This document shows positions 1 to 64,000 of a stretch of 64,000 nucleotides of DNA, piece after piece. The translations under genes and the position numbers were made by a program. How positions within the stretch are numbered: the first letter of the stretch is position 1; each line of letters starts with the position of its first letter. Source of the DNA: Moorella thermoacetica (GTDB lineage: Bacteria; Bacillota; DSM-521; Neomoorellales; Neomoorellaceae); the NCBI RefSeq assembly GCF_001267405.1, contig NZ_CP012369.1, positions 1,824,001 to 1,888,000 of the forward strand. The letters run 5' to 3'. A model generated the notes under the pieces. That model did not search any database. It saw only the letters and a list, made by a program, of their open reading frames with translations, and was not told where the DNA came from.

Positions 1-99
1 CGGTTGTAACCAGCCAGGGCCATAAGCCACAAGTAAAAGTATACCCCCGGTAAAAATAGTAATAAGAAAGCCGATTTTAAGGCTTTTAGTCCTCGCCAT
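1..99 (-). CDS. N-terminal fragment of an exported or membrane protein (runs off window start)
   Basis: Reading leftward from an ATG at 99 gives 33 open codons to the window edge. The start is basic (MARTKSLK) and is followed by a hydrophobic stretch (IGFLITIFTGGILLLVAYG), which suggests a signal anchor or uncleaved signal peptide. A GGAGTG ribosome site lies about 6 bases before the ATG. It is divergent from minC. The rest of the protein lies outside the window, so its family cannot be named. Confidence 0.6.
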   Translation of the reverse strand, partial: MARTKSLKIGFLITIFTGGILLLVAYGPGWLQP

Positions 100-124
100 T
101 AGAGTTTCACTCCACAGTAGGACC

Positions 125-154
125 TTGCCCGGCGGCAGTCGGGTAGCCGGGCAA
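125..154. other. Hairpin in the minC/exported-protein divergent region
   Basis: Perfect 9-bp arms TTGCCCGGC (125-133) and GCCGGGCAA (146-154) enclose a 12-base loop. On the minus strand the hairpin sits in the leader of the truncated gene that starts at 99. No T-run follows on either strand, so it is not a standard terminator. I compared the 100-344 region with the c-di-GMP and c-di-AMP riboswitch patterns I know and found no convincing match. Apart from this hairpin and the minC ribosome site I see nothing there. Confidence 0.35.
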
Positions 155-344
155 AGGCTTGTTGGAATGGCAATCGGTTTGACGGCAATCGCCCGGGAAC
201 GGCAAATTCGGGAAAGTTTTTGCCTTCAGCAGGAAAAACGGCCCTTTAAGGCGAATCTTTCCAGCAAAATAGAATTTATGCCGAAACATCCCGGGTGACC
301 GTCCCACCCGTGGAGAACGGATATGCCAGGAAGGAGAAGCTATT

Positions 345-1001
345 ATGGCCCAGGATTGTATTACTATAAAGGGAACCCGTGGAGGCCTGCTTATTTTGCT
401 TGATGCCAGCAGGGATTTTAATGAAATCAAGGCCAACCTGGCCGCGAAATTTGCCGCTGCCAGGGGCTTCTTCCGGGGGGCAGCCTTTGCCCTCGTGCCG
501 ACTTCCCCTTTAAATAGTCAGGAAACGGCGGAATTAGAAGCTATCTGTCGGGAACATGGCCTTGTCCCGGGAAATAATATTACCCTACCCTCCCGCCGTC
601 GCCCGGGCGGGAATCAGGCTGCGCATCCGGATCCGGTGGCGTTGACTAGCACCGGACTGCCGACTCTGCTGGATGAGGGCAACCTGCGTAACGGTCAGGA
701 AATAAACTACCCAGGCCACGTCATGTGGCTGGGTGATGTCCACCAGGGGGCGACCATCAGGGCCGGGGGTAATATCCTGATCATGGGTACCCTGAAGGGC
801 AACGCCCATGCCGGGAGCCAGGGAGACAGAAGCGCAGCAATTGTGGCCTATCGCATGGAACCGGAACAACTCGGTATTGCCGGGATCATCGCCCGCTCCC
901 CGGAACAAAAAACCAGGCATCCCTATCCGGAGATAGCCCGCCTGGTTGGTACAAGAATCGTCATTGACCCCTATCTGAGCCCGAAAAGTAGCCGCAATTA
1001 G
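345..1001 (+). CDS. minC: Septum site-determining protein MinC
   Basis: This 218-residue protein has the MinC architecture. An N-terminal alpha/beta FtsZ-inhibitory domain covers roughly residues 1-100, a short variable linker follows, and the C-terminal beta-helix domain covers about 115-215. The C-terminal domain is recognisable from GHVMWLGDVHQGATIRAGGN and the glycine-rich MGTLKGNAHAG segment. MinC blocks FtsZ ring assembly away from midcell and normally needs MinD for membrane recruitment. No minD or minE lies next to it, so its partner would have to be encoded elsewhere. A GGAGAAG ribosome site precedes the ATG. It converges on the DUF169 gene with only two bases between their stops. 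Confidence 0.9.
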   Translation: MAQDCITIKGTRGGLLILLDASRDFNEIKANLAAKFAAARGFFRGAAFALVPTSPLNSQETAELEAICREHGLVPGNNITLPSRRRPGGNQAAHPDPVALTSTGLPTLLDEGNLRNGQEINYPGHVMWLGDVHQGATIRAGGNILIMGTLKGNAHAGSQGDRSAAIVAYRMEPEQLGIAGIIARSPEQKTRHPYPEIARLVGTRIVIDPYLSPKSSRN

Positions 1002-1003
1002 GG

Positions 1004-1780
1004 CTATTTCTCTTCCAGATCCTCCGGCTGCATGGTATAAGATTGGACCATCACTGGAGTGAAGTTATTAAAGGGGGCCACGGGATACAACTGGCCCGTG
1101 CTCATGAGCAGGCTCTCCATATTCTCTACCAGGGTTCCTAGCATATTGTAAGGTGTCACGAAAACAAGTTCATCCTTCTGGGTACCCCCGAAGGTGCGGT
1201 CGCCGCCACAGGGGAAGCCGATGATGGGCTTTTGTTCTTTTACGGCAAAACCGATGGAGGAACAGAGGGCGGCCTCGGCCACCGTATCGGCTTTGACGGG
1301 TTCCCCGGTCTCGTGAAGGCAGCAGTGGATCAGGCGCATCATCTGGGCCGGGTTGGCGTAGATGACCACTGCGTCGGGGTCTTCTGTTTTATAGCTCTCA
1401 AGGGGGGCGATGTAAATGGCGTCGTAGACCTTACCATTGTCCCCCAGTTTGTAGGTGTTGGCCATGAAACGCCTGCCGGCTTCGACGTCGGCCACATAAC
1501 GCCCCAGGGCGGCTTTACCGCTGGTGAAGCGCTCCGGGGTCTTGATTAGCCCGGTATAGGCGGCGCCGATGGCGCAGACCATGAGGTCCGGGGTGCCGGA
1601 ACTGGCTTTACCCTGGTAACGGGCGGCCGATACCAGCTGGCAGATGTTGACCTTCCAGTTATAAGGCCGGCGGGGCAGGTCTTTCCTGTCCCGGTAGAGC
1701 TTGATCCCCACGATGCCCGTATCCAGGTGGAGAACTTCCGTCAACCTTTTGACCATGAGGGACTTGTCTAAATCAGCCAT
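1004..1780 (-). CDS. DUF169 family protein
   Basis: The product is 258 residues. It matches the DUF169 pattern by its cysteine-containing CAIGAAYTGL segment, the AVVIYANPAQMMRLI strand and the C-terminal ALCSSIGFAVKEQKP...GFPCGGDRTFGG region. The conserved cysteines suggest metal or cofactor binding, but the biochemical role of DUF169 is not established. A GGAGGAGAAACA site precedes the ATG. It lies 27 bases downstream of pyk on the same strand and is probably the last gene of the coaD-mtrB-pfkA-pyk transcription unit. No signal peptide or membrane segment is visible. Confidence 0.8.
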   Translation of the reverse strand: MADLDKSLMVKRLTEVLHLDTGIVGIKLYRDRKDLPRRPYNWKVNICQLVSAARYQGKASSGTPDLMVCAIGAAYTGLIKTPERFTSGKAALGRYVADVEAGRRFMANTYKLGDNGKVYDAIYIAPLESYKTEDPDAVVIYANPAQMMRLIHCCLHETGEPVKADTVAEAALCSSIGFAVKEQKPIIGFPCGGDRTFGGTQKDELVFVTPYNMLGTLVENMESLLMSTGQLYPVAPFNNFTPVMVQSYTMQPEDLEEK

Positions 1781-1807
1781 TGTTTCTCCTCCTCCAAGTT
1801 TTTTGCC

Positions 1808-3556
1808 TCACAACACCCGCGTCTGACCGCGGTAGACCAGGCCGCGGACAACGTCTATGGTTACGACCAGATCATCGGTTAGCTTTTCAGTGGCCCCCTT
1901 TGCCCCGACGACTACCGGTATACCCAGGCTCAGGCCGGTTACCGCGGCATGGGAACTCAGCCCCCCGGTTTCCGTAATTACTGCTGCCGCCCTTTCCATA
2001 GCTGGCAGGAATTCAGGGCCGGTCTCAGTGGTCACCAGAATGTCGCCTTTTTTGACCCTTGCCACGGCGTCAGCAGCAGTCTTTACCAGCCGGACCGGGC
2101 CACTGGTTACTTCTTTGCCGATCCCCCGTCCCCGCACCAGGACCTCGCCGACGATGTGGACCTTGAGGAGGTTGGTGGTACCCGGAACACCGGCAGGCAC
2201 GCCGGCAGTAATAACCACCAGGTCGCCCTGTTTCACCCGGCCGGAGAGTATGGCCACCGCCACCGCGGCATTAACCATTTCGTCGGTGCCGCTTGTCGGC
2301 TCCACCAGGAGGGGTTCAACCCCCCAGACCAGGCAGAGCTGGTTCAAAACCTTCTCGTTGGGGCTGGTGGCCAGGATAGGCGCCCGGGGACGGTATTTGG
2401 CCACCCGGCGGGCGGTGGAACCGGAAGCCGTGGGGGTGATAATGGCGGCGGCGTCGAGTTCATAGGCAATGGTGCAGCTCGCGTGGCTGATGGCATCGGT
2501 GGCCGTCCGCTCGGCAGCCAGACCCTTTTTCGTCAACAGGTCACCATAGGGCAAACCCCTCTCGGCCCGGCGGGCGATGCGGGCCATGGTCGCCACAGCC
2601 TCTACCGGATAACGGCCCGTAGCCGTTTCCCCGGAGAGCATAATGGCATCCGTTCCGTCAAAGATGGCATTGGCCACATCGCTGGCTTCGGCCCGGGTCG
2701 GCCGCGGGTTATGAATCATAGACTCCAGCATCTGGGTGGCCGTGATAACCGGCTTGCCGGCCAGGTTACACGCCTCGATAATCTTTTTCTGCACCAGGGG
2801 GACCTCTTCCACGGGGATCTCTACCCCCAGGTCACCCCGGGCCACCATGACCCCGTCGGCCACCTCAAGGATCTCGTGGATGTTATTGACCCCGGCATGG
2901 TTTTCTATCTTGGCGATAATGGCTACCCTGGCGTTGCGCTTCTCAAGCTCCCGGCGTACTGCCAGGACATCCCCGGCCGTCCGGACAAAGGAGAGGGCGA
3001 TAAAATCTATCCCCTGCTGGAGGCCGAACTCAAGGTCTTTAATATCCTGCTCGGTAAAAGGAGGCAGGCTGATCTCGGCCCCGGGGACGTTGACGCCCTT
3101 ATGGCTGGAAATAACATCGCCGTGACGGACGCGGCAGTGAATCTCGGTGGCGGTGGTCGCCAGGACCTCCAGCTCCACCAGGCCGTCGTCCAGGAGAATG
3201 ATCTGGCCCGGCCGGACGTCCCCCGGCAGACCGGCAAAGCTCACCGGCAAACGCCTGGCGTCACCAATAATAGGTTCTGTGGTCAGGGTCACCTGGTCGC
3301 CGTCCTTCAGGGTGACCTCGCCCTGGATCTCTCCCAGGCGAATTTCGGGCCCCTTATTATCCAGCATTAACGCTACCCTGGCGCCCAGTTCAGCTGCCGC
3401 CTGGCGCACGGCAGCCATCCGCGCCCCGTGCTCGGCGTGGCTGCCATGGGAAAAATTGAACCGGGCTACGTTCATCCCCGCCCGGATCATAGCCTTGATT
3501 ACCTCGACCCGCTCGCTGGCCGGGCCCATGGTACAGACAATCTTCGTGTGCCGCAT
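1808..3556 (-). CDS. pyk: Pyruvate kinase with C-terminal PEP-utilizer domain
   Basis: Pyruvate kinase converts phosphoenolpyruvate and ADP to pyruvate and ATP, the last step of glycolysis. The 582-residue product starts with the typical TKIVCTMGPAS and carries KGPEIRLG, the MVARGDLGVEIP metal/phosphoryl site, ATQMLESM and SGETATGRYPVEAV. It is about 110 residues longer than the short form. The extension contains GGLSSHAAVTGLSLGIPVVV, the phosphohistidine-domain fold of PEP-utilizing enzymes also found in Bacillus and Geobacillus pyruvate kinase. This copy keeps the histidine (SSHAA). It follows pfkA by 22 bases, so two ADP/ATP-linked control points of glycolysis are co-transcribed. The ribosome site is GAGGGGGC. 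Confidence 0.97.
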   Translation of the reverse strand: MRHTKIVCTMGPASERVEVIKAMIRAGMNVARFNFSHGSHAEHGARMAAVRQAAAELGARVALMLDNKGPEIRLGEIQGEVTLKDGDQVTLTTEPIIGDARRLPVSFAGLPGDVRPGQIILLDDGLVELEVLATTATEIHCRVRHGDVISSHKGVNVPGAEISLPPFTEQDIKDLEFGLQQGIDFIALSFVRTAGDVLAVRRELEKRNARVAIIAKIENHAGVNNIHEILEVADGVMVARGDLGVEIPVEEVPLVQKKIIEACNLAGKPVITATQMLESMIHNPRPTRAEASDVANAIFDGTDAIMLSGETATGRYPVEAVATMARIARRAERGLPYGDLLTKKGLAAERTATDAISHASCTIAYELDAAAIITPTASGSTARRVAKYRPRAPILATSPNEKVLNQLCLVWGVEPLLVEPTSGTDEMVNAAVAVAILSGRVKQGDLVVITAGVPAGVPGTTNLLKVHIVGEVLVRGRGIGKEVTSGPVRLVKTAADAVARVKKGDILVTTETGPEFLPAMERAAAVITETGGLSSHAAVTGLSLGIPVVVGAKGATEKLTDDLVVTIDVVRGLVYRGQTRVL

Positions 3557-3578
3557 ATTTGCCCCCTCGCTGGCCTAT

Positions 3579-4538
3579 TTATAGTGCCAGTACTTCGGCT
3601 AAACGGTACAGTTCAGGATCGATACTCTTCTTTTCCCGGAGAACCGTCTCCAGGTCCCGGTCCACCAGCTCGTTGGCGGCGATGCCCACCATGCGGCTGC
3701 TGGCGCCGTCGGCCAGGAGGTCCACCGCCCGGGCGCCCAGCCGGCTGGCCAGCATACAATCAAAAGCCGTAGGCGCTCCACCCCGCTGAATATGGCCCAG
3801 GATGGTCACGCGGCTCTCCAGCCTGGTTCGCCGGGCTATTTCTTCGCTTACCTCCAGGGCACTGCCCACCCCTTCGGCTACGACGATAATACTATGGAGT
3901 TTACCCCGGTGGCGGCCCTGTTCTAATTTCTCCACCACCCGGTCGTAGTTAACGGGGTACTCGGGGATGAGAATAGATTCGGCGCCCCCGGCTATCCCCG
4001 CCGCCAGGGCAATCTGGCCTGAGCGACGCCCCATAACTTCGATGATAAAAATGCGTTCATGGGAAGTCGCCGTATCCCGGATCCGGCTGATGGCCTCTAC
4101 GGCCGTATTAACGGCCGTATCAAAGCCGATGGTGTAATCGGTGCCGGCTATGTCGTTATCAATGGTCCCGGGGATGCCGATTACCGGCAGGCCCTTTTTG
4201 GCCAGGTGAACAGCGCCGTGGAAGGACCCGTCTCCACCGATGACTACGAGACCTTCAATGCCTTCCCGGTGCAGGTTATCCAGGGCCGTGGCCCGGCCGG
4301 CTTCGGTGCGGAACTCCTCCGACCGGGCCGTCAGCAAGATGGTCCCGCCCCGGTGGATAATCCCGGCTACCGAACCGGTATTCAGGCGGCGAAAATCGCC
4401 CTGGATCAACCCGGCGTACCCCCGGGAAATGCCGATCACGTCTATCTTCAGGGCGGCAGCCTGGCGGACTACCGCCCTGATAGCTGCATTCATTCCCGGG
4501 GCATCACCACCGCTGGTCAAAACACCGATAGTGCGCAA
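3579..4538 (-). CDS. pfkA: ATP-dependent 6-phosphofructokinase
   Basis: This enzyme phosphorylates fructose 6-phosphate to fructose 1,6-bisphosphate. The 319-residue length is that of the bacterial allosteric enzyme. Visible motifs are GVLTSGGDAPGMNAAIR (ATP site), VIGGDGSFHGA, the catalytic PGTIDNDIAGTDYTIGFDTA with TIDND, and EVMGRRSG. The start is a TTG behind GGAGGGAAATAA, and no better start is available upstream. It sits between a small DUF2007-like gene and pyk in one leftward unit. Confidence 0.97.
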   Translation of the reverse strand: MRTIGVLTSGGDAPGMNAAIRAVVRQAAALKIDVIGISRGYAGLIQGDFRRLNTGSVAGIIHRGGTILLTARSEEFRTEAGRATALDNLHREGIEGLVVIGGDGSFHGAVHLAKKGLPVIGIPGTIDNDIAGTDYTIGFDTAVNTAVEAISRIRDTATSHERIFIIEVMGRRSGQIALAAGIAGGAESILIPEYPVNYDRVVEKLEQGRHRGKLHSIIVVAEGVGSALEVSEEIARRTRLESRVTILGHIQRGGAPTAFDCMLASRLGARAVDLLADGASSRMVGIAANELVDRDLETVLREKKSIDPELYRLAEVLAL

Positions 4539-4551
4539 TTATTTCCCTCCT

Positions 4552-4752
4552 CTAGCGTGTCAGGGCCGCACTGATTATTTCATTGGCTTCCTCAGCCTCG
4601 GATTCGGGCACCAGGACCTCATACCCAACCAGGTCCTCTGCCTGGGAAGAGCCAATGGGTCTTAAGTTTACCATGACTCCCTCCTGGGTCAGGGTCTCCT
4701 TCAGGCGTAAGGCCAGTTTACGGTTGGCAGCAATGTAAATCACGGTCCACAT
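4552..4752 (-). CDS. Small DUF2007-like protein
   Basis: This 66-residue protein begins MWTVIYIAANRKLALRLKETL. A first beta strand is followed by a helix and a segment ending in YEVLVPESEAEEANEIISAAL. The layout resembles DUF2007-type putative signal-transducing domains (a ferredoxin-like fold with a terminal LVP...A pattern). I infer this from pattern only. The chosen ATG at 4752 has GGGGGAG eight bases upstream. A GTG three codons earlier is possible but lies inside that site. It lies between mtrB and pfkA, so it is translated with glycolytic genes, but nothing in it shows a direct role in glycolysis. Confidence 0.7.
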   Translation of the reverse strand: MWTVIYIAANRKLALRLKETLTQEGVMVNLRPIGSSQAEDLVGYEVLVPESEAEEANEIISAALTR

Positions 4753-4757
4753 GCCGC

Positions 4758-4991
4758 TCACTCCCCCGCTTCTAAACTCCCGTATTTCGTCATCACCAGA
4801 GCCCGGCCGCGAATCTTCATGGCAGAGGTGTGTTCAGTAAACTGGGCAATCATGATTTCGCCTTTATCCAGTTTCTCGGAATGGTGAAACTTGGTGTCCC
4901 TGCCCCGGGTCAGGCCGATAATGGTTACGCCGTTCTCCAGGGCTTTGATGACAATAAAGTCGGCAGCGGTAACGCTTTCCCTGTCCTCCAT
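4758..4991 (-). CDS. mtrB: Tryptophan RNA-binding attenuation protein TRAP
   Basis: The 77-residue product is highly similar to Bacillus MtrB over the core [19 protein letters not shown]...[25 protein letters not shown]. The RNA-contacting triad of TRAP (K37, K56 and R58 in Bacillus) is conserved as the lysine in SEKLDK and the K and R in MKIRG. TRAP forms an 11-subunit ring that, when loaded with tryptophan, wraps RNA carrying 9-11 GAG/UAG triplets and causes termination or blocks translation. The ATG at 4991 has a perfect GGAGG seven bases upstream. No anti-TRAP gene and no clear triplet array was seen in the window. Confidence 0.92.
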
Positions 4992-5003
4992 CAACTCACC
5001 TCC

Positions 5004-5486
5004 CTACAAAAAACCGTAACGTTTTAGCAAAACTCGCTCGACTTCAGGTGGCACCAGGCCATGGATACACCCCCCCAGGGAGGCTGCCTGGCGAATGATA
5101 CTTGAGCTTAAGAAGGAATACTCGGTAGCCGTCATGAGAAAAACCGTCTCCAGGTCACTGGCCAGCTTTTTATTCATTATCGACATCTGGAATTCATATT
5201 CAAAATCGGAAACTGCCCGCAGCCCCCTGACGATAGCCACGGCCTCTTCCCGGCGGGCAAAATCGACCAGGAGTCCAGAAAAAGACTTTACCGTTACACC
5301 GGGTATATCCCTGGTGACGGTCCTGACCAGCTCCACCCTTTCTTCCAGGGAAAACAGGGTCTTTTTATAATTATCGGCAGCCACCCCCACCACAACCCGG
5401 TCAAAGATACTTACCGCCCGCCGGATAATATCCAGGTGCCCGTTAGTAATCGGGTCAAAGGTGCCTGGATATACAGCCACCTTCAA
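5004..5486 (-). CDS. coaD: Phosphopantetheine adenylyltransferase
   Basis: CoaD transfers AMP from ATP to 4'-phosphopantetheine, the penultimate step of coenzyme A synthesis. The 160-residue product has the nucleotidyltransferase signature PGTFDPITNGHLDIIRRA with the T/HxGH motif (NGHLD), GLRAVSDFEYEFQM, and TEYSFLSSSIIRQAASLGG near the C-terminus. The start codon is TTG, placed behind a very strong GGAGGAGGAGGTG site. It starts the run coaD, mtrB, DUF2007-like, pfkA, pyk. In other Firmicutes coaD follows rsmD. Here 332 bases without a recognisable gene separate it from dnaE. Confidence 0.96.
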   Translation of the reverse strand: MKVAVYPGTFDPITNGHLDIIRRAVSIFDRVVVGVAADNYKKTLFSLEERVELVRTVTRDIPGVTVKSFSGLLVDFARREEAVAIVRGLRAVSDFEYEFQMSIMNKKLASDLETVFLMTATEYSFLSSSIIRQAASLGGCIHGLVPPEVERVLLKRYGFL

Positions 5487-5508
5487 CTGGCTATCACCTC
5501 CTCCTCCG

Positions 5509-5514
5509 ATTATA
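5509..5514 (-). promoter_or_regulatory. Possible -10 element for coaD
   Basis: On the minus strand TATAAT lies 23 bases before the coaD TTG. The expected -35 position reads GGCGGC, a poor match, so this is only a tentative promoter. Transcription from it would give a very short leader made almost entirely of the ribosome site. The rest of 5515-5818 holds no gene or structure that I can support. Confidence 0.3.
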
Positions 5515-5818
5515 TGGCATCCCGTTCACCGCCGCCGGAACTATCGGCTTCGCGCAAAGTTTACTAGCGTCTCGAACCCAGTCGTCTCCGCCTGTACCCC
5601 AAATCGTTTACATATTCATGGTTTGTGGCGGGGGCGCCAGCCCCAGGATGGGCTCTTTGAAAAACGCTCTCTTCTTTGGCTGGCTTTGTGCTGCCTTGCT
5701 GCAAACAAATGTCAGGGCTAAATTTTTATGGTATTTGTTTGTGGATGCCGTGCCACAATGGCTAACTCTTTTTACCTTTCTAATTCCACCTGTTTCTTTA
5801 TATTCCTCCTGGGCCGGG

Positions 5819-8800
5819 TTAAATTCTATTTTCCTGCACCAGCTTAATTTTATCATACCCGCCTAAAAGCCCGGCCAAACTTGCCATCAACTCCGGCACC
5901 GGTTCTATCCAATAACGCCTGTGTAAGGCGATAGTCCTACGGCTGTCGGCCAGATAGAGATATACCTGACAGGGACCCGGGTGGGCGGCTAAAGTATCCC
6001 TCAGGGCTGTTAGCTGTCCCTCACTAGATAGCTTGAGGTAGAGACGTCCCCCACCCTGCCGGGCCTCCGGTAATGTCCCGTGGGTCCCTGCCGGAGGAGG
6101 GAGGGTCCGGTCTCCCCCGCCGGCCTCCGGCGCCAGGGGCCGGACCAGGTTGGCCAGGACCTGGACCCCTTCTTCCTGTTTATCGACCTGCCCCTGGACC
6201 AGGACGGCCCGGTCGGGAGCGAGCCAGGAACGTACCTGGCTGTACATCCGGGGAAAGAGGACAGCTTCTACCTGACCGCTGAAATCCTCCAGGGTGAGAA
6301 CGGCCATGGGATCACCCTTACGGGTTACCAGCCGGCGCAGGCCGCTGACCAGGCCGCCGATGGTAACCTGGCTGCCATCGGCTATCTCCGCCAGATCGGC
6401 CAGGGAATGGGAGGTCAGCTTTTTTAATACCGGAGCATAGGGTTCCAGGGGATGGCCGCTCAGGTAAAAGCCCAGGAGTTCCTTTTCCATGGCCAGTATA
6501 TCGGCCCGGGAGAAGTCGGTTACCTGGGGCAGGGGGGGATCGTTAACCTCTTCAGGCACCAGGTCCATGAGGGAAACCTGGCCGCTGCGGCGGTCTTCCT
6601 GACGCCTGGCGGCCACTTCCAGGCACTCGTCCAGGCCGGCCAGGAGCTGGCGGCGGTTGGGGTTGATAGAATTAAAGGCGCCGCAGCGGATGAGGCTCTC
6701 CACCACCCTTTTATTGGCCTGGCGGCTGTCCACCCGCCGGCAGAAGTCCAGGAGGGAGGTAAAGGGACCGCCTGCTTCCCGGGCGGCAATAATGGCCAGG
6801 GCGGCGGCCCGGCCAGCGTTTTTAACGGCCGCCAGGCCAAAGCGGATCTGCCTCCCAGTGACGGTGAAATCGACCCCTGATTCATTGACATCCGGCGGCA
6901 GGACGGCGATCCCCAGGCGCTGGCACTCAGCCAGGTAGGGCTCCATCTTGTCCAGGTGCTCGGCCACGCTGGAAAGAAGGGCGCCCATAAGCTCGGCCGG
7001 GTAATGGGCCTTCAGGTAGGCCGTCTGATAGGCTACCAGGGCGTAGGCCGCCGAATGGCTGGCATTGAAGCCGTAGCCGGCGAAGTATTCCATCAGCTCA
7101 AAAATTTTCTGCGCGACATCCCGGGGTATAGCCTTGGCCTCTGCCCCGGCCAGGAAGCGATCCCGCTGGGCCGCCAGGACCTCGGGCTTCTTTTTCCCCA
7201 TGGCCCGGCGCAGGAGGTCGGCCTGGCCCAGGGTAAAACCGGCCAACTCGCTGGCAATGCGCATGACCTGCTCCTGGTAGAGGATAACCCCGTAGGTGTC
7301 TTTGAGTATCGGTTCCAGGGCCGGGTGCAGGTAACTGATGGGGGTAACCCCGTGTTTGCGCTTAATAAAATCTTCGACCATACCGCTTCCCAGTGGCCCG
7401 GGCCGGTAGAGGGCCACCAGGGCGATGATATCTTCAAAGCGCTCCGGCTTGAGTTCTTTCAGGATGGCCCGCATGCCGCTACTTTCTAGCTGGAAGATGC
7501 CGCTGGTTTCACCGCTGGCCAGAAGCTGGTAGGTTGGCCGGTCATCCAGGGGCAGGCTTTCCAGGTCCAGTTCCCGGCCATGGTTGCGCCGGATGGCCTC
7601 CCGGGCGTGGCCGATAACCGTCAGGGTGCGGAGGCCCAGCAGGTCCATCTTCAATAGCCCCAATTCCTCCACAGCCTGCATGGGGTACTGGGTGGTAACG
7701 GCATCCCCTGTCTTTTGCAGGGGCAGATAATGAATTAAAGGCTCCCGGGTGATGACAATCCCCGCGGCATGGATGGAGGCATGGCGGGGCATACCCTCGA
7801 TGGCCCGGGCCGTATCCAGGAGTTCCCGCACCTCCCGGTTGCCTTCGTAGCTCTCTTTTAAATCCGGGCTGGTGGCCAGGGCCCTCTCCAGGGTAATACC
7901 CAGCTCCATGGGCACCATCTTGGCGATCCTGTCCACCTCACCCAGGGGCAAACCCAGGACACGGCCCACATCCCGGACGGCCGCCCGGGCGGCCATGGTA
8001 CCGAAGGTAATGATCTGGGCCACATGGTCACGGCCGTACTTCTCCAGGACATACTGGATGACTTCATCCCGCCGTTCGAAGCAGAAGTCCATGTCGATGT
8101 CCGGCATACTGACCCGTTCGGGGTTTAAAAAACGTTCAAAGAGGAGGTTGTAGCGCAGGGGATCAATGGAGGTTATCCCCAGGCAGTAGGCCACCAGGCT
8201 GCCGGCGGCCGAACCCCGACCCGGCCCCACCGGGATCCCCCGCCGGCGGGCGAAATTGACCATATCCCAAACTATCAAGAAATAGCCCGGATAGCCCATT
8301 TGCTCGATTATACCCAGCTCGTACTCCAGGCGCTGCCGGGCCGTTCCATCGTCATGGGGGTAACGCCGTTTAAGGCCCTCGTAACTCAGGCGGCGGAGAT
8401 AACTGGCTGCGTCCTCTCCTGCCGGCACCTGGTAGGCCGGCAGGTGTAACCGGCCGAAGGTGAAGTCGAAATGGCAGCGCTCGGCGATGGCCAGGGTGTT
8501 GGCCAGGGCTGAGGGTACCTCCCGGAAGAGGTTGTCCATCTCGGCAGGAGATTTTAAATAAAACTGGGCCGTGGGAAAACGCAGGCGGTTAGGATCGTCC
8601 AGGGTCTTGCCTGTCTGGATACAGAGGAGGACGTCATGGGCCCGGGCCTGGTCCTGGCGAATGTAGTGGACGTCATTGGTGGCGACCAGGGGAATTTTTA
8701 ATCTGGCTGCCAGGTCTACCAGCCGGCGGTTGAGCTGCCGCTGTTCCGGCAGGCCCTGGTCCTGGAGTTCCAGGTAAAAATTCTCCGGGCCAAAGACCTC

Positions 8801-9289
8801 CCGCAGCCAGGTAGCCGCCTCATAGGCCGCATCTTCCCGGTTCTTTAAAAGGTGGGCTGGCACTTCCCCAGCCAGGCAGGCGCTCAGGGCTATGAGACCC
8901 TGGCTGTGGCGGCTCAAAAGCTCCCGGTCCACCCGGGGCTTGTAATAGAAACCTTCCAGGAAGGCAGCCGAGACCAGGGCCGTGAGGTTGCGGTAACCCG
9001 TGGCGTCGGTGGCCAGGAGGACCAGGTGGTACTGGTAATCATCCCGGTGGGGCTCCCGGTCGTGGCGGGAGCGGGGAGCCACATAAACCTCGCAGCCGAT
9101 AATGGGCTTGATGCCTTGTTCCCGGGCCGCTTTATAGAACTCCACGGCGCCGTACATGACGCCGTGATCCGTGAGGGCCAGGGCGGGCATACCCATTTCC
9201 CCGGCGGCCCGGACCAGATCCTTGATGCGGCCGGCTCCATCCAGGAGGCTGTATTCACTGTGGACATGGAGGTGGACGAAAGACTTCAT
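5819..9289 (-). CDS. dnaE: DNA polymerase III alpha subunit (DnaE)
   Basis: This is a replicative DNA polymerase of family C, 1156 residues. The N-terminal PHP domain is clear (VHLHVHSEYSLLDG...ALTDHGVMYGAVEFYKAA, then VALTDHG-type and GCEVYVA motifs). The palm contains PGRGSAAGSLVAYCLGI and the catalytic PDIDMDF aspartates. The beta-binding/fingers region shows YQEQVMRIASELAG, and near residues 980-1060 there is an OB-fold (VTIGGLVSGLRRLVTRKG). Only a weak ribosome site precedes the ATG, but an in-frame TAG five codons upstream rules out a longer start. It is divergent from ytrH, the arrangement known from Bacillus. Confidence 0.97.
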   Translation of the reverse strand: MKSFVHLHVHSEYSLLDGAGRIKDLVRAAGEMGMPALALTDHGVMYGAVEFYKAAREQGIKPIIGCEVYVAPRSRHDREPHRDDYQYHLVLLATDATGYRNLTALVSAAFLEGFYYKPRVDRELLSRHSQGLIALSACLAGEVPAHLLKNREDAAYEAATWLREVFGPENFYLELQDQGLPEQRQLNRRLVDLAARLKIPLVATNDVHYIRQDQARAHDVLLCIQTGKTLDDPNRLRFPTAQFYLKSPAEMDNLFREVPSALANTLAIAERCHFDFTFGRLHLPAYQVPAGEDAASYLRRLSYEGLKRRYPHDDGTARQRLEYELGIIEQMGYPGYFLIVWDMVNFARRRGIPVGPGRGSAAGSLVAYCLGITSIDPLRYNLLFERFLNPERVSMPDIDMDFCFERRDEVIQYVLEKYGRDHVAQIITFGTMAARAAVRDVGRVLGLPLGEVDRIAKMVPMELGITLERALATSPDLKESYEGNREVRELLDTARAIEGMPRHASIHAAGIVITREPLIHYLPLQKTGDAVTTQYPMQAVEELGLLKMDLLGLRTLTVIGHAREAIRRNHGRELDLESLPLDDRPTYQLLASGETSGIFQLESSGMRAILKELKPERFEDIIALVALYRPGPLGSGMVEDFIKRKHGVTPISYLHPALEPILKDTYGVILYQEQVMRIASELAGFTLGQADLLRRAMGKKKPEVLAAQRDRFLAGAEAKAIPRDVAQKIFELMEYFAGYGFNASHSAAYALVAYQTAYLKAHYPAELMGALLSSVAEHLDKMEPYLAECQRLGIAVLPPDVNESGVDFTVTGRQIRFGLAAVKNAGRAAALAIIAAREAGGPFTSLLDFCRRVDSRQANKRVVESLIRCGAFNSINPNRRQLLAGLDECLEVAARRQEDRRSGQVSLMDLVPEEVNDPPLPQVTDFSRADILAMEKELLGFYLSGHPLEPYAPVLKKLTSHSLADLAEIADGSQVTIGGLVSGLRRLVTRKGDPMAVLTLEDFSGQVEAVLFPRMYSQVRSWLAPDRAVLVQGQVDKQEEGVQVLANLVRPLAPEAGGGDRTLPPPAGTHGTLPEARQGGGRLYLKLSSEGQLTALRDTLAAHPGPCQVYLYLADSRRTIALHRRYWIEPVPELMASLAGLLGGYDKIKLVQENRI

Positions 9290-9411
9290 GGGGAGTAATT
9301 TCTACATCCAGGGGCAGATTCCTTTTCTGGCATAACCCCATCTAAAGAGACGTAAGATATTTAGGAAGCCGCCCCCTTCCTAGTGTACCCTGTTTCGGAG
9401 GCCACTTATAA

Positions 9412-9735
9412 ATGGACGGTTTTTTACCCAAGCTGCTGCTCATCTTCTTTACCGCCCTGGGAGTCGTCCTGGGAGCGGCCATAGTGGGCTCCCTGGCGGC
9501 CATCCTGGTCGGGCAACCTCCCTTAAGAACCATGACCCGCCTGGCCCTGGAGATCAAGATCTGGGCCATTGCCGCTGCCATGGGCGGTACCTTCAGTGCC
9601 ATTGAGATTTTAGGCCAGGGCCTCCTGGAAGGCCAGTTTCGCATCCTGCTCAAGCAGCTATTATTTATTATTATTGCCTTCTTCGGGGCCCAGGTGGGTT
9701 ACTGGCTCATTCAGAACCTTGCCGGAGGTAAGTGA
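9412..9735 (+). CDS. ytrH: YtrH-like sporulation membrane protein
   Basis: The 107-residue, very hydrophobic product has about three membrane segments (residues 8-33, 48-68, 80-103). It matches the YtrH family by FFTALGVVLGAAIVGSLAAI and the IWAIAAAMGGTFSAIE region. In Bacillus subtilis ytrH and ytrI sit beside dnaE and are expressed in the mother cell under sigma-E during sporulation. The same neighbours are present here, divergent from dnaE. GGAGG lies ten bases before the ATG. I could not see a convincing sigma-E promoter. The TGA stop overlaps the ytrI-like start (TGATG), so the pair is translationally coupled. Confidence 0.85.
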   Translation: MDGFLPKLLLIFFTALGVVLGAAIVGSLAAILVGQPPLRTMTRLALEIKIWAIAAAMGGTFSAIEILGQGLLEGQFRILLKQLLFIIIAFFGAQVGYWLIQNLAGGK

Positions 9736-10250
9736 TGCGCTACCTGGCCATTTTTATCCTGGGCTTTCTCCTGGGGGCCAGTCTCACCAATCTCTTCCTG
9801 GCCCGCCAGCAGGAACAGCTGCACCTGGCCAGGGCCGAGCTGGAACAACGCCTGGAGGCTGCAGGTGAAGAGCTGGCCCAGTTAAAGGAGAGTCTTTCCC
9901 AGCGAAGGCACCAGGTAATTGTAGCCATCGAACCGGTAATAACCTTTGAGGGTGACAGGCCAACGGCTGTAGAAAGCCGGGCCGCCACCCAGGCCATCAC
10001 GAGGGAAGTCCAGAACATCCTCTCCCCTTTAAAGGGCCAAGACGTTCAACGGCTAAATCCGGCCCTGATCCCGGCTATGATCGACGGCCGTACCATCAAG
10101 GTAAACGGCCGCCAGTTCAAACTCAAGGTCACCCTTCTTCTCATAAGCGACAAAGTGATTGTCCACCTCCAGGCTCAGGGCCTGTCCTCCTCTTCCTCCT
10201 CATCGGCCACATCCCTGATGGCCGGTTGCCCGGCAATGGTGGCCATATAG
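9735..10250 (+). CDS. ytrI: YtrI-like sporulation protein
   Basis: The 171-residue product has an N-terminal membrane anchor (residues 2-18, YLAIFILGFLLGASLTNLFL). A heptad-rich coiled coil covers about 20-60, followed by a soluble domain. Size, anchor-coiled-coil layout and position after ytrH fit YtrI, a membrane protein needed for efficient sporulation in Bacillus. Sequence similarity could not be checked. The ATG overlaps the ytrH stop and has GGAGG six bases upstream. Its last 25 codons form a serine run that lies opposite the acidic tail of a small minus-strand gene, so one of the two C-termini may be poorly constrained. Confidence 0.7.
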   Translation: MRYLAIFILGFLLGASLTNLFLARQQEQLHLARAELEQRLEAAGEELAQLKESLSQRRHQVIVAIEPVITFEGDRPTAVESRAATQAITREVQNILSPLKGQDVQRLNPALIPAMIDGRTIKVNGRQFKLKVTLLLISDKVIVHLQAQGLSSSSSSSATSLMAGCPAMVAI

Positions 10251-10339
10251 GCGGAGCCAATCTTCCCCTGGGGGAAATCCTCTGGTCTTAAGATACGGTC
10301 CTCCCTGCTGGTGGGCGGTCGTTTTTCTTTAGACTCCAC
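10175..10339 (-). CDS. Small acidic-tailed hypothetical protein (54 aa)
   Basis: A GTG at 10339 behind a GGGAGG ribosome site opens 54 codons ending at TGA 10175. The product starts with a charged, proline-containing segment (MESKEKRPPTSREDR). A possible short core, ILRPEDFPQGKIGSAYMATI, follows, and the tail is DEEEEEDRP. I do not recognise the family. It lies just downstream of the SASP gene on the same strand, so co-expression in the forespore is possible. The 3' end overlaps the ytrI-like gene by 76 bases in antisense. Confidence 0.45.
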   Translation of the reverse strand: MESKEKRPPTSREDRILRPEDFPQGKIGSAYMATIAGQPAIRDVADEEEEEDRP

Positions 10340-10386
10340 GTTTGATGCCTCCCTGTGCTAAGATGCTGCTTTTACGTTCTTTACCA

Positions 10387-10551
10387 CTATCCTGATTTTA
10401 ACCTCCGGGCCAGCAGCCCGCCGATTTTGCCACTCTCGGCAGAACTCAGGGCTCCCCAGCCACACTGCTCTATTTTATCCAGCAGTCCCAGTTCAGCAGC
10501 TACTTCCAGTTTTATAGCCAGTATCTCCGGGTTTTCCTTCTTTTTACCCAC
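10387..10551 (-). CDS. Alpha/beta-type small acid-soluble spore protein
   Basis: A GTG at 10551, seven bases after AAGGTG, opens a 54-residue protein. LAIKLEVAAELGLLDKI matches the first conserved helix with the GPR-protease cleavage region. CGWGALSSAESGKIGGLLAR matches the second conserved block with the usual G-x-GG pattern of alpha/beta SASPs. These proteins coat spore DNA in an A-like form, protect it from UV and heat, and are degraded by the GPR protease during germination. The gene is short and overlaps a longer spurious frame on the same strand. A sigma-G promoter was not convincingly visible. With ytrH/ytrI it marks the organism as a spore-former. Confidence 0.8.
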   Translation of the reverse strand: MGKKKENPEILAIKLEVAAELGLLDKIEQCGWGALSSAESGKIGGLLARRLKSG

Positions 10552-10737
10552 CAGTTTTCACCTTCGTCCAGCCGTTTCCCCTTCTGCCGGGGGCGCTTTT
10601 CCTTATATTGCAACCGGTTTCCCGCTTCGCTAGGCCGGGCTATTTCCCCTTCCCCCGGGTAGACCCTCTGAGGGAATGCCGGTTGAGGTTTTTTCTCTCT
10701 CCCGTGCACCCGGCGCGCGAGGTAATTGCAAGGTTGC

Positions 10738-11895
10738 CTAAGGGCGTTCCTTCTCGCCCGCCTTTCCCCTTCTCTCTAAAACCGCCCCCAAAATCGGCCT
10801 GCGGGCCGGGGCAGGGACCAGGCGACCTGGAAATGCCGGTCGTAGAGCCAGGATTTCTTTTAGAACGTAATAGGCCAGGCCTCCGAGGAGCAGGAAACCG
10901 GCATAACCCACCAGGGGGAAAAGGGTGGCCACCAGGCGGGAAAAGCCGGCCTGGCCGGCTGCCAGGGCCACGGCACTGGCTCCTATAGCCAGCCGGCGAA
11001 AGTTATTTCCTCCCGGTCCGGCCAGGCGGGCGGCAAAACCCTAGAGGCTGCTGACAGCAGTAGTATAGATCTCCGCCAGCAGGACGGCGCTGTAAAAAAT
11101 GCGCAGGACGGGGCTGAAACTGCCGGCTATATACAGCATGGGCACTTCCAGGGCCGTTACTGCCGGGGCCGTGGTGATCAGGGCCAGGGTAATGGCTATG
11201 GCTCCCAGCCCCAGGCCCAGGCCCCCCAGGAAGGCCCCCGGCAAGAGGCGCTCCTGCCGGGCCAGGGCTCCCAGGGGGCCCAGGACAGCAATGGATAATA
11301 CCAGGTTGTAAGAAGCATAGAGGAGGGCCGCCAGGGGCCAGGAAGATACGGCGGCCTGGTAAGTCTCCTCCCAGGAAAGGTTGGCTACCAGGGCGGGCAG
11401 GTTTTTAGCCACCGTGGCCAGGCTGATGCCAAGTACAGAGGCTATCAAGACCGGGGCTACCAAACTGATGGAGTCAATCACCTTCTCAATGCCCGCCAGG
11501 ACAGTTACCAGGGTGATGGCTATCAGCAGGCTGCTGCCCAGGAGCACGGGCAGATGGAATTCCTGCCTGAAAATGGCCCCCGAACCGGCAGCCATGACGG
11601 CCAGGGCGCCAAATAGGAAGAAGGTGGTGACGGCATCTACCGCCCGGCCGATGAAGGCGCCGCCGGCCCGGTGCATCACCTCCAGGTGGGACTCCGCCTT
11701 TAATTGAAAGCCCAGCCTAAGGACGGTGTAGCCAAAAAAGATAAATAGAGCCGTGGCCAGGATCAGGCCCAGGATGCCCCGCAGCCCGAAGTACCCGAAG
11801 AACTGCAACACTTCCTGGCCGGAAGCGAACCCGGCCCCCACCACGGTGCCGATATAAGTAGCGGCAATCTGCCAGGTAGAATACTGTTTGGCCAT
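10738..11895 (-). pseudogene. YkvI-type membrane transporter gene interrupted by in-frame TAG
   Basis: The first 284 codons encode an integral membrane protein starting MAKQYSTWQIAATYIGTVVGAGFASGQE, typical of YkvI-like transporters of the APC superfamily. A TAG at 11041-11043 stops it after TTAVSSL. The same frame then stays open for 100 more codons. It reads through further hydrophobic segments (LVATLFPLVGYAGFLLLGGLAYYV) to a stop at 10738. The combined length of 385 residues suits a full transporter, while the 284-residue product lacks the last helices. Ancestral TAC/TAT, TGG or CAG are each one change away. No ribosome site suggests that the second half is a separate gene. A strain mutation or sequence error is equally possible. 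Confidence 0.75.
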
Positions 11896-12093
11896 GGTAT
11901 CCTTATTGTGCCTGAACCAGGCAGCCGCTAAACTGGTAAAAGCTTACCAGGACCAAAGCCGTCGTCCCCGGAACTTACTATAACTAAGCCTCCTTTCTAT
12001 CCTTCCGGAGACACATATTTCATGGTTAAAACTGTGTCCAATAATTGATAGACCGAGGGTTAAAAAACTGTTATAGTTTTTTTGGTGATAACC

Positions 12094-12987
12094 TTGCTCG
12101 ACAACCAGTTACTCACTTTCAAGGCCGTAGCCGAACAAAAGAGTTTCTCCCGGGCCGCCCGGGTATTACACCTGACCCAGCCGGCTATCAGCCTGCACAT
12201 CCAATCTCTGGAAGAATATTTCGGCACCCGTCTCCTGGATCGCAATAACCGCCAGGTTACCCTTACTGAGGCCGGTCGAGTTCTCTATAATTACGCCCTG
12301 GAGCTGAGCAGGCTATATGACGAAGTCAAAAAAGCCCTGGCAGATATCAGCGGCAAAGTAAAGGGCAACCTGGTGGTAGGCGCCACCCTGACTATCGGCG
12401 AGTACTTTCTGCCTTCTATTGCCGGGGAATTTAAAAGGCAGTACCCCGACGTGGAAATAACTTTGCGAATCGCCAATACCCAGGAAATCATCTGCCGGAC
12501 CCTGGATGGTGAACTGGATCTAGCCCTCATTGAAGGCCAGGCGAAGCATCCCAATCTCATTCAGGAAGATCTCTTCCAGGATGAACTGGTGCTCATTATT
12601 CACCCGGAACACCGCTGGGCCGGACGCAGAGAAATCACTCCGGAAGAATTAAGGGAAGAACCCCTCATCCTGCGAGAAGAAGGGTCAGGCACCAGGCAGA
12701 TAACCGAGGCGGGGTTAAGGAAAGCGGGGTTAGAATTATCCACTCTGAAGGTGGTAATGGAGCTGGGTAGCACCCAAGCCATAAAAGAAGCAGTCGAAGC
12801 GGGGTTGGGTGTCGCCATTATCTCCCGCCTGGCAATAAAAAAAGAGATCAGGTATAACCTGCTCCGGGAAGTAAGACTCCAGGGAATTGATTTCCGGCGC
12901 ACTTTCCACATCGCCTACAACAGGCATAAATTTCGTAGCGCCGCAGCCGAAGCTTTCCTAGCTTTTTTACTATCTACCAATTTTTAG
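12094..12987 (+). CDS. LysR family transcriptional regulator
   Basis: The 297-residue product has the LysR layout. The N-terminal winged helix-turn-helix includes FKAVAEQKSFSRAARVLHLTQPAISLHIQSLE, followed by RLLDRNNRQVTLTEAG. The effector-binding domain begins near residue 90 (GNLVVGATLTIGEYFLPSI). The closest pattern is the CysL/CbbR/YeiE branch. I prefer the TTG at 12094, giving MLDNQLLTFK, because GGTGAT lies just before it. TTG and GTG codons at 12082 and 12085 are alternatives. It converges on a YeiH-type gene. In E. coli the LysR gene yeiE is also next to yeiH, so this exporter is a likely target. Confidence 0.88.
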   Translation: MLDNQLLTFKAVAEQKSFSRAARVLHLTQPAISLHIQSLEEYFGTRLLDRNNRQVTLTEAGRVLYNYALELSRLYDEVKKALADISGKVKGNLVVGATLTIGEYFLPSIAGEFKRQYPDVEITLRIANTQEIICRTLDGELDLALIEGQAKHPNLIQEDLFQDELVLIIHPEHRWAGRREITPEELREEPLILREEGSGTRQITEAGLRKAGLELSTLKVVMELGSTQAIKEAVEAGLGVAIISRLAIKKEIRYNLLREVRLQGIDFRRTFHIAYNRHKFRSAAAEAFLAFLLSTNF

Positions 12988-13186
12988 GAGAATTTATATC
13001 TTCCCATTCCCGAACACGGCTTTTTTAGCCTGGCTTTTGCAGAAGGGATTCCTGGAGGACCCCCATTTAATTCCAGGTATCGGAAAGCCCGTAAGGCCCA
13101 TATTCGCGAAAACGGCAAACGCCTCACTATTGGCAACCCCTTCGATGACGATATTTCTTTGCCTTCTTACGTCCCAGGCGCCCTTT

Positions 13187-14212
13187 TTAATTAATCAAAC
13201 TGGCAATAACCAGAAAGATAGTTAAGCTAAGGACAACGGAACCCAGCAAACTGGTTACCAGGCCCCGGCTGCCGACCTTTTTGATCATTTCCAGGCTTAC
13301 GTTAAGGCCCAGGCCGGCCATAGCCACGGTCAGGAGAAAAACACCGACCTGGATCAAAAATGCGATAAGGGGAGTTGACAGAATAGCCATAGTGTTGATA
13401 CCGCTAAAAACCAGGAAACCCAAAATGAACCATGGCACCTGGAGCTGGCGCCAATGCCAGCCGGCGCCAGTTTCATTTTGACGAGCAAAAATTAATCCTA
13501 GCACAAGAGCTACCGGCACCAGGAAGGCCACTCGCCCTAGTTTTACCAGGATAGCGATATCAGCGCTGGCGCTGCCCCCGGCCTGGGCTGCCGCAATCAC
13601 ATGGGCCAGTTCATGTAGGCTGCTGCCGGATAATAAACCATACTGGAAGGAAGTTAAATTAAGTACCGGGTAAAGCAGGGTGTAAAGAATCGTAAATAGG
13701 GTTCCCAGCAGGGCGACAATAGCCACCGCCACGGCAGTTTCATCATCCCGGGACCTGACTATCGGGGCTATGGCGGCAATGGCTGCTGCCCCGCAAATAC
13801 CCGTCCCGGCAGCTATGAGGGCGGCTAATTTTTTATTAAGCCCCATCCTCTGCCCCAGGAAAATAATTACTACCATAGACACTAAGATGGCCAGGATGTC
13901 AAGGAGAATTACCTGCGGGCCGGCAGCAATAATTTTAGGGATATCCAGACGCAGTCCCATGAGGATAATGCCATAACGGAGAATTTTTTTGCTGGCGAAA
14001 TTAATGCCCACCTCTGCCGTTGCTGGAATGTCCATAAGGGAACGCCAGGCAACACCCAGAAGGATAGCAAGAACCATGCTGCCCATGATTTTTAGAATCG
14101 GTAACATGGCAAGCTGCCTGGCAACCAGGGTAAGAATTACAGTCAGGCCCACCCCCTGGATAAGACCCAAGCCCTGGTTCCCTTCAGTCATTGTTGGATT
14201 CCTTGTAGACAT
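13187..14212 (-). CDS. yeiH: YeiH/UPF0324 family membrane protein (putative sulfate/anion exporter family)
   Basis: The 341-residue product has about ten membrane segments. The family features are KILRYGIILMGLRLDIPKI, the AAGTGICGAAAIAAIAPIVRS loop and SSLHELAHVIAAA with conserved histidines. Members of PF03601 are annotated as putative sulfate exporters, and substrate is proven for few. The ATG at 14212 is chosen because AAGGGG lies eight bases upstream. An apparent 33-residue extension has no ribosome site. It is convergent with the LysR gene. The 199 bases between the two stops hold no gene that I can support. Confidence 0.85.
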   Translation of the reverse strand: MSTRNPTMTEGNQGLGLIQGVGLTVILTLVARQLAMLPILKIMGSMVLAILLGVAWRSLMDIPATAEVGINFASKKILRYGIILMGLRLDIPKIIAAGPQVILLDILAILVSMVVIIFLGQRMGLNKKLAALIAAGTGICGAAAIAAIAPIVRSRDDETAVAVAIVALLGTLFTILYTLLYPVLNLTSFQYGLLSGSSLHELAHVIAAAQAGGSASADIAILVKLGRVAFLVPVALVLGLIFARQNETGAGWHWRQLQVPWFILGFLVFSGINTMAILSTPLIAFLIQVGVFLLTVAMAGLGLNVSLEMIKKVGSRGLVTSLLGSVVLSLTIFLVIASLIN

Positions 14213-14348
14213 ATTGTTCATCCCCTTCCATGCAATTTTAAACCCAGGATAGCACTGGAAGGAGCAAGTGTAAAATATATAATACTTATCGTTGCTATTA
14301 GCCGGTTTTAACACTTATCCTCCAGAATAATTTTTTTGCCTGAAAGGG

Positions 14349-14377
14349 TTGACAGGAGTTGGGGTATTATATATAAT
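14349..14377 (+). promoter_or_regulatory. Consensus sigma-A promoter for the rubrerythrin gene
   Basis: TTGACA (14349-14354) and TATAAT (14372-14377) are separated by exactly 17 bases. This is a perfect vegetative promoter 53 bases before the ATG at 14431 and predicts strong constitutive transcription of the ferritin-like gene. Confidence 0.9.
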
Positions 14378-14430
14378 GAGACCGTAAACGTTAACAGTAA
14401 CCATTACTATTACAGAAAGGGGTTATCATA

Positions 14431-14853
14431 ATGGCAGAACTGGTCAATGATGTCAAGCTGGGTGTAACCAAAGGGACAGTAGTGGAGGATGCCGTTGAGG
14501 CCAATTTCAAAGGCGAGACTATGGAAGTCGGCCTCTATCTGGCCATGGCCCGCCAGGCCCTGCGGGAGGGTTATCCCGAGGTGGCCCTGACCCTGGAGAA
14601 AATCGCCTGGGAGGAAGCCGAGCACGCCGCCCATTTTGCCGAGCTAAACGGCAAGATCAGCGCCAGCACCAAGGAAAACCTGGAAAAGATGCTGGCCGGC
14701 GAGCTGGGAGCAAATAAGGGCAAGAGGGAGGCCGCCGTCAAGGCCAAGGAGAATAACATCGACCACGCCCACGACTTCTTCGACGAGTCCTCCCGGGACG
14801 AAGGCCGCCACGCCCGGGCCCTGGAAGGTTTGCTGGCCTGTTACTTCAAGTAG
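14431..14853 (+). CDS. Rubrerythrin-type ferritin-like diiron protein (no rubredoxin domain)
   Basis: The 140-residue product is a four-helix bundle with two diiron half-sites. The first is [17 protein letters not shown] together with [15 protein letters not shown] (ExxH). The second is in the C-terminal half, with [22 protein letters not shown]. Rubrerythrins of anaerobes reduce hydrogen peroxide. The usual C-terminal rubredoxin electron-entry domain is missing, so a separate rubredoxin or NAD(P)H oxidoreductase must donate electrons. The ATG follows AAAGGGGTTATCATA. The gene is monocistronic, with its own consensus promoter and intrinsic terminator, as expected for a highly expressed stress protein. 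Confidence 0.9.
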
Positions 14854-14906
14854 GTATCTGCTTGTATTGGCAGGCCTGTAGCCCATAAACGGCGTACATC
14901 ACCTCC

Positions 14907-14936
14907 AGCCGGGGTACATCACCCCGGCTCTTTTTG
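14907..14936 (+). terminator. Intrinsic terminator after the rubrerythrin gene
   Basis: Perfect 9-bp arms AGCCGGGGT and ACCCCGGCT flank a 5-base loop and are followed by CTTTTTG. It ends the single-gene rubrerythrin transcript. Confidence 0.9.
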
Positions 14937-14983
14937 CGGGATTTTTCGGGGCAGGAAGGTACGCCAATCGCCTCGAATAATCC

Positions 14984-15012
14984 TTGACTTCAGCATTCAA
15001 GGGCATTATAAT
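14984..15012 (+). promoter_or_regulatory. Sigma-A promoter of tRNA-Pro
   Basis: TTGACT (14984-14989) and TATAAT (15007-15012) are separated by 17 bases. The -10 element ends 18 bases before the first base of the mature tRNA, a typical distance for a short 5' leader. Confidence 0.88.
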
Positions 15013-15030
15013 TGAGTAGTAGGTTGCTGA

Positions 15031-15108
15031 CGGGGCGTAGCTCAGTTTGGCTAGAGCGCACGGTTCGGGACCGTGAGGTCGGGTGTTCAAATCACCTCGC
15101 CCCGACCA
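15031..15108 (+). tRNA. tRNA-Pro (anticodon CGG)
   Basis: A complete cloverleaf folds by eye. The acceptor stem is CGGGGCG/CGCCCCG. The D arm is GCTC...GAGC. The anticodon stem CACGG/CCGTG carries the loop TTCGGGA, whose centre is CGG and reads the proline codon CCG. The T arm contains TTCAAAT. The discriminator base is A and the CCA end is encoded at 15106-15108. It has its own promoter and terminator, so it is a single-gene tRNA unit. Confidence 0.97.
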
Positions 15109-15123
15109 CTTATGTAAGAAGTT

Positions 15124-15155
15124 AAAAGCCTATCCTGGGGAGGATAGGCTTTTTT
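15124..15155 (+). terminator. Intrinsic terminator of the tRNA-Pro unit
   Basis: Arms AAAAGCCTATCCT and AGGATAGGCTTTT with a GGGG loop are followed by a T-run. It lies 16 bases after the tRNA CCA end. Confidence 0.92.
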
Positions 15156-15260
15156 AATATTTAACAAGGACTTTGAAGGCGCTTTTATCGAGAAGGCACG
15201 ACCTGCCTCTAATTACTGGCGTAAACGATGCCTGCCGCGCCTGGCAGTAACACCATGTGG

Positions 15261-15731
15261 CTACGGAAGGAGGCCGGGAAAATCCAACTGGCGCAGGGCT
15301 TCGTAGAGGACGATAGCCACGCTGTTGGCCAGGTTCAGGGATCTCAGGCCCGGCCGCATGGGCACCCGGAGCACCCTGTCGCCCGCCGGTTCCAGGATAC
15401 TGGCCGGCAGCCCCCGGGTCTCGGGACCGAAGACGAGGAAATCATCCGGTCGGTAATCAACCTTTGTATAACGGCGCTGACCCTTGGTGGACAGGTAGTA
15501 GCAATTGGCATCGGGATAAGCCTCCCGGAAGGCTGCCCAGGTGCTGTGTTCGAGAATATTTACTTCCTCCCAGTAATCCAGGCCGGCTCGCTTGAGGTGT
15601 TTCTCATCCAGGCGAAAGCCCAGGGGATGAATCAGATGGAGGAACGTCCCGGTTAGGGCGCAGGTACGGGCAATATTGCCGGTGTTCTGGGGTATTTCCG
15701 GCTGATAGAGGACAACGTGCAAGGGCATCAC
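15261..15731 (-). CDS. trmL: tRNA (cytidine(34)-2'-O)-methyltransferase
   Basis: The 156-residue protein is the minimal SpoU/SPOUT methyltransferase TrmL (YibK). It 2'-O-methylates position 34 of certain tRNAs from S-adenosylmethionine. Motif 1 is PQNTGNIARTCALTGTFLHL, motif 2 is VFGPETRGLP and motif 3 is LRSLNLANSVAIVLYEALRQ. Together these form the trefoil-knot SAM site. The length is exactly that of the family. It stands alone between tRNA-Pro and a DUF503 gene. Confidence 0.93.
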   Translation of the reverse strand: MMPLHVVLYQPEIPQNTGNIARTCALTGTFLHLIHPLGFRLDEKHLKRAGLDYWEEVNILEHSTWAAFREAYPDANCYYLSTKGQRRYTKVDYRPDDFLVFGPETRGLPASILEPAGDRVLRVPMRPGLRSLNLANSVAIVLYEALRQLDFPGLLP

Positions 15732-15903
15732 TCTGACTCCTTCGATAATAATAGTTACTAAAAATGGCGATTGCTGGTTGAGTTATATTCCAGCTTCATG
15801 GGGGCTGGAGGGTACAATCTGGCGGGGTCGTCAGCACCCTGGAGGGCCCTCCGAAAAAATGGGTTTCCTTTCACTATGAACGGCTCCTTTGTAGATCAGG
15901 TAG

Positions 15904-16194
15904 TCACAGCAACTCTGTATGATACGCCAGCAGCTCAATCGCATCTTCAGCCTCCAGGAAGCCCATTACGGCCGCCAGGACCTGGCTGGCATGGCTGCCG
16001 CTGGTGCTGACGCAGGCGATGCCTACTTCGGCCTTCTGGTGGCTGTCCTGGTAATCCACCTCGGCGGCGGCGACATTGAAACGGTTATGTAAACGCGCCA
16101 GGATGCTCTTCAACACCCGCCGCTTGTCCTTCAAGCTCCGTGCCCCGGCCAGGCGCAGGGTAGCCGTGCCGACACCGATAACCATAATAGTCAT
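15904..16194 (-). CDS. DUF503 (YlxP-like) protein
   Basis: The 96-residue protein contains the DUF503 core. A first strand IGVGTATLRLAGARSLKDKRR is followed by VLKSILARLHNRFNVAAAEVDYQDSH (a lysine/arginine-rich helix) and a C-terminal strand-helix-strand. YlxP proteins are commonly encoded near ribosome-biogenesis genes such as rbfA and have been linked to late ribosome maturation. Here the gene stands apart, divergent from aconitase. The 172 bases between it and trmL hold no gene that I can support. Confidence 0.85.
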   Translation of the reverse strand: MTIMVIGVGTATLRLAGARSLKDKRRVLKSILARLHNRFNVAAAEVDYQDSHQKAEVGIACVSTSGSHASQVLAAVMGFLEAEDAIELLAYHTELL

Positions 16195-16277
16195 CCCATC
16201 TCCCCGGGCGGGTTCACATTCCCACCCGTTTCTGTTATATTATAAAAGATTGTTTAATGTGAGAGGGGGAACCTGCA

Positions 16278-18203
16278 GTGGGCCAGAATCTAGCCCAGAA
16301 GATAATCGGCCAGCACCTGGTGACCGGCAAGATGGTACCGGGTGAGGAGATTGCCATCCGCATCGACCAGACCCTGACCCAGGACGCCACCGGTACCATG
16401 GCTTACCTGCAACTGGAGGCCATGGGCGTCCCCCGGGTGCGGACCAGGCTTTCCGTCAGTTACGTCGACCATAATACCCTCCAGACCGGCTTTGAAAACG
16501 CCGACGATCACCTGTTCCTGCAGGGCATCGCCGCCAAATACGGCATTATCTTTTCCCGGCCCGGCAATGGTATCTGCCACCAGGTCCATCTGGAACGCTT
16601 CGCCGTCCCCGGAACGACCCTGCTGGGGTCCGACAGCCATACCCCCACTGCCGGGGGCCTGGGCGCCTTAGGGATCGGCGCCGGCGGCCTGGATGTAGCC
16701 GTGGCCATGGCCGGCGGTCCTTTCTATTTTAACATGCCGGCCGTCGTCCGTGTCAATTTGCACGGGCGTTTGGCCCCCTGGGTGAGCGCCAAGGATATCA
16801 TCCTGGAAGTCTTACGTAGATTAAGCGTTAAAGGCGGTGTGGGCAAGGTCATCGAGTACGGCGGCGACGGCGTGGCCACCCTTTCCGTGCCGGAACGGGC
16901 GACCATTACCAATATGGACGCCGAGCTGGGGGCCACCACCTCCATCTTCCCCAGTGACGCGGTTACCAGGGCCTTCCTGACTGCCCAGGGCCGCGCCGGC
17001 GACTGGGTTGAACTCCTGCCCGATGCCGACGCCACCTATGACCAGGTCATCGATATCGACCTGGCCGCCCTGGAACCCCTGGTGGCCCGACCCCACATGC
17101 CGGATAATGTAGCCCCTGTCAGGGAGGTAGGCCCGATCAAGGTCAACCAGGTGGCCATCGGTAGCTGCACCAACTCTTCCTACACCGATCTCATGCGGGT
17201 GGCGGCCATCCTCAAGGGTAAACGAGTCCATCCGGATGTCAGCCTGGTTATCGCCCCGGGGTCGCGCCAGGTCTTCCGCATGTTGGCGAAAAACGGCGCC
17301 CTGGCCGACCTGATCACCGCCGGCGCCCGTATCCTGGAATGCGCCTGCGGCCCCTGCATCGGTATGGGACAGGCCCCGCCTTCGGGTGGCATTTCGGTGC
17401 GCACCTTCAACCGTAACTTCCAGGGCCGCAGCGGTACGGCCGACGCGTTAATTTACCTGGCCAGCCCGGAGGTGGCCGCAGCCACGGCCCTTAAAGGTTA
17501 CCTGACCGATCCCCGGGAGCTTGGTGAACCCATAGAGGTGGCCCTCCCGGAAAGCTTCCCGGTGGACGACGGTATGTTCATCTTCCCGCCGGAGGACGGT
17601 TCCCGGGTGGAGATCCGGCGCGGGCCCAATATCAAGCCCCTGCCCCTGCCCCAGCCGCCGGCGGAGGTTATTACCGCTCCGGTCCTTTTGAAAGTCGGCG
17701 ACAATATTACCACCGACCATATTTCCCCGGCCGGCGCCAGATATTTACCCTTGCGTTCCAACATCCCGGCCCTGGCCGAGCACGCCTTTGAGGGAGTGGA
17801 CCCGACCTTTGCCCGGCGGGCCAAGGAAGCCGGCCAGGGAATAATTGTTGGCGGGCAAAACTACGGCCAGGGCTCGAGCCGTGAGCACGCCGCCCTCTGC
17901 CCCATGTACCTGGGCATCAAGGCGGTCATCGCCAAATCCTTCGCCCGCATCCACCGCAGCAACCTGGTGAATTTCGGCATCCTGCCCCTGACCTTTGCCG
18001 ACCCGGACGATTACGACCGGATTGCAGCCGGTGACACTCTGGCCATCGACCTGAGCCAGGGACTTGAGCCGGAGGAAATAACGGTTACCGACACCAGCAA
18101 GGGCTTTACTTTTAAAGTGCGTCACGACCTCTCCCCCCGCCAGCAGACCGTCATCCTGGCCGGGGGGCTGCTGAACTACACCAAACAGCAGGCAGACCGG
18201 TAA
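16278..18203 (+). CDS. acn: Aconitate hydratase
   Basis: Aconitase interconverts citrate and isocitrate in the oxidative branch leading to 2-oxoglutarate and glutamate. The 641-residue product is of the short aconitase type found in anaerobes. It shows VDHN, LLGSDSHTPTAGGLGALGIG, and the [4Fe-4S] ligands in IGSCTNSS and CACGPCIGMG. The C-terminal swivel domain has GDNITTDHISPAG and GQNYGQGSSREHAAL. The start is a GTG behind GAGAGGGGG. It has its own strong terminator and no other TCA gene next to it. Confidence 0.95.
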   Translation: MGQNLAQKIIGQHLVTGKMVPGEEIAIRIDQTLTQDATGTMAYLQLEAMGVPRVRTRLSVSYVDHNTLQTGFENADDHLFLQGIAAKYGIIFSRPGNGICHQVHLERFAVPGTTLLGSDSHTPTAGGLGALGIGAGGLDVAVAMAGGPFYFNMPAVVRVNLHGRLAPWVSAKDIILEVLRRLSVKGGVGKVIEYGGDGVATLSVPERATITNMDAELGATTSIFPSDAVTRAFLTAQGRAGDWVELLPDADATYDQVIDIDLAALEPLVARPHMPDNVAPVREVGPIKVNQVAIGSCTNSSYTDLMRVAAILKGKRVHPDVSLVIAPGSRQVFRMLAKNGALADLITAGARILECACGPCIGMGQAPPSGGISVRTFNRNFQGRSGTADALIYLASPEVAAATALKGYLTDPRELGEPIEVALPESFPVDDGMFIFPPEDGSRVEIRRGPNIKPLPLPQPPAEVITAPVLLKVGDNITTDHISPAGARYLPLRSNIPALAEHAFEGVDPTFARRAKEAGQGIIVGGQNYGQGSSREHAALCPMYLGIKAVIAKSFARIHRSNLVNFGILPLTFADPDDYDRIAAGDTLAIDLSQGLEPEEITVTDTSKGFTFKVRHDLSPRQQTVILAGGLLNYTKQQADR

Positions 18204-18230
18204 ATTCCAGGTTACTGAGCACCTAGGATA

Positions 18231-18277
18231 CAGAAAAAGCCCCGGGTCCGCCGTCGGGCGGCCCGGGGCTTTTTCTG
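18231..18277 (+). terminator. Strong intrinsic terminator after aconitase
   Basis: A long inverted repeat (left arm from 18231, right arm ending 18277) pairs AGAAAAAGCCCCGGG with CCCGGGGCTTTTTCT around an inner CCGCC/GGCGG stem. The T-rich right arm makes it a terminator for acn. The A-rich left arm makes it potentially active on the other strand too. Confidence 0.92.
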
Positions 18278-18418
18278 TGCCCGGCGCGGGTGCTGCCGGG
18301 CCTTGCCGTCTTTCTCCTCCGAAAATAGCGCTCAGTTGCTTAAGCGGCGGGGGTGGCAGAACTCTGTTCTTTTGATCAAACATGACGGGGCGTGCTACTT
18401 CTCATTCCTGAAGCCGCA

Positions 18419-18598
18419 TCATGAATTTTTGCCGGGAAAGACGCAATAATAGGCCGGCTGGAGCGGCTTTGTCCTGGGCAGGTGGCGAAGGATGTTTACC
18501 TCATGATAGCAAGGGCCACAAAGAAGCCACCTGTCCACCTGCTGATGGTGCTCCTGCCCGCACCTGGGACAAAAACGAAGCTCCCTCCTCGTCTGCAT
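18419..18598 (-). CDS. Small zinc-ribbon-like protein (59 aa)
   Basis: The ATG at 18598 follows a perfect GGGAGGTG site. The product starts MQTRRELRFCPRCGQEHHQQ and contains two CxxC knuckles (CPRC and CGPC), the pattern of a one-zinc ribbon. Two histidines sit between them and a basic, tyrosine-rich tail follows. I do not recognise a named family. It lies between aconitase and the hydrogenase operon on the opposite strand. Its start is about 80 bases from the hydrogenase upstream palindromes. A longer in-frame extension to 18697 lacks a ribosome site. Confidence 0.6.
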   Translation of the reverse strand: MQTRRELRFCPRCGQEHHQQVDRWLLCGPCYHEVNILRHLPRTKPLQPAYYCVFPGKNS

Positions 18599-18680
18599 GA
18601 TCAACACCTCCCGCCAGATTTTCAAGCAAGGATTGTGCCAGGTAATTCCTGGTTGATCCCGGCGCCTTCCGGTCCGGGTT

Positions 18681-18720
18681 TTAATGCAGGCGTGCATTAC
18701 TTAATGCGAGTCGGCATTAA
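18681..18720 (+). promoter_or_regulatory. Two abutting 20-bp palindromes, likely sigma-54 activator sites
   Basis: Site 1 (18681-18700) and site 2 (18701-18720) both read TTAATGC-N6-GCATTA followed by C or A. They are directly adjacent, so their centres are 20 bp (about two helical turns) apart on the same DNA face. The centres lie about 87 and 107 bp upstream of the transcription start predicted from the -24/-12 element, which is where enhancer sites for sigma-54 activators usually sit. The activator encoded at 24408-26666 is the obvious candidate to bind here. That link is inference. Confidence 0.75.
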
Positions 18721-18770
18721 ACACTCCCCGGAGATTTAATAGAACCACTCTTCCCTCTATTCTTACCCTA

Positions 18771-18786
18771 TGGCATGAAATTTGCA
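18771..18786 (+). promoter_or_regulatory. Sigma-54 (-24/-12) promoter of the hydrogenase operon
   Basis: TGGCATGAAATTTGCA matches the consensus TGGCAYG-N4-TTGCW, with GG and GC exactly 10 bases apart. It lies about 50 bases before the hydA-type ATG at 18837 and downstream of the two palindromes. This makes the whole six-gene operon dependent on RpoN and an AAA+ activator. Confidence 0.9.
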
Positions 18787-18836
18787 ATAACTTTCAGTCA
18801 GGGGGCTAAATTTCTTCATCAGGAGGGATGGCTATC

Positions 18837-20219
18837 ATGATTTATATTGATCGGGATCTTTGTACCGGTTGCCGCCGCTGCGCCGAAATCTGTCCCACAG
18901 GGGCCATTGAGGGCAACCAGGGTGAACCCCAGATAATCAATAGAGAAATCTGCGTCAACTGTGGCCAGTGTGTGCAAATTTGCAGCGCCTATGCTTCCCC
19001 CTATACGACCAGCCCCGAGACCATGGCTGCTAAAAACCGCGAACGCCGCCTGCTCCCGGCGGCCGCCCCCGAACCCTTATTCGCGGCCTATAACGAAAGC
19101 CACGAGGAGCTGGTCCGGGAAGCCCTGGCCCGGCCGGACCTTTTTAATGCCGTGCAGTTCGCCCCGGCGATCCGGTTCGCCCTGGCGGAGGACTTCGGCC
19201 TATCACCCCAGGTCGTTACCGTCGGCCGTATTGTCGCCGCCTTGAGGCGCCTGGGCTTTAAATATGTCTATGATACCAACTTTGCCGCCGACCTAACGGT
19301 GATGGAAGAAGGCTACGAGCTGCTGCAGCGCTTGCAGGGCGACGGTGCTTTACCCCTTTTTAGCTCCTGCTGCCCGGCCTGGGTTAAATTTGTCGAGCAG
19401 GCTTACCCGCAGCTAATCGCCAACCTCTCTACCTGTAAATCACCCCAGCAAATGGCCGGTGCTATCTTTAAAACCTACACCGGCCAGCTTGACCCCGATC
19501 TGCGCTCCCGGCACCTCTTTGTAACGGCCGTCATGCCCTGCATAGCCAAGAAATTTGAATGTAACCGTCCCGAGCTTGGTGGTAGCTATGGCCGCGACGT
19601 CGACGCCGTCCTGACTACCCGGGAACTGGCCCACCTCATTAAGGATAAGGGTATTGACTGGCACAGCCTGGCAGAGGAAGAACCCGATCAGCCCCTGGGC
19701 GAATACAGCGGCGCCGGGGCTATCTTCGGCGTTACCGGCGGGGTCACCGAGGCCGTTCTAAGGACGGCGGCCGAAGTTGTAGGCGGTAAGCCCCTGGAGG
19801 AGATTGAGTTCCATGAGGTACGGGGTATGGCCGGTACCCGCAAGGTCAATATCAACCTCGGCAAAGAACAGTTGGAAATTATTATCGTGGCCGGGTTAAA
19901 GAATGTCGTCCCCATCCTGGACGACCTGATAGCCGGGAAGGCCAGCTTCCACTTTATGGAGGTCATGGCCTGCCCCGCCGGTTGTCTCAGCGGCGGCGGC
20001 CAACCGAAAATCCTGGTAGAAACCTATCGCGGCTCCATCTATCGCCAGCGGGCGGCCAGCATCTACAACCACGACCGGGATCTCCCCGTGCGCAAGGCCC
20101 ATGAAAATCCAGCCATCAAACAGCTCTACGCCGATTTTTTAGGCCAGCCCCTGGGCGAGCTATCCCACGCCCTGCTCCATACCCATTACACTGTCAGGAG
20201 GTCAGAAGAGAATGTTTAA
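18837..20219 (+). CDS. [FeFe]-hydrogenase catalytic subunit (short HydA type)
   Basis: The product forms or oxidises H2 at an H-cluster. Its 460 residues start with two ferredoxin [4Fe-4S] motifs (Cys 9/12/15/19 and 39/42/45/49). The H-cluster motifs are SCCPAW (177-182), MPCIAKKFE (233-241) and EVMACPAGCLSGGGQP (375-390). All ligand cysteines are present, and CPAGC replaces the usual CPGGC. The [2Fe-2S] and His-Cys3 domains that bifurcating HydA proteins carry at the N-terminus are absent here and appear instead in the gene at 23471. The ATG at 18837 has AGGAGGG ten bases upstream, and an ATG at 18828 is too close to it. It overlaps the next gene by 8 bases. Confidence 0.93.
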   Translation: MIYIDRDLCTGCRRCAEICPTGAIEGNQGEPQIINREICVNCGQCVQICSAYASPYTTSPETMAAKNRERRLLPAAAPEPLFAAYNESHEELVREALARPDLFNAVQFAPAIRFALAEDFGLSPQVVTVGRIVAALRRLGFKYVYDTNFAADLTVMEEGYELLQRLQGDGALPLFSSCCPAWVKFVEQAYPQLIANLSTCKSPQQMAGAIFKTYTGQLDPDLRSRHLFVTAVMPCIAKKFECNRPELGGSYGRDVDAVLTTRELAHLIKDKGIDWHSLAEEEPDQPLGEYSGAGAIFGVTGGVTEAVLRTAAEVVGGKPLEEIEFHEVRGMAGTRKVNINLGKEQLEIIIVAGLKNVVPILDDLIAGKASFHFMEVMACPAGCLSGGGQPKILVETYRGSIYRQRAASIYNHDRDLPVRKAHENPAIKQLYADFLGQPLGELSHALLHTHYTVRRSEENV

Positions 20220-20742
20220 CTCCCTGATTCTCGCCGACCCGCGCAACTGTACCGGGTGCAAGGCCTGTGAGGTCGCCTGCGCCATTGCCCATATGGAAAA
20301 ACCGGTCCTCACCGCCGGTATGGTTACCGAACCCCTGTACAGCCGGGTCTTTGTGGTTAAAAGTGGCGGTGCCTCCCTCTCCGTCCGTTGCCGCCACTGT
20401 GAAGACGCGCCCTGTGCCCGGGCCTGCCCGGTAGGGGCCATTACCCAGAAAAACAACGTGGTCCTGATTAACTCCGATAGGTGCATCGGCTGTAAAACCT
20501 GCGCCATCGTTTGCCCCTTTGGCTCTATTGAGCTGGTCTACAGGGAAAAGGAGCACAAGGTGGTGGCCCATAAATGCGATCTCTGCGAAGGACGTCCGGG
20601 GGGACCGGCCTGCGTGGAGGCCTGCTCCTCCAGGGCCCTCTCCCTGCTGGACGGCAATTCCCTCCGCAACTTGATTCAAAACCATCGCCTGGCCTCCGTC
20701 CAGGATTTGATGAACTGGGTTCATATCCACCAGTCTGCCTAG
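20212..20742 (+). CDS. Four-cluster ferredoxin-type electron-transfer subunit (HycB/HydN-like)
   Basis: The 176-residue protein has four cysteine groups of the HycB/DmsB type: CTGCKACEVACA, CRHCEDAPCARACP, CIGCKTCAIVCP and a CDLCEG...CVEACSS group. They are predicted to hold four [4Fe-4S] clusters. It should carry electrons between the hydrogenase and the flavin subunits or ferredoxin. The ATG lies inside the 3' end of the hydrogenase gene and follows AGGAGG, so the two are translationally coupled. No export signal is visible, which points to a cytoplasmic complex. Confidence 0.9.
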   Translation: MFNSLILADPRNCTGCKACEVACAIAHMEKPVLTAGMVTEPLYSRVFVVKSGGASLSVRCRHCEDAPCARACPVGAITQKNNVVLINSDRCIGCKTCAIVCPFGSIELVYREKEHKVVAHKCDLCEGRPGGPACVEACSSRALSLLDGNSLRNLIQNHRLASVQDLMNWVHIHQSA

Positions 20743-20763
20743 CGGAGAAAGAAGGATGGCTCC

Positions 20764-21165
20764 ATGATAGCTACCGCTGCTTTAATCCTCGATCCTGAAA
20801 AGTGTGTCCGTTGCGAAATATGCACCCGCCTGTGCGGGACCGGGGCCCTTAAGGGCGAGAGCGACGGCGAGGCCCTTATCCTGCGCTTTCTACCCGAACT
20901 CTGCCCGCGGGAGTGCCGAACCTGCATCGACAAATGCCCCGTCTGGGCCTTGAGCCGGGGACCCGGGCAACAAAAGAAAGAGTGGCATTTAAAGTATCCC
21001 CAGTGCCGGATTTGTGGTCGTCCCAGCCTGCCCTATCTTCCCCTGGCAGGAGGGACCGGCACCCCCGGCCCTGCCGAGGCTTTATGCCCTACCTGCCGGC
21101 GCGAGCTGGGGGCGCAAAAGCTGGAGGAAGCGGCCCCGGGAACGCCTCAGCCCGCCGGCAAGTGA
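20764..21165 (+). CDS. Small ferredoxin-like protein with extra CxxC pairs
   Basis: This 133-residue protein has an N-terminal ferredoxin-like region with CVRCEICTRLC followed by CPRECRTCIDKCP, enough cysteines for one or two [4Fe-4S] clusters. The C-terminal part has two CxxC knuckles (CRIC and CPTC) that may bind zinc. I recognise it only as an Fe-S protein of a hydrogenase operon. A similar ferredoxin-plus-knuckle layout occurs in the 26890-27264 gene of this window, which may be a relative. It lies 21 bases after the HycB-like gene and has an AAGGATGG ribosome site. Confidence 0.75.
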   Translation: MIATAALILDPEKCVRCEICTRLCGTGALKGESDGEALILRFLPELCPRECRTCIDKCPVWALSRGPGQQKKEWHLKYPQCRICGRPSLPYLPLAGGTGTPGPAEALCPTCRRELGAQKLEEAAPGTPQPAGK

Positions 21166-21213
21166 TAGACATCAGGGGAGCCCCTCATGGGGAGTAGGAG
21201 GGAGGTACAACCG

Positions 21214-21666
21214 ATGCCAGCCGAGACCATAAAACAAATTGTGGCCCGCTACCAGGAAGAAAAGGGCGCCCTGATCCCTGTATTGCAGGCAACCCAGGAA
21301 GCCCTGGGGTACCTGCCCCCGGAGGCTTTAAAGGAGATTGCCGCCGCCATGGACCTGCCCTTGAGCACCGTCTACAGCGTCGTCACCTTTTATGCCCAGT
21401 TCCACCTGCAACCCCGCGGCCGGCATGTTATCCATGTCTGCCAGGGAACAGCCTGCCATATCCGCGGGGGCAACCGTATCTTAAATCGAATCAAAGAGCT
21501 TTTACAAATCGATGCCGGGGAAACAACGCCCGATCTGCGCTTTACCCTGGAACCGGTGGCCTGCCTGGGGGCCTGTGCCCTGGCCCCGGTAATGAGCATC
21601 AGCGGGGATACCTATGGCCACTTAAAACCCGATATGATCGCCGGCATCCTAGAAAAGTACCAGTAG
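21214..21666 (+). CDS. NuoE/HydC-like [2Fe-2S] subunit
   Basis: The 150-residue product has the thioredoxin-like NuoE fold. An N-terminal helical part includes ALIPVLQATQEALGYLP and YSVVTFYAQF. The [2Fe-2S] ligands are CQGTAC and CLGAC. In electron-bifurcating hydrogenases this subunit (HydC) sits beside the NADH-oxidising flavin subunit. I place the start at the ATG 21214, right after GGAGGGAGG. An ATG at 21187 upstream lies before that site and would add nine unlikely residues. It ends 11 bases before the NuoF-like gene. Confidence 0.92.
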   Translation: MPAETIKQIVARYQEEKGALIPVLQATQEALGYLPPEALKEIAAAMDLPLSTVYSVVTFYAQFHLQPRGRHVIHVCQGTACHIRGGNRILNRIKELLQIDAGETTPDLRFTLEPVACLGACALAPVMSISGDTYGHLKPDMIAGILEKYQ

Positions 21667-21677
21667 GGGGAGTCATC

Positions 21678-23456
21678 ATGGGCCGTATACTAGTCTGTGC
21701 CGGGACCGGGTGTGTCGCCTCCCACTCTCGCCAGGTTACCGCCCGGCTGAAGGCCGCCTTGCACGCGCATCACCTGGAAGAAAGGTTCCAGGTGGATAAT
21801 ACAGGCTGCCACGGTTTCTGCGAGCAGGGGCCTCTGGTGATTATCGAGCCGGAGGGCATCCTCTACTGCCGGGTGCGGGAGGAAGACGTGGAAGCCATCG
21901 TCACCGAACACCTGGAGCAGGGTCGCCTCGTTGAACGCCTCCTCTACCAGGACCCGGTGACGAAGGAAAAGATAGCCGCCTATAACCAGATTAAGTTCTA
22001 CCGGCAGCAGTCGCGCCATGTCCTGAAAAACTGCGGTCATATCAATCCGGAAAATATCGACGCCTACCTGGCCGTCGAAGGCTACCAGGGGTTAAAAAAG
22101 GCCCTCGCCCTGCCCCGGGAAGAAGTCATCAATATAATCAAGGAGTCTGGTTTAAGGGGGCGCGGCGGTGCTGGCTTCCCCACCGGGCTGAAGTGGGAGT
22201 ACACCTTTAAAGCCCCCGGCGACCGGAAGTATGTAGTCTGTAACGCCGATGAGGGCGACCCCGGCGCCTTTATGGACCGCAGCGTCCTGGAAGGCGACCC
22301 CCACGCCGTCCTCGAAGGCATGCTCATCGCCGCCTACGCCATCGGCGCCCGGGAGGGTTATATCTACGTCCGGGCCGAGTATCCCCTGGCCGTGCAGCGG
22401 TTGCGGATCGCCCTGGCCCAGGCCCGGGAAAGGGGTTTTTGTGGCGAGCGTATCCTGGGAACCGATTTTAGCTGCGAACTCTACATCCGGGAAGGGGCCG
22501 GGGCCTTCGTCTGCGGGGAAGAAACAGCCCTCCTGGCCTCCATCCAGGGGGAGAGGGGTATGCCCCGGCCACGGCCGCCCTTCCCCGCCCGGCAGGGCCT
22601 CTGGGGCCAGCCCACCAACATTAACAACGTGGAAACCTATGCCAACGTGCCGTTGATCTTACGCCGGGGTGCCGGCTGGTATGCTTCCCTGGGTACGGAG
22701 AAAAGCAAGGGCACCAAGATATTCGCCCTGACGGGGAAAGTCAAAAACACCGGCCTGGTTGAGGTCCCCATGGGCATCACCCTGAGGGAGATTATCTTTA
22801 ACATCGGCGGCGGCATCCTGGAGGACCGGGGGTTCAAAGCAGTCCAGATCGGTGGTCCTTCCGGCGGGTGTTTGCCGGCCGAACACCTGGATCTCCCGGT
22901 GGACTACGATTCCCTTACCGCGGCCGGGGCCATGATGGGTTCCGGCGGCCTGGTAGTAATGGACGATAGTACCTGTATGGTTGAAGTAGCCCGCTTCTTC
23001 CTCAATTTTACCCAGGCGGAATCCTGCGGTAAATGTACACCCTGCCGGGAGGGCATCCAGCAGATGCTGGCCATCCTCACCCGCATCACCAGGGGGCAGG
23101 GCCGGGAGGGCGACCTCGAGCAACTTGAGCGTCTGGCCCGGGTTATCAAGGGTACGGCCCTTTGCGGCCTGGGGCAGACGGCGCCCAACCCGGTCCTGTC
23201 CACCCTGCGCTATTTCCGCGCCGAATATGAAGCCCACATCCGGGACCACAGGTGCCCGGCGAAAAGCTGCCGGGAACTCCTTACCTACCACATCGACCCT
23301 GATAAATGCAACGGTTGCACCCGTTGCCGGCGCCGCTGCCCGGCGGGTGCCATCAGCGGCGAGGCCAGGGAACCCCATACCATTGACCTGGAACTGTGTG
23401 CCCGCTGCGGTACCTGCCTGGATCTATGCCGCCAGAAAGCTATTTATGTTGAGTAG
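21678..23456 (+). CDS. NuoF/HydB-like flavin NAD(P)-binding subunit
   Basis: The 592-residue protein is the nucleotide-oxidising subunit. An N-terminal [2Fe-2S] thioredoxin-like domain (residues 1-90, with CAGTGC and CHGFCEQG) is followed by the FMN/NAD(P) domain (GRGGAGFPTGLKWE, NADEGDPGAFMDR, GAGAFVCGEETAL). A SLBB region, the N3 cluster motif ESCGKCTPCREG with CGLG, and a C-terminal pair of ferredoxin clusters (CNGCTRCRRRC and CARCGTCLDLC) complete it. This is the domain order of HydB in trimeric bifurcating hydrogenases. Whether it uses NAD or NADP cannot be read from the sequence alone. Confidence 0.94.
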   Translation: MGRILVCAGTGCVASHSRQVTARLKAALHAHHLEERFQVDNTGCHGFCEQGPLVIIEPEGILYCRVREEDVEAIVTEHLEQGRLVERLLYQDPVTKEKIAAYNQIKFYRQQSRHVLKNCGHINPENIDAYLAVEGYQGLKKALALPREEVINIIKESGLRGRGGAGFPTGLKWEYTFKAPGDRKYVVCNADEGDPGAFMDRSVLEGDPHAVLEGMLIAAYAIGAREGYIYVRAEYPLAVQRLRIALAQARERGFCGERILGTDFSCELYIREGAGAFVCGEETALLASIQGERGMPRPRPPFPARQGLWGQPTNINNVETYANVPLILRRGAGWYASLGTEKSKGTKIFALTGKVKNTGLVEVPMGITLREIIFNIGGGILEDRGFKAVQIGGPSGGCLPAEHLDLPVDYDSLTAAGAMMGSGGLVVMDDSTCMVEVARFFLNFTQAESCGKCTPCREGIQQMLAILTRITRGQGREGDLEQLERLARVIKGTALCGLGQTAPNPVLSTLRYFRAEYEAHIRDHRCPAKSCRELLTYHIDPDKCNGCTRCRRRCPAGAISGEAREPHTIDLELCARCGTCLDLCRQKAIYVE

Positions 23457-23470
23457 ATGGGGGTGAAAAA

Positions 23471-24394
23471 ATGCCAGGTGTTTCTTTAACCATCAATGAT
23501 AAAAAAGTACGGGTGCCGGCCGGGACTACCATCCTGGAGGCGGCCCGGGAGCTAAATATCACTATACCTACCCTGTGTCACGATAAACGCCTTTCCCCCT
23601 TCGGTGCCTGTCGCCTCTGTGTGGTCGAAGTCCGGGGGAGGAAAAACCTGCCTGCCGCCTGTGTCACCCCGGTAGAAGAGGGCATGACCGTCCTGACGGA
23701 ATCGCCGGCGGTAGTCGAAGCCCGGCGGACCATCATTGAACTCCTGCTGGCAAACCATCCCCTGGATTGCCTGACCTGCGAAAAAAGCGGCAACTGCCGC
23801 CTCCAGGACTACGCCTATCGCTACGGGGTCAAGAGAACGCCCTTCGAGGGAACGAGGGACCAGCTTCCCCTGGACGATAATAACCCCTTTATCATCCGGG
23901 ATCCCAACAAGTGCATTCTTTGCGGCAAGTGCGTGCGGGCCTGCCAGGAGATCCGCGGCCAGGCTGTCCTCGGTTTTGCTTTCCGGGGCCCGGCCACCAG
24001 GGTTGTTCCGCCCCTGGATGTATCCCTGGGGGAATCCGATTGCGTCTTTTGCCAGAACTGTGTGGCCGTCTGTCCTACCGGCGCCCTGCGGGACAAATAC
24101 CTGGCCGGCAAGGGCCGCTGGTGGGAATTCCAGCCGGAAGCCGTCACCTGTCCCTTCTGCGCCAACGGCTGCCACTTTTACCTCTTGAGGAAGGAGGGCA
24201 AAGTGGTGGCCGTGGCTGCCGGCGGTGCGGCACCGGGCCGGCCCATGTGCCTGCGTGGCCGTCTGGCCCTGACCCTCATTTTCTGCGAGGAACCGCCCCA
24301 GCCCCAGATTAAGACGGAAAAAGGCTTTGCGGCCGTCAGTTGGACCGAGGCCCTGGGCCTGGAAGAGCTGGCCGGAAAACTCTGGCCCAAGTAA
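23471..24394 (+). CDS. NuoG/FdhA N-terminal-type Fe-S subunit with truncated molybdopterin-enzyme domain
   Basis: The 307-residue protein begins with a [2Fe-2S] ferredoxin domain (CHDKRLSPFGACRLCVVEV). A His-Cys3 [4Fe-4S] domain (HPLDCLTCEKSGNCRLQ) and two ferredoxin clusters (CILCGKCVRACQE and CVFCQNCVAVCP) follow. This is the N-terminal set of NuoG, HydA and FdhA. After these comes the small [4Fe-4S] domain of molybdopterin oxidoreductases (CPFCANGC ... RPMCLRGR) with all four cysteines, but the protein stops about 60 residues later and lacks any molybdenum-binding domain. It appears to supply as a separate chain the domains missing from the hydrogenase subunit. It converges on the activator gene 14 bases away. 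Confidence 0.85.
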   Translation: MPGVSLTINDKKVRVPAGTTILEAARELNITIPTLCHDKRLSPFGACRLCVVEVRGRKNLPAACVTPVEEGMTVLTESPAVVEARRTIIELLLANHPLDCLTCEKSGNCRLQDYAYRYGVKRTPFEGTRDQLPLDDNNPFIIRDPNKCILCGKCVRACQEIRGQAVLGFAFRGPATRVVPPLDVSLGESDCVFCQNCVAVCPTGALRDKYLAGKGRWWEFQPEAVTCPFCANGCHFYLLRKEGKVVAVAAGGAAPGRPMCLRGRLALTLIFCEEPPQPQIKTEKGFAAVSWTEALGLEELAGKLWPK

Positions 24395-24407
24395 TTCACC
24401 GCCGGGA

Positions 24408-26666
24408 TTATTGATGCTCCAGCCCGTACTTTTTGATTTTGCGCACTACAGTCGACTGGTTTACCCCCAGCTTTTCGGCAACCTGGTAAGTGCTCCTGTA
24501 CTTTTCCAGGGCCTTTAACAGCAACTGTTTTTCAACCTCTTCAATGGCTTCTTTCATGGGTATAATATCTTTTACCAGCATATGGGAGCTATATCTCGCC
24601 GGGTCGTCGCGGATATAATAGGGTAAATGCTCAGGTAGAATCTCCGTCCCTTCTACCAGGACGAAAAGCTGCTCGATGACGTTATGGAGTTCCCTTACAT
24701 TGCCGGGCCAGGGATAGGCCAGGAGATACCTCCTGGCCCGGCGGCTAATCCTTTTTTCTTGCTTGTAACGCCGGTTCAGCCGGTCCATAAAATGGTCGAT
24801 GAGGGCTTCGATATCTTCCGGCCGTTCCCGTAAAGGGGGGATGGTCAGGGGGATTACATTCAGGCGGTAATACAGATCCTCCCGGAAGGTCCCTTCCCGG
24901 ACCATCTGCAAGAGGTTTTTATTGGTCGCCGAGATAATGCGAATATTGAGTTTGATCTCCCTGATCCCCCCCACCCGTACCAGGCGCTGCTCCTGTAAGA
25001 CCTGCAGGAGCTTAACCTGTAGCTTTAAGGGGAGTTCAGCGATTTCGTCCAGGAATACCGTTCCCCCCTCGCCCAACTCCAGCTGGCCCATCTTTCCCTC
25101 CCGGTTGGCCCCGGTAAAAGCCCCCCGTTCGTAGCCAAAAAGCTCGGATTCCAGCAGGTTTTCCGGAATAGCGCCGCAGTTTATTTTCACAAACGGCCCC
25201 TTGCCGCGCTCGCTTAAGGCATGGATCAGGCGGGCGACTACTTCCTTACCGACGCCGGATTCCCCCAGGATTAACACCGTGGAATCCACCCTGGCTACCC
25301 GTTCCGCCAGGTAGAGGACCCTTAACATCCGCGGGCTGGCGACAATAATGTTTCTTTCCTGGAGCAATTCCATGACCCCGGGGCCGGGCCTGTCGCCGGG
25401 ACTTTTATATAGATTGACGAAATGCATCAGGTTGCTGGCCGCCCGGGACAGCAGGTCGCTCTTCTGTTCCAGGAGATAGGGCAGGCACATATCGATCTCC
25501 GCCAGGCCCTGGTAAACGGCTATGGCTTTCTCCCGGCAGGAGTGATAGCCGCAGGCGCCACAGTTCAGTTCATCGGCCGGCGTAAATTTGTTGGTCAGCC
25601 GTAAGATGCGTTTAATATCTTTCTCGCCGGGGAGGGGCAGGGACGATTGTTTATTGTGAAAGCTCCGCGCCAGGTCGGGGGCTAGGATTTCCGGCTCGCG
25701 CGCCTCCTGACAGCGGCGGTAGTAGGCGGCTACCAGCTCCTTTCTCTTTACCTGGTTGACCACAACACCCATTCCGGGACCCATGACGCAGCCTTCGCAA
25801 AAAAGGGCGTCGATTAAGCGGGGCCGGATCTCCCCCCGTGCCAGGCCCTCCAGGGCCGCCAGCACACCTTCTTTCCCTTCAACCAGCAAAAGATCCTGGT
25901 CGGCAATATCCGGGATCGCGCCCATGCTCCGGCTGAGTCCCCCGGGCAGGGGAAAAAGCCGGCTGACTGCCACCGGCGGGCTGTCCAGGGCTGCCGCAAC
26001 CCCGGGATGTTCCAGATGCTCAACGGCAAGTAACTCCTTAATTTCCGCAAATGTCAGTACATAATCTACAGCGCCGGCTACCTCCGGATCCAGAATCTCT
26101 TCTTTTTTAGCGATACAGGGGCCGATAAAAGCCACTTTCACGGGACCCAGGTGTTTTTTAAGAAGCCTTCCCAGGGCTATGGAGGGGGAGACTACCGGTA
26201 ACAGGTAAGGAATGAGGGACGGGAAGTGCCTCTCGACCAGATTGACCACCGCATAGCAGGCCGTACTGATGGCGGGAGTATTCCTCTGTTTTAGCACCCT
26301 TTGATACTCCCTGGCAACCAGCAGCGCCCCCACGGCCACCTCCCATACCCGGGCAAAACCAAGTTTCTTCAGGGCGCCGGCCACCTGGCCGGCGGTCCAA
26401 CCAGGAAAAGCCGCTGGAAATGACGGCGCCAGGCAGGCTACCATCTCCTGGTGCTCCTTTAACGCTGCCAGGACGGCCGCCTGGCTGCCGGCTACCTGTT
26501 TGGCCCCCTGGGAGCAAAAAGCCAGGCACATGCCGCAGCTGATGCAGCGTTCGGCGATAACCTCCGCCTGGCCCTTGTTTATTCTGATGGCCTTGACCGG
26601 GCAATTGCGGACACAGGAATAGCACTGACGGCACCTTCCAGTAGCAGTGTTGACTATCCCGCCCAT
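24408..26666 (-). CDS. Sigma-54 activator fused to a sensory-type [FeFe]-hydrogenase module
   Basis: This 752-residue protein joins several modules. Two ferredoxin clusters come first (Cys 12/15/18/22 and 41/44/47/51). A HydA-like domain follows with reduced motifs TACYAVV (Cys 137), GPCIAKKEE (Cys 184) and [11 protein letters not shown] (Cys 290/293). Next is a [4Fe-4S] domain (CGACGYHSC...C, 369-394), then an AAA+ sigma-54 domain from about residue 435 ([14 protein letters not shown] loop) and a Fis-type HTH at the end. The single-cysteine first motif is typical of sensory rather than catalytic [FeFe]-hydrogenases. It should sense H2 or redox state and activate RpoN promoters, most likely the one at 18771. 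GGGAGG precedes the ATG. A 7-bp inverted repeat, AACTGGA/TCCAGTT (26701-26725), lies just upstream. Confidence 0.92.
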
Positions 26667-26832
26667 GCTGCCGCCTCCCGAAGGCTAATACCAGGGTGAT
26701 AACTGGAGTTACTTTACTTCCAGTTTAACCTTTTTCCCAAAGAAAAACAACCTTCATAATTCTATTTAAGTAGCTACCCTCAGATCCATCGCTTCACCGG
26801 ATGCCCGCAGGAGGATACCCGGCCGGGACACG

Positions 26833-26864
26833 AAAAAAAACACCCGGCCGGGCGGGCCAGGTGG
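26833..26864 (-). terminator. Intrinsic terminator between the ferredoxin and activator genes
   Basis: On the minus strand CACCTGGCC and GGCCGGGTG pair (one G-U) around a 5-base loop and are followed by eight Ts. It follows the ferredoxin stop at 26890 and suggests that the activator has its own promoter in 26700-26830. Confidence 0.8.
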
Positions 26865-26889
26865 TTCCCTTAAAAAATATTGCTGGTCT

Positions 26890-27264
26890 TTAGCCGTGAA
26901 TCAGGACCGGCAGGCAGCGGGTGCAGACCCAGGTGCTCTCGCCCCGGTGGCGGGCAAAGAGGAGAACGGCCTCCCCCTCCCCGGCGCCGCACCGGACGCA
27001 CCGGGGAGCCTCGCCTTTATTCCTTTTAGCAGCCAGGTTGGCCGCGGCGGCCGCCGGGTCGAAGGCCGGCGCTTCCCGCTCTTCGATAGTCAGGGCGCCG
27101 GTGGGGCAGACGTTCAGGCAAACCCCGGCGCCGTCGCACAGCTCCTCCCGGAGGACCCGGGCCTTGCCGTTAACAATTTCAATGGCGCCTTCGGCGCAGG
27201 GGGTGACGCACAAGCCGCAGCCGGTACACTTTTCGTCGTCAATATGGACAATCTTACGCTTCAT
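26890..27264 (-). CDS. Ferredoxin with C-terminal zinc-knuckle extension
   Basis: The 124-residue protein starts MKRKIVHIDDEKCTGCGLCVTPC and carries a second group, LCDGAGVCLNVCPTGAL. The first group has four regularly spaced cysteines. The second has C-x5-C-x3-C and may ligate a second, modified cluster. After an alanine-rich linker, CVRCG ... CTRC looks like a zinc ribbon. Such proteins occur beside hydrogenase genes, but the role is not established. The ATG at 27264 has GGAAGGTGG upstream. It lies before the sensory activator on the same strand, separated by a terminator. A CRP/FNR-like palindrome lies about 85 bases upstream. Confidence 0.82.
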   Translation of the reverse strand: MKRKIVHIDDEKCTGCGLCVTPCAEGAIEIVNGKARVLREELCDGAGVCLNVCPTGALTIEEREAPAFDPAAAAANLAAKRNKGEAPRCVRCGAGEGEAVLLFARHRGESTWVCTRCLPVLIHG

Positions 27265-27349
27265 AAATACCACCTTCCATTATCAATCCTTCTAGCCATA
27301 TTCTATCCCGAAGGATGGATGGTTGGTGTGATGCCCTTTTTAAAACTGT

Positions 27350-27365
27350 TGTGATCCGGATCACT
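27350..27365. promoter_or_regulatory. CRP/FNR-family-like palindrome upstream of the ferredoxin gene
   Basis: TGTGATCCGGATCACT contains the perfect 14-bp palindrome GTGATCCGGATCAC and fits the CRP-type pattern TGTGA-N6-TCACA with one mismatch. It overlaps the stop of nth and lies about 85 bp before the ferredoxin ATG. A second site of the same class is at 41672-41687. No CRP/FNR-type gene is in the window. Confidence 0.45.
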
Positions 27366-27996
27366 CAGGTAACCCTCCCGCCTCCCGGCAGTAACTACGC
27401 AGGGTACAATCCCGGCAGCGGGGGTTGCGCGCCCTGCAGACCTCCCGGCCGTGATAGATCAGCAGGTGGTGGGCTTCACCGCGGCTGCCCGGCGGCAGGG
27501 CGGCCATGAGCTGCCTTTCCGTCTCCCGGACATCGCCAGCCCGGGCCAGGCCCAACCGGTTGGCCACCCGGAAGACATGGGTGTCAACGGCGATTACATC
27601 CCGGCCAAAGGCGTTGCTCAGGACCACATTGGCCACCTTCCGCCCCACCCCGTGGAGGCGCAGGAGGTCCTCAAGTTTATCCGGAACCCGGCCGCCATAC
27701 TCCCTGACCAGGGTGCGGCAGGCCGCGACCAGGTGGGCGGCCTTCGTCCGGTAAAGACCCAGGCTTTTTATACAAGCAGCCACCTCCTCCGGGTCTGCTG
27801 CCGCCAGGACCTCCGGCGTGGGATAACGCCGGAAAAGCTCGCCTGTTACCTTGTTAACTTGATCGTCGGTGGTCTGGGCGGAGAGGATGGCCGCCACCAG
27901 GAGTTCGAAGGGGTTACGGAAATTCAAACGGGAGCGGGCTCCCGGGTAGGCAGCCCGTAATAAATGCAAAATTGCTTCTACCCTGTCCCTCTGCAT
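27361..27996 (-). CDS. nth: Endonuclease III
   Basis: This base-excision-repair DNA glycosylase/AP lyase removes oxidised pyrimidines. Its 211 residues include LSAQTTDDQVNKVT, the helix-hairpin-helix LHGVGRKVANVV with the catalytic lysine, and VDTHVFRVANRLG with the catalytic aspartate. The C-terminal [4Fe-4S] loop is CRARNPRCRDCTLRSYC (C-x6-C-x2-C-x5-C). The ATG at 27996 gives the canonical MQRDRVEAILHLL start. A longer frame to 28068 has no ribosome site. It precedes the ferredoxin gene on the same strand. Confidence 0.95.
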   Translation of the reverse strand: MQRDRVEAILHLLRAAYPGARSRLNFRNPFELLVAAILSAQTTDDQVNKVTGELFRRYPTPEVLAAADPEEVAACIKSLGLYRTKAAHLVAACRTLVREYGGRVPDKLEDLLRLHGVGRKVANVVLSNAFGRDVIAVDTHVFRVANRLGLARAGDVRETERQLMAALPPGSRGEAHHLLIYHGREVCRARNPRCRDCTLRSYCREAGGLPE

Positions 27997-28033
27997 AACC
28001 TTTATCCCCCAGACAAAGATAATCACAATCTGC

Positions 28034-28062
28034 TTCACATAAGCCAAATATCGTGATATAAT
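28034..28062 (+). promoter_or_regulatory. Sigma-A promoter of the OsmC-family gene
   Basis: TTCACA (28034-28039) and TATAAT (28057-28062) are 17 bases apart. The -10 ends about 42 bases before the ATG at 28105. Confidence 0.8.
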
Positions 28063-28104
28063 GGACAAGGTAGCAATATATTATTTACGAAAGGGATGAC
28101 TAGT

Positions 28105-28551
28105 ATGGCTAAAACCACCTTTACTGCCACCGTGCGCTGGACCGGAGAAGGCCTGTACTGCCAGGGCCAGGCCCGGGGCTTCCAGGTAGCCGTCGACGAG
28201 CCCCAGGAGCTGGGCGGCACTGATAAGGCCATGAACCCGGTAGAACTCCTCCTCTGCGCTCTGGGAGGCTGTATGTCCATCTGTGCCGCTGCCTTTGCCC
28301 CGGCCTGCCATGTTGAACTAAAGGATTTCCGCGTAGAGCTGGAAGGCGATCTGGACCCCGACGGCTTCCTGGGGAAGAACCGCGATGTCCGCAAGGGTTA
28401 CCAGCAGATTCGTTACCGCATTCATATAGACTCACCTTCCCCGGAACGCAATATTAAGCGCCTGCTGGACCTGATCGAAGAGCGTTGCCCGGTGTCGGAT
28501 ACCTTGAAGGGCGTCGAAGTCGTCAAGCAGGTTACTGGCGACGATAAGTAA
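28105..28551 (+). CDS. OsmC/Ohr-family peroxide-reducing protein
   Basis: The 148-residue product has the OsmC pattern. An N-terminal beta sheet is followed by AMNPVELLLCALGGCMSICAAAFA with the first reactive cysteine, then the C-terminal ERCPVSDTLKG with the second. These two cysteines reduce organic hydroperoxides in characterised members, using thiols such as lipoyl proteins. I prefer the ATG at 28105, nine bases after AAAGGG. An ATG at 28096 is too close to it. It is a single gene with a clear promoter and a shared bidirectional terminator, convergent with pckA. Confidence 0.88.
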   Translation: MAKTTFTATVRWTGEGLYCQGQARGFQVAVDEPQELGGTDKAMNPVELLLCALGGCMSICAAAFAPACHVELKDFRVELEGDLDPDGFLGKNRDVRKGYQQIRYRIHIDSPSPERNIKRLLDLIEERCPVSDTLKGVEVVKQVTGDDK

Positions 28552-28625
28552 GCCAAAACACCCATACCGCCCAGGCGCTCCCAACAGGGAGGAAAATAAT
28601 GGGGTAAAAGGCCAGTAAAAAATAC

Positions 28626-28661
28626 AGCGAAAAAGCCGGTTTTTAAGCCGGCTTTTTCGCT
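28626..28661. terminator. Bidirectional intrinsic terminator between osmC-type gene and pckA
   Basis: Perfect 14-bp arms AGCGAAAAAGCCGG and CCGGCTTTTTCGCT surround an 8-base loop. The T-run in one arm and A-run in the other let it work for both converging genes. Confidence 0.9.
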
Positions 28662-28683
28662 TTAAGGGGTTCCGCGCATTTAC

Positions 28684-30264
28684 CTACCGAACAACCGGCC
28701 CGGCTGCCCGGATCTCCTCCGGTACATCCCGGAATTTGGTAAAGTTCTCGGCAAAGAGACCGGCCAGCTTGCGGGCCATGGCATCATATTTTTCTTTATC
28801 CTGCCAGGTATGACGGGGATTGAGGACCTCGGCCGGCACTCCGGGGCACGAGGTAAGCACCAGGATGCCGAAAACCGGATCAGGGACAAACTCTACCCCT
28901 TCCAGCTCGCCCTTGATGGCCGCCCTGACCATAGCCCTGGTGTAAGGCAGGCTCATGCGCCGGCCAATGCCGGAGGGTCCCCCCGTCTAACCGGTATTGA
29001 CCAGGTAGACGCTGGCCCCGTGTTTGGCTATCCTTTCCCCCAGAAGGTCGGCATAGACCCGGGGCGACCTGGGCAGGAAAGGCGCGCCGAAACAGGTGGA
29101 GAAGGTGGCCTGGGGATCGGTGATTCCCCGCTCTGTGCCCGCCAGCTTGCTGGTGTAACCGGAAAGGAAGTGATACATGGCCTGTTCCCGGGTCAGTTTG
29201 GCAATGGGCGGCATGACGCCAAAGGCGTCGGCCGTAAGGAAAACAACGGTTCGCGGGTGACCGCCTATACCGGGGATGACGGCGTTAGGAATGAAATCTA
29301 CCGGGTAAGCTGCCCTGGTATTCTCCGTCAGGGCGTCGCAATCGTAATCTATGGCCCGGGAGTCCGGGTCGACGGCCACATTCTCCAGGACGCTGCCGAA
29401 GCGGATGGCGTTCCAGATCTGGGGTTCGTGCTCGGCCGAGAGTTTAATGCACTTGGCATAACAGCCGCCTTCAAAGTTAAAGATACCATGATCCGACCAG
29501 CCGTGTTCGTCGTCGCCGATAAGGCGCCGTTCCGGGTCGGCCGAGAGGGTGGTCTTGCCGGTCCCGGAGAGGCTGAAGAAGAGGGCCGTATCCCCGGCCG
29601 GCCCCATGTTGGCCGAGCAGTGCATGGGACAGACGCCCCGCTCCGGTAAAAGATAGTTCATCACGGTGAAGATAGATTTCTTCATTTCCCCGGCGTAGGA
29701 AGTCCCGCCGATGATAATCAGCCGCCGGTCGAAATTCAGGACGACAAAGGCTTCCGAGCGGGTACCGTCGACCTCAGGAGTGGCCTGGAAACCGGGGGCA
29801 CAGATGACGGTAAACTGCGGTTCGTGGGCCTCCAGTTCCGCCGCCGAAGGCCGGACAAAGAGCTGGTGAACGAAGAGGTTCTGCCAGGCGTACTGGTTGA
29901 CCACCCGGATGGGCATCCGGTAGGCGGGATCGGCGCCGACAAAACCGTCGAAGATAAAAAGGTCCCGCCCCTGGAGGTAGGCCGCCAGGCGGCGAAACAG
30001 GGCCTCAAACCTGGCCTCCTCCAGTGGCTGGTTAACAGCGCCCCAGCTGATGGTATCGTGAACGGAAGGAGTATCCACCATGAACCTGTCGTTGGGGGAA
30101 CGACCAGTGTATTTCCCGGTCCTGACGCTCAGGGCCCCGTTGGAAGCCAGGACTCCCTCGCCCCGGGCCAGGGCCATTTCCACCAGGCGGGCCACCGGGA
30201 GGTTACGATAGATATTACCGGGATTGATAAGACCTAAACCCTCTAAGCCATAAGTATTTCCCAC
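28684..30264 (-). pseudogene. pckA: ATP-dependent PEP carboxykinase gene with in-frame TAG
   Basis: The 526-codon frame from the GTG at 30264 (behind AAGGGAG) matches ATP-type PEP carboxykinase, which interconverts oxaloacetate and PEP. Motifs are [24 protein letters not shown], the P-loop [13 protein letters not shown] and GDDEHGW. At codon 426 (28987-28989) a TAG interrupts VNTG-TAG-TGGPSGIG, where the family has an invariant Trp (NTGWTGG). The frame stays open after it to the normal C-terminus RAAGPVVR. One G-to-A change would convert TGG to TAG. The truncated product would lack the last 100 residues, including part of the nucleotide-binding region, and should be inactive unless the stop is suppressed. 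Strain mutation, amber suppression or sequence error are possible. Confidence 0.85.
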
Positions 30265-30429
30265 TGGTTCTCCCTTCCTTCTCCCTCTGTATGATCTTTT
30301 GCAATATACCATACAGCTCAAGGGAAGGTCAACAGAATCCCGGCATGTATACAGTACACCTATTGCGAAGGGGTTAGCGACGGCTGCGAAGGCAATCGCG
30401 ATCGACCGAAGCGCCTGCTGCCTGCTCCG

Positions 30430-32208
30430 TTATATATCCCTCTTTCGCATCCTGAGGGACCTGGGCGTCACTTCCAGGAGTTCGTCGGCAGCGATAAATT
30501 CCAGGCACTGCTCCAGGGTCATCTCCCGGGGCGGGACCAGTTTGATAGCAATATCGGCGGTAGAACTGCGGACGTTGGTCAGTTGCTTTTTTTTGCAGAC
30601 GTTGATCATCAGGTCGCCGGGCCGGGAATGCTCGCCGACAATCATCCCCCGGTAGACTGGTACCCCAGGGCCGACAAAGAGCTCGCCCCGCTCCTGGGCG
30701 TTCTCCAGGCCATAGCTGGTTGTTTCCCCGGTTTCAAAGGCCACCAGAGAACCACGCGTCCGGGTAGCAATCTCCCCGGCATAGGGGGCGTAATGGTGAA
30801 AGGCGTGGTGCATGATGCCCAGACCTTTAGTATCGGTAAGGAATTCGGAACGGAAGCCGAAGAGCCCCCGGGTGGGGATATGAAAGGTCAGGCGCACCTG
30901 GCCGTCCCCCTTGTTTTCCAGGTTGACCATCTCGCTTTTGCGGGGACCCAGGCGCTCGATGACGATGTCCATATAGGTTTCCGGAACCTCTATAATGAGT
31001 TCTTCAACGGGCTCGCACTTGACGCCCTTTATTTCTTTAATAATCGCCTGGGGCCGGGAGACTTCGAATTCATACCCCTCCCGGCGCATGGTTTCGATGA
31101 GGATGGCGAGGTGCAGCTCGCCCCGGCCGGAAACCAGCAGGGCGTCAGGGGAATCCGTTTCCTCCACCCGCAGGCTGACATCCGATTCCGCCTCCCTGAG
31201 GAGGCGCTCCCGGAGCTTCCGGGAAGTTACATACTCCCCTTCCCGGCCGGCGAAGGGGCTCTTATTGACCATGAAAGTCATAGCCACCGTGGGCTCGTCG
31301 ATACGGACAAAGTCCAGGGGCCGGGGGTCCTCCGGCGAGGTAATGGTATTGGCGACGTTGATGTCCTCCAGGCCGCTGACGACGACGATCTCCCCGGCGG
31401 CGGCTTCATCCACCGGCACCTTGTTGAGACCTTCAAAAACATGCAGGGCAGCCACATGCCCCCGGACCAGGCTGCCGTCGGGCCGGGCAACGGCCACTTC
31501 CTGCCGGGCGCGGATGGTGCCGTTATATACCCGGCCGATGGCCTGGCGGCCGACATAAGTGTCATAATCAATGAGGTTGACTCCTACCTGCAGGGTTGCC
31601 TCCGGGTCCCCGCCGGGGGCTGGTATATGCTGGACGATTATGTCAAACAGAGGCTGCAGGTCTTTCCCGGGCTGGTCCGGGTCCAGGCTGGCCGTTCCCT
31701 GGCGGGCTACTGTGTAGACCACCGGGAAATCCAGCTGCTCCTCGGTGGCTCCCAGGTCGATGAAAAGGTCCAGGACTTCGTCGACCACCGCCCCCGGCCG
31801 GGCGTTGGGCCGGTCCATTTTATTGATGACCACAATGGGTTTCAGACCCACCGCCAGGGCCTTTTTCAGGACAAAACGAGTCTGGGGCATGGGGCCCTCG
31901 AAGGCGTCCACCAGTAGGAGGGCCCCGTCCACCATCTGGACGATGCGCTCCACTTCGCCGCCGAAATCGGCGTGGCCGGGGGTGTCGACGATGTTCAGCT
32001 TGTAACCCCGGTAAAAGACAGCGGTATTCTTGGCCATGATAGTGATGCCGCGTTCCCGTTCCAGATCGTTGCGGTCCAGGATACGCTCCTGGACCACCTG
32101 CTTCTCGTGGAAAATGCCGCTCTGTTTCAGCATGCCGTCGACCAGGGTCGTCTTGCCATGATCGACGTGGGCGATTATCGCCAGGTTGCGTATCTTTTGC
32201 TGGTCCAT
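30430..32208 (-). CDS. typA: Ribosome-associated GTPase TypA/BipA
   Basis: The 592-residue product is a translational GTPase that helps assembly of the large ribosomal subunit and stress adaptation. The G domain shows [35 protein letters not shown] and NKMDRPNA. Domains III and V of the EF-G type follow ([39 protein letters not shown]). The C-terminal domain specific to BipA follows these. The gene is monocistronic. A GGAAGGAATCCC site precedes the ATG. Confidence 0.96.
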
Positions 32209-32355
32209 GGGATTCCTTCCGTCAACTTATTCTTTATTATCCTTTGCCGAATAGAGTATAACGCAAGGAAGGGGACCGCGCAAGGGTGAGGGGGCTGGAC
32301 ATAACCTCCTTGCCTCTAGCAGGATGGGCCTGATTCCTTTGCCTGAAGCGGCCTC

Positions 32356-32649
32356 TTACCTGTAAGCGGCACCGCCGGCCGCCAGGACGCCGTTGCCGGC
32401 GACAAAGTAGGCCAGGCGCAGGGCTTCCCTGATTTCCTCCTCGCTGGCGCCGAGCTCCCGGGCCTGTTTGGCCAGGACGGCTACCCCCTCGCTGGCGCCG
32501 TGGGCGGCGTCCAGGGCCAGGGTGATGAGGGTTTTGGTTTTGGCGTCCAGGGCGCCGGGGGCCATGGCCGTTTCCGCTACAGCTTTAACGGCCCGGTAAA
32601 ACTCCGGATCCCGCTCCGCTAGGGCTTCAATAAAGGGTGGCAGGGGCAT
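32356..32649 (-). CDS. Carboxymuconolactone decarboxylase-like protein lacking the CxxC motif
   Basis: The 97-residue all-helical protein fits the AhpD/CMD fold (PEFYRAVKAVAETAMAPGALDAKTKTLITLALDAAHG). In redox-active relatives the following helix has CxxC-x3-H. Here it reads ALDAAHGASEGVAVLAKQA with no cysteine at all, so a peroxidase or thiol role is unlikely. It could be a structural or binding variant of the CMD family. The ATG at 32649 has GGAAGGTG eight bases upstream and lies inside the 3' end of the small gene at 32627-32725, suggesting translational coupling. Confidence 0.7.
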   Translation of the reverse strand: MPLPPFIEALAERDPEFYRAVKAVAETAMAPGALDAKTKTLITLALDAAHGASEGVAVLAKQARELGASEEEIREALRLAYFVAGNGVLAAGGAAYR

Positions 32650-32725
32650 CTGTATCACCTTCCTCTATTAAGATGCGGGGTGTAGGAGGGATGGCAACTT
32701 GGTAGGAACGGGTCAAGTCCGTCAT
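32627..32725 (-). CDS. Possible 32-residue upstream peptide gene
   Basis: An ATG at 32725 follows an excellent GGGAGGTG site by seven to nine bases and opens 32 codons (MTDLTRSYQVAIPPTPRILI...). The frame overlaps the start of the CMD-like gene by 23 bases. I recognise no family. It could be a real small protein or a leader that couples translation to the downstream gene. The rest of the 32726-32874 interval shows no other gene. Confidence 0.35.
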   Translation of the reverse strand: MTDLTRSYQVAIPPTPRILIEEGDTDAPATLY

Positions 32726-32874
32726 CGATTAACACCTCCCTGTTCCCCTCGTTTTTATGTTCTCCCTGCGGGTACAAAATCCTGCCAGGGTATAAAAATG
32801 CCGTACCGGCCTTTTTATATCTGATAAGTAACTAGTTGAAATCTCACAGCTATGAAGGGCTTTTAAGCACTATT

Positions 32875-33966
32875 TTATACCTTTACACCCCCAGCCAGAT
32901 AAGTTTTTAGGGCCAAGAGCAGGATGCCGGCCTCGGCGGCGTGGTAGGGCCAGGGGTGACCCCGGGCAATAATATTCTCCTCCAGCCCTTCCACATACTG
33001 GCGCACCCGCCAGCGGTCTTCCATCAGGGTGGCCGCGTAGGCGACCAGCGTGGTGATAAAATTCTCCGGCGCCGTCTGCCGGTACCAGTGGGGATAATTA
33101 CGCAGGAAATTGGCGTACAGGCGCCTGGCGGCCTCTTCCCGGGGCGTGAGGACGCCGGTTATAATGGGAAAGAGCTGCGCCAGGGCGTCGGGGTACCACT
33201 TTTTCCAGTTGGGCCGCTTGCGCAGGCCGGCGCGGTAAATAGCCGGGCAGTAGCCGCCATCGAGAAGCATTTTAGCCTGGATGGCATCTTTTACTCTTGC
33301 GGCCAGGGCTGCATATCTACCGGCTTCTTGGGCGTACTTACTGACCTTTTTCTCCCCCTCCGCCCCCAGATGTCCGTTTGGCATCCGTGCTTCTCCGGCG
33401 TACCCCCTGACGCGCGCCAGCAGCCAGGCGTAATCTTTTAACCCCTGATAAACCTCACAGTTGTCCATCAGGTATTTAACCTTCCAATCCGGCCGGGCCA
33501 GGGTAAGGTTATCCTTTTGCAAGGTTGCCAGCATCGCCCCGGCTACCAGTTCGAGCTCCGGCAGGTGGTGCGCGACCCACTCCCTGTCGCCGCTGGCTTC
33601 ACAATAGCACCGAACCAGGGTGAGAAAGGTAGCGGCGTAAGAGTCGGAGGAATCGTAGCTGTAAGCAGGCACTTCCGTACTGGCCGCGTCCCCTACCCCC
33701 TCCCCTATACTTTTTCGTTCTAAATAATAGTCGTAAACTGTACCCGTCACGCCATAGCGATCTGGCCTTTCCAGATGGGTCAGGTACCAGTCCAGGTAGG
33801 CTCGCACCCGCGGTAGACTCAAGCCCCAGGCCGCCAGGCCGTAGAGAGCCAGATGGGCAAAATAGGGCACAATCTTCGGCCGGCCAGGGTAAGCAGTAAC
33901 TACTGCCCCGCTGGGAAGTTGCTGAGCGAGGATCCAGCCGGCCTCCTGGCGGATAACAGCTTCCAT
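32875..33966 (-). CDS. Hypothetical protein, possibly an alpha/alpha-barrel glycosidase-like fold
   Basis: This 363-residue soluble protein is rich in tryptophan and tyrosine and is built of regularly spaced amphipathic helices. Examples are VRAYLDWYLTHLERPD, ATFLTLVRCYCEASGDREWV and AEAGILLLALKTYL. The pattern resembles six-hairpin glycosidases and trehalase-like toroids. I see no catalytic motif that assigns a family, so the function is unknown. SYDSSDSYAATFL near residue 105 and PWPYHAAEAG near 345 could line a substrate cleft. The ATG is preceded by GGGGGTG, which is buried in a hairpin that ends in five Ts directly at the start codon. Confidence 0.6.
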   Translation of the reverse strand: MEAVIRQEAGWILAQQLPSGAVVTAYPGRPKIVPYFAHLALYGLAAWGLSLPRVRAYLDWYLTHLERPDRYGVTGTVYDYYLERKSIGEGVGDAASTEVPAYSYDSSDSYAATFLTLVRCYCEASGDREWVAHHLPELELVAGAMLATLQKDNLTLARPDWKVKYLMDNCEVYQGLKDYAWLLARVRGYAGEARMPNGHLGAEGEKKVSKYAQEAGRYAALAARVKDAIQAKMLLDGGYCPAIYRAGLRKRPNWKKWYPDALAQLFPIITGVLTPREEAARRLYANFLRNYPHWYRQTAPENFITTLVAYAATLMEDRWRVRQYVEGLEENIIARGHPWPYHAAEAGILLLALKTYLAGGVKV

Positions 33967-34000
33967 AAAAACACCCCCACTATATGTTATGGCGGGGGTG
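33967..34000 (-). promoter_or_regulatory. Hairpin covering the ribosome site of the 33966 gene
   Basis: On the minus strand CACCCCC and GGGGGTG (7-bp perfect arms, 15-base loop) are followed by TTTTT and then at once by the ATG. The second arm contains the only ribosome-site-like sequence. It can act as an intrinsic terminator for transcripts from the decayed genes upstream. If transcribed through, it would mask translation initiation. Confidence 0.55.
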
Positions 34001-34004
34001 GCGC

Positions 34005-34192
34005 TTATAACATTGAAGCCAACCCTAAATTCTGGATAATGGCTTCAACTTCATCCCAGAACTCTGTCAAGCTCACTTCCCTGGCCCCTTTTTACATACC
34101 TGGTAACCCCGCTCCATAATGATTAGTTTACTAATTGCGCGTGTTCTAGCAATAGTCTCCGCTTCCTGAAGCAAAGCCATCCAATTATTCAT
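34005..34192 (-). pseudogene. Small unidentified gene, frameshifted
   Basis: An ATG at 34192 overlapping the preceding gene opens MNNWMALLQEAETIARTRAI and runs 39 codons to a TGA at 34073. A change of frame at the A5-G4 run (34085-34095) restores an open reading ending LTEFWDEVEAIIQNLGL and stopping at 34005, for about 62 residues in all. One base would be missing. The codon usage is AT-richer than the flanks. The overlapping two-gene layout is that of a toxin-antitoxin-like or similar mobile cassette, but I recognise neither product. Confidence 0.4.
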
Positions 34193-34476
34193 GTTTACTC
34201 AGCCTAGCCAGTTCACTACGTAGTTCCCCTAACCTCGTTTCAGCCAGTTCCCAGTCAAAATAATCCTGCTCAACTTCCCAATCTCCTTGTGGTAATGATT
34301 GTCGGAAGGTCTTAAAATCGGTACCATATTTTTTTTTGGAAAGTAGTGCTTATTACTTCATATTTACGGATATCACTCAGTACTTTTTGCCGGAGCAATT
34401 TCCGTAAACTTTCATTAGGTTCTTGGGCTGGCTCTAAACGAATTAAGGTCTCAAGTAACTCTTTGCTAACAGACAT
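34185..34476 (-). pseudogene. Small unidentified gene with frameshift in an A9 run
   Basis: The ATG at 34476 begins MSVSKELLETLIRLEPAQEP. After YEVISTTFQKK the frame meets nine As (minus strand, near 34330). With nine As it stops within four codons. With eight it continues for about 45 more codons through FRQSLPQGDWEVEQDYFDWE and LGELRSELARLSKHE to a TAA at 34185. A 96-residue helical protein of this kind resembles small proteins paired with toxin genes, but that is only a resemblance. A homopolymer error, decay or slippage-dependent expression are all possible. Confidence 0.5.
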
Positions 34477-34627
34477 CCCGGGGTGCCCCCTTTCTCTGAA
34501 ACTATTCTAACATCAATTCCATATACTGTCAAAGCCCGGTTTATTTCTACATTACTGACGTAAATCCCCGCCCGGCATGAGTACCGGGCATAACCTTTGA
34601 GCCCAACATCTTTATTTCGCTCTTTTC

Positions 34628-34861
34628 TTATTGATCCTTGGCCGGCGGTAAAAGTTCTTTAACGTATAATGCTGATTTATCCTGGAGTACAAAAGGCCGT
34701 CCTGGCGGGAAAACTGGTTGCCTACTAACTGGTCCTACAGTAAAGCTAACCTGTGAAATTTTACTCTGGATTATGTGCGCAACATCACTGCTTTCCCTAC
34801 AGGGAAGCCTACAATTATAGATAAAAATATAGGGCGGCCGCAGGGCCGCCGGGGAGGCTTA
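34628..34861 (-). pseudogene. Possible gene remnant without start codon
   Basis: The frame is open from a TTA at 34859-34861 (in-frame stop on the minus strand) to a TAA at 34628. It reads coding-like sequence such as SDVAHIIQSKISQVSFTVGP and PPGRPFVLQDKSALYVKEL. It has no ATG, GTG or TTG start in frame. It may be the end of a decayed gene, vaguely like a copper-amine-oxidase-type stalk domain. I cannot assign it. 34477-34627 holds only a short GCCCGG/CCGGGC hairpin near 34570-34588. Confidence 0.25.
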
Positions 34862-34867
34862 ATAACC

Positions 34868-35200
34868 ATGGAGATTATCCGCATTGCCGAGCAGCCGCAG
34901 CAGGTAACCCCCAGGGGGGTAAAAGCCCGCACCGTGGTAGATTTACCTCACATAAATATCATGAACCTGACCCTAAGCCCCGGCGACGAGGTACCATCCC
35001 ACACCACCCCAGTAGACGTTCTCTTCCATATCATTGAAGGCGAGGGTTCGGTGACTGTTGGCCCGGAAACGGCTAAAGTCAGCGCCGGGGAGATAGTAGT
35101 CAGCCCGGCCGGTATCCCCCATGCCCTGGCCGCCAATGCCGGCACCCATTTCAGTGTATTGGTCATGAAGATACCTAACCCGAAAAAAATGGCCAAATAA
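34868..35200 (+). CDS. Small cupin-domain protein
   Basis: The 110-residue protein is a single cupin barrel. LTLSPGDEVPSHTTPVDVLFHIIEGEG is the first cupin motif, and SAGEIVVSPAGIPHALAAN the second. The metal-ligand set is reduced: the usual HxH is SHTTP and the later histidine is in PHAL. The substrate is unknown. GGGGAGG precedes the ATG at 34868. It ends 13 bases before the DUF488 gene, and the two form an operon that closes with a strong terminator. Confidence 0.82.
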   Translation: MEIIRIAEQPQQVTPRGVKARTVVDLPHINIMNLTLSPGDEVPSHTTPVDVLFHIIEGEGSVTVGPETAKVSAGEIVVSPAGIPHALAANAGTHFSVLVMKIPNPKKMAK

Positions 35201-35213
35201 AGATGGTGCAAGG

Positions 35214-35588
35214 ATGTTCAAGCTGAAACGCATTTATGAAGAAGCGGCGGCAGATGATGGGCTAAGGGTCCTGGTTGATCGCCTCTGGCCGCGGGGAATG
35301 AGCAAAGAAAAGGCGGAGGTGGATCTTTGGTTAAAAGACATCGCCCCCAGCCCCGGGTTGCGGCAATGGTTCGCCCATGACCCGGCCCGATGGGAGGAAT
35401 TTCGCCGCCGCTATGAAGGAGAGCTGTACCTTAAAGGTGATTTGCTGGCTATACTGCGGCAGAAAGCCAAGGAAGAAACGGTAACCCTTCTTTATGCGGC
35501 CCGCGATGAGAACTATAATCATGTGGTGGTTTTAAAGAAATTCCTCGAAAATGCAAACAAAAAACCAGGTAAACCTGGCTCCCGATAA
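35214..35588 (+). CDS. DUF488 (YeaO-like) family protein
   Basis: The 124-residue protein shows the DUF488 signature: LKRIYEEAAADDGLRVLVDRLWPRGMSKEKA, then WLKDIAPSPGLRQWF and FRRRYEGEL, with a VTLLYAARDENYNHVVVL strand. The function of the family is not established. It is likely to be co-transcribed with the cupin gene. The start ATG at 35214 follows a weak AAGG. Confidence 0.88.
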   Translation: MFKLKRIYEEAAADDGLRVLVDRLWPRGMSKEKAEVDLWLKDIAPSPGLRQWFAHDPARWEEFRRRYEGELYLKGDLLAILRQKAKEETVTLLYAARDENYNHVVVLKKFLENANKKPGKPGSR

Positions 35589-35640
35589 CAGCCCCGATAC
35601 AGCGGGCGCCGTACCAAAGCTTTTTTTCTCGATAAAGTAT

Positions 35641-35686
35641 AGGGAGAAGACGCGGTAAAAACCGCAATTCTTCTCCCTAATTTTTT
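35641..35686 (+). terminator. Intrinsic terminator after the cupin-DUF488 operon
   Basis: Arms AGGGAGAAGA and TCTTCTCCCT enclose a second GCGGT/ACCGC stem and are followed by AATTTTTT. It closes the rightward operon opposite the efflux operon that ends at 35715. Confidence 0.88.
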
Positions 35687-35714
35687 ACGTGGAGACCGTA
35701 AAACCCGGGAAGTT

Positions 35715-36854
35715 CTATTCCAGGTTCTTACGAAATTTCAGGGCGCTAATGGCCATGATAGCCAACCCAAAAACCAGCAAATAGAAGACCTGGAACAACA
35801 GATAACCTATGCCGACGCCTTTGAGAATAATGGCGCGTAAAATTTCAATGAAATACGTCAGGGGGATGAGGGCGCTAATTTTTTGAATAAAACCCAGCAT
35901 GGCATCCTGGGGGAACATGAACCCGGACAGCAGGATGTTGGGCATAACCAAAAACATCGTCAGCTGCATGGCCTGGAGCTGGGTGCGGGAAATAGTCGAA
36001 ATAAGGAGGCCGATACCCAGGGCACCTACCAGGAAGATAAAAGAGAGGGCCAGCAAAAGCAACAGGTTCCCATGGACAGGCACACCGAACCATAAAATTC
36101 CTACGATAATTGCCAGCAGTAAATCAGCAAAACCTATGACAATATAAGGAATAACTTTACCCCACATCAATTCAAAAGGTTTAATGGGCGTTACGATGAG
36201 CTGTTCCAGGGTCCCCCTTTCCCGCTCCCTGACAACGGCAAAGGCGGTAAGCATCATGGTAATATTCTGCAGGATTACGCCAATAAGGCCGGGGATGTTG
36301 AAATTGACGCTTTTCATCTCCGGGTTGTACCATACCCAGGGCCGGAGATCTATCCTGGGCAGGCCCAGCTTACCGCTCGCCATCCCGCGCCTTTCTAAAG
36401 TCACCGCCGTTAATTGAGCGGATTTAGCCTGGACAATGGCCCCTGCCGCCGACAGCACGGTGCTGGCCGTGGTGGGATCAGAGCCGTCCAGCAGCACCTG
36501 GACGGGAGCCGTTTCCCCCCGGTCAATACGCCGGGAAAAATCGGCCGGGATGACAAAGCCTACCCGGGCCTTTCCCCGGTCCACCCAGCCACGAATATCG
36601 TCATGGCTTTCGACGTAGGCCACGACATCAAAGTAATTAGATTGGACTAAAGCCTGGATCAGCTCCCGGCTCCGTTGATCCCTGGCCTGATCCCAGATTA
36701 TTGTTTTGATGTGCTCAACATTGGTGGAAACGGCATAACCGAAAAGAAACATCTGCATGATGGGCATGAGTAAAATCAGGGCGATGGTCCGGGGGTCTCT
36801 CCGGATATGAATAAACTCCTTGCGGACAATGGACCAGATGCGTTTCCAGCTCAA
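35715..36854 (-). CDS. ABC-2 type efflux permease (YbhR/YhhJ-like)
   Basis: The 379-residue membrane protein has one N-terminal membrane segment, a large outside domain (about 50-175) and five C-terminal segments. The ABC-2 motif region is EREQ-like (VVRERERGTLEQLIVTP). This is the YbhR/YhhJ family, which exports drugs or other hydrophobic compounds together with a dual ATPase and a HlyD-type adaptor. The start is probably the TTG at 36854, because GGAGGG lies eight bases upstream and overlaps the GTG at 36863. It is the last gene of the TetR operon. Confidence 0.9.
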   Translation of the reverse strand: MSWKRIWSIVRKEFIHIRRDPRTIALILLMPIMQMFLFGYAVSTNVEHIKTIIWDQARDQRSRELIQALVQSNYFDVVAYVESHDDIRGWVDRGKARVGFVIPADFSRRIDRGETAPVQVLLDGSDPTTASTVLSAAGAIVQAKSAQLTAVTLERRGMASGKLGLPRIDLRPWVWYNPEMKSVNFNIPGLIGVILQNITMMLTAFAVVRERERGTLEQLIVTPIKPFELMWGKVIPYIVIGFADLLLAIIVGILWFGVPVHGNLLLLLALSFIFLVGALGIGLLISTISRTQLQAMQLTMFLVMPNILLSGFMFPQDAMLGFIQKISALIPLTYFIEILRAIILKGVGIGYLLFQVFYLLVFGLAIMAISALKFRKNLE

Positions 36855-36921
36855 TTGTCGCACCCTCCTTTTTTCAACCTTTGTTTATAGACGGGTGCCG
36901 CCGGAGGGCGGCGCGCAGTTC

Positions 36922-37866
36922 CTAGCGGGATTGGGCCTCGACCAGGGAGACAAAAATGTCTTCCAGGGCCGGCTCTACCGGCGTGATGGCCTCCACCCGG
37001 ACATAGGCCCGCTTCAAGGCCTGGCGTACCACGGGAGTATCCCTGGCTATATCTTCTACCACTACGTGCAGGCCCGCCCCGTGCATGGCCGCTTCTATCA
37101 CTTCCGGTACGTCCTTAATTGCCTCCAGGGCCGGCAGCAGGGGGGCACATTCGACCTGGAGTATCTGGCCCCGCATTTTTGTTTTCTTCAGGTTCTCCGG
37201 CGTCCCCAGGGCTATCAGTTTACCATTATAGATAAAACCGATGGTATGACAGTGTTCCGCTTCATCCATATAATGGGTTGTTACCAGGACAGTAATGCCG
37301 GACCGGGAGAGATCGTAAATTAAATCCCAAAAATTGCGCCGCGACACCGGGTCGACACCCCCGGTGGGTTCGTCCAAAAAAACCAGCCCCGGCTCGTGAA
37401 TCAGGGCACAGCCCAGGGCCAGCCTTTGTTTCCAGCCTGTAGAAAGGGTTCCGGTAATGCTTTTCTCCCGTCCCAAAAGGCCGGCCATGGCCAGGATATC
37501 TTGTTTGCGCTGTTTGATACGCCGGGGGGACAACTGGTAGATGCCGGCGTAAAATTCCAGGTTTTCTTCCACAGTAAGGTCTTCGTAAAGGCTGAACTTC
37601 TGGGACATGTAGCCGATGTTCAAGCGGATTGCCTCGGCATCCCGTACGATGTCATAGCCGAGGACAGAAGCCCTGCCGCTGGTGGGTGATAGGAGGCCGC
37701 AGAGCATCCGGATGGTGGTGGACTTACCGGAACCATTGGGGCCAAGAAACCCGAAGATCTCTCCCCGGCGTACCCGGAAAGAAACGTCTTCAACGGCGGT
37801 AAAATCGCCAAAACGTTTGGTCAGGCCTTCGACAATGATCGCCGCGGGTGCGCTTTGGGTTATCAA
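36922..37866 (-). CDS. ABC transporter ATP-binding protein (second of pair)
   Basis: The 314-residue ATPase has a Walker A motif GFLGPNGSGKSTT, a degenerate signature LSTGWKQRLALG (family LSGGxxQ) and a Walker B with LVFLDEPTGGVDP. A C-terminal accessory domain (about residues 230-310) is present. With the preceding ATPase it corresponds to the two halves of E. coli YbhF, which is a single fused protein. The TTG start overlaps the stop of the first ATPase gene and follows GGGGAGGG, showing translational coupling. Confidence 0.92.
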   Translation of the reverse strand: MITQSAPAAIIVEGLTKRFGDFTAVEDVSFRVRRGEIFGFLGPNGSGKSTTIRMLCGLLSPTSGRASVLGYDIVRDAEAIRLNIGYMSQKFSLYEDLTVEENLEFYAGIYQLSPRRIKQRKQDILAMAGLLGREKSITGTLSTGWKQRLALGCALIHEPGLVFLDEPTGGVDPVSRRNFWDLIYDLSRSGITVLVTTHYMDEAEHCHTIGFIYNGKLIALGTPENLKKTKMRGQILQVECAPLLPALEAIKDVPEVIEAAMHGAGLHVVVEDIARDTPVVRQALKRAYVRVEAITPVEPALEDIFVSLVEAQSR

Positions 37867-38834
37867 GCGGACTCCCTCCCCGCGAATCCTCCTGCCTGTC
37901 TGACCAGGTAAGCAAAGGTATCTTCCAGAGAAGGAGGAATAGGCTGGAGATGGGTAACCCGGATACCCTGGCGTTCCAGGAGCCCCGGTAGAAGCCTTGC
38001 CGTTTCCAGGGCATCGTCGGTCACCAGGTGCAAAGCGTCGCCATAAATCAAGACATCAGCCAGCAATTGTTCCCGGCGGAGGTAGTCCCTGGCGGCGTGG
38101 AGCATGGCAATAGTCTCCGCACGCAAGAGCAGGAGCTGGCCCCGGAATAAATTCTTAACTGCCGCCGGGGTACCGCAAGTCAGGATGCGGCCGTTATAAG
38201 TAAAGGCGATGCGGTCGCAACGCTCGGCCTCATCCATATAAGGCGTGCTGACCATGATCGTCGCCCCCTCCTCGCGCAACCTGAAGAGGATGCGCCAGAA
38301 ATCGCGCCGCGCCACCGGGTCTACTCCCGTGCTGGGTTCGTCCAGGAAAAGAACGGCGGGTTCGTGGATCAGGTTACACGCCAGGGCCAGTTTTTGTTTC
38401 ATTCCCCCCGACAACTGATCGGCCTGTTTATAGCTATGCCGGGTAAGGTTGGCCCACGCCAGGAGATCTTTTTTGCGCTGCTCCCGCACCTTTCGGGGAA
38501 CTTCATAGATTTCAGCGTAGAATTCCAGGTTTTCCGCCACTGTTAGATCCCCGTACAGGCTGAACCGCTGGGGCATATAACCAATGTGCTCCTTAATGCG
38601 CTCAGCTTCCGTCCGGCCGTCATAACCCAGAACGGATATTGCTCCGGCATCAGCCGGGAGGATAGTTGCCAGCATGCGCATGGTCGTTGTCTTCCCGGCC
38701 CCGTCCGGTCCTACCAGGCCGAAAATTTCCCCCTTCTCCACCTGTAAATCAATGTGATCCACGGCCCGGATCGGTCCGAAGCTTTTCACCAGACCGCGCG
38801 CTGCAATGATCATGGCAGGATTGTCATTAACCAT
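37863..38834 (-). CDS. ABC transporter ATP-binding protein (first of pair)
   Basis: The 323-residue ATPase contains GLVGPDGAGKTTTMRML (Walker A), LSGGMKQKLALACNL (canonical signature) and VLFLDEPSTGVDP (Walker B). It also has a C-terminal domain like that of the partner. The two ATPases probably form a heterodimer in which this half carries the intact signature. The ATG has GGAGG ten bases upstream and lies 3 bases after the HlyD-type gene. Confidence 0.93.
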   Translation of the reverse strand: MVNDNPAMIIAARGLVKSFGPIRAVDHIDLQVEKGEIFGLVGPDGAGKTTTMRMLATILPADAGAISVLGYDGRTEAERIKEHIGYMPQRFSLYGDLTVAENLEFYAEIYEVPRKVREQRKKDLLAWANLTRHSYKQADQLSGGMKQKLALACNLIHEPAVLFLDEPSTGVDPVARRDFWRILFRLREEGATIMVSTPYMDEAERCDRIAFTYNGRILTCGTPAAVKNLFRGQLLLLRAETIAMLHAARDYLRREQLLADVLIYGDALHLVTDDALETARLLPGLLERQGIRVTHLQPIPPSLEDTFAYLVRQAGGFAGRESA

Positions 38835-38837
38835 GGT

Positions 38838-40025
38838 TTAATTTGCCTCCTGGCTGTCCAGGTAAACCATGGCATCCGCCGGCATACCCGGTTTTAGCAG
38901 TTGTTCTTCGTTAGCCAGGGAAATTTTCACCTTAAACACCAGGTCTACCCGCTCTTCCTTGGTCTGGATGTTTTTGGGCGTAAATTCGGCCTGGCCGGCG
39001 ATCTCCTTCACCCTGCCATTAAAGCGTTTACCCGGGAAGGAATCCACCGTTACGACTGCCTGCTGGCCCACCTTTACCTTACCGATTTCCGTCTCGGGAA
39101 CGTAGATTGCCAGCCAGAGGTCCGCGGGATCGCTTAGGGTAACGATGGGAATACCGGGATTCACAACCTCGCCGGCACTAAAATTACACCTTAGAACAAC
39201 ACCGCTGGTTTTAGCCCGGATAGTTGCCTTGGCCAGTTGCTCCTCGGCAGTCTTTAACGCCGCCTTTGCTTTATCAAGGGCTGCGGCTGCGGCATCTACA
39301 TCTTTCCGGCGGGCCTCTACCTGGGAGCGACCGGCAAGAGCGACTTCATAATTGGCCCTGGCGGCGGCTATATCTTCCGGCCGGGAACCGGAGACAAGCA
39401 AAGACAAATTGTCTTCGGCCGCTCCCAAATCGGCCCGGGCAACTTCATAATTGGTTTTGGCCTGCTGGTACTGCTCGTCGGAGATAACCCCCTGCTGGTG
39501 CAGCGTTTCCATGCGGCGGAGCTGTTCCTGGGCGCTTTGTAATTTAGCCCTGGCCTGGTCGACTTTTTTTTGGGCGGCATCAATCTCTTGCTGGCGGGCA
39601 CCTGCCGTCAGCTTCTGCAAGGCGGCCAGGGCCATTTGAATGTTCCCTTCCACCCCGGCCTGTTCGGCTGTATACACAGCTCTGACCTGGGCCAGCTGGG
39701 CCTCGGCCCCGGCAACCGCGGCTTTGGCCTGGGCCACCTGTCCTTGCAGCTCGGCGTCATCTAAAACAGCAATAATGCTCCCTGCCGTTACAAACTGGCC
39801 CTCCTGCACCAGCACCTGACGGATCCTGCCGGGAATTTCAGCGCCAACACCAATTTCGGTTGTCTCGATCACCCCGGAACCGTAGAGAACCGGATGCCCT
39901 TCGTATATGCCGACGGTGGCAGGCTTAGGACTACGGCTAATAAGGGCAAAGGCGACGCCGGCAAAAATGATGGCGCCGGCTATTAACAATCTTTTCAATA
40001 AGGGGGGCCACTTTTTGACTAGCAT
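38838..40025 (-). CDS. HlyD/YbhG-type membrane fusion (adaptor) protein
   Basis: The 395-residue protein has an N-terminal membrane anchor (LLKRLLIAGAIIFAGVAFAL). A split lipoyl domain (VGAEIPGRIRQVLVQEGQFV ... IRAKTSGVVLRCNFSAGEVV) surrounds a long alanine/glutamine-rich coiled coil (about 105-270), and a beta-barrel domain follows. It links the ABC permease to the outside or the cell wall. I place the start at ATG 40025, nine bases after GGAGG. A frame open to 40100 lacks a ribosome site. Confidence 0.9.
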   Translation of the reverse strand: MLVKKWPPLLKRLLIAGAIIFAGVAFALISRSPKPATVGIYEGHPVLYGSGVIETTEIGVGAEIPGRIRQVLVQEGQFVTAGSIIAVLDDAELQGQVAQAKAAVAGAEAQLAQVRAVYTAEQAGVEGNIQMALAALQKLTAGARQQEIDAAQKKVDQARAKLQSAQEQLRRMETLHQQGVISDEQYQQAKTNYEVARADLGAAEDNLSLLVSGSRPEDIAAARANYEVALAGRSQVEARRKDVDAAAAALDKAKAALKTAEEQLAKATIRAKTSGVVLRCNFSAGEVVNPGIPIVTLSDPADLWLAIYVPETEIGKVKVGQQAVVTVDSFPGKRFNGRVKEIAGQAEFTPKNIQTKEERVDLVFKVKISLANEEQLLKPGMPADAMVYLDSQEAN

Positions 40026-40165
40026 CAAGGCATTCCTCCGTATGAAAACCTTTTGTAAGTAACCGATTACTTCCTTAAGGTTAGTAGCTAGTAATGCCAT
40101 TTAGTATGCAACTAATTTGGGGCCGGCAATAGCAAAGAACTCACCTGCGGCCAGCCTTGACCTGG

Positions 40166-40759
40166 CTACCGTCCGACCATAAACATGATAGCCCGGTAGA
40201 TGGGCTGACCCTGCTCCCGGGGATCAATGCCATCATCAAGCCGCCAGCGAATTATGGTACTCTGAATCAGGCCAATAAAGATAAAGGCCAGGGTATGGGC
40301 CGGAAAAAAACGCTTAAATTCGCCCGTTTCCATCCCCTCGTTAAAAATCGCTTCCAGGGCCCGGGTATAGCCGGCAATAATCCCCCTGATGATTTCCTTC
40401 AGGCTCGCATAGCTGGTATATAATTCGTCGGAAAAGAGAATGCGCGGCATAGCCGGGCTGGCTGCCGCCAGGGACAGATGCAGATCTAAAATTAATTTCA
40501 ATTTCTCCCCCGGCGGCACGTCCTTGCGACCGGCTATGGCTGCAGCCTTGCTGGCCAAACGGCCGCCGACACTCTTAACGGCTGCTGCCAGGATAGCCTC
40601 TTTACCGGGAAAATGCTTGAAAATAGCCCCCTCGCTGAACCCTACCTCCTGAGCGATGGCGGCGGTAGTAAGATTTGCCAGCCCGCGCTTAGCTATAATA
40701 TCCATGACGGCGGCTATTATTTGTTGTTGCCTGGTGGCGCTGGTCTCTTTCACAGTCAT
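40166..40759 (-). CDS. TetR/AcrR family transcriptional regulator
   Basis: The 197-residue protein has the N-terminal TetR helix-turn-helix (IIAAVMDIIAKRGLANLTTAAIAQEVGFSEGAIFKHFPGKEAIL). A C-terminal helical ligand-binding domain follows. It is the second gene of the leftward operon and is probably its autorepressor. An 18-bp palindrome covers the operon's transcription start at 41487-41504. AGGGGAGGTGACAGC precedes the ATG. Confidence 0.93.
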   Translation of the reverse strand: MTVKETSATRQQQIIAAVMDIIAKRGLANLTTAAIAQEVGFSEGAIFKHFPGKEAILAAAVKSVGGRLASKAAAIAGRKDVPPGEKLKLILDLHLSLAAASPAMPRILFSDELYTSYASLKEIIRGIIAGYTRALEAIFNEGMETGEFKRFFPAHTLAFIFIGLIQSTIIRWRLDDGIDPREQGQPIYRAIMFMVGR

Positions 40760-40784
40760 GCTGTCACCTCCCCTGCTGGTAGCC

Positions 40785-41471
40785 TCAAAGGTTTCTCGTC
40801 ATATTCTCCCTGGAACTAGCCGGCCTGGCAGCAGTTAGCTCAATGCTGCTGCGCGGGCAAACCTCCAGGCAGGCGAAGCAAAAAAGGCAGTAACGGGGCA
40901 GTATGCGGTAGCTTTTTCCCGGGGCTTCATTGGTAGCGATGGCCCCCGCCGGGCATACCCGCCGGCAGCGGCCGCAGGCCAGGCAGCGATCCGGGTTAAT
41001 ATGGAATCTCCAGCGGCTGACGCCTGCTGGCAAGCTAAAGAGTACACCAAAGGGACAAAGGTAACGATGCCAGGCAGCCCCGGTGAAAAAGAGGGTGGTC
41101 AAAATGGCGAAGGGGGCAAGGAGCACAATGAGGTTTATTTTGATAATACCCCGCAGCGTCATAAAGAAAACAAGGAGGAAAAGGATAAAAATTACAGCCC
41201 GCAACCACGGGCTCTTGCCTACAGGTGGTATGTCTCTGGCCAACCGCCGGGCCTTTTTACTCACCAGCCAGTTGACGGGGCGCAAAAGGGTATTAAGGGG
41301 GCAGAGCCAGCCGCAGTAGAGGCGCCCCCAAAACGGAGTTATGAGCAGGAAAGTCATCATGATCAGCATCCAGAGCTTGTTTTTCCCGCTTATTAGCAGG
41401 TAAACGAACAACAGAAACGCGAGGATTTGCACCCCCAGGCGCCAGTGCTGGAGTGAATGCTTCCGTTTCAT
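40785..41471 (-). CDS. NapH/NosR-like membrane 4Fe-4S protein
   Basis: The 228-residue protein has about four membrane segments with CxxxCP motifs at the membrane face (LYCGWLCPLNT and RYLCPFGVLFS). Two ferredoxin clusters follow on the C-terminal side (CLACGRCRRVCP and CLFCFACLEVCP). Members pass electrons from quinols or ferredoxin across or along the membrane. It is the first gene of an operon with a TetR regulator and an efflux system, an odd combination that may tie redox state to export. The ATG follows GAGGAGGGCGGCG. Confidence 0.85.
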   Translation of the reverse strand: MKRKHSLQHWRLGVQILAFLLFVYLLISGKNKLWMLIMMTFLLITPFWGRLYCGWLCPLNTLLRPVNWLVSKKARRLARDIPPVGKSPWLRAVIFILFLLVFFMTLRGIIKINLIVLLAPFAILTTLFFTGAAWHRYLCPFGVLFSLPAGVSRWRFHINPDRCLACGRCRRVCPAGAIATNEAPGKSYRILPRYCLFCFACLEVCPRSSIELTAARPASSRENMTRNL

Positions 41472-41486
41472 CGCCGCCCTCCTCTA

Positions 41487-41504
41487 TAAGTAAATATTCA
41501 CTTA
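41487..41504 (-). promoter_or_regulatory. Probable TetR operator
   Basis: On the minus strand TAAGTGAATATTTACTTA is an 18-bp palindrome with only one mismatched pair. It resembles AcrR/YbiH-type operators and sits 1-2 bases downstream of the -10 hexamer, over the likely transcription start of the 41471-35715 operon. Confidence 0.7.
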
Positions 41505-41505
41505 C

Positions 41506-41534
41506 ATTATGGCTGGGAATAACTTCCCTGTCAA
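41506..41534 (-). promoter_or_regulatory. Sigma-A promoter of the TetR/efflux operon
   Basis: On the minus strand TTGACA (41529-41534) and CATAAT (41506-41511) are 17 bases apart, 34 bases before the first ATG. Repressor bound at the adjacent palindrome would block transcription initiation. Confidence 0.85.
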
Positions 41535-41671
41535 GGGTATAAATCGCCCAAGCCTATATACCTTTAGCTAAAGGGTAAAGCTTTCCCTCTTCGGCGCGGA
41601 TGCGCCTGGTCAAGGCTCCGGCTAATTTCTCTTTATGGATTCCATTATAAACCAACCTGCAATAAGCGGTA

Positions 41672-41687
41672 TGTGATAAGGATCACA
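41672..41687. promoter_or_regulatory. CRP/FNR-family-like palindrome
   Basis: TGTGATAAGGATCACA is a perfect TGTGA-N6-TCACA site. It lies 50 bases before the TTG of the MetE/UROD-like gene and about 140 bases behind the divergent efflux promoter. It is a good candidate for a CRP/FNR-type regulator of the rightward gene. A close relative of the site is at 27350-27365. Confidence 0.5.
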
Positions 41688-41736
41688 CTGGCAAAACAAT
41701 CATACTCACAATCGCAGCAAGGAAAAAGGGGTAAAA

Positions 41737-42816
41737 TTGGCATATGATCTAAAAGAGCAGCAAATCACCATGAGAAGGGAAAACCGCTCCATGAAACTCC
41801 CCGGTAATTGTTTAACAACGGCCATGGGTATTCTTCCCCATGTCGATCCGGATACAGCCTTGAGACTGGCCCTGTCCCTGGATATACCCTTCTGGCCGCA
41901 ACTACCCAGACTGAGCTTTTATGAAGATATGTATGCCCAGGTATCAGAGCACCTACCCGGCATTAAACTGGATTTTAACGCGCAGGTTATCCGCTTCAAT
42001 ATAAAAGACTTTTACGAAGAACTTCCTGCTTATATCGAGAACTGGGAAGATCCGGATTACTTTCGCCTCTCACCCAGGTACGCCAGGGTTTACCGGCGTT
42101 TTTTGGCGGAAGATTTAGCTCACTATCCCGCCATTCGCGGCCAGTCAATCGGCCCCGTTAGCTTTGGTCTCAAAATAGTTGACGAAAAACAGGCGCCGAT
42201 CATCTATAACGACGAAGTCAGGGGGTTCCTCTATGATTTTATAACTAAAAAAATCCAGGCCCAGTACCGGGACCTGGTAGCCAAAAACCCCCGGGCTTTT
42301 GTCTGGGTAGATGAACCGGGCCTGGAACTGGTCTTTATGGCCCTTACCGGCTACAGTTCGGAAAGAGCCAGGGAGGATTACCGCCATTTCCTGGCCATGC
42401 TCCCCGGACCTAAAGGGGTACATCTCTGCGGCAATCCCGACTGGTCCTTTTTGCTGGGCCTGGAACTTGACATTATCTCCCTCGATGCCCTGCAGTGGGG
42501 GCACATTTTTACCCGTTACACCGGAGAAGTAAAAGAATTCCTGCAAAGGGGCGGTATTATCTCCTGGGGCATCACCCCCACCCTGACCGAAGAGGTAGAA
42601 AAGGTAACGATTGCAAAGCTGGTAGCCCAATTGGAAAATCTCTGGGATTATTTGCACGGGCAGGGGATTAGCAAAGAAACTATTATAACCCAGGCCTGGC
42701 TGGCGCCGGCCCGCTGCTGCCTGGTAAATGCCGACGGCGCCGCTTCCGTCGAAAAATCCTTCCGGCTGCTCAAAGAAGTTGCCGGGGTAATCAGGAAGAA
42801 ATACGGGTTATTATAA
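41737..42816 (+). CDS. UROD/MetE-superfamily protein (putative zinc methyltransferase-like)
   Basis: The roughly 359-residue protein has the fold pattern of the cobalamin-independent methionine synthase C-terminal domain and uroporphyrinogen decarboxylase. CLTTAMGILPHVDPDTAL lies at the start, VHLCGNPDW (His-x-Cys) after the middle, and AWLAPARCCLVN near the end. The HxC and late Cys fit the zinc site of MetE-like methyltransferases. The substrate is unknown, and in an acetogen a corrinoid or thiol methyl transfer is plausible. The TTG at 41737 follows AAGGGG by five bases. An ATG at 41791 (MKLPGN) is a second option with AAGGG eleven bases upstream. It stands alone with its own terminator. 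Confidence 0.72.
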   Translation: MAYDLKEQQITMRRENRSMKLPGNCLTTAMGILPHVDPDTALRLALSLDIPFWPQLPRLSFYEDMYAQVSEHLPGIKLDFNAQVIRFNIKDFYEELPAYIENWEDPDYFRLSPRYARVYRRFLAEDLAHYPAIRGQSIGPVSFGLKIVDEKQAPIIYNDEVRGFLYDFITKKIQAQYRDLVAKNPRAFVWVDEPGLELVFMALTGYSSERAREDYRHFLAMLPGPKGVHLCGNPDWSFLLGLELDIISLDALQWGHIFTRYTGEVKEFLQRGGIISWGITPTLTEEVEKVTIAKLVAQLENLWDYLHGQGISKETIITQAWLAPARCCLVNADGAASVEKSFRLLKEVAGVIRKKYGLL

Positions 42817-42819
42817 TAC

Positions 42820-42855
42820 AGCCGGGACCATCGTCCCGGCTAAACACTTTTTGCT
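42820..42855 (+). terminator. Intrinsic terminator after the UROD/MetE-like gene
   Basis: Arms AGCCGGGAC and GTCCCGGCT with a CATC loop are followed by AAACACTTTTTG. The gene stop is only a few bases upstream. Confidence 0.8.
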
Positions 42856-42904
42856 ATTTACTTCCCTCTTTTTCGGGCAAAACCTGCGTTATGCGCCATG
42901 GTTA

Positions 42905-44161
42905 TTAACGATGGGATTGTTCCTGGGGCAGGAAACTGTAAGAACTTACCATCAAGGAAATGACCAGCAGGGCCAGGCCAAAGGGCAAAAGGTCGACGGC
43001 CAATTCAAAGATAGTGGGCACGTAGGGCCAGGAGCCGGCAAATACCGGCGCTCCTGCTTTAAATACGCCTACAGCTATGGGGTAATGCCAGCCTTCGACC
43101 TCCATGCCGGGAAGGGAAAGGCTTAAGGGAAACTGGTTAAAAGCCGGGAACATTAACATCAGCCGGTGGGCAAATACGCCGGTAAAAAGCAGGGCGCATC
43201 CCAGCAAGAGGGAACCGGCCGACCGACCGCCTTTTTCGCTGAAGAAGTAAACCATGACCAGGGCCGGCAGGGCGATTTCCACCAGGTAGACCGGGCCATA
43301 ACGCTTGAAAACCAGGCCCAGGGTGCTTAAGGCTTCGGGGCTGCCCCACCACCAGTGGATGAGGAGATCCATGGCTACGAAAAAGAAGTGGACGGCCAGG
43401 GCGCCGGCGATAATCCGGGCCAGGGTATTAAAGGCGCCTGTATACTGGTTAAACCCCTCTTTCCCGACCACCAGGATGGCAATCACCAGCACCAGGGCCG
43501 TCCCGGAAGCCACCGCCACGGCGATGAAATCCGGGGGTAAAATCGCCGTATACCACCAGCCGCGCGAAGCCTGGGTGGCAAAAATCAAGGCCGTGATGGT
43601 GTGAATTAGAATCGCCACCGGGAGCCCCACTATGGCTACCCGCCGGGACCACCTGGCAGCAATGCTTTCTACCTCCTCCTGGGAAAGCTTCCTTGTCCAG
43701 CCGTTGAGAAAACCGCATCCTTCCTTTTTCCAGTCCGGTAAAAGCTGAAAATAAACGCTCAAGAAAGTTAAAACGGTGTAGGCGGAAACAACTATTACGT
43801 CCCAGATTAAAGGCGACCGGAAATTGGGGTGCAGCAGCAAGTTGTAAATCCTGTCTACCCGCCCCAGGTCCGGCAGGATGACTGCCGCCGCAGCCATAAT
43901 GCTGGCAAAGGCGGACAGGGAAGCAATGCGGGTAAAGGGCTTCAACTGCTCAAGATTGAAAAGGTAAACCGAAGAAGAAACGATTAGCCCCCCGGCGGCA
44001 ATCCCCACAAAAAAGGCGAAGGTGGCAATATACAGTCCCCAGCTAAAGGGATTGCGCATACCGGTCACAATCAGGCCGTTTTTAAGCTGGTAGCCCCAGG
44101 TAAATAAACTTACCAGCAAAAGAATCAGGCCCGGGACAAAAGCCATATTTAGTTTCCTCAC
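42905..44161 (-). CDS. NrfD-family membrane anchor/quinone subunit
   Basis: The 418-residue protein has about ten membrane segments and belongs to the NrfD/PsrC group. The start, GLYIATFAFFVGIAAGGLIVSSSVYLF and DLGRVDRIYNLLLHPNFRSPLIWDV are typical. It anchors the Fe-S and molybdenum subunits and exchanges electrons with the quinone pool. The GTG start has GGAGGGAG eight bases upstream. It is the third and last gene of the molybdoenzyme operon. The NarG-like catalytic subunit is paired with NrfD rather than with a NarI-type cytochrome b. Confidence 0.9.
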   Translation of the reverse strand: MRKLNMAFVPGLILLLVSLFTWGYQLKNGLIVTGMRNPFSWGLYIATFAFFVGIAAGGLIVSSSVYLFNLEQLKPFTRIASLSAFASIMAAAAVILPDLGRVDRIYNLLLHPNFRSPLIWDVIVVSAYTVLTFLSVYFQLLPDWKKEGCGFLNGWTRKLSQEEVESIAARWSRRVAIVGLPVAILIHTITALIFATQASRGWWYTAILPPDFIAVAVASGTALVLVIAILVVGKEGFNQYTGAFNTLARIIAGALAVHFFFVAMDLLIHWWWGSPEALSTLGLVFKRYGPVYLVEIALPALVMVYFFSEKGGRSAGSLLLGCALLFTGVFAHRLMLMFPAFNQFPLSLSLPGMEVEGWHYPIAVGVFKAGAPVFAGSWPYVPTIFELAVDLLPFGLALLVISLMVSSYSFLPQEQSHR

Positions 44162-44176
44162 AAGGTCTCCCTCCTT

Positions 44177-44863
44177 TTACTTCCGCGGTCTTGTCGGTGG
44201 CAGGTAATATACCTTGGGCTTTGTTCCCAGCTCTTCCTTCAACCGCAGGGCCTGCCGCTCCCGCACCAGGCGGCTTACTTCCGACCGGGGCTCATCGAGG
44301 TCGCCAAAGAAGCGCGCCCCGGCCGGGCAGGCCTGGACACAAACTGGTAATTCCCCTTTATCGGTATACTGCACGCAGAAAGTACATTTCTCAACAATAC
44401 CTTTGGGACGATCCGGCGTATAAACCAGGCGGCCGTTGCCGTCACGATGCTCGAAAGGATAGCCGTAATCATACCCCGGCATATAACCCGCTTTCGCTTT
44501 GGCCTTTTGCTGGTCCTCCCAGTTGAACTGGCGCACGCCGTAGGGACAGGCGGCCATGCAGTAGCGGCAGCCGATACAGCGCTCATAGTCCACCAGCACC
44601 CGGCCCCGGTCGTCGGTGTAGGTCGCCCCCACCGGGCAGACCTTTTCACAGGGCGCATTTTCACACATCTGACAGGATACGGGTAAGAAATACATCTCCA
44701 CTTCCCCGTTTTGCGCTACGGGAAGCTGGTGTTCTGGACTTCCCGGAGTAAAAACCCGGTTCCACCACATACCCGGCGGCTGGGAGTTGTGCCCTTTGCA
44801 AACCACCGCGCAGGTACGGCAGCCGATGCAGCGGTCCAGGTCGATGACCATTCCCAGTCTCAC
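44177..44863 (-). CDS. Four-cluster Fe-S subunit of a molybdoenzyme (NrfC/DmsB-like)
   Basis: The 228-residue protein shows four cysteine groups: CIGCRTCAVVCKGHN, CQMCENAPCEKVCP, CIGCRYCMAACP and CTFCVQYTDKGELPVCVQACP. They predict four [4Fe-4S] clusters that carry electrons between NrfD and the catalytic subunit. There is no export signal, so it probably crosses the membrane by hitchhiking with the Tat-targeted catalytic protein. The GTG start shares one base with the stop of the catalytic gene, showing tight coupling. Confidence 0.93.
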   Translation of the reverse strand: MRLGMVIDLDRCIGCRTCAVVCKGHNSQPPGMWWNRVFTPGSPEHQLPVAQNGEVEMYFLPVSCQMCENAPCEKVCPVGATYTDDRGRVLVDYERCIGCRYCMAACPYGVRQFNWEDQQKAKAKAGYMPGYDYGYPFEHRDGNGRLVYTPDRPKGIVEKCTFCVQYTDKGELPVCVQACPAGARFFGDLDEPRSEVSRLVRERQALRLKEELGTKPKVYYLPPTRPRK

Positions 44864-47439
44864 TATACCTCACCTGCCTTTCTTACATCGCAGAGGGCCT
44901 CGTTCCAGGCTGTATTGGGGGCCCATATCCCCGGTACGAAGTAGACCTCATGGGTGGGCTTGATAAAAGGATAGGTCAGGGAGTTATAAGAATCACCGTT
45001 AAGATAGCGGCTCCACCAGCCTTGCTCAAAAACGACTATTTTTCTCCCCAGGCCCGGGTCCAGGGCGGCATAACCCCGCACCCGGCCGCGGTCATTGTAA
45101 ACTTCGACCAGGTCGCCTTCTTTAATACCCTTTGCGGCAGCGTCCTGGGGGTTCAAGAAGACCTTCGGCTTATTATCCTGCAGCTCGTTCATCCAGAGGT
45201 TATTGGAATGGGTCGAATGGACCCGGTAAAGGGAATTTCGGGTGATATAGGCAAACTGGTACTTGCCTTTAATTTCAGGATTCAAGGCATACTCGCTATC
45301 CTCAAAGGGCGGCTTGTGCACGGGCAAAGTTTCGCCAAGGGCGATAAAGGCGTCTTCATCTTTGTAAAACTCGATCCTGCCGCTTTTAACAAATTGAGCC
45401 GTAGCTTCAATTGCCGCCGGCCGGCTGACGGGCGGGAAGGGCTTTTTAAACTGTACCTGTTCGTAAAAGGGAATCTGGCGATTTCCCGGCACCTCCGATT
45501 TCAGCCGCACCGGCCCCTTTTTCAGCTGCTCCAGGGTGATCCCGGCCACCGGCGGGCCGCCGGTGGCAAGGAGTAGCTCAACCGCTTTTTCCGCCGCCGT
45601 GTTCTCATCCAGCTCGGGGAAAAAGTGTTTTGCAAACCCGGGGTCGAGCCTCTTAGCCAGTTCCTTGGCCATCCAGAGTTCGGACCTGGCTTCATAAAGA
45701 GGCCTGATAGCCGGCTGCTGCAGCTGCATGTAGGGGTGCAAAGGAGTGGTTACCAGTTCGGTCTTTTCATACCAGGTGGCGGCCGGGAAAACGACATCGC
45801 TGTAACGGCAGCTGGTGGTCAGGGAAAAATCCAGGCCGGCGATGAATTCCAGTTCGCCCTTTATTGCCATCTGCCGCAGGCGGTCGGCCATATTATGCTG
45901 GTCGAAGGGGTTGCCCCAGCCAAAGATCAGGGCTTTGACCCCGTTCTTGGGCCACCTGGCTTTCATACCGGGGGTCGGGCCATGGAGGATATAAAGCCAG
46001 GGAAGCCATCTGGGCGACCCGGGGAACCACCATTCTTTGACATTGAACCGGATCTTGTACTGGCCGGCATAGGTGGAAATACCCGCACCCGGCTTGCCGA
46101 TATTGCCGGTCAGCACCGGCAACAGGGCCAGGGCGCGGCCCTTCAAGTCGCCGTGATACCACTGGTAGTTGCTGGCACCATAGATGACATGGAGCGGTTT
46201 CGTTGTCGCCATCTCCCGGGCCAGGCGGACCACCGTATCCCCGGGAACACCAGTCTCCTGCTCTACATAGGCCGGTGTATAGCTGGCTAAATGTTCTTTT
46301 AACAGCTGGAAGACCGGTTTAACCCTGACCAGCCGGCCATCTTTTAATTCGACTTCAATTTCTCCCTCCAGGATTACATCCGGGGGAAGCTCCAGCTTTT
46401 CCGGGTGCACGGCCAGTAACTTCCCGTTGTAAGCGACAAAGGCCTCCCGGTAGGGCGGTAGTCCGTCCGGTCTGGCCAGGCCCTTAACCTCATCCGCTTT
46501 CAGGCGCCGCCCGTTATCAAGACGAACCAGAAGGGGCATATCGCTGTAGGTTTTGATGAATGCCTCGTCATAGAGCTTTTCTTCAATGATTACCCTGACC
46601 ATCCCCAGGGCAAGGGCCGCATCGCTGCTGGGTTTAAGCTGGACCCATTCGTCGGCCTTGGCGGCCGTCGGGCTGTAGTTGGGGTCAAAAACAACCACCT
46701 TAGTTCCATTATTCCTGGCTTTGATCAGGAAGTCGGCATCAATAAGCCGGGTAACCATGATGTTGGAACCAAAGATGGCTGTATAGCGGGAATTAAGCCA
46801 TTCCAGGGGTTCCAGCTCTTCCGTCTGGACGCCGAAGGTCTGGGGCCAGAACATGGGCAGGTCGCCGTTCTGGTCGTAAGGGTGGATCAGGCTCCACCCC
46901 GCCATCGTAGCCAGGGCAATCCAGGCCCCCTTTTGGACGTGACCGGTCCCGCCGACCTGGAAAATAAAGCCGATGGATTCCGGCCCGTATTTGGCGGCAA
47001 TCTCCTTCAGGCGTTTTGCCGTATAGTCCAGGGCCTCTTCCCAGGAGACCTCCCGGAACTCCCCCGCACCGCGTTCCCCGGTCCGGATTAATGGTTTTTT
47101 TATACGGTCAGGACCGTAGATTAGGTTGATAAAGGAGAGCCCCCGCAGGCATCCCCTGGGCCCATATTCGGGCTCGGGGTAGTCGTTGGACGGTAAAAGG
47201 GCCTTAATCTGCCCATCCACCACCATGGCCCTGATACCACAGGCCAGGGTACAGTTGGGTGAACAGGTGGTGCGCACGTATTTAACTTCTTTTAACGGGG
47301 ACGTATTCTCTGCCCCGGCTTTCGGGATAAAATATCGCGTAGCCCCCGCCGTACCCGCGAGGACGGCCGTCGCCGCCGATGCCTTTAAAAACTGGCGCCG
47401 GCTCAGCTTAAATCCTTGCTTTTCATTTTTATCCTTCAT
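44863..47439 (-). CDS. Exported molybdopterin oxidoreductase with NarG-like active-site segment
   Basis: The 858-residue protein starts with a Tat signal (SRRQFLKASAATAVLAG). The Fe-S group CSPNCTLACG with GCLRG and the four molybdopterin domains of the DMSO reductase family follow. Around the metal ligand it reads YDQNGDLPMFWPQTFGVQTEE, which lines up with NarG YDWYSDLP...PQTWGEQT, so an aspartate (type II) ligand is likely. The substrate (nitrate, chlorate, sulfur oxyanion, selenate or other) cannot be decided by eye. The ATG at 47439 has GGAGGTG 12 bases upstream. No TorD/NarJ chaperone gene is adjacent. Confidence 0.88.
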   Translation of the reverse strand: MKDKNEKQGFKLSRRQFLKASAATAVLAGTAGATRYFIPKAGAENTSPLKEVKYVRTTCSPNCTLACGIRAMVVDGQIKALLPSNDYPEPEYGPRGCLRGLSFINLIYGPDRIKKPLIRTGERGAGEFREVSWEEALDYTAKRLKEIAAKYGPESIGFIFQVGGTGHVQKGAWIALATMAGWSLIHPYDQNGDLPMFWPQTFGVQTEELEPLEWLNSRYTAIFGSNIMVTRLIDADFLIKARNNGTKVVVFDPNYSPTAAKADEWVQLKPSSDAALALGMVRVIIEEKLYDEAFIKTYSDMPLLVRLDNGRRLKADEVKGLARPDGLPPYREAFVAYNGKLLAVHPEKLELPPDVILEGEIEVELKDGRLVRVKPVFQLLKEHLASYTPAYVEQETGVPGDTVVRLAREMATTKPLHVIYGASNYQWYHGDLKGRALALLPVLTGNIGKPGAGISTYAGQYKIRFNVKEWWFPGSPRWLPWLYILHGPTPGMKARWPKNGVKALIFGWGNPFDQHNMADRLRQMAIKGELEFIAGLDFSLTTSCRYSDVVFPAATWYEKTELVTTPLHPYMQLQQPAIRPLYEARSELWMAKELAKRLDPGFAKHFFPELDENTAAEKAVELLLATGGPPVAGITLEQLKKGPVRLKSEVPGNRQIPFYEQVQFKKPFPPVSRPAAIEATAQFVKSGRIEFYKDEDAFIALGETLPVHKPPFEDSEYALNPEIKGKYQFAYITRNSLYRVHSTHSNNLWMNELQDNKPKVFLNPQDAAAKGIKEGDLVEVYNDRGRVRGYAALDPGLGRKIVVFEQGWWSRYLNGDSYNSLTYPFIKPTHEVYFVPGIWAPNTAWNEALCDVRKAGEV

Positions 47440-47661
47440 AACTTTGCTTGTCACCTCCACAGTGCATTCCGGGACCCGCTTCCGGCATCCCATAACGGCA
47501 TTAATATCGCACTTTTCTAAAATAATACCCCGGCCGTTAAAGGTATAACTATGCCCCCAAATAATTGCCTCCCGTAGTATTTCCGGTCATTTATTACCCT
47601 CCCCTGCCTTGTGAAAGTAACGTATTTATACATGTTTTTATAGCAAGTTTCGTGCCAGCAA

Positions 47662-47698
47662 AACAAAAAGCCCCGGAGTGTGTTTTCCGGGGACTTTT
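47662..47698 (-). terminator. Intrinsic terminator after the nitrate-reductase-like gene
   Basis: Arms CCCCGGA (47671-47677) and TCCGGGG (47686-47692) are followed on the minus strand by CTTTTTGTTTT. It separates the 47762-51733 operon from the exported molybdoenzyme operon. The region 47494-47661 otherwise holds only promoter-like AT-rich sequence. Confidence 0.8.
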
Positions 47699-47761
47699 AC
47701 GTCCTTAGTTTGAGGATGTCTCTAAAATCTTAGAATCCCTTTCTAGATTTATAGAAACTTT

Positions 47762-50002
47762 TTAGCCACTACAGTTTTCACCCTGGCCTTCCTGCCCCAT
47801 GCTTCCTGCTTCCTGCCTCTCAATACGGCAGGCCCCGGTCTTGGCCAGGGGCTGGCCGGAAAGGGGGTCGACGTTCCGGCCGGTGAGGTGGTTGGCCGCC
47901 TGCTGCCGGCCCCCCTCACCCGGGTCCAGGTCGCCAAAATGGAAGGGGACAAAAACCTCCCCCGGTGCTACCACATCTGTAAGCCTGGCCGGCACCTCAA
48001 TCCAGCCCCGGCGGGAGACCACCCGTACCACCTCGCCCTCAGATATTTTTAAACGTGCCGCATCGTGCGGGTTAATTTCCACATAGGCCCCGGGTACCAG
48101 GGCCTGGAGTTCAGGGATACGCTTGGTCCTGGTACGGGTATGGTAATGCTCAATAATCCGGCCGGTGTTGAGCCAGAAGGGAAATTCTCCGTCAGGTACT
48201 TCCGGCGGCGGTGCATAAGGAACAGCCCAGAGGCGCGCCCTGCCCTCCGGGTGATTAAACTCCCCGTAACCCTGGGCCTCCTCCGCCCGGGTAGGGAAGA
48301 CGCCGTCAGTATAAAGGCGGGGCGTACCCCGGCCGCCCTCCGGGCAGGGCCACTGTACTCCCCCCAAGTGTTCCAGCAGGGCATAATCCACCCCTGTCAT
48401 GTCGTTGGGCCGGCCGCGGGTTAGCTCGCGCAATTCCCGGAAGGCATTCTCTGGCCCCTGCCAGGCAAAGAGGCCCCCTGCACCCAGGTAGCGCGCCACA
48501 CTGCTGACGATGGCCAGGTCGTCCCGCGCCTCTCCTGGCGGGGCCACGGCCCGGCGGACCAGGTTCAGACGCCGTTCCGAGTTGGTAACGACCCCTGTCT
48601 TTTCTCCCCACCCGGCACCGGGCAGGAAGATATCGGCGAAAGCCGCCGTCTCCATAGGATAAAAGATATCCTGGACAATCAAAAAGACCTTCTCCAGCTG
48701 GCGGCGGCTGAAACCCAGATCCGGCAGGGAGACGGCGGGGTTGGTGCCGATGACCCACAGGACTTTTAGCCTGCCGGTATCAATCAGCTCCAGCATACGG
48801 TTGATATCATTGACCCGCCGGGGTAGCCGCTCTTCCGGGATACCCCAATAATCTGCCACCTGGCGGCGATGTTCAGGATTCTCGGGGTTGCGGAAACCGG
48901 GCAAAGAACCGCCGCCGCCAATCTCCCTCATGCTCAGGGCCGAGGCCTGGCCGGTCAGGGAGAAGGGCGCCGACCCCGGCCGGCCGATTTTGCCGGTGAT
49001 GAGGTGCAGGGAGTTGATTAGAGTTACCGCATCAACCGCCTGGCTGGTCTGGTTGACTCCCTGGCAGAAGACAGTCACGGCGCTGGGGGAGCGGCCGAAG
49101 AGACGGGCGGCGGCCACAATATCCGCCGCCGGCACGCCGGTGAGATCGGCCACCCGCTCCGGCGGGAAGGCGGCAGCGGCCCGGGCCAGATCCTCAAAGC
49201 CTGCCGTGGCCCGCCGGATGAAGTCCCGGTCCAGCATGTCTTCCTTAATCAAAATATTAATCAAGCCGTACAGCAGGGGGATGTTGCTGCCGCAACGCAG
49301 GCGCAGGCGGAGGTCGGCCACCCGGGCCGGCAGGGTGAGGCGCGGGTCGGCCACCATGATTCTGGCCCCGTTAAGTTTGCGATTGCGTAAAATCCGCTGC
49401 CAGAGCTGGGGGTGCATCTCCGCCGGGTTGGCCCCGAAGATAAATACCAGCCGGCTCACATCCAGGTCTTCATAGCACCCCGGCGGGGCGTCAACACCAA
49501 AGGAGCGGGTATAGCCGCTCACTGTGGAGGCCATGCAGAGGCGGGTATTGGCATCGATATTGGGCGTACCCAGGACGCCTTTAGCCAGCTTGTGGATGGC
49601 GTAGTATTCCTCCAGGGTCAGCTGGCCGCCGTGGTAAATGCCGACGGCTTCCGGCCCGCCGGCTGCCAGGGCTTGCCGGAGACGCTCCGCCGTCTCCTCC
49701 AGGGCTTTTTCCCAGGTCACGGGATGCATTTCCCTACCCCGGCGGCAAAGGGGTACCTTCGCCCGCTCCGGGTGGTGCAGGGTTTTCCACTCATAAAGGC
49801 CCTTGAGGCACAGGTGGCCCTTATTTACCGCCGCCTCGGTATCGGCTTTGACAGCAACCGCCCGGTCGTCTTTAATCCCCAGGTAAAGGCCGCAACCGGT
49901 ACCGCAATAACCGCAGGTAGTGGCCACCCAGCGATCCACGGCAGTCCCTTTCCGGTCCTGAAAAAGGCTGACTATACCCTCTTCTAACTCCGCCATTGCC
50001 AC
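47762..50002 (-). CDS. Cytoplasmic nitrate-reductase-type molybdopterin oxidoreductase (NasC/NapA-like)
   Basis: The roughly 746-residue enzyme has the N-terminal [4Fe-4S] group CGYCGTGCGLY...GHLCLKG. The diagnostic NapA/NasC segment NTRLCMASTVSGYTRSFG with DAPPGCYEDLD supplies a cysteine ligand to molybdenum. The C-terminal domain is typical (LNTGRIIEHYHTRT). No Tat signal is present, so it is cytoplasmic, as for assimilatory nitrate reductase or some formate dehydrogenases. The sequence favours nitrate. I place the start at GTG 50002 (GGGGAGGG seven bases upstream). An upstream TTG at 50032 and an ATG at 49996 are alternatives. It follows its sigma-54 activator gene by about 43 bases. Confidence 0.88.
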   Translation of the reverse strand: MAMAELEEGIVSLFQDRKGTAVDRWVATTCGYCGTGCGLYLGIKDDRAVAVKADTEAAVNKGHLCLKGLYEWKTLHHPERAKVPLCRRGREMHPVTWEKALEETAERLRQALAAGGPEAVGIYHGGQLTLEEYYAIHKLAKGVLGTPNIDANTRLCMASTVSGYTRSFGVDAPPGCYEDLDVSRLVFIFGANPAEMHPQLWQRILRNRKLNGARIMVADPRLTLPARVADLRLRLRCGSNIPLLYGLINILIKEDMLDRDFIRRATAGFEDLARAAAAFPPERVADLTGVPAADIVAAARLFGRSPSAVTVFCQGVNQTSQAVDAVTLINSLHLITGKIGRPGSAPFSLTGQASALSMREIGGGGSLPGFRNPENPEHRRQVADYWGIPEERLPRRVNDINRMLELIDTGRLKVLWVIGTNPAVSLPDLGFSRRQLEKVFLIVQDIFYPMETAAFADIFLPGAGWGEKTGVVTNSERRLNLVRRAVAPPGEARDDLAIVSSVARYLGAGGLFAWQGPENAFRELRELTRGRPNDMTGVDYALLEHLGGVQWPCPEGGRGTPRLYTDGVFPTRAEEAQGYGEFNHPEGRARLWAVPYAPPPEVPDGEFPFWLNTGRIIEHYHTRTRTKRIPELQALVPGAYVEINPHDAARLKISEGEVVRVVSRRGWIEVPARLTDVVAPGEVFVPFHFGDLDPGEGGRQQAANHLTGRNVDPLSGQPLAKTGACRIERQEAGSMGQEGQGENCSG

Positions 50003-50044
50003 GCACGATCCCTCCCCTGACTCTCCCGGCAAGGGCCAGACGAT

Positions 50045-51733
50045 CTAATTGATATCATAACGCTTGAGCTTTTGATAAAGGCCGGAGGGGTGAATACCCA
50101 GGAGACGGGCCGCTTCCTGTTTGTTTCCACCAGCGGCCGCGAGGGCCTTTAAGATAACTTCCCTTTCCGCCGTAGCGACAGCACTCTTCAGCTTCAGGCC
50201 ACCCCCGCCACCAATCGTCCTTTGCATGGTGGCCGGGAGATGCTTCAAGGTAATTATTTCTTCCCCCGGATCCAGGAAATTAAAGGCATGCTCCAGGACA
50301 TTTTCCAGCTCCCGGACATTCCCCGGCCAGCTATAGCGGGAAAAAAGCCGCTGTACCTCCGGATCCAGGCCCCGGACCGTCTGGTGGTAGCGTGCATTTA
50401 AACGCCGGATAATGGCCGCCACCAGTATTTCGAGGTCCCCCGGCCGTTCCCTTAAGGGTGGTACCGTCAGGGTAACCACCGCCAGGCGGTAGTAAAGGTC
50501 AAGGCGAAATTTGCCGGCCGCCTCCAGGGCCAGGAGATCCTGGTTGGTGGCAGCAATAATCCTTACATCAACCTTGATGGTCCGGCGTCCCCCGACCCGT
50601 TCAAAGGCCCTTTCCTGCAGGACCCGCAGGAGCTTGGGCTGCATACTGAGGGGCAGGTCGCCGACTTCATCCAGGAAGATGGTACCGCCGTCAGCCAGTT
50701 CAAACTTGCCCGGTTTGCCGCCCCGGGCGGCGCCGGTAAAGGCCCCCTCTTCGTAGCCGAAGAGTTCGGCCTCCAGCAGGTTTTCCGGGATGGCGGCACA
50801 GTTGATCTTGATCAATGGTTCATTCCGGCGAGGACTGGCCCGGTGGATGGCCTGGGCCAGCAGTTCCTTCCCGGTACCGCTCTCGCCGGTAATCAAAACG
50901 TTAGCCTCGCCGCGGGCTACCCGGGCCGCCATTTTTTTTAGCCGGACCATAGCCGGGCTCACCCCCAGGATGCCCTGCCAGGCGTCCTGGTCGCCCTGGA
51001 TTGACTGGAGTTCCTGCTGGTAGAAAAGAACCTTGCCCTCCAGGACCTGCAGGCGGCGGGCGAGGTCGCTGAAACCGGCGGCTGCCAGGTCCTCGAGATC
51101 CAGGGCCTTACCGACTCCTCCCAGGAGATGCCCGGCCCCATCTTTAACCGGCACTTCCGATAATAGCAATTTTTTGCCCCGGAAGGCCACTTCCCGGCCG
51201 GCTACCGCCATCCCCGAAGATAGGACCTCCGGCAAGGAGGTAAAGGGCAAAATATCCTTTACTTCCCGGCCGATCAGGGCACCGGCCTTTGCACCCAGGA
51301 GGCTGGCATATAAATGGTTAATGGCGACCACCACCCCCCGGCCGTCGACGACCACCAGGTATAGAGGAAAATCGTCAAGGAGGGAGGCGTAGAGTTCGTT
51401 AAGGGCTTTGAGGGAATTCGTCTCAGGCTGCTCGTCACTGAAAAGAAGGACGACACCTCCCCCATCGTCGGGGAAATAATCGACCCGATAGATTCTACTG
51501 CCGGCGGTAAAGCTGGTCCCAAGGAGAGGGCCCTTACGGGTCAGGACCTCGGCCAGGCGGGTCTCAGGAAAGACTTCCGTCAGGCGGCGGCCCCTGAGAT
51601 CACAGCCGTCCAATCCCAGGATGGCGGTCGCCAGGGAATTGGCCACCTTAATAAGGCCCCCGGCGTCAACATAAATCATCCCCTGCCGCCGGGCGGCGAG
51701 AATTGCCCCCCAGAAGTCCAGATGCTCCTTCAC
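50045..51733 (-). CDS. PAS-domain sigma-54-dependent transcriptional activator
   Basis: The 562-residue protein has two PAS-like regions (about residues 12-95 and 110-215, the second with YLVVVDGRGVVVAINHLYASLLG). A short coiled coil is followed by the AAA+ domain (GESGTGKELLAQAIH, GAFTGA in the EEGAFTGAARG loop, and FLDEVGDLP). The C-terminal Fis HTH is QEAARLLGIHPSGLYQKLKRY. PAS domains sense redox, oxygen or small ligands. It is co-oriented with and directly upstream of the nitrate-reductase-like gene. No -24/-12 promoter was seen in front of either the operon or the adjacent ADH gene, so its target is not clear. Confidence 0.9.
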   Translation of the reverse strand: MKEHLDFWGAILAARRQGMIYVDAGGLIKVANSLATAILGLDGCDLRGRRLTEVFPETRLAEVLTRKGPLLGTSFTAGSRIYRVDYFPDDGGGVVLLFSDEQPETNSLKALNELYASLLDDFPLYLVVVDGRGVVVAINHLYASLLGAKAGALIGREVKDILPFTSLPEVLSSGMAVAGREVAFRGKKLLLSEVPVKDGAGHLLGGVGKALDLEDLAAAGFSDLARRLQVLEGKVLFYQQELQSIQGDQDAWQGILGVSPAMVRLKKMAARVARGEANVLITGESGTGKELLAQAIHRASPRRNEPLIKINCAAIPENLLEAELFGYEEGAFTGAARGGKPGKFELADGGTIFLDEVGDLPLSMQPKLLRVLQERAFERVGGRRTIKVDVRIIAATNQDLLALEAAGKFRLDLYYRLAVVTLTVPPLRERPGDLEILVAAIIRRLNARYHQTVRGLDPEVQRLFSRYSWPGNVRELENVLEHAFNFLDPGEEIITLKHLPATMQRTIGGGGGLKLKSAVATAEREVILKALAAAGGNKQEAARLLGIHPSGLYQKLKRYDIN

Positions 51734-51840
51734 TTTTCTCCCCTCACCTTAACGCCCGCAGGATTCTCTCTTTATGTTAACATTCACCGGCCGCTCTTGT
51801 AAATAAATAGGGTATGGATGAGCTTAAACTACCTGTTATA

Positions 51841-51869
51841 TTGATGCTCCTACGCCTAGATGGTAGAAT
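51841..51869 (+). promoter_or_regulatory. Sigma-A promoter of the iron ADH gene
   Basis: TTGATG (51841-51846) and TAGAAT (51864-51869) are 17 bases apart. The -10 ends about 39 bases before the ATG. No sigma-54 element is visible despite the divergent sigma-54 activator. Confidence 0.7.
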
Positions 51870-51908
51870 AGAAAAGGTACGATTTAAAATTACCGGAGGG
51901 TTGCCCTA

Positions 51909-53108
51909 ATGTGGGAAACAAAAATAAACATCAACGAAGTCCGGGAAATCCGGGCTAAAACAACCGTCTACTTTGGAGTTGGAGCTATTAAAAAGATTGA
52001 CGACATAGCCAGGGAATTTAAGGAAAAGGGATACGATAGGATCATCGTAATAACCGGCAAGGGGGCTTATAAAGCCACCGGCGCGTGGGAATATATAGTT
52101 CCGGCCTTAAATAAAAACCAGATAACCTATATCCATTACGACCAGGTGACGCCCAACCCGACGGTAGACCAGGTTGACGAGGCAACCAAACAAGCCCGGG
52201 AATTCGGTGCCCGAGCCGTCCTGGCCATCGGCGGGGGTAGCCCCATTGATGCCGCTAAAAGCGTAGCCGTCTTGCTCTCCTACCCCGACAAAAATGCCCG
52301 ACAGCTCTACCAGTTAGAATTTACACCTGTTAAGGCCGCACCTATCATCGCTATTAATCTTACCCATGGTACGGGGACGGAAGCCGATCGCTTTGCCGTT
52401 GTCAGCATCCCTGAAAAGGCATATAAACCCGCTATTGCCTATGATTGCATTTACCCCTTATATTCAATTGACGACCCGGCCCTCATGGTAAAACTGCCGT
52501 CCGACCAGACAGCTTATGTCTCTGTTGATGCCCTCAACCATGTCGTCGAAGCAGCCACCAGCAAAGTAGCCAGCCCCTATACTATTATCCTGGCCAAGGA
52601 AACGGTACGGCTCATCGCCCGATACCTGCCCCAGGCCCTGTCCCATCCGGCGGATTTGACGGCCAGGTATTATCTCCTCTATGCTTCCCTGATTGCCGGA
52701 ATAGCCTTTGACAACGGTTTGCTCCACTTCACCCACGCCCTGGAACACCCCCTGAGCGCCGTCAAACCGGAGCTCGCCCACGGTCTGGGGCTGGGTATGC
52801 TGCTGCCGGCCGTAGTCAAGCAGATTTACCCGGCAACCCCGGAGGTACTGGCGGAGATACTGGAGCCCATTGTTCCCGATCTCAAAGGCGTTCCCGGTGA
52901 AGCAGAAAAGGCTGCCAGCGGGGTGGCAAAATGGCTTGCCGGAGCCGGTATTACCATGAAGCTAAAAGATGCGGGCTTTCAAGCGGAAGATATCGCCAGG
53001 TTAACTGACCTGGCCTTTACCACCCCGAGTCTCGAGCTTCTCCTGAGTATGGCCCCGGTAACGGCCGACAGGGAAAGGGTTAAGGCAATTTACCAGGACG
53101 CCTTTTAA
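51909..53108 (+). CDS. Iron-containing alcohol dehydrogenase
   Basis: The 399-residue product belongs to family III alcohol dehydrogenases. Motifs are AIGGGSPIDAAKSVA (nucleotide), THGTGTEADRF, the metal ligands in VDALNHVVEAATS and LHFTHALEHPLSAVKPELAHG with conserved histidines, and a C-terminal helical domain. It interconverts an alcohol and an aldehyde or ketone with NAD(P)H. The natural substrate cannot be read from sequence. It has its own sigma-A promoter and a GGAGGG ribosome site. It is divergent from the PAS/sigma-54 activator. Confidence 0.92.
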   Translation: MWETKININEVREIRAKTTVYFGVGAIKKIDDIAREFKEKGYDRIIVITGKGAYKATGAWEYIVPALNKNQITYIHYDQVTPNPTVDQVDEATKQAREFGARAVLAIGGGSPIDAAKSVAVLLSYPDKNARQLYQLEFTPVKAAPIIAINLTHGTGTEADRFAVVSIPEKAYKPAIAYDCIYPLYSIDDPALMVKLPSDQTAYVSVDALNHVVEAATSKVASPYTIILAKETVRLIARYLPQALSHPADLTARYYLLYASLIAGIAFDNGLLHFTHALEHPLSAVKPELAHGLGLGMLLPAVVKQIYPATPEVLAEILEPIVPDLKGVPGEAEKAASGVAKWLAGAGITMKLKDAGFQAEDIARLTDLAFTTPSLELLLSMAPVTADRERVKAIYQDAF

Positions 53109-53157
53109 CACGGTAACGCGAGCCTGCCGACGTCATAAACAATTTAAAAGCCCCAGT

Positions 53158-53301
53158 AGGTTCTTCGCTATTTCGTGTGGGTAAAGACTTTCGTTCGCTG
53201 CCCCTTGACAGGGAGATGGCCTGACGCTAGCCTTCTCCCTGTCAAGGGGCTTACCTTCGCTCCGATTAACGGACGCAAGGAGAGGTGGAACCTCCGTTAA
53301 T
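53158..53301. repeat. Structured intergenic element with long inverted repeats (IS-end or MITE-like)
   Basis: A perfect 17-bp inverted repeat, GCCCCTTGACAGGGAGA (53200-53216) and its complement (53234-53250), surrounds a 17-base loop. A 9-bp inverted repeat, ATTAACGGA/TCCGTTAAT (53265-53273 and 53293-53301), follows with a nested GAGGT/ACCTC hairpin. The left side starts GGTTCTTCGC and runs into GTGTGGGTAAA, which resembles the terminal sequence style of ISL3-family elements. No transposase is present. There is no T-run, so it is not a plain terminator. It may be a solo IS end, a MITE or a structured RNA. Confidence 0.55.
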
Positions 53302-53356
53302 TACAATTTACAAATTATAATAAATATTAAATGGTTTCTTGTTGGGGGCCGCCTTC

Positions 53357-54778
53357 TCAGCGGCTGTTATTTCTCTCCTTTACAAGAAAGCAGCAACACT
53401 CCACATGGTGGGTATGGGGGAACATGTCCACCGGCTGCACCGGGCCGGGCTTAAAGCCAGCTTCCCGTAAGTGTGCCAGGTCGCGGGCTAAAGTTGACGG
53501 GTTGCAGGAGATGTAGACCACCCGCCGGGGTTCCATAGTCGCCACGGCCGCCAGCACCCGGCGGTCGCATCCGGCCCGGGGCGGATCCAGGATAATTACC
53601 TCCGGCCGGTAACCCTTTCCTGCCAGGCGGGGCAGGACCGCCTCGGCAGCGCCGGTACGAAAGTGGACATTGGCCAGGTTGTTTAAAATTGAATTGCGCC
53701 GGGCGTCAACAATGGCCTCCGGGACTACTTCCACCCCCTCCACCCGCCCGGCCTGGCGGCTGAGCCACAGGGCAATGGCACCGCTGCCGCAGTAGGCGTC
53801 CAGAACCTCTTCCCCGCCCTGCAGGCCGGCAAAGGTTGCCGCCTTGTTATAGAGGACTTCCGCCTGGGCCGAATTAACCTGGAAAAAGGTCGTGGCTGAT
53901 ATATAGAAGCGGAGGTCACCAAGGCGTTCCTCCAGGTAATCACGGCCATAGAGGGTGAAGGGCCGGCCACCTAGCCTGCGGGGCACGAATCCTTCCTGGT
54001 ACCGGGCCCGCCTTGCTTCTTTCCCGCCTGTTTTTACCCAGCCGCTGCACTCTAAAGCAGGCTCCCCGGCAAAATCCTTTGGACCGCTCCTGCTCCTGCC
54101 GCCGCCAGCCAGGGATACAACCCCCACCAGTTCCGGGAATCTGCCGGCCAGTTTCTCCGCCAGTTCCCTATCGCCCTGCCATCCAGGTAAAGCCTCCAGG
54201 ACAACCAGCAGTTCCCCGGTAGCCAGGCCCTGGCGCAGGGTTACATGCTGCAGGCCGGGTGGCAGTTCCGGCAGCAACCGCACGATCGCCCGGGCCGCCT
54301 TCAGAAGGCCGGGGGGTAACAATGGACAGCAGGAGAAGGGTGCTAACTCGTGGCTTCCCGGGCGGTAAAAGCCCAGCCGCCCCCGGCGGACATGCAGCCG
54401 CACCTTGTTGCGGTAACCCCAGGGATTAGCCATACCCAGAACGGGTAGCACCGGGATATCCCTCAGATGTCCCAGGCGTTGCAAGGCATCGATTACCAGA
54501 CGACGCTTCCAATGCAACTGGGCCCGATAGTCCAGGTGTTGCAGATCGCACCCGCCACAGGAGGCCGCTTCCGGGCAGGGGGGCAACACCCGGTCCGGCG
54601 ACGCCTCTACGACCTCTACCAGCCGACCCCTGGCGTAATTCCTTTTAACGCTGACTACTTCCACCAGGACCTGTTCCCCCGGCAGGGCTCCGGGCACAAA
54701 GATAACCCGTCCGTCCTGCAGATGACCGATCCCGGCGCCTTCATGGTTTAACCCGATAATGGTAATAGCCGAGTCCAC
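53357..54778 (-). CDS. 23S rRNA (uracil-5-)-methyltransferase (RlmD/RumA-like)
   Basis: The roughly 473-residue protein has an N-terminal TRAM domain (IGLNHEGAGIGHLQDGRVIFV). The [4Fe-4S] ligands are in CPEAASCGGC (C-x5-C-x2-C) plus a later cysteine. The SAM methyltransferase domain shows NSAQAEVLYN, DAYCGSGAIALWL, ILDPPRAGCDRRV and VYISCNPSTLARD with the catalytic cysteine. It methylates U at C5 of 23S rRNA. I favour the GTG at 54778, two bases beyond the stop of the CPBP gene, because the upstream frame lies inside that gene. The two genes are probably coupled. Confidence 0.9.
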   Translation of the reverse strand: MDSAITIIGLNHEGAGIGHLQDGRVIFVPGALPGEQVLVEVVSVKRNYARGRLVEVVEASPDRVLPPCPEAASCGGCDLQHLDYRAQLHWKRRLVIDALQRLGHLRDIPVLPVLGMANPWGYRNKVRLHVRRGRLGFYRPGSHELAPFSCCPLLPPGLLKAARAIVRLLPELPPGLQHVTLRQGLATGELLVVLEALPGWQGDRELAEKLAGRFPELVGVVSLAGGGRSRSGPKDFAGEPALECSGWVKTGGKEARRARYQEGFVPRRLGGRPFTLYGRDYLEERLGDLRFYISATTFFQVNSAQAEVLYNKAATFAGLQGGEEVLDAYCGSGAIALWLSRQAGRVEGVEVVPEAIVDARRNSILNNLANVHFRTGAAEAVLPRLAGKGYRPEVIILDPPRAGCDRRVLAAVATMEPRRVVYISCNPSTLARDLAHLREAGFKPGPVQPVDMFPHTHHVECCCFLVKERNNSR

Positions 54779-54780
54779 AG

Positions 54781-55485
54781 TTAAACCCACCGTAGAGCAA
54801 AGTAAAGGAGAAGAATCATAATCGTATTCCAAGTGGCATGGGCAATAATAGAAGCCAGGATATTGCCGGTACGATCATATAGGTAGGCCAGGCCAATGCC
54901 GCCCAGAGCCAGGGGCAGGAAACGCCAGAGATCCAGGTGCAGGAGAGCAAAAATGGCCCCGCTCCCCATCAGACCGGCCCGCAAACCGTAACGGTCCCTC
55001 AGGGCCGGGAAGAGAAATCCCCGGAAATATAGTTCCTCTGTGAGGGGGGCCAGGACCGTTCCCAGGAATAAGGGAATAACAAGGTCGGCCGGCCCCCTGG
55101 CGTTAGTCACCAGGTCGGCAAAGGGCTGAGGTGATGGGTTGGGAAACATAGTCTGGAGCAGAGCTCCGGTAATTATTACCAGAAAAAATAAACCAAGACC
55201 TCCTGCCAGACCAGCCACAAAGGCCCGACCGGCACCTTCGGCCTTGAGACCCAGGGCGCTAAAACCCAGGCCGTTTTTCCAGCGGACGAAATAGTGGAGG
55301 CCAGCCAGTACGGCGATAGCCTGGGCCAGGCCCACCAGCAGGTAACGGTAAACCAGGGAAAGCTGCCAACCAGAAACGCGAAATACCAGTCCGCTGCCGT
55401 AACCGGCTACCAACAGTCCCAGGAGTACCAGGAGGGTATCCCTCAGTCCCCATGGCAGTTTGTTTTCTTTTTCCAAATGTTTCAC
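54781..55485 (-). CDS. CPBP (CAAX/Abi) family intramembrane metalloprotease
   Basis: The 234-residue protein has about six membrane helices and the three conserved motifs of the CPBP family. These are EELYFRG (EExxxR), FALLHLDLW (FxxxH) and HATWNTIM (HxxxN), which form the intramembrane zinc site. Family members process prenylated proteins or take part in peptide maturation and immunity, and the target here is unknown. The start is read as a GTG at 55485. A TTG three codons further in is also possible. It is followed at once by the rRNA methyltransferase gene. Confidence 0.88.
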   Translation of the reverse strand: MKHLEKENKLPWGLRDTLLVLLGLLVAGYGSGLVFRVSGWQLSLVYRYLLVGLAQAIAVLAGLHYFVRWKNGLGFSALGLKAEGAGRAFVAGLAGGLGLFFLVIITGALLQTMFPNPSPQPFADLVTNARGPADLVIPLFLGTVLAPLTEELYFRGFLFPALRDRYGLRAGLMGSGAIFALLHLDLWRFLPLALGGIGLAYLYDRTGNILASIIAHATWNTIMILLLYFALRWV

Positions 55486-55691
55486 TCCATCCCGAATTTT
55501 TCCAACACATCATCCCGATCGCCCACCCCGGGTATTTACTCTAAATATACATCAAAAATGCCGGTTTTAAAAGTATCTTGGGTAAATATCATGGTTAAAG
55601 CCTTTTTTAATTCCTCGATTTGTTAACTGATCTGGTTTCCGGTATCGGGTCTCCCACTTTCCTCATCTTAACGGCAATAAAGTGAAGGCAA

Positions 55692-56357
55692 GTGGATATA
55701 CTAAGCGATGAATTTAAACAATCCTTTAGCATTATTCCACCAGAGAGCGGGGTTTATGGCATGGTCACTGTAGTTTCAGTGCTCATTCTGGCTTTACTGG
55801 CCGGGGTATTTCTCTGGTACTGGCGCCGCAAGGGTAACAGTCCGGTAGCTAAACCACTACCGGCGGAGGCACCGCCGGCACGGGATTTACCAGCAAAATA
55901 CGGTAAAGACGAGATAGTCCTGATGGTCAAAGATCCTTACTGGCTCTATGCTTACTGGGAATTAAGCGACGCTAAAAAAGAAGAACTGCGCCGCCAGTTC
56001 GGCCCTGCCGCCTGGGAAAATTCCCGTCCCTTGCTCAGGGTTTATGACCTGACTGATCACCCCTATGATTTTCTCCGGGCGCCTTTTTTTGAGATCGCCA
56101 TCACCGATCTGGCTGACAACTGGTATATCCATACAGGTAAACCTTGCAGCACCTTTTGTGTCGACCTGGGACGTCTAATTCCCAACTATGGCTTTATTAC
56201 CCTGGTCCGGTCAAATATCGTCACCACCCCGGCCGATAAACCGAGCAGTGTCATCGATCCCCTGTGGCCCCCCATCGAAGCCTGCTGGACGGCGGTGGAG
56301 CGTTATGAAAAAGGCACGGGCCCAAGTTCCCTGCAGCTGGTTAAAACCCAGAAATAA
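55692..56357 (+). CDS. DUF4912 protein with N-terminal membrane anchor
   Basis: The 221-residue protein has one N-terminal membrane segment (residues 21-41). A short proline-rich linker is followed by the DUF4912 domain (KDEIVLMVKDPYWLYAYWELSD ... RPLLRVYDLTD). That domain is thought to be a beta-sandwich related to carbohydrate- or peptide-binding folds. It ends 60 bases before a GH57 glycosyl transferase/hydrolase gene. DUF4912 and GH57 genes are often neighbours in other Clostridia, which points to polysaccharide work at or near the membrane. The start is a GTG. Confidence 0.82.
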   Translation: MDILSDEFKQSFSIIPPESGVYGMVTVVSVLILALLAGVFLWYWRRKGNSPVAKPLPAEAPPARDLPAKYGKDEIVLMVKDPYWLYAYWELSDAKKEELRRQFGPAAWENSRPLLRVYDLTDHPYDFLRAPFFEIAITDLADNWYIHTGKPCSTFCVDLGRLIPNYGFITLVRSNIVTTPADKPSSVIDPLWPPIEACWTAVERYEKGTGPSSLQLVKTQK

Positions 56358-56417
56358 GGACGGACCTTTATGGTTGGCCCGTCCTAATCTACATAGAAGC
56401 ACGAAAGGAAGAAGCCC

Positions 56418-58004
56418 ATGCCCCGTGGCTATGTCGCCCTGGTACTTCATGCCCACTTACCCTATGTCCGCGATACGGAAGACGATTTTTCCTTAGCGGA
56501 AAAATGGTACCACGAAGCCGTCACCGAAACCTATATACCCTTAATAAATATCTGCCAGCGCCTGAACCGGGACCGAGTGCCTTACAGAATCACCATCTCC
56601 TTAAGCCCGCCCCTGGTGACCATGATGGCCGACCCCCTGGTTCAAGAACACTACCGCCGCTACTTGGAACGCCTGCGGGAACTGGCTGCCCGGGAGGTCT
56701 GGCGTACGCGGAATGACCCCCGCTTTCACCTGGTGGCCCGTATGTACCAGGACCTATTTGAAAATACCGCCCGTACTTACCAGACTTATGGCGGCAATTT
56801 GATCAACGCTTTCCGGGAGCTCCAGGATAGCGGCAAGGTAGAGCTAATCACCTGTGCCGCCACCCACGGCTACCTGCCCCTCATAGGCCTGCAGCGGGAG
56901 GTGGTCCGGGCCCAGGTGGAAGTGGCGGTCAACAACCATCGCCGCCTCTTCGGGCGGCCGCCGGCGGGTTTGTGGCTGCCGGAGTGCGCCTATAACCCGG
57001 GCGACGACGCCATTCTGCGTGATTATGGCCTTAAATACTTCTTTGTCGACGCCCACGGTCTCCTTTACGCCACACCGCGGCCACGCTACAGCATCTTCGC
57101 CCCCGTTTACACCCCTGCCGGGGTGGCGGCCTTCGGCCGTGACCTGGAGTCTTCGGAACAGGTCTGGAGCGCCCAGGAAGGTTACCCCGGGGATTTCGAC
57201 TACCGGGAATTTTACCGGGACATTGGCTACGACCTAGATTTTGAGTACATTAAACCCTACATCCATCCCTCCGGCCTGCGTCTGGATACGGGTCTTAAAT
57301 ATTATCGCATCACCGGCAAGTCCGGCTATAAAGAACCCTATGTTCCGGAATGGGCCAGTTTCAAAGCCCATACCCATGCCGGCAACTTTTTGTTCAACCG
57401 GGAGCAGCAGATCAATTACCTGGCCACTTATATGGACCGGCCGCCTTTAATCATCTGTCCCTATGACGCCGAGCTCTTCGGTCACTGGTGGTTCGAGGGA
57501 CCCCAGTGGCTGGAATCCCTTTTCCGCCAGGTGGCGGGTCTCGCCCCCCAGCCCTTTAGTTTTATCACCCCCAGCGAGTACCTGGAGCGTTTTCCCGTCA
57601 ACCAGCCGGCCACGCCCTGCATGTCCAGCTGGGGTAACAACGGTTATAACGAGGTCTGGCTGGAAGATTCCAACCATTGGATCTACCGCCACCTGCACCA
57701 TGCCGCCGCCGAAATGATCCGCCTGGCCAACCAGCACCCTACCGCCGGGGGCATCCTGCTGCGGGCCTTGAACCAGGCCGCCAGGGAACTCCTGGTGGCC
57801 CAGAGCAGCGACTGGGCCTTCATCATGAAAACCGGCACCATGGTCGAGTACGCCGTGAGCCGGACAAAAAAACACCTGCTCAATTTCTGGGAGCTCACCC
57901 GTGGGATTAATAAAAACGACCTGGACCCGGCAAAGGTCCAGGCCCTGGAGGAGGCCAATAATATCTTTCCGGATATAAACTATAGGATTTTCGCCAGCAG
58001 GTAA
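56418..58004 (+). CDS. GH57 family enzyme, 1,4-alpha-glucan branching type
   Basis: The 528-residue protein has the GH57 signature at the start (LVLHAHLPYVRD). The catalytic nucleophile region is GLWLPECAYNPG (Glu) and the acid region CPYDAELFGHWWFEGP (Asp). A C-terminal helical domain covers about 420-520 and includes EVWLEDSNHWIYRHLHHAA. This arrangement (DUF1957-type C-terminus, absence of a signal peptide) fits the branching enzymes of Thermotoga and Thermus rather than amylases. It would form alpha-1,6 branches in glycogen-like polymer. It follows the DUF4912 gene and probably shares its transcript. Confidence 0.9.
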   Translation: MPRGYVALVLHAHLPYVRDTEDDFSLAEKWYHEAVTETYIPLINICQRLNRDRVPYRITISLSPPLVTMMADPLVQEHYRRYLERLRELAAREVWRTRNDPRFHLVARMYQDLFENTARTYQTYGGNLINAFRELQDSGKVELITCAATHGYLPLIGLQREVVRAQVEVAVNNHRRLFGRPPAGLWLPECAYNPGDDAILRDYGLKYFFVDAHGLLYATPRPRYSIFAPVYTPAGVAAFGRDLESSEQVWSAQEGYPGDFDYREFYRDIGYDLDFEYIKPYIHPSGLRLDTGLKYYRITGKSGYKEPYVPEWASFKAHTHAGNFLFNREQQINYLATYMDRPPLIICPYDAELFGHWWFEGPQWLESLFRQVAGLAPQPFSFITPSEYLERFPVNQPATPCMSSWGNNGYNEVWLEDSNHWIYRHLHHAAAEMIRLANQHPTAGGILLRALNQAARELLVAQSSDWAFIMKTGTMVEYAVSRTKKHLLNFWELTRGINKNDLDPAKVQALEEANNIFPDINYRIFASR

Positions 58005-58023
58005 ATAGCAAAACCCAGCCCTT

Positions 58024-58039
58024 AAAGGCCGGCCTTTTT
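58024..58039 (+). terminator. Possible terminator after the GH57 gene
   Basis: AAAGGCCGGCCTTTTT is a short palindrome ending in Ts, 19 bases after the stop. The stem is small, so this is tentative. Confidence 0.4.
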
Positions 58040-58118
58040 CCCTATGTCTCCGGCTGGTGAGGCTAGCAATCTCTTAATGTCCCGGCCCGGTGTTTTTCCT
58101 CCGGATTCGGGGGAAAGG

Positions 58119-58799
58119 CTACGGATTCAGGTAACCGCTCAAGGTTAAGGGCATCCCGGCCGGGAGGGCCATCTGCAGGCGCCTTTCCACTTCCGGCCAG
58201 TTGACGAGCTGCCACCAGGCCTTGATGTAGTCGGCACGCCGGTTCTGGTAATCCAGGTAGTAGGCGTGCTCCCAGACATCTAGTACCAGGATGGGAATGG
58301 CTCCCCACTGGGTCAGATCCTGATGCTTTTCCGCCATCAAGATCTCCAGGCGACCCCAGGCCGGCTGCCAGACAAGGAGCGCCCAACCGGAGCCCTCCAC
58401 ATCAGTGGCCGCTCGCGTAAATTGTTCCTGGAAGGCGGAAATACTGCCGAAGTAACTGGTTATTTTCTCCCGTACTAAACTCCCCGGCCCGCTCCCCGAC
58501 CAGGGGGCCATTACCGTCCAGTAGATGCTATGCAGGATGTGCCCGGACCCGTGAAATGCCAGCTCCCGTTCCCAATGCTTCACCAGGGCAAAGTCGCCTT
58601 TCTGCCGTGCTTCAACCATCTTCAACTCCGCTTTGTTGAGCCCTTCAACATAAGCCAGGTGGTGGCGGTCATGATGGATACGCAACTGCCTTTCGCTGAT
58701 GACCGGTTCCAGGGCATTATAAGGATAAGGTAAGGGCGGCAACCGGTGCCCGCCGGGAGGCACGGGAGGAGATAGCCAGAAGTTTTGTGCTTCTTCCAT
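58119..58799 (-). CDS. Superoxide dismutase (Fe/Mn type)
   Basis: The 226-residue enzyme disproportionates superoxide. The N-terminal part has LPPLPYPYNALEPVI and HHDRHHLAYVEGLNKA with the first histidine ligand. HGSGHILHSIYW supplies the second, and the C-terminal DVWEHAYYLDYQNRRADYI supplies the aspartate and last histidine. The sequence does not tell iron from manganese. Together with rubrerythrin and OsmC in this window it shows an oxygen defence kit in an otherwise anaerobic lifestyle. GGGAGGATATAAT precedes the ATG. Confidence 0.94.
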   Translation of the reverse strand: MEEAQNFWLSPPVPPGGHRLPPLPYPYNALEPVISERQLRIHHDRHHLAYVEGLNKAELKMVEARQKGDFALVKHWERELAFHGSGHILHSIYWTVMAPWSGSGPGSLVREKITSYFGSISAFQEQFTRAATDVEGSGWALLVWQPAWGRLEILMAEKHQDLTQWGAIPILVLDVWEHAYYLDYQNRRADYIKAWWQLVNWPEVERRLQMALPAGMPLTLSGYLNP

Positions 58800-58851
58800 A
58801 TTATATCCTCCCTGAAAGTTGTTCTTTATAGCTTATGCGCCGTTCCCGAAG

Positions 58852-58983
58852 ATGGTTAGAATGATTTCCCGCGTCGCCGCCTCGATTATTGCCTTTATCT
58901 TTGATCGCGACCGCCCTTACGTACTGATAACCACTTATGTGCTGGCCATGTTAATTTTAAGCCTGTTACCCTCTTTTTTTTAA
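58852..58983 (+). CDS. Possible small membrane peptide (43 aa)
   Basis: An ATG at 58852 (or 58861) opens 43 codons with a hydrophobic C-terminal half (YVLITTYVLAMLILSLLPSFF). The ribosome site is weak. Its stop overlaps by 18 bases the 3' end of the converging gene at 58966. I recognise no family. It may be chance. Confidence 0.2.
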   Translation: MVRMISRVAASIIAFIFDRDRPYVLITTYVLAMLILSLLPSFF

Positions 58984-60639
58984 GGCAGCCTCTATAAACC
59001 GGGCCAGCAAGGTATTCGGGCTTTCATCGAGGTCGACGTCGTCCTCCCCTCCCGCCCGCAAAGCAATCAGCTGGGGATGGGGCATAAAGCCCTGTTTCTC
59101 CAGCAACTCCAGGCATTCTTCACCCCTATTCTCCGGCACCAGGAAGACCTGCGGCGTTATGGCCTCGATCAGCCACCCCCTGGCTTCCAGCAGGGCTTTC
59201 ACCTGTTCCGCCAGTTCTTCCTTCTGGCAACGCACCAGCACCCCTTTCACTAAGGAGACCTTCCCCATTTTTGCCGCCCATTCCTCCACCGTTGTAAGAA
59301 CATTGGGCGGTAATTCATACTTGCTGTGTTCCTGCAGGAATTTTAGCATCTCTTCCGGTTGCCGGCCCCTGGTAAAACCCCGGTAAAATGCTTTCTCATT
59401 GAGGCTGAAAATAAACATGCGGTCGGCGCTGACTAGATCGGTAAAGGTGCTTAGCTGCATGAACAGATTGGGGGAGAGTTCCATGGGGGCGATGACTTCA
59501 AAATTGGGTTGCACGATAAAACTGGATGCTTCCGGAAAGAAACCCTCTATCGCCTCCCTGAAAACCTCCCCGTCCGTTTCTTCTACTTCTTGGTCGTGCT
59601 GGAGCAAAACATTAAAGTAGCGGCGGAAAAGATCGGTTATCCTGATGCATCCTTGTTCCAAACCGCCGGCAACCTCAATCAGGCCCAGCCAGAGAAATCT
59701 TTGCAACAACTCCTTGTTATTCGCCAGGATATAATTCGCCTGGGAGGGCGTGTTATACTTATGGATTAGCTGGTAAAGGGCTGGCAAGGAGAGCCATTTC
59801 TCCGGCGGTAATGTTAACAGAAATCCCAGGATATGGGTGGCCCAAATATTACGGCATTGGAAATAACGGTTTATTACCCAGTCGACAAATGTAAGCCATT
59901 GTTTATAGCGCGGTAGCTGCAACCATTGCCAAGTTTTCGCGCTCAACCGGGCGCAACCATTTTTTTCAACTAAAAAGTCATTCGCCCAGGCCACCTCTTC
60001 CAGCAAAAGGTAGCGGCTTTCGTCATCAGGGTAGTGCTGGCAGAGCATGATCTTCTTGCGGTCCCTTTTATAAAAAACACGCTCGGTCTGGGTCACCCTG
60101 ACCTCGCGTTGCAGGACCCCGGCCAGTAAAATATAAAAATCCAGCCAGAAAAAGAGACCGTGGTTTTCCCTTTGTTCCGGTAGCGGGATGCCGTCTTTTT
60201 TTACCAGCAGGGGAAGTACTTTATAGTTGATAAATTTACGTACTTCTAGAGGTAGATCGTAATAATCCAGTCCGTATTCGTTTTCACTTAAAAATATCAG
60301 GCCCCAACCCAGGAGAAGTTCCCGCGCCTCCCTTGCCGCCCTTTTTCCGAGGATTTTGTTGAGCCTCTCATGGACCCTGCTCACCTCATCGTAATAAGGT
60401 TCGCTAAAATGGATTGTTTCCAGCGCCAGTTGGCCTGAAGGCCCGATTTTCTGCCAGAGGGTTTCCAGGTTGTCCGGGGAACTATAATACGCCACCAATT
60501 TATTGTATAATGCCTGCCAGCCGTCCTCTGAACCCCTGCCTGCTCTTTTTCCACCCTTTGTCGCCAAATTCAGATTCCCGGCCAGCTTCTGTAGGAAATC
60601 CAGCGGCGCGTCCTTAAGTATCTCCTGATAACTATCCAT
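58966..60639 (-). CDS. XPB/Ssl2 N-terminal-domain protein, partner of the helicase
   Basis: This 557-residue protein has no helicase motifs. Near its C-terminal third it contains a region that resembles the XPB N-terminal domain (SSFIVQPNFEVIAPMELSPNL ... EMLKFLQEHSKYELPPNV). The same kind of segment occurs at the start of the adjacent helicase. The N-terminal 350 residues are helical and unassigned. In Actinobacteria an XPB-type helicase is likewise flanked by such a partner protein. It follows the helicase by 14 bases with an AAGGAGAG site. A structural partner or adaptor in DNA repair or transcription is likely, but function is not established. Confidence 0.75.
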   Translation of the reverse strand: MDSYQEILKDAPLDFLQKLAGNLNLATKGGKRAGRGSEDGWQALYNKLVAYYSSPDNLETLWQKIGPSGQLALETIHFSEPYYDEVSRVHERLNKILGKRAAREARELLLGWGLIFLSENEYGLDYYDLPLEVRKFINYKVLPLLVKKDGIPLPEQRENHGLFFWLDFYILLAGVLQREVRVTQTERVFYKRDRKKIMLCQHYPDDESRYLLLEEVAWANDFLVEKNGCARLSAKTWQWLQLPRYKQWLTFVDWVINRYFQCRNIWATHILGFLLTLPPEKWLSLPALYQLIHKYNTPSQANYILANNKELLQRFLWLGLIEVAGGLEQGCIRITDLFRRYFNVLLQHDQEVEETDGEVFREAIEGFFPEASSFIVQPNFEVIAPMELSPNLFMQLSTFTDLVSADRMFIFSLNEKAFYRGFTRGRQPEEMLKFLQEHSKYELPPNVLTTVEEWAAKMGKVSLVKGVLVRCQKEELAEQVKALLEARGWLIEAITPQVFLVPENRGEECLELLEKQGFMPHPQLIALRAGGEDDVDLDESPNTLLARFIEAALKKRG

Positions 60640-60653
60640 ACGTTTCTCTCCTT

Positions 60654-62462
60654 TTAACGGCCGGCCTTCTGGCGCCAGGCCATTAAATCGATCACCTTGC
60701 CATCGAGATTTTCCTGCTTTATTACCGCCCCCACGGCCGGCTCGCTTCCCGTGGGCGTCTTCAACGGATAAACCTTATCTCCTTCCTGCTCCAGATCCGG
60801 CCCAATTATCACATAGCGGTAACCCTGCTCTGTGAGAAAGAGCTGCCGGTGGACGGCAAACTCCTGCTCCACCGTCTCCCGGGTAACCAGGGTATAAAAG
60901 CTGGCGGGTAGGCCCCCCTTCTTGGGCCTTAAAATCCGGCCCAAGCGCTGGGCCTCTTCCTGGCGCGAGCCGAAGGCTCCCGAAACCTGGACGGCCACGC
61001 TGGCCTCCGGCAGGTCGATGGCAAAATTTGCCACCTTGGAAACCACCAGGCACTTCAGAGTCCCCTCGCGGAAAGCCTGATAGAGCCTCTCGCGTTCCCG
61101 GTTGCTGGTCTGCCCGGTTATCATGGGTACCCCCAGCCGCCGGGCCAGGCGTTCCAGTTGCTCGAGATACTGGCCGATTACCAGGACCTGTTCGCCCTCG
61201 TGGCGTTTTATAATGTTCTCAACCACAGCCTCTTTTACCGGGTTGGTGGCGGCGATGCGGTACTTGTCCCGCTCACCGGCGGAGGCGTAGTCCAGGCGCA
61301 TCTCCGGCGGTAGATTTAGCCTCACCTCATAGCACGTGGCTTTGGCGATCCATCCCTGGGCCTCGAGCTGCTTCCAGGGTAAATCATATTTCTTGGGACC
61401 GATTAAGGAAAAGACGTCGTCTTCGTGGCCGTCTTCCCGGATCAAGGTGGCCGTCAGGCCCAGGCGCCGGCGCGCCTGGAGTTCGGCCGTAATGCGGAAA
61501 ATGGGGGCCGGCAACAGGTGGACTTCGTCGTAAATTATCAAGCCCCAGTCCTGCTGGTTGAAAAGCTGGAAATTGGGGTAGTCCTCGTTGCGCCGGCGGC
61601 GGTGAGTGATGATTTGATAGGTAGCCACGGTCACAGGCTTTATTTCCTTTTTCTCCCCGGTATATTCGCCCAGCATCTCCGGGGGCAGGTCCGTCTTATC
61701 CCGGATCTCCGCCAGCCACTGCCGGGCAGCCGTGACGCTGGTCACCAGGATTAAAGTGTAACACTGGCAGAGGGCCATGGCGGCAATACCGACAACGGTC
61801 TTACCCGCACCGCAGGGTAAGACGATTACCCCGCTCCCGCCCCGGGAACTACCTCTGGCATAAAAGACCCGCGCCGCCTCCGCCTGGTAAGGGCGCAGGC
61901 TGAAGGTCTCCCCGTTCAAAGTCCTTTCGCGCAGGCTAAATGGTAATGGTGCCCCGGGAATATAGCCAGCCAAGTCTTCCACCGGATAGCCGATCTTGAT
62001 CAGGGCCTGTTTGACCGGTCCCCGCTGCCAGGGGTCGATGGCCAGGGTGCAGGCATCTTGACGCTCCTTGATATACGGCTGGATGCGCTTGTTATTCGAG
62101 ATTTCCGCGGCTATCCCCGGGTCGGCTGTGACCAGCCGCAATCCAGTTCCCCGGGCTACCAGCTTGACTTTGCCGTAACGGCCGACATATTCCCGGATAT
62201 CGGCAACCACATTGGCAGGGAGGGGATACTTGCTGTAATCCGCCAACACCTGGATGATAGTGGCCGCATCCAGCCCGCCGGCAGCCGCGTTCCAGAGGGA
62301 AAGGGGCGTCAGGCGATAGGTGTGAATATGTTCGGGACTCTTCACCAGTTCGGCAAAACGGGCCAGGGCGTCCCGCGCCTCCGGGTAAAGGGGGTTATCA
62401 ACCTCCAGCAGAATGGTCCTGTCGCTCTGGACTACCAGGGGAGCGTCTGACATGTCGGCCAT
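60654..62462 (-). CDS. XPB-like superfamily 2 DNA helicase
   Basis: The 602-residue protein has an N-terminal domain (residues 10-120) like XPB, with LVKSPEHIHTYRLTPLSLWNAAAGG. The helicase motifs are VLPCGAGKTVVGIAA (motif I), IIYDEVHLLP (DEVH, motif II), LTATLIREDGHEDDVF with the RED element typical of XPB, and GSRQEEAQRLGRILRPKKGG (motif VI). XPB is the 3'-5' helicase/translocase of TFIIH. Bacterial relatives are rare and their role (repair or transcription coupling) is little studied. GGAGG lies seven bases before the ATG. Confidence 0.92.
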   Translation of the reverse strand: MADMSDAPLVVQSDRTILLEVDNPLYPEARDALARFAELVKSPEHIHTYRLTPLSLWNAAAGGLDAATIIQVLADYSKYPLPANVVADIREYVGRYGKVKLVARGTGLRLVTADPGIAAEISNNKRIQPYIKERQDACTLAIDPWQRGPVKQALIKIGYPVEDLAGYIPGAPLPFSLRERTLNGETFSLRPYQAEAARVFYARGSSRGGSGVIVLPCGAGKTVVGIAAMALCQCYTLILVTSVTAARQWLAEIRDKTDLPPEMLGEYTGEKKEIKPVTVATYQIITHRRRRNEDYPNFQLFNQQDWGLIIYDEVHLLPAPIFRITAELQARRRLGLTATLIREDGHEDDVFSLIGPKKYDLPWKQLEAQGWIAKATCYEVRLNLPPEMRLDYASAGERDKYRIAATNPVKEAVVENIIKRHEGEQVLVIGQYLEQLERLARRLGVPMITGQTSNRERERLYQAFREGTLKCLVVSKVANFAIDLPEASVAVQVSGAFGSRQEEAQRLGRILRPKKGGLPASFYTLVTRETVEQEFAVHRQLFLTEQGYRYVIIGPDLEQEGDKVYPLKTPTGSEPAVGAVIKQENLDGKVIDLMAWRQKAGR

Positions 62463-62506
62463 AGGTTAACCTCCTGAAAAATATATCTTCTACCGTAGTT
62501 TAGATC

Positions 62507-62532
62507 AAAAAAAGCGGGTGAACAACCCGCTT
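62507..62532 (-). terminator. Intrinsic terminator in the leader of the XPB-type helicase gene
   Basis: On the minus strand AAGCGGGT and ACCCGCTT (8-bp perfect arms, 5-base loop) run into seven Ts. It lies 45 bases before the helicase start, upstream of it in the direction of transcription, with no minus-strand gene further upstream to terminate. It may be an attenuator or end a small RNA. Confidence 0.75.
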
Positions 62533-62714
62533 ACTCCACAATTACCCCGCTCCCCGGCCGGGGGCGGTTGCGATCTAACACCAAGCGATACTTATAACGG
62601 TATCCTGGCGATAGAAAAACCGGCCGGCACTTTTGGTAAGGCCCGGTTCGTGGTATAATGCCGTAGGGACTTGATTAAAAACGAGCTTAAATTAATTATG
62701 GAAGGGAATAGAAA

Positions 62715-63728
62715 ATGGCTGAAATCCAAACCAAGAAAAAAGGACGAATACTGACCGGGGACCGGCCGACAGGGAAGTTGCACCTCGGACATTATGTAGG
62801 CAGCCTCATCAACCGGGTGCGGTTACAGGATGAGTATGATACCTTTCTGATTATCGCCGATGTGCAAGCATTGACTACCAATTTCGAGGAACCCGAAAAG
62901 CTGGCCCGTGATGTCCGGGAAGTCGCCCTGGACTACCTGGCGGCAGGGATCGACCCGGAGAAAAGCACCATTTTCGTCCAGTCTCTGGTACCGGAAATTG
63001 CCGAACTAACTATCTTTTACTCCATGATTATCACCGTCAATACCCTGCGCCATAACCCGACCATCAAGTCAGAAGCCGCCCAAAGGGGCTATACCGACAT
63101 GACCTACGGCTTCCTGGGTTATCCGGTAAGCCAGGCGGCGGATATTACTTTCTGCAAGGCCAACCTGGTGCCCGTAGGTGAGGACCAGTTGCCCCACATT
63201 GAGTTGACCCGGAAGCTTGTCCGTCGCTTTAACAGCCTCTACGGCCCGGTCCTGGTAGAGCCCGAGGCCCTGGTAGGGGAAGTGCCGCGTCTGGTTGGCC
63301 TGGATGGAGCGGCCAAGATGAGCAAATCCCTGGATAATGCCATCAACCTATCCGACCCGCCGGAAGAGGTCGAACGCCGGGTCAAAAATGCAGTAACTGA
63401 CCCGGCCCGCATCCGGGCTACCGATCCCGGCCACCCCGATATCTGTACCGTTTTTGCTTATCATACCGCTTTCAATAAGCCGGTGATTCCGGAGATCGAA
63501 GAATCTTGTAAAAAAGGCGCCATCGGCTGCGTGGCCTGTAAAAAGCGGTTAACAGCCACCCTCAACGAACTGCTGGAGCCCATGCGGGAACGAAGGGCCA
63601 GGTACGAAGCCAACCCTAAATTGGTTGATGAAATCCTCCTGGCCGGGACGGCGCGCGCCCGGGCGGTGGCGAAAGAAACTATGGCCCAGGTCCGGGAAGC
63701 CATGAAGATTAATTATTTTCCCAGTTAG
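62715..63728 (+). CDS. trpS: Tryptophanyl-tRNA synthetase
   Basis: TrpS charges tRNA-Trp. The 337-residue class I synthetase shows ILTGDRPTGKLHLGHYVGSL (HIGH motif as HLGH), VGEDQLPHIELTR and the AAKMSKSLDNAI (KMSKS) loop. A TATAAT at 62654-62659 suggests the promoter, with a poor -35. I found neither a T-box leader nor a GAG/UAG triplet array in its 5' region, so TRAP or T-box control is not visible. AAGGGA precedes the ATG. Confidence 0.95.
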   Translation: MAEIQTKKKGRILTGDRPTGKLHLGHYVGSLINRVRLQDEYDTFLIIADVQALTTNFEEPEKLARDVREVALDYLAAGIDPEKSTIFVQSLVPEIAELTIFYSMIITVNTLRHNPTIKSEAAQRGYTDMTYGFLGYPVSQAADITFCKANLVPVGEDQLPHIELTRKLVRRFNSLYGPVLVEPEALVGEVPRLVGLDGAAKMSKSLDNAINLSDPPEEVERRVKNAVTDPARIRATDPGHPDICTVFAYHTAFNKPVIPEIEESCKKGAIGCVACKKRLTATLNELLEPMRERRARYEANPKLVDEILLAGTARARAVAKETMAQVREAMKINYFPS

Positions 63729-64000
63729 CCAGCTTCGAGTGCCTGATACCATAGCCAAAGTAGATAAGCATCCCGACTATAAACCAGATGGCAAATCTAA
63801 CCAACGTCGCTCCTGGCAAGCTGAAGGTCAGGGCCACGACTCCCAGGGTGGCTACCGGCGCCACCAACCATACGGCGGGAACCCTGAAGGGTCGTTCAAT
63901 TTCCGGGTATCTCAAGCGCATGACCAGGATGGAAATAGAGGTCAGGAGGTAGGCGGTGAGCATGCCGATATTCACCAGTTCCACCAATTCTCCCAGGGAG
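63709..64000 (-). CDS. C-terminal end of an APC-family amino acid permease
   Basis: The minus-strand frame is open to the window edge and reads SLGELVELVNIGMLTAYLLTSISILVMRLRYPEIERPF. A second hydrophobic pair (VAPVATLGVVALTFSL and FAIWFIVGMLIYFGYGI) follows. This is the C-terminal part of APC-superfamily amino acid transporters such as YfnA types. An apparent TTG start at 63987 is spurious since the frame continues. Its stop overlaps the trpS stop by 20 bases, convergent. Confidence 0.82.
   Translation of the reverse strand, partial: SLGELVELVNIGMLTAYLLTSISILVMRLRYPEIERPFRVPAVWLVAPVATLGVVALTFSLPGATLVRFAIWFIVGMLIYFGYGIRHSKLANWENN

Follow-up and report, generated by a model that had tools for sequence, protein, structure and literature searches.

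Two 20-bp palindromes stand end to end at positions 18681 to 18720 of the stretch of the Moorella thermoacetica genome analyzed here (64,000 nucleotides; the window), between two divergent perfect -24/-12 promoters. This raises the question of which protein uses them and which genes they serve. The preliminary description had predicted that a sigma-54 activator binds there as two dimers. We consider it highly probable from the sequence comparisons below that the palindromes are a paired UAS (enhancer) for the sigma-54 activator (bEBP) encoded about 6 kb away, and that they activate the [FeFe]-hydrogenase operon lying between them and the bEBP gene. The coordinates are listed in Table 1.

Table 1. 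Features of the window discussed in the text
Feature	Position	Strand	Remarks
UAS site A (candidate)	18681-18700		TTAATGC-AGGCGT-GCATTAC, single arm mismatch
UAS site B (candidate)	18701-18720		TTAATGC-GAGTCG-GCATTAA, perfect 7+7, abuts site A
Sigma-54 (-24/-12) promoter TGGCATGAAATTTGCA	18771-18786	+	Perfect match; predicted +1 at 18797
Divergent sigma-54 (-24/-12) promoter TGGCACAATCCTTGCT	18625-18640	-	Perfect match; predicted +1 near 18614
[FeFe]-hydrogenase catalytic subunit, HydA C-terminal part	18828-20219	+	First gene of target operon; Fe_hyd_lg_C + Fe_hyd_SSU; spans positions 201-571 of group A6 model
HydN-like ferredoxin	20212-20742	+	Target operon
Fer4 protein	20764-21165	+	Target operon
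NuoE/HydC	21187-21666	+	Target operon
NuoF/HydB	21678-23456	+	Target operon
HydA N-terminal part	23471-24394	+	Target operon; spans group A6 model positions 1-208
59-codon ORF, zinc-ribbon-like, two CxxC	18419-18598	-	Behind divergent promoter; ribosome-binding site GGGAGGTG
Candidate cognate bEBP	24408-26666	-	2x[4Fe-4S], Fe_hyd_lg_C-like, Cx2Cx4Cx16C FeS, AAA+ sigma-54 activator, HTH_50 (TyrR type)
-24/-12 promoter of second window bEBP	47642-47657	-	Near the bEBP gene at 50045-51733
Second window bEBP	50045-51733	-	

Geometry and rarity of the paired palindromes

Both palindromes were present as described before, with TTAATGC half-sites and a 6-bp spacer in each. Their centers, at 18690.5 and 18710.5, were indeed exactly 20 bp apart. 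The further statement that this places two dimers on one face of the DNA holds nearly but not exactly, since 20 bp correspond to 1.9 helical turns.

Lone 7-6-7 palindromes were not rare in the 64-kb window, where we counted 17 perfect ones and 141 with 6/7 or more paired positions. A neighboring pair with at least 12/14 half-site letters in common was found once in the window, versus once in 100 simulated windows. The genome-wide pattern search that had been called for yielded sites A and B as the only sites with no or one mismatch in 2.53 Mb. All eight sites with two mismatches were within open frames of 435 to 1536 nt, and a convincing -24/-12 element was detected at none of these eight; a wider regulon in this genome was rejected on this basis. 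Autoregulation of the bEBP via the TTAATGC motif was also rejected, since no site with up to three mismatches is located near its gene.

Perfect -24/-12 sites are scarce, with only nine in the whole genome. The pair overlaps neither of the flanking promoter cores, being separated from them by about 50 and 40 bp, and a -24/-12 promoter lies downstream of it on either side. Relative to the predicted start of the hydrogenase promoter, the centers are at -106.5 and -86.5; by the same arithmetic, they are at about -76.5 and -96.5 relative to the divergent start. Given this second promoter, the pair may act on transcription in both directions.

The hydrogenase operon and the divergent ORF

The six-gene operon behind the plus-strand promoter (18828 to 24394, of which 20212 to 24394 follows the first gene) contains HydA, NuoF/HydB and NuoE/HydC homologues together, as in NADH-linked [FeFe] hydrogenases of the HydABC type. 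An alternative start of the first gene is possible at ATG 18837. The two parts of HydA are encoded separately, by the first and the last gene of the operon. The catalytic half of HydA shows 55 to 57% identity to a hydrogenase subunit adjoining formate dehydrogenase genes in two other genomes (G020 and G356), and the tandem motif was absent from these formate-dehydrogenase-linked clusters. A bEBP gene with a product about 40% identical to the window bEBP is present in G356 (L160:15544-17856); behind it lie a -24/-12 promoter and then a formate dehydrogenase/hydrogenase cluster.

The coding status of the 59-codon ORF behind the divergent promoter is doubtful. It was present in only two of the 18 genomes of the family, this one and the close relative G008. 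In G008 its frame is intact, and the codon changes were 9 nonsynonymous versus 4 synonymous, so that purifying selection on it is not supported.

The regulator and the other bEBPs of the genome

The candidate cognate bEBP gene follows directly after the end of the hydrogenase operon and is convergent with it. Its product carries a sigma-54 interaction domain (AAA+ domain PF00158, 232 bits), and the genome encodes sigma-54 by one rpoN gene. The HTH matched HTH_50 (PF18024) with 56 bits, versus 31 to 50 bits in five other bEBPs; among solved structures, its best match was the TyrR homologue 1g2h (E = 0.0014).

The N-terminal part has the layout of HydS proteins, with two [4Fe-4S] motifs at the N terminus and the Cx2Cx4Cx16C motif after the hydrogenase domain. 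The proton-relay Cys (C299 in CpI) is absent (STAC-Y versus SSCCPAW in HydA). In the H-cluster region, L1 and L2 have one Cys each, and L3 has a CxxC, versus CxxxC in HydA. This cysteine pattern and the missing proton-relay Cys were common to all homologues aligned. With the proton-relay Cys missing and CxxC in L3, H2 sensing by the bEBP appears uncertain.

True bEBPs number only four in the genome, and a separate -24/-12 promoter is located near the gene of each. By eye, the paralogue at G000:C1:1649850 was accompanied by paired TACAAA-type repeats ~19 bp apart, which recur across Moorellaceae loci, and the second window bEBP by a TTTCTA-N6-TAGAAA-like pair 21 bp apart, which is partly conserved in G008. 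On inspection, no clean repeat pair was found at the promoter of the fourth. Behind a paralogous hydrogenase-domain bEBP, a conserved -24/-12 promoter precedes the gene of a conserved protein of 54 to 64 aa (ELNEAYARLDERYNCLRSNWEWF) to which no function is assigned (L104:4299-4661, corresponding to G000:C1 about 1649300-1649661; orthologous loci L106-L117; similar ORFs in L124 and L138).

Conservation in the close relative G008

Besides the window genome, G008 is the only one of the family's 18 genomes with the operon and the bEBP, and the two bEBPs are 93% identical. All 28 half-site positions were unchanged in G008, while each of the two spacers carried a substitution; the 90 other intervening positions showed 7 differences, numbers that are small. 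The hydrogenase promoter had changes at permitted positions only, and the 15-base core of the divergent promoter was unchanged.

Recurrence of the paired sites in Bacillota

The preliminary description had called the motif searchable, and this was borne out. Using the 40-bp tandem motif alone as a query (up to three mismatches), we detected eight loci in 399 Bacillota genomes, versus about 0.005 expected and none with the reversed pattern as a control; the 20-bp spacing of these loci was fixed by the query. All eight were near a -24/-12 element, so the link to such promoters, on whose presence the earlier proposal had been made to depend, exists. In addition to the window and G008, there were six new loci. 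In five of them (G214, G283, G284, G241 and G353), the pair is located just behind a bEBP gene with an LGVNQST HTH, and a -24/-12 promoter and NuoE-NuoF/HydB-HydA genes follow downstream. In the G284 locus (L177:7289-9074), a transposase ORF interrupts the HTH end of the bEBP gene and separates it from the paired sites, which remain, as does the promoter.

The sixth new locus (G318, L180) has no adjacent bEBP and precedes a crotonase/thiolase operon, which counts against the UAS reading. Here the TTAATGC tandem is upstream of a -24/-12 promoter (L180:2859-2996), and this operon is a possible non-hydrogenase target of the LGVNQST HTH class.

The sensor part of these activators varies: most have a hydrogenase-like domain, with or without PAS, and those of G241 and G353 have ferredoxin domains only. 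The paired site thus goes with the HTH and not with the sensor.

Conversely, we started from the regulators, finding LGVNQST activators by protein similarity and allowing a pair spacing of 19 to 21 bp. All four further bEBPs with this HTH (G162, G129, G236 and G093) carry the pair, each at 20-bp spacing and no more than about 30 bp from the bEBP stop codon. Their shared core is [AG]ATGC-N6-GCAT[TC], and a -24/-12-like site precedes a hydC/NuoE-like gene in each case. In contrast, 31 hydrogenase-domain bEBPs whose HTHs are of other kinds (one HTH unreadable) all lacked the pair. The difference is significant (Fisher, 2e-5), with the reservation that the four loci come from one small class and are related, hence not fully independent. 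Taken with the five of six new loci, this supports the prediction of two sites for a sigma-54 activator: the dyads, which in the window lie at enhancer distance (-86.5 and -106.5), co-occur with the HTH across species. Pair, regulator type and operon recur together in several other bacterial families.

A general association of the pair with hydrogenase-domain bEBPs is ruled out, since those with other HTHs have other repeats. A single 13/14 site in L124 is not tandem. In loci L121, L126, L128, L131, L133 and L135 of other Bacillota, hydrogenase-domain bEBPs adjoin [NiFe]-hydrogenase small-subunit genes. In most of them, a -24/-12 promoter is located between the two genes, and several of these loci have repeats of the TGT-N11-ACA type.

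Two further properties of the window locus count against a UAS for this bEBP. Some 6 kb separate the sites from the bEBP gene, which is convergent with the operon, whereas at the other bEBP-linked loci the pair directly adjoins the stop codon of the bEBP gene. Furthermore, proximal third sites, which are present in most other loci, are missing.

Alternative explanations

Repeats of such a size and symmetry would be suitable for many dimeric regulators, and an unrelated repressor or activator (e.g., of the Rex, LysR or TetR type) acting on the intergenic region could use the palindromes as operators. A LysR-type gene is present at 12082 to 12987 of the window, and in G214 the hydrogenase operon is followed by a Rex-like gene. 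However, the tandem tracks the LGVNQST HTH and -24/-12 promoters and is lacking at activators with other HTHs, and its distance from both promoter cores fits an enhancer better than a steric block; we regard such operators as very unlikely. It is even less likely that the sites belong to another bEBP of the genome, such as the second one of the window or the paralogue at G000:C1:1649850. All four bEBPs have the AAA+ domain in common, but the HTHs of the others are of other types, and these two candidates have their own promoters with the different repeats described above.

A structural or RNA role, as a hairpin terminator or attenuator or as cruciform DNA, has a smaller probability still. The repeats could form 7-bp stems, and elsewhere the pair is located at the 3' end of a bEBP gene. 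Against this, no T run follows the repeats, the spacers vary freely, and in the window the pair is upstream of both predicted starts and 6 kb from the bEBP gene. Moreover, the spacing was 20 bp in all four loci of the regulator-first search, although 19 to 21 bp were allowed. The least probable explanation is that chance repeats happen to lie beside a sigma-54 promoter: single 7-6-7 palindromes are common, but the eight tandem loci, all near -24/-12 elements, already refute it statistically.

Proposed mechanism

For the paired UAS, the following sequence of events can be envisaged. Each 20-bp palindrome would bind one dimer of the bEBP through its TyrR-type HTH. Since the palindromes abut, with about two helical turns between centers, two dimers could bind cooperatively and seed the active AAA+ oligomer. 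DNA looping would then carry the oligomer to sigma-54 RNA polymerase at the hydrogenase promoter, and the operon would probably be switched on; looping to the divergent promoter may also occur if that promoter is used. As suggested by the domain content of the bEBP, the signal is presumably H2 or the iron-sulfur redox state, which the HydS-like module at the N terminus would pass on to the AAA+ domain; the hydrogenase operon would thus be under the control of a hydrogenase-like sensor.

We give even chances to a wider proposal, according to which these bEBPs form a one-component class. Each protein would combine a hydrogenase-like module for sensing H2 or redox state with a sigma-54 AAA+ activator and a TyrR-type HTH, and would control hydrogenase operons via a conserved tandem enhancer of 2 x 20 bp. 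This enhancer would act in both directions in this genus and also drive the small zinc-ribbon protein.

Comparison with known systems

A survey of Clostridiales bEBPs (Nie et al. 2019, PMC6615313) lists 39 EBP groups, with multiple UAS per operon in 32 of the 39 and TGT-N10-12-ACA motifs in 15 groups. As in the window, these UAS are inverted repeats ahead of -24/-12 promoters; in most cases they are close to the EBP gene, and the domain figure of the survey includes EBPs with Fe_hyd_lg_C and FeS domains. In contrast, a hydrogenase operon is the target of none of the 39 groups in Table 1 of the survey. One of the individual logos of the survey may match TTAATGC-N6-GCATTAA.

TyrR boxes (TGTAAA-N6-TTTACA) resemble the palindromes in that they are N6 inverted repeats, occur in pairs, include an example at divergent promoters and are bound by a related HTH (Pfam HTH_50); adjacent boxes cooperate by dimer-dimer interaction (PMC4374768). 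However, the half-sites differ (TGTAAA versus TTAATGC), leaving the N6 dyad geometry alone in common. Furthermore, the window promoters are of the sigma-54 type, and the window sensor is hydrogenase-like, whereas that of TyrR binds aromatic amino acids.

The putative sensory [FeFe] hydrogenases of groups C and D (HydS) share with the window bEBP two N-terminal [4Fe-4S] motifs, the Cx2Cx4Cx16C motif and a hydrogenase domain without the proton-relay Cys (PMC8163306, PMC13104023). In contrast to them, the window protein carries AAA+ and HTH domains fused to the sensor and thus unites sensor and activator; its L3 loop has CxxC instead of CxxxC, and its H-cluster is only putative. The influence of HydS-like proteins on hydrogenase expression was described as not yet elucidated (PMC10084766). 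In the open literature, with subscription papers mostly outside the search, we found no report of hydrogenases under sigma-54 control by such regulators and no paper assigning the TTAATGC motif to the hydrogenase-domain bEBP type. The locus ties sensor, activator, candidate site and target into a single compact circuit, accessible to tests with a DNA fragment of 150 bp, and the motif is a handle for finding hydrogenase operons under such control in other anaerobes.

Divergent sigma-54 operons were reportedly described by Fievet in 2011 for the orp genes of Desulfovibrio vulgaris. There (PMC3897727), two divergent sigma-54 units are served by one cognate activator, as may be the case in the window; the activator and targets are unrelated to those described here, and in the window the use of the second promoter is presumed. 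Paired UAS for bEBPs are ordinary and already known. The link of motif, regulator and target is unusually clean here, and the least ordinary part is the possible bidirectional enhancer.

Follow-up and report, generated by a model that had tools for sequence, protein, structure and literature searches.

An NrfD-anchored molybdoenzyme of Moorella thermoacetica from a sister lineage of the type II enzymes, probably an exported oxyanion reductase

Three adjoining genes of Moorella thermoacetica (Table 1) encode a catalytic molybdoenzyme subunit, an iron-sulfur protein and an NrfD-type membrane anchor. The catalytic subunit belongs to a clade (support 100/99) that is sister (100/98) to the classical type II enzymes together with a chlorate-reductase-like group linked to chlorite dismutase (Cld). 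We read the trio as a menaquinol-dependent exported oxyanion reductase with (per)chlorate reduction as a side activity. The general assignment as an exported oxyanion reductase is probable, and nitrate as the physiological substrate has about even prospects. The genes lie in a window of 64,000 nucleotides (contig NZ_CP012369.1, positions 1,824,001 to 1,888,000). Of 38 related loci, spread from Moorella to Desulfobacterota and to Clostridia of gut and rumen, 36 have the three genes side by side, and M. sulfitireducens carries the trio with 86% identity. The Nt197P3 MAGs are presumably of termite gut origin, judging from their naming, which played no part in the analysis. In-frame TAG codons in the paralogues L028 and L031 are plain end stops, and the viral_contigs scan found no relative of the enzyme. 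The clade's extent, its tree position and its nitrate-linked neighbourhoods are new here.

Table 1. The trio and its neighbouring features in the window.
Feature	Position	Strand	Remarks
NrfD-type membrane anchor	42905..44161	-	PF03916 171 bits; predicted menaquinol-oxidising subunit
Electron-transfer subunit	44177..44863	-	four complete [4Fe-4S] Cys motifs, ArrB/DsrO/TtrB-like
Catalytic molybdoenzyme subunit	44863..47439	-	type II sister lineage, Tat-exported, Asp193 predicted Mo ligand
Sigma-54 (-24/-12) promoter match	47642..47657	-	TGGCACGAAACTTGCT, perfect match, upstream of the catalytic gene
Terminator-like hairpin	47671..47692	-	between the Nap/Nas-like gene and the sigma-54 site; pattern match only
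Nap/Nas-like molybdoenzyme	47762..50032	-	without Pfam TAT signal; adjoins and co-occurs with the operon
PAS-containing sigma-54 activator	50045..51733	-	PF00158 237 bits

The open reading frame of the catalytic subunit spans 44863-47493 on the minus strand (876 aa); an in-frame ATG at 47439 gives a subunit of 858 aa, with 47493 as alternative upstream start. The open frames and profile scores of the trio are far beyond chance. The Pfam models Molybdopterin, Molydop_binding, Molybdop_Fe4S4 and TAT_signal exceed their gathering scores, and the twin-arginine motif reads SRRQFLKA, in agreement with the Tat export proposed in an earlier sequence-only reading of this DNA. The same reading had recognised a NrfD partner and a NarG-like active-site segment with an aspartate ligand, and both were borne out. 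In the HMMER alignment, YDQNGDLP..PQTFGVQTEE lines up position by position with NarG and PcrA, and Asp193, which is aligned with their Asp, is invariant in 12 orthologues and in 28 of 28 clade rows. However, the clade has its own signatures. The Mo-site motif is YDxNGD versus YDWY(S/C/G)D in type II rows. The FS0 motif is Cys-x3-Cys-x3-Cys in 25 of the 28 rows (Asp stands first in L063 and L087 and second in L066), and the first FS0 ligand is His in Nar, pNar, Pcr, Clr and Ebd-like rows. At the position of PcrA Trp461, 27 of 28 clade rows have Tyr, in contrast to Glu in Nar and haloarchaeal pNar. Tyr is also found here in the Cld-linked sister group and may, hence, be the ancestral state.

The catalytic subunit stays under the curated cut-off of every NCBIfam family listed, and its best model reaches less than half of the cut-off. 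It scores 468.9 bits with the classical type II model TIGR03479 (cut-off 984.75), 269.8 with NarG (1084), 295 with DmsA TIGR02166 (777.7) and 237.6 with PhsA (694); haloarchaeal pNarG rows score 1241-1418 on TIGR03479. Among solved structures, PcrA is the best match by sequence (4ydd, 350 bits, HMMER) and also comes first in the structure search (E 2.7e-63; Z 38-40), followed by EbdA, Nxr and NarG. The VIA-align list behind this ranking re-examines Foldseek's own matches, and absences from it carry no meaning.

Since the family models fell short, trees were built to place the enzyme. The clade was represented by a selection of orthologues (28 rows in the first tree, 13 in the second), and it falls among the Asp-ligand enzymes, where it is sister to the classical type II group as a whole and not nested inside it. 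AU tests, whose groups are known functional groups chosen with the first tree already seen, rejected five unions: with Nar/pNar, with Pcr (p-AU 2.6e-40), with Clr/Ser, with the Cld-linked group (p-AU 0.005) and with the haloarchaeal DmsA-like row (p-AU 0.0067, on long branches). Four rows (L148, L151, L152, L164) were taken for PcrA by their PcrA motif match and single clade, not by name. The trees gave no secure grouping with polysulfide/thiosulfate or DMSO reductases, the outcome that the sequence-only reading had named as its refutation. PsrA-like rows branch outside, which speaks against a thiosulfate/polysulfide reductase. A DMSO reductase was ruled out by the tree, by the score and by a genuine DmsA elsewhere in the M. 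thermoacetica genome (805 aa, TIGR02166 1100 bits, cut-off 778).

The electron-transfer subunit had been called DmsB/NrfC-like, which is roughly right, but ArrB (186), DsrO (181) and TtrB (156) score higher than DmsB (130), and none of these four NCBIfam models is above its cut-off. Besides the window's own protein, 21 of 22 further Fe-S proteins of the clade have four complete Cys motifs. NarH, haloarchaeal NarH, ClrB and the beta subunits of the Cld-linked group have three full motifs each; the trio thus lacks a beta subunit of the type II kind, in which one Cys motif is altered. The anchor has about ten hydrophobic segments, and its closest matches among solved chains come from the NrfD subunits of alternative complex III. 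Its pairing with a NarG-like enzyme is less odd than it may seem, because the annotated DmsA-type locus of Halomicrobium sp. LC1Hm likewise has a catalytic subunit, a DsrO-like protein with four full Cys motifs and NrfD in a row; that enzyme shares 29% identity and branches outside.

Based on these features, the trio would form a membrane-bound respiratory complex facing the outside. NrfD would oxidise menaquinol, and electrons would pass through the four [4Fe-4S] clusters to FS0 of the catalytic subunit and on to a Mo-bisPGD centre with Asp193 as ligand; there the oxyanion would lose an oxygen atom. The most likely physiological reaction would be that of nitrate to nitrite, and chlorate and perchlorate may also be reduced through the promiscuity usual among such enzymes.

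Compared to known systems, the closest solved relative by sequence and fold, PcrA (4ydd, 5ch7), shares the Asp ligand and the export. However, identity is about 30%, a common clade is rejected, and the His-type FS0 motif, Trp461, the DWYGD motif and the linked chlorite dismutase of PcrA are missing from the Moorella enzyme or its clade. NarGHI and haloarchaeal pNar have the Asp ligand and the oxyanion reductase fold in common with the Moorella enzyme, but they use NarI or a bc complex as anchor instead of NrfD, and NarH-type beta subunits carry three full Cys motifs instead of four. The Cld-linked group (Alisedimentitalea and one Rhodocyclaceae genome; 35-36% identity), which we identify with the group 3 chlorate reductase of PMC9751292, has a Cld-family gene directly beside both copies, a Nar-like beta subunit and a cytochrome c, is without NrfD and branches with the classical type II enzymes. 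AF0174-AF0176 of Archaeoglobus fulgidus (putative perchlorate reductase / pNar) also belongs to the closest known systems, by a kinship stated in the literature. According to the published descriptions, this is likewise an exported cluster of catalytic, Fe-S and membrane subunit, in agreement with the gene order found here; host and chaperone differ. The sequence-only reading rightly proposed a respiratory reductase of a thermophilic acetogen, the genus being Moorella, but the enzyme is not unrecognised. A 2018 review (PMC6299022) lists Moth_1908, together with proteins of Carboxydothermus, Desulfitobacterium and Desulfosporosinus, as relatives of the putative perchlorate reductase AF0176, and a 2025 paper searches with what it calls the perchlorate reductase of M. 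thermoacetica (PMC12769810). Our catalytic gene is most likely the Moth_1908 orthologue, because it encodes the only protein of the genome near the type II model.

In Moorella and neighbours, the sigma-54 promoter, a sigma-54 activator and the Nap/Nas-like gene accompany the trio; this promoter comparison was split by activator presence post hoc, with some sites already seen. The PAS activator likely regulates the promoter, and the operon would be turned on from there. Hairpin pattern matches such as the one listed in Table 1 are also frequent in shuffled sequence. The Nap/Nas-like neighbour is itself assigned with some doubt. Its best NCBIfam score is for Fdh-alpha (551, cut-off 666), and in the PDB search HDCR FdhF (478 bits) and Desulfovibrio NapA (479 bits) are nearly equal; a formate dehydrogenase was set aside, as the Nap/Nas motif RLCMAS is present. 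It is possibly a nitrate reductase in its own right.

Outside Moorella, all six kinases tested beside gut and rumen copies score best or second best with the NreA nitrate-sensor domain (94-111 bits, short of the 175 bits set for whole NreA), and the kinase taken for a structure comparison matched NreA (4iuh, E 1e-19). NarL-like regulators occur in the same loci, and in three Peptococcaceae the trio adjoins genes for NapG, NapH, an NrfH-like cytochrome and NapA. Therefore, nitrate is favoured. Furthermore, the Nap/Nas-like neighbour is present in 12 of 12 trio-bearing genomes of Moorella and relatives, and in two rumen-type MAGs (G467, G468) the trio's molybdoenzyme is the sole PF00384 protein. 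M. thermoacetica has been described as using nitrate (PMC8578096), and its genome, in which NarG was not found, serves DMSO with an own enzyme and thiosulfate with a probable one (PhsA-like, 558 bits, cut-off 694). For an oxyanion reductase in general, the clade's place in the tree and PcrA as closest structure count. Several observations count against nitrate. The Nap/Nas-like neighbour alone could account for nitrate reduction, and the nitrate-sensor evidence comes from one sub-clade outside Moorella (52-57% identity), whereas Moorella's activator is of another type. NrfA (PF02335) turned up in no more than 6 of the 14 carriers searched for it, with none in the three Moorella genomes among them, and was dropped as partner marker for this reason. 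Moreover, the FS0 ligands and Mo-site motif of the clade differ from all Nar-type rows, and Archaeoglobus with its related AF0174-0176 is reported to reduce perchlorate without growth on nitrate (PMC8322695).

A rival reading is a dedicated (per)chlorate reductase, which would convert perchlorate to chlorite outside the cell; reduced sulfur compounds would then clear the chlorite in a chemical reaction, a scheme put forward for Archaeoglobus. The best structural match, Tyr instead of Glu at position 461, the Moth_1908 listing and the genomic and proteomic work that ties AF0174-0176 to perchlorate reduction (cited in PMC8322695) fit such a role, as does the perchlorate reduction by M. glycerini and the trio carrier M. 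sulfitireducens stated in PMC9964509. However, the tree rejects the unions with PcrA and Clr/Ser, the Tyr may be ancestral, and a chlorite dismutase family gene (PF06778) was absent from all 17 carriers tested. Many carriers come from gut or rumen, habitats in which selection by perchlorate as acceptor is unlikely, and several of the copies there adjoin nitrate-type sensors. Hence, we consider this dedicated role unlikely.

It is similarly improbable that the true acceptor is an N-oxide, S-oxide, selenate or organic nitro compound and that oxyanion activity is incidental. The deviating Mo-site and FS0 motifs, the wide host range, the Halomicrobium locus and the haloarchaeal DmsA, for which Table 1 of PMC10100899 gives an Asp ligand and the substrates DMSO/TMAO, would allow for it, but the rejected haloarchaeal union, the own DmsA of M. 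thermoacetica and the nitrate-type regulators of gut copies argue otherwise. Very improbable is the reverse direction, an exported dehydrogenase feeding menaquinone like Nxr or Ebd in nitrite oxidation or hydroxylation: the best structural matches include Nxr and EbdA, and type II enzymes work both ways (same table), but nitrate-type regulation and nap linkage favour reduction. The carriers are, moreover, anaerobes with low-potential menaquinone, which also disfavours the reverse direction.

Returning to the exported oxyanion reductase, we tentatively suggest, with more doubt than for the nitrate reaction itself, that dissimilatory nitrate reduction has, besides cytoplasmic Nar, archaeal pNar and Nap, another enzyme class in this clade, which would be exported, NrfD-anchored, equipped with four [4Fe-4S] clusters and sister to all classical Asp-type oxyanion reductases. 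Some rumen and gut Clostridia would have no other molybdoenzyme and would control it through an NreA-like nitrate-sensing kinase; in Moorella and Carboxydothermus it would serve as the oxyanion reductase. If so, it may represent an overlooked rumen nitrate sink competing with methanogenesis for hydrogen, and nitrate (and chlorate) reduction would be under-counted in rumen and gut Clostridia because the curated models leave the family unnamed there. The clade also offers an outgroup for tracing how specificity for nitrate, chlorate or perchlorate came about. M. thermoacetica is reported to prefer nitrate over CO2 as electron sink, and if the trio is responsible, the nitrate bioenergetics of cytochrome- and quinone-containing acetogens would be open to test by a single deletion.

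The catalytic, iron-sulfur and NrfD genes are closely spaced on the same strand of a single contig of 2,527,564 bases and are treated here as a trio. The catalytic protein contains three molybdopterin domains and carries a TAT signal, and NrfD is encoded as the third gene, which bears out the membrane anchor and Tat export claimed in the sequence-only reading. A polyferredoxin gene downstream of the trio is kept in three related Moorella genomes. Furthermore, a conserved protein of about 350 aa adjoins the trio and has a counterpart at another locus (L190, 12794-13831); a Pfam search to E 10 with both proteins and an NCBIfam search with the Moorella one gave no match, and by eye it looks like a methyltransferase of the UroD/methionine-synthase type.

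Features of the trio and its surroundings (window coordinates)
Feature	Position	Strand	Remark
Sigma-54 activator	51733-50045	minus	PAS-containing; upstream of trio
Nap/Nas-like molybdoenzyme	50032-47762	minus	upstream of trio
Sigma-54 site	47657-47642	minus	perfect consensus match
Catalytic subunit	47439-44863	minus	858 aa; 876 aa from upstream ATG at 47493
Iron-sulfur protein	44863-44177	minus	second trio gene
NrfD	44161-42905	minus	third trio gene
Conserved protein	41737-42816	plus	adjoins trio
Polyferredoxin	40785-41471	minus	NapH/MauN-like

The likeness of the active-site segment to NarG, also proposed from sequence, was confirmed by HMMER, in which YDQNGDLPMFWPQTFGVQTEE aligned to NarG and to PcrA as well. 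Among the orthologues of the catalytic subunit, hereafter the clade, the predicted ligand Asp193 is found in 28/28 aligned rows, and the motif around it reads YDxNGD with small variations, whereas Nar, pNar, Pcr and the chlorate-reductase-like enzymes encoded beside chlorite dismutase (the Cld-linked group) show YDWY, FDWY or YNWY. The motif of the catalytic-subunit cluster FS0 is typically Cys-x3-Cys-x3-Cys (25/28 rows), whereas in rows of the Nar, pNar, Pcr, Clr and Ebd-like types it begins with His. The residue equivalent to PcrA Trp461, located through an aligned W461E entry, is Tyr in 27 of the 28 rows and in the Cld-linked group, and His in L087; it is Glu in Nar and haloarchaeal pNar and Trp in PcrA-like rows. 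The AlphaFold model (pLDDT 81, pTM 0.82, 26 sequences) is nearest in fold to PcrA (Foldseek E 2.7e-63, TM 0.78; Z 38-40), followed by EbdA, Nxr and NarG.

A quick tree of 66 rows separated the 28 clade rows (support 98) from a group made up of the Cld-linked enzymes and the classical type II enzymes of Nar, pNar, Pcr, Clr/Ser and Ebd types (99); the union of the two had support 100. A careful tree of 33 rows gave the same result (clade 100/99, sister 100/98, union 100/99). The firm grouping with polysulfide/thiosulfate or DMSO reductases that the sequence-only reading had named as its refutation was not obtained: the clade is sister of the type II side, with DmsA and PsrA-like rows outside the union in the careful tree. 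AU tests rejected joining the clade to NarG/pNarG (1e-51), PcrA (2.6e-40), Clr/Ser (1e-5), the haloarchaeal DmsA-like row (0.0067) or the Cld-linked group (0.0052). The exact place of the haloarchaeal DmsA-like and Novosphingobium rows is unsure because of their long branches. In these trees the catalytic subunit thus belongs to a deep branch next to classical type II enzymes.

The partner subunits are of another kind. Four complete Cys motifs are present in the iron-sulfur protein and in 21/22 other clade members examined (L087 has three), as in DmsB and a haloarchaeal DmsB-like protein, whereas NarH, haloarchaeal NarH, ClrB and the Cld-linked beta subunit have three. Among solved structures the iron-sulfur protein is closest to 6cz7_B, the partner of ArrA, and NrfD to its namesake subunits in alternative complex III. 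An alpha subunit near type II is thus combined with partners of Dms/Psr/Dsr type. Partners of this type also occur at an annotated haloarchaeal locus, and therefore the pairing may represent an ancestral state rather than a swap.

Orthologues occur in 12/61 genomes including its own and in 9/11 of the genus Moorella (both E <= 1e-150). Across the phylum, 17/299 genomes gave a match (E <= 1e-110), one of them (G019) with 36-38% relatives only, and another (G129) with an orthologue interrupted by stops or frameshifts. Two other genomes of the phylum (L028, L031) carry a different type II enzyme of 38% identity, with a His-type FS0 and YDWYSD, which falls within the Nar/Pcr/Ebd group. A contig scan took 80 loci from 542 relatives: 38 (L052-L089; 45-93% identity) belong to the clade and 42 (L090-L131) encode more distant molybdoenzymes. 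The trio is contiguous at 36/38 clade loci; L080 stops after the first gene, and L087 is without NrfD by BLAST. Hosts include Moorella, Thermanaeromonas, Desulfosporosinus, Paradesulfitobacterium, Desulfotignum, Syntrophobacteraceae, Thermosulfurimonas, a Bacteroidales MAG, Sarcina sp. DSM 11001 and many rumen and gut Clostridia. A TorD-like chaperone lies 3' of NrfD in 10 loci (L063-L067, L075, L079, L086, L088, L089; one profile-tested), and none was seen beside the Moorella copy.

The neighbourhoods outside Moorella point to nitrate. Six gut or rumen loci (L070, L071, L073, L074, L082, L084) encode a kinase with an N-terminal GAF domain that matches the nitrate sensor NreA over nearly the full model (94-111 bits, below the 175-bit cut-off for stand-alone NreA); the single kinase compared with solved structures matched NreA 4iuh (1e-19). 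Several of these loci also carry NarL-family regulators and TatC. No such kinase was seen in the available sequence of the five other gut-type loci (L062, L069, L077, L080, L083), L077 and L080 being short contigs. In three Peptococcaceae MAGs (L072, L081, L085), NapG, NapH, an NrfH-like cytochrome and NapA adjoin the trio (L085 NapA: 757 bits, cut-off 904); apparent molybdenum cofactor genes also cluster there. Two rumen-type MAGs have no second PF00384 protein, a count limited by MAG incompleteness; the number is two in Sarcina DSM 11001, three in G469 and nine in the Moorella genome.

In Moorella, regulation comes into view through sigma-54. The order activator, Nap/Nas-like gene, trio is common to the Moorella group members examined, Paradesulfitobacterium, Desulfosporosinus and the genome G130. 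Sites with at most one mismatch number three in the window versus 0.54 expected. At no more than 700 bases from the catalytic gene, they occur in 13/15 loci with the activator and/or Nap/Nas-like gene upstream (expected 0.03; 7 perfect) and in 0/31 clade loci without these genes (expected 0.15). The Nap/Nas-like gene was found in 13/61 relatives, including 12/12 trio-bearing genomes. Its product contains the RLCMAS motif, lacks a TAT signal, and scores below cut-off with NapA/NasC (433-477 bits) and Fdh-alpha (551) models; it is itself a candidate for nitrate reduction in Moorella.

That the trio is a dedicated perchlorate reductase seems unlikely to us, even though published studies tie the Archaeoglobus cluster AF0174-0176 to perchlorate (PMC6299022, PMC8322695), name Moth_1908, most likely the present gene, and proteins of Carboxydothermus, Desulfitobacterium and Desulfosporosinus as its relatives (PMC6299022), and report perchlorate reduction by Moorella species (PMC9964509). 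A chlorite dismutase family gene is present in 0/17 carrier genomes, and the sole genome of 18 searched that has one (G325) contains a Cld-linked relative, not the clade enzyme. Thermophilic perchlorate reductases are described as a separate clade, the available part of section 20 naming no hosts (PMC6650914). On a predicted conjugative plasmid of Alisedimentitalea scapharcae (L133, 6672-10085) and in a Rhodocyclaceae genome (L198, 7402-10880), a Cld-family gene immediately precedes the gene for a type II-like molybdoenzyme, accompanied by a TorD-like chaperone and cytochrome c; the enzyme is probably the group 3 chlorate reductase described in the literature. For DMSO and, probably, thiosulfate the Moorella genome has other enzymes: a separate 805-aa protein exceeds the cut-off for DmsA, and another of 755 aa resembles PhsA. 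The catalytic subunit of the trio was the only NarG-like protein found in this genome.

The suggestion that the reductase might be unrecognised does not hold, because earlier publications already treat the gene as a putative pNar or perchlorate reductase. What our analysis adds is where the clade as a whole sits in the tree, its extension into gut bacteria, the sigma-54 circuit and the link to nitrate sensors; a limited literature search gave no earlier mention of any of them. We predict with good confidence that the trio is an exported, NrfD-anchored oxyanion reductase; that nitrate is its most likely physiological acceptor, with (per)chlorate reduction as a side activity, is a prediction to which we give about even chances.
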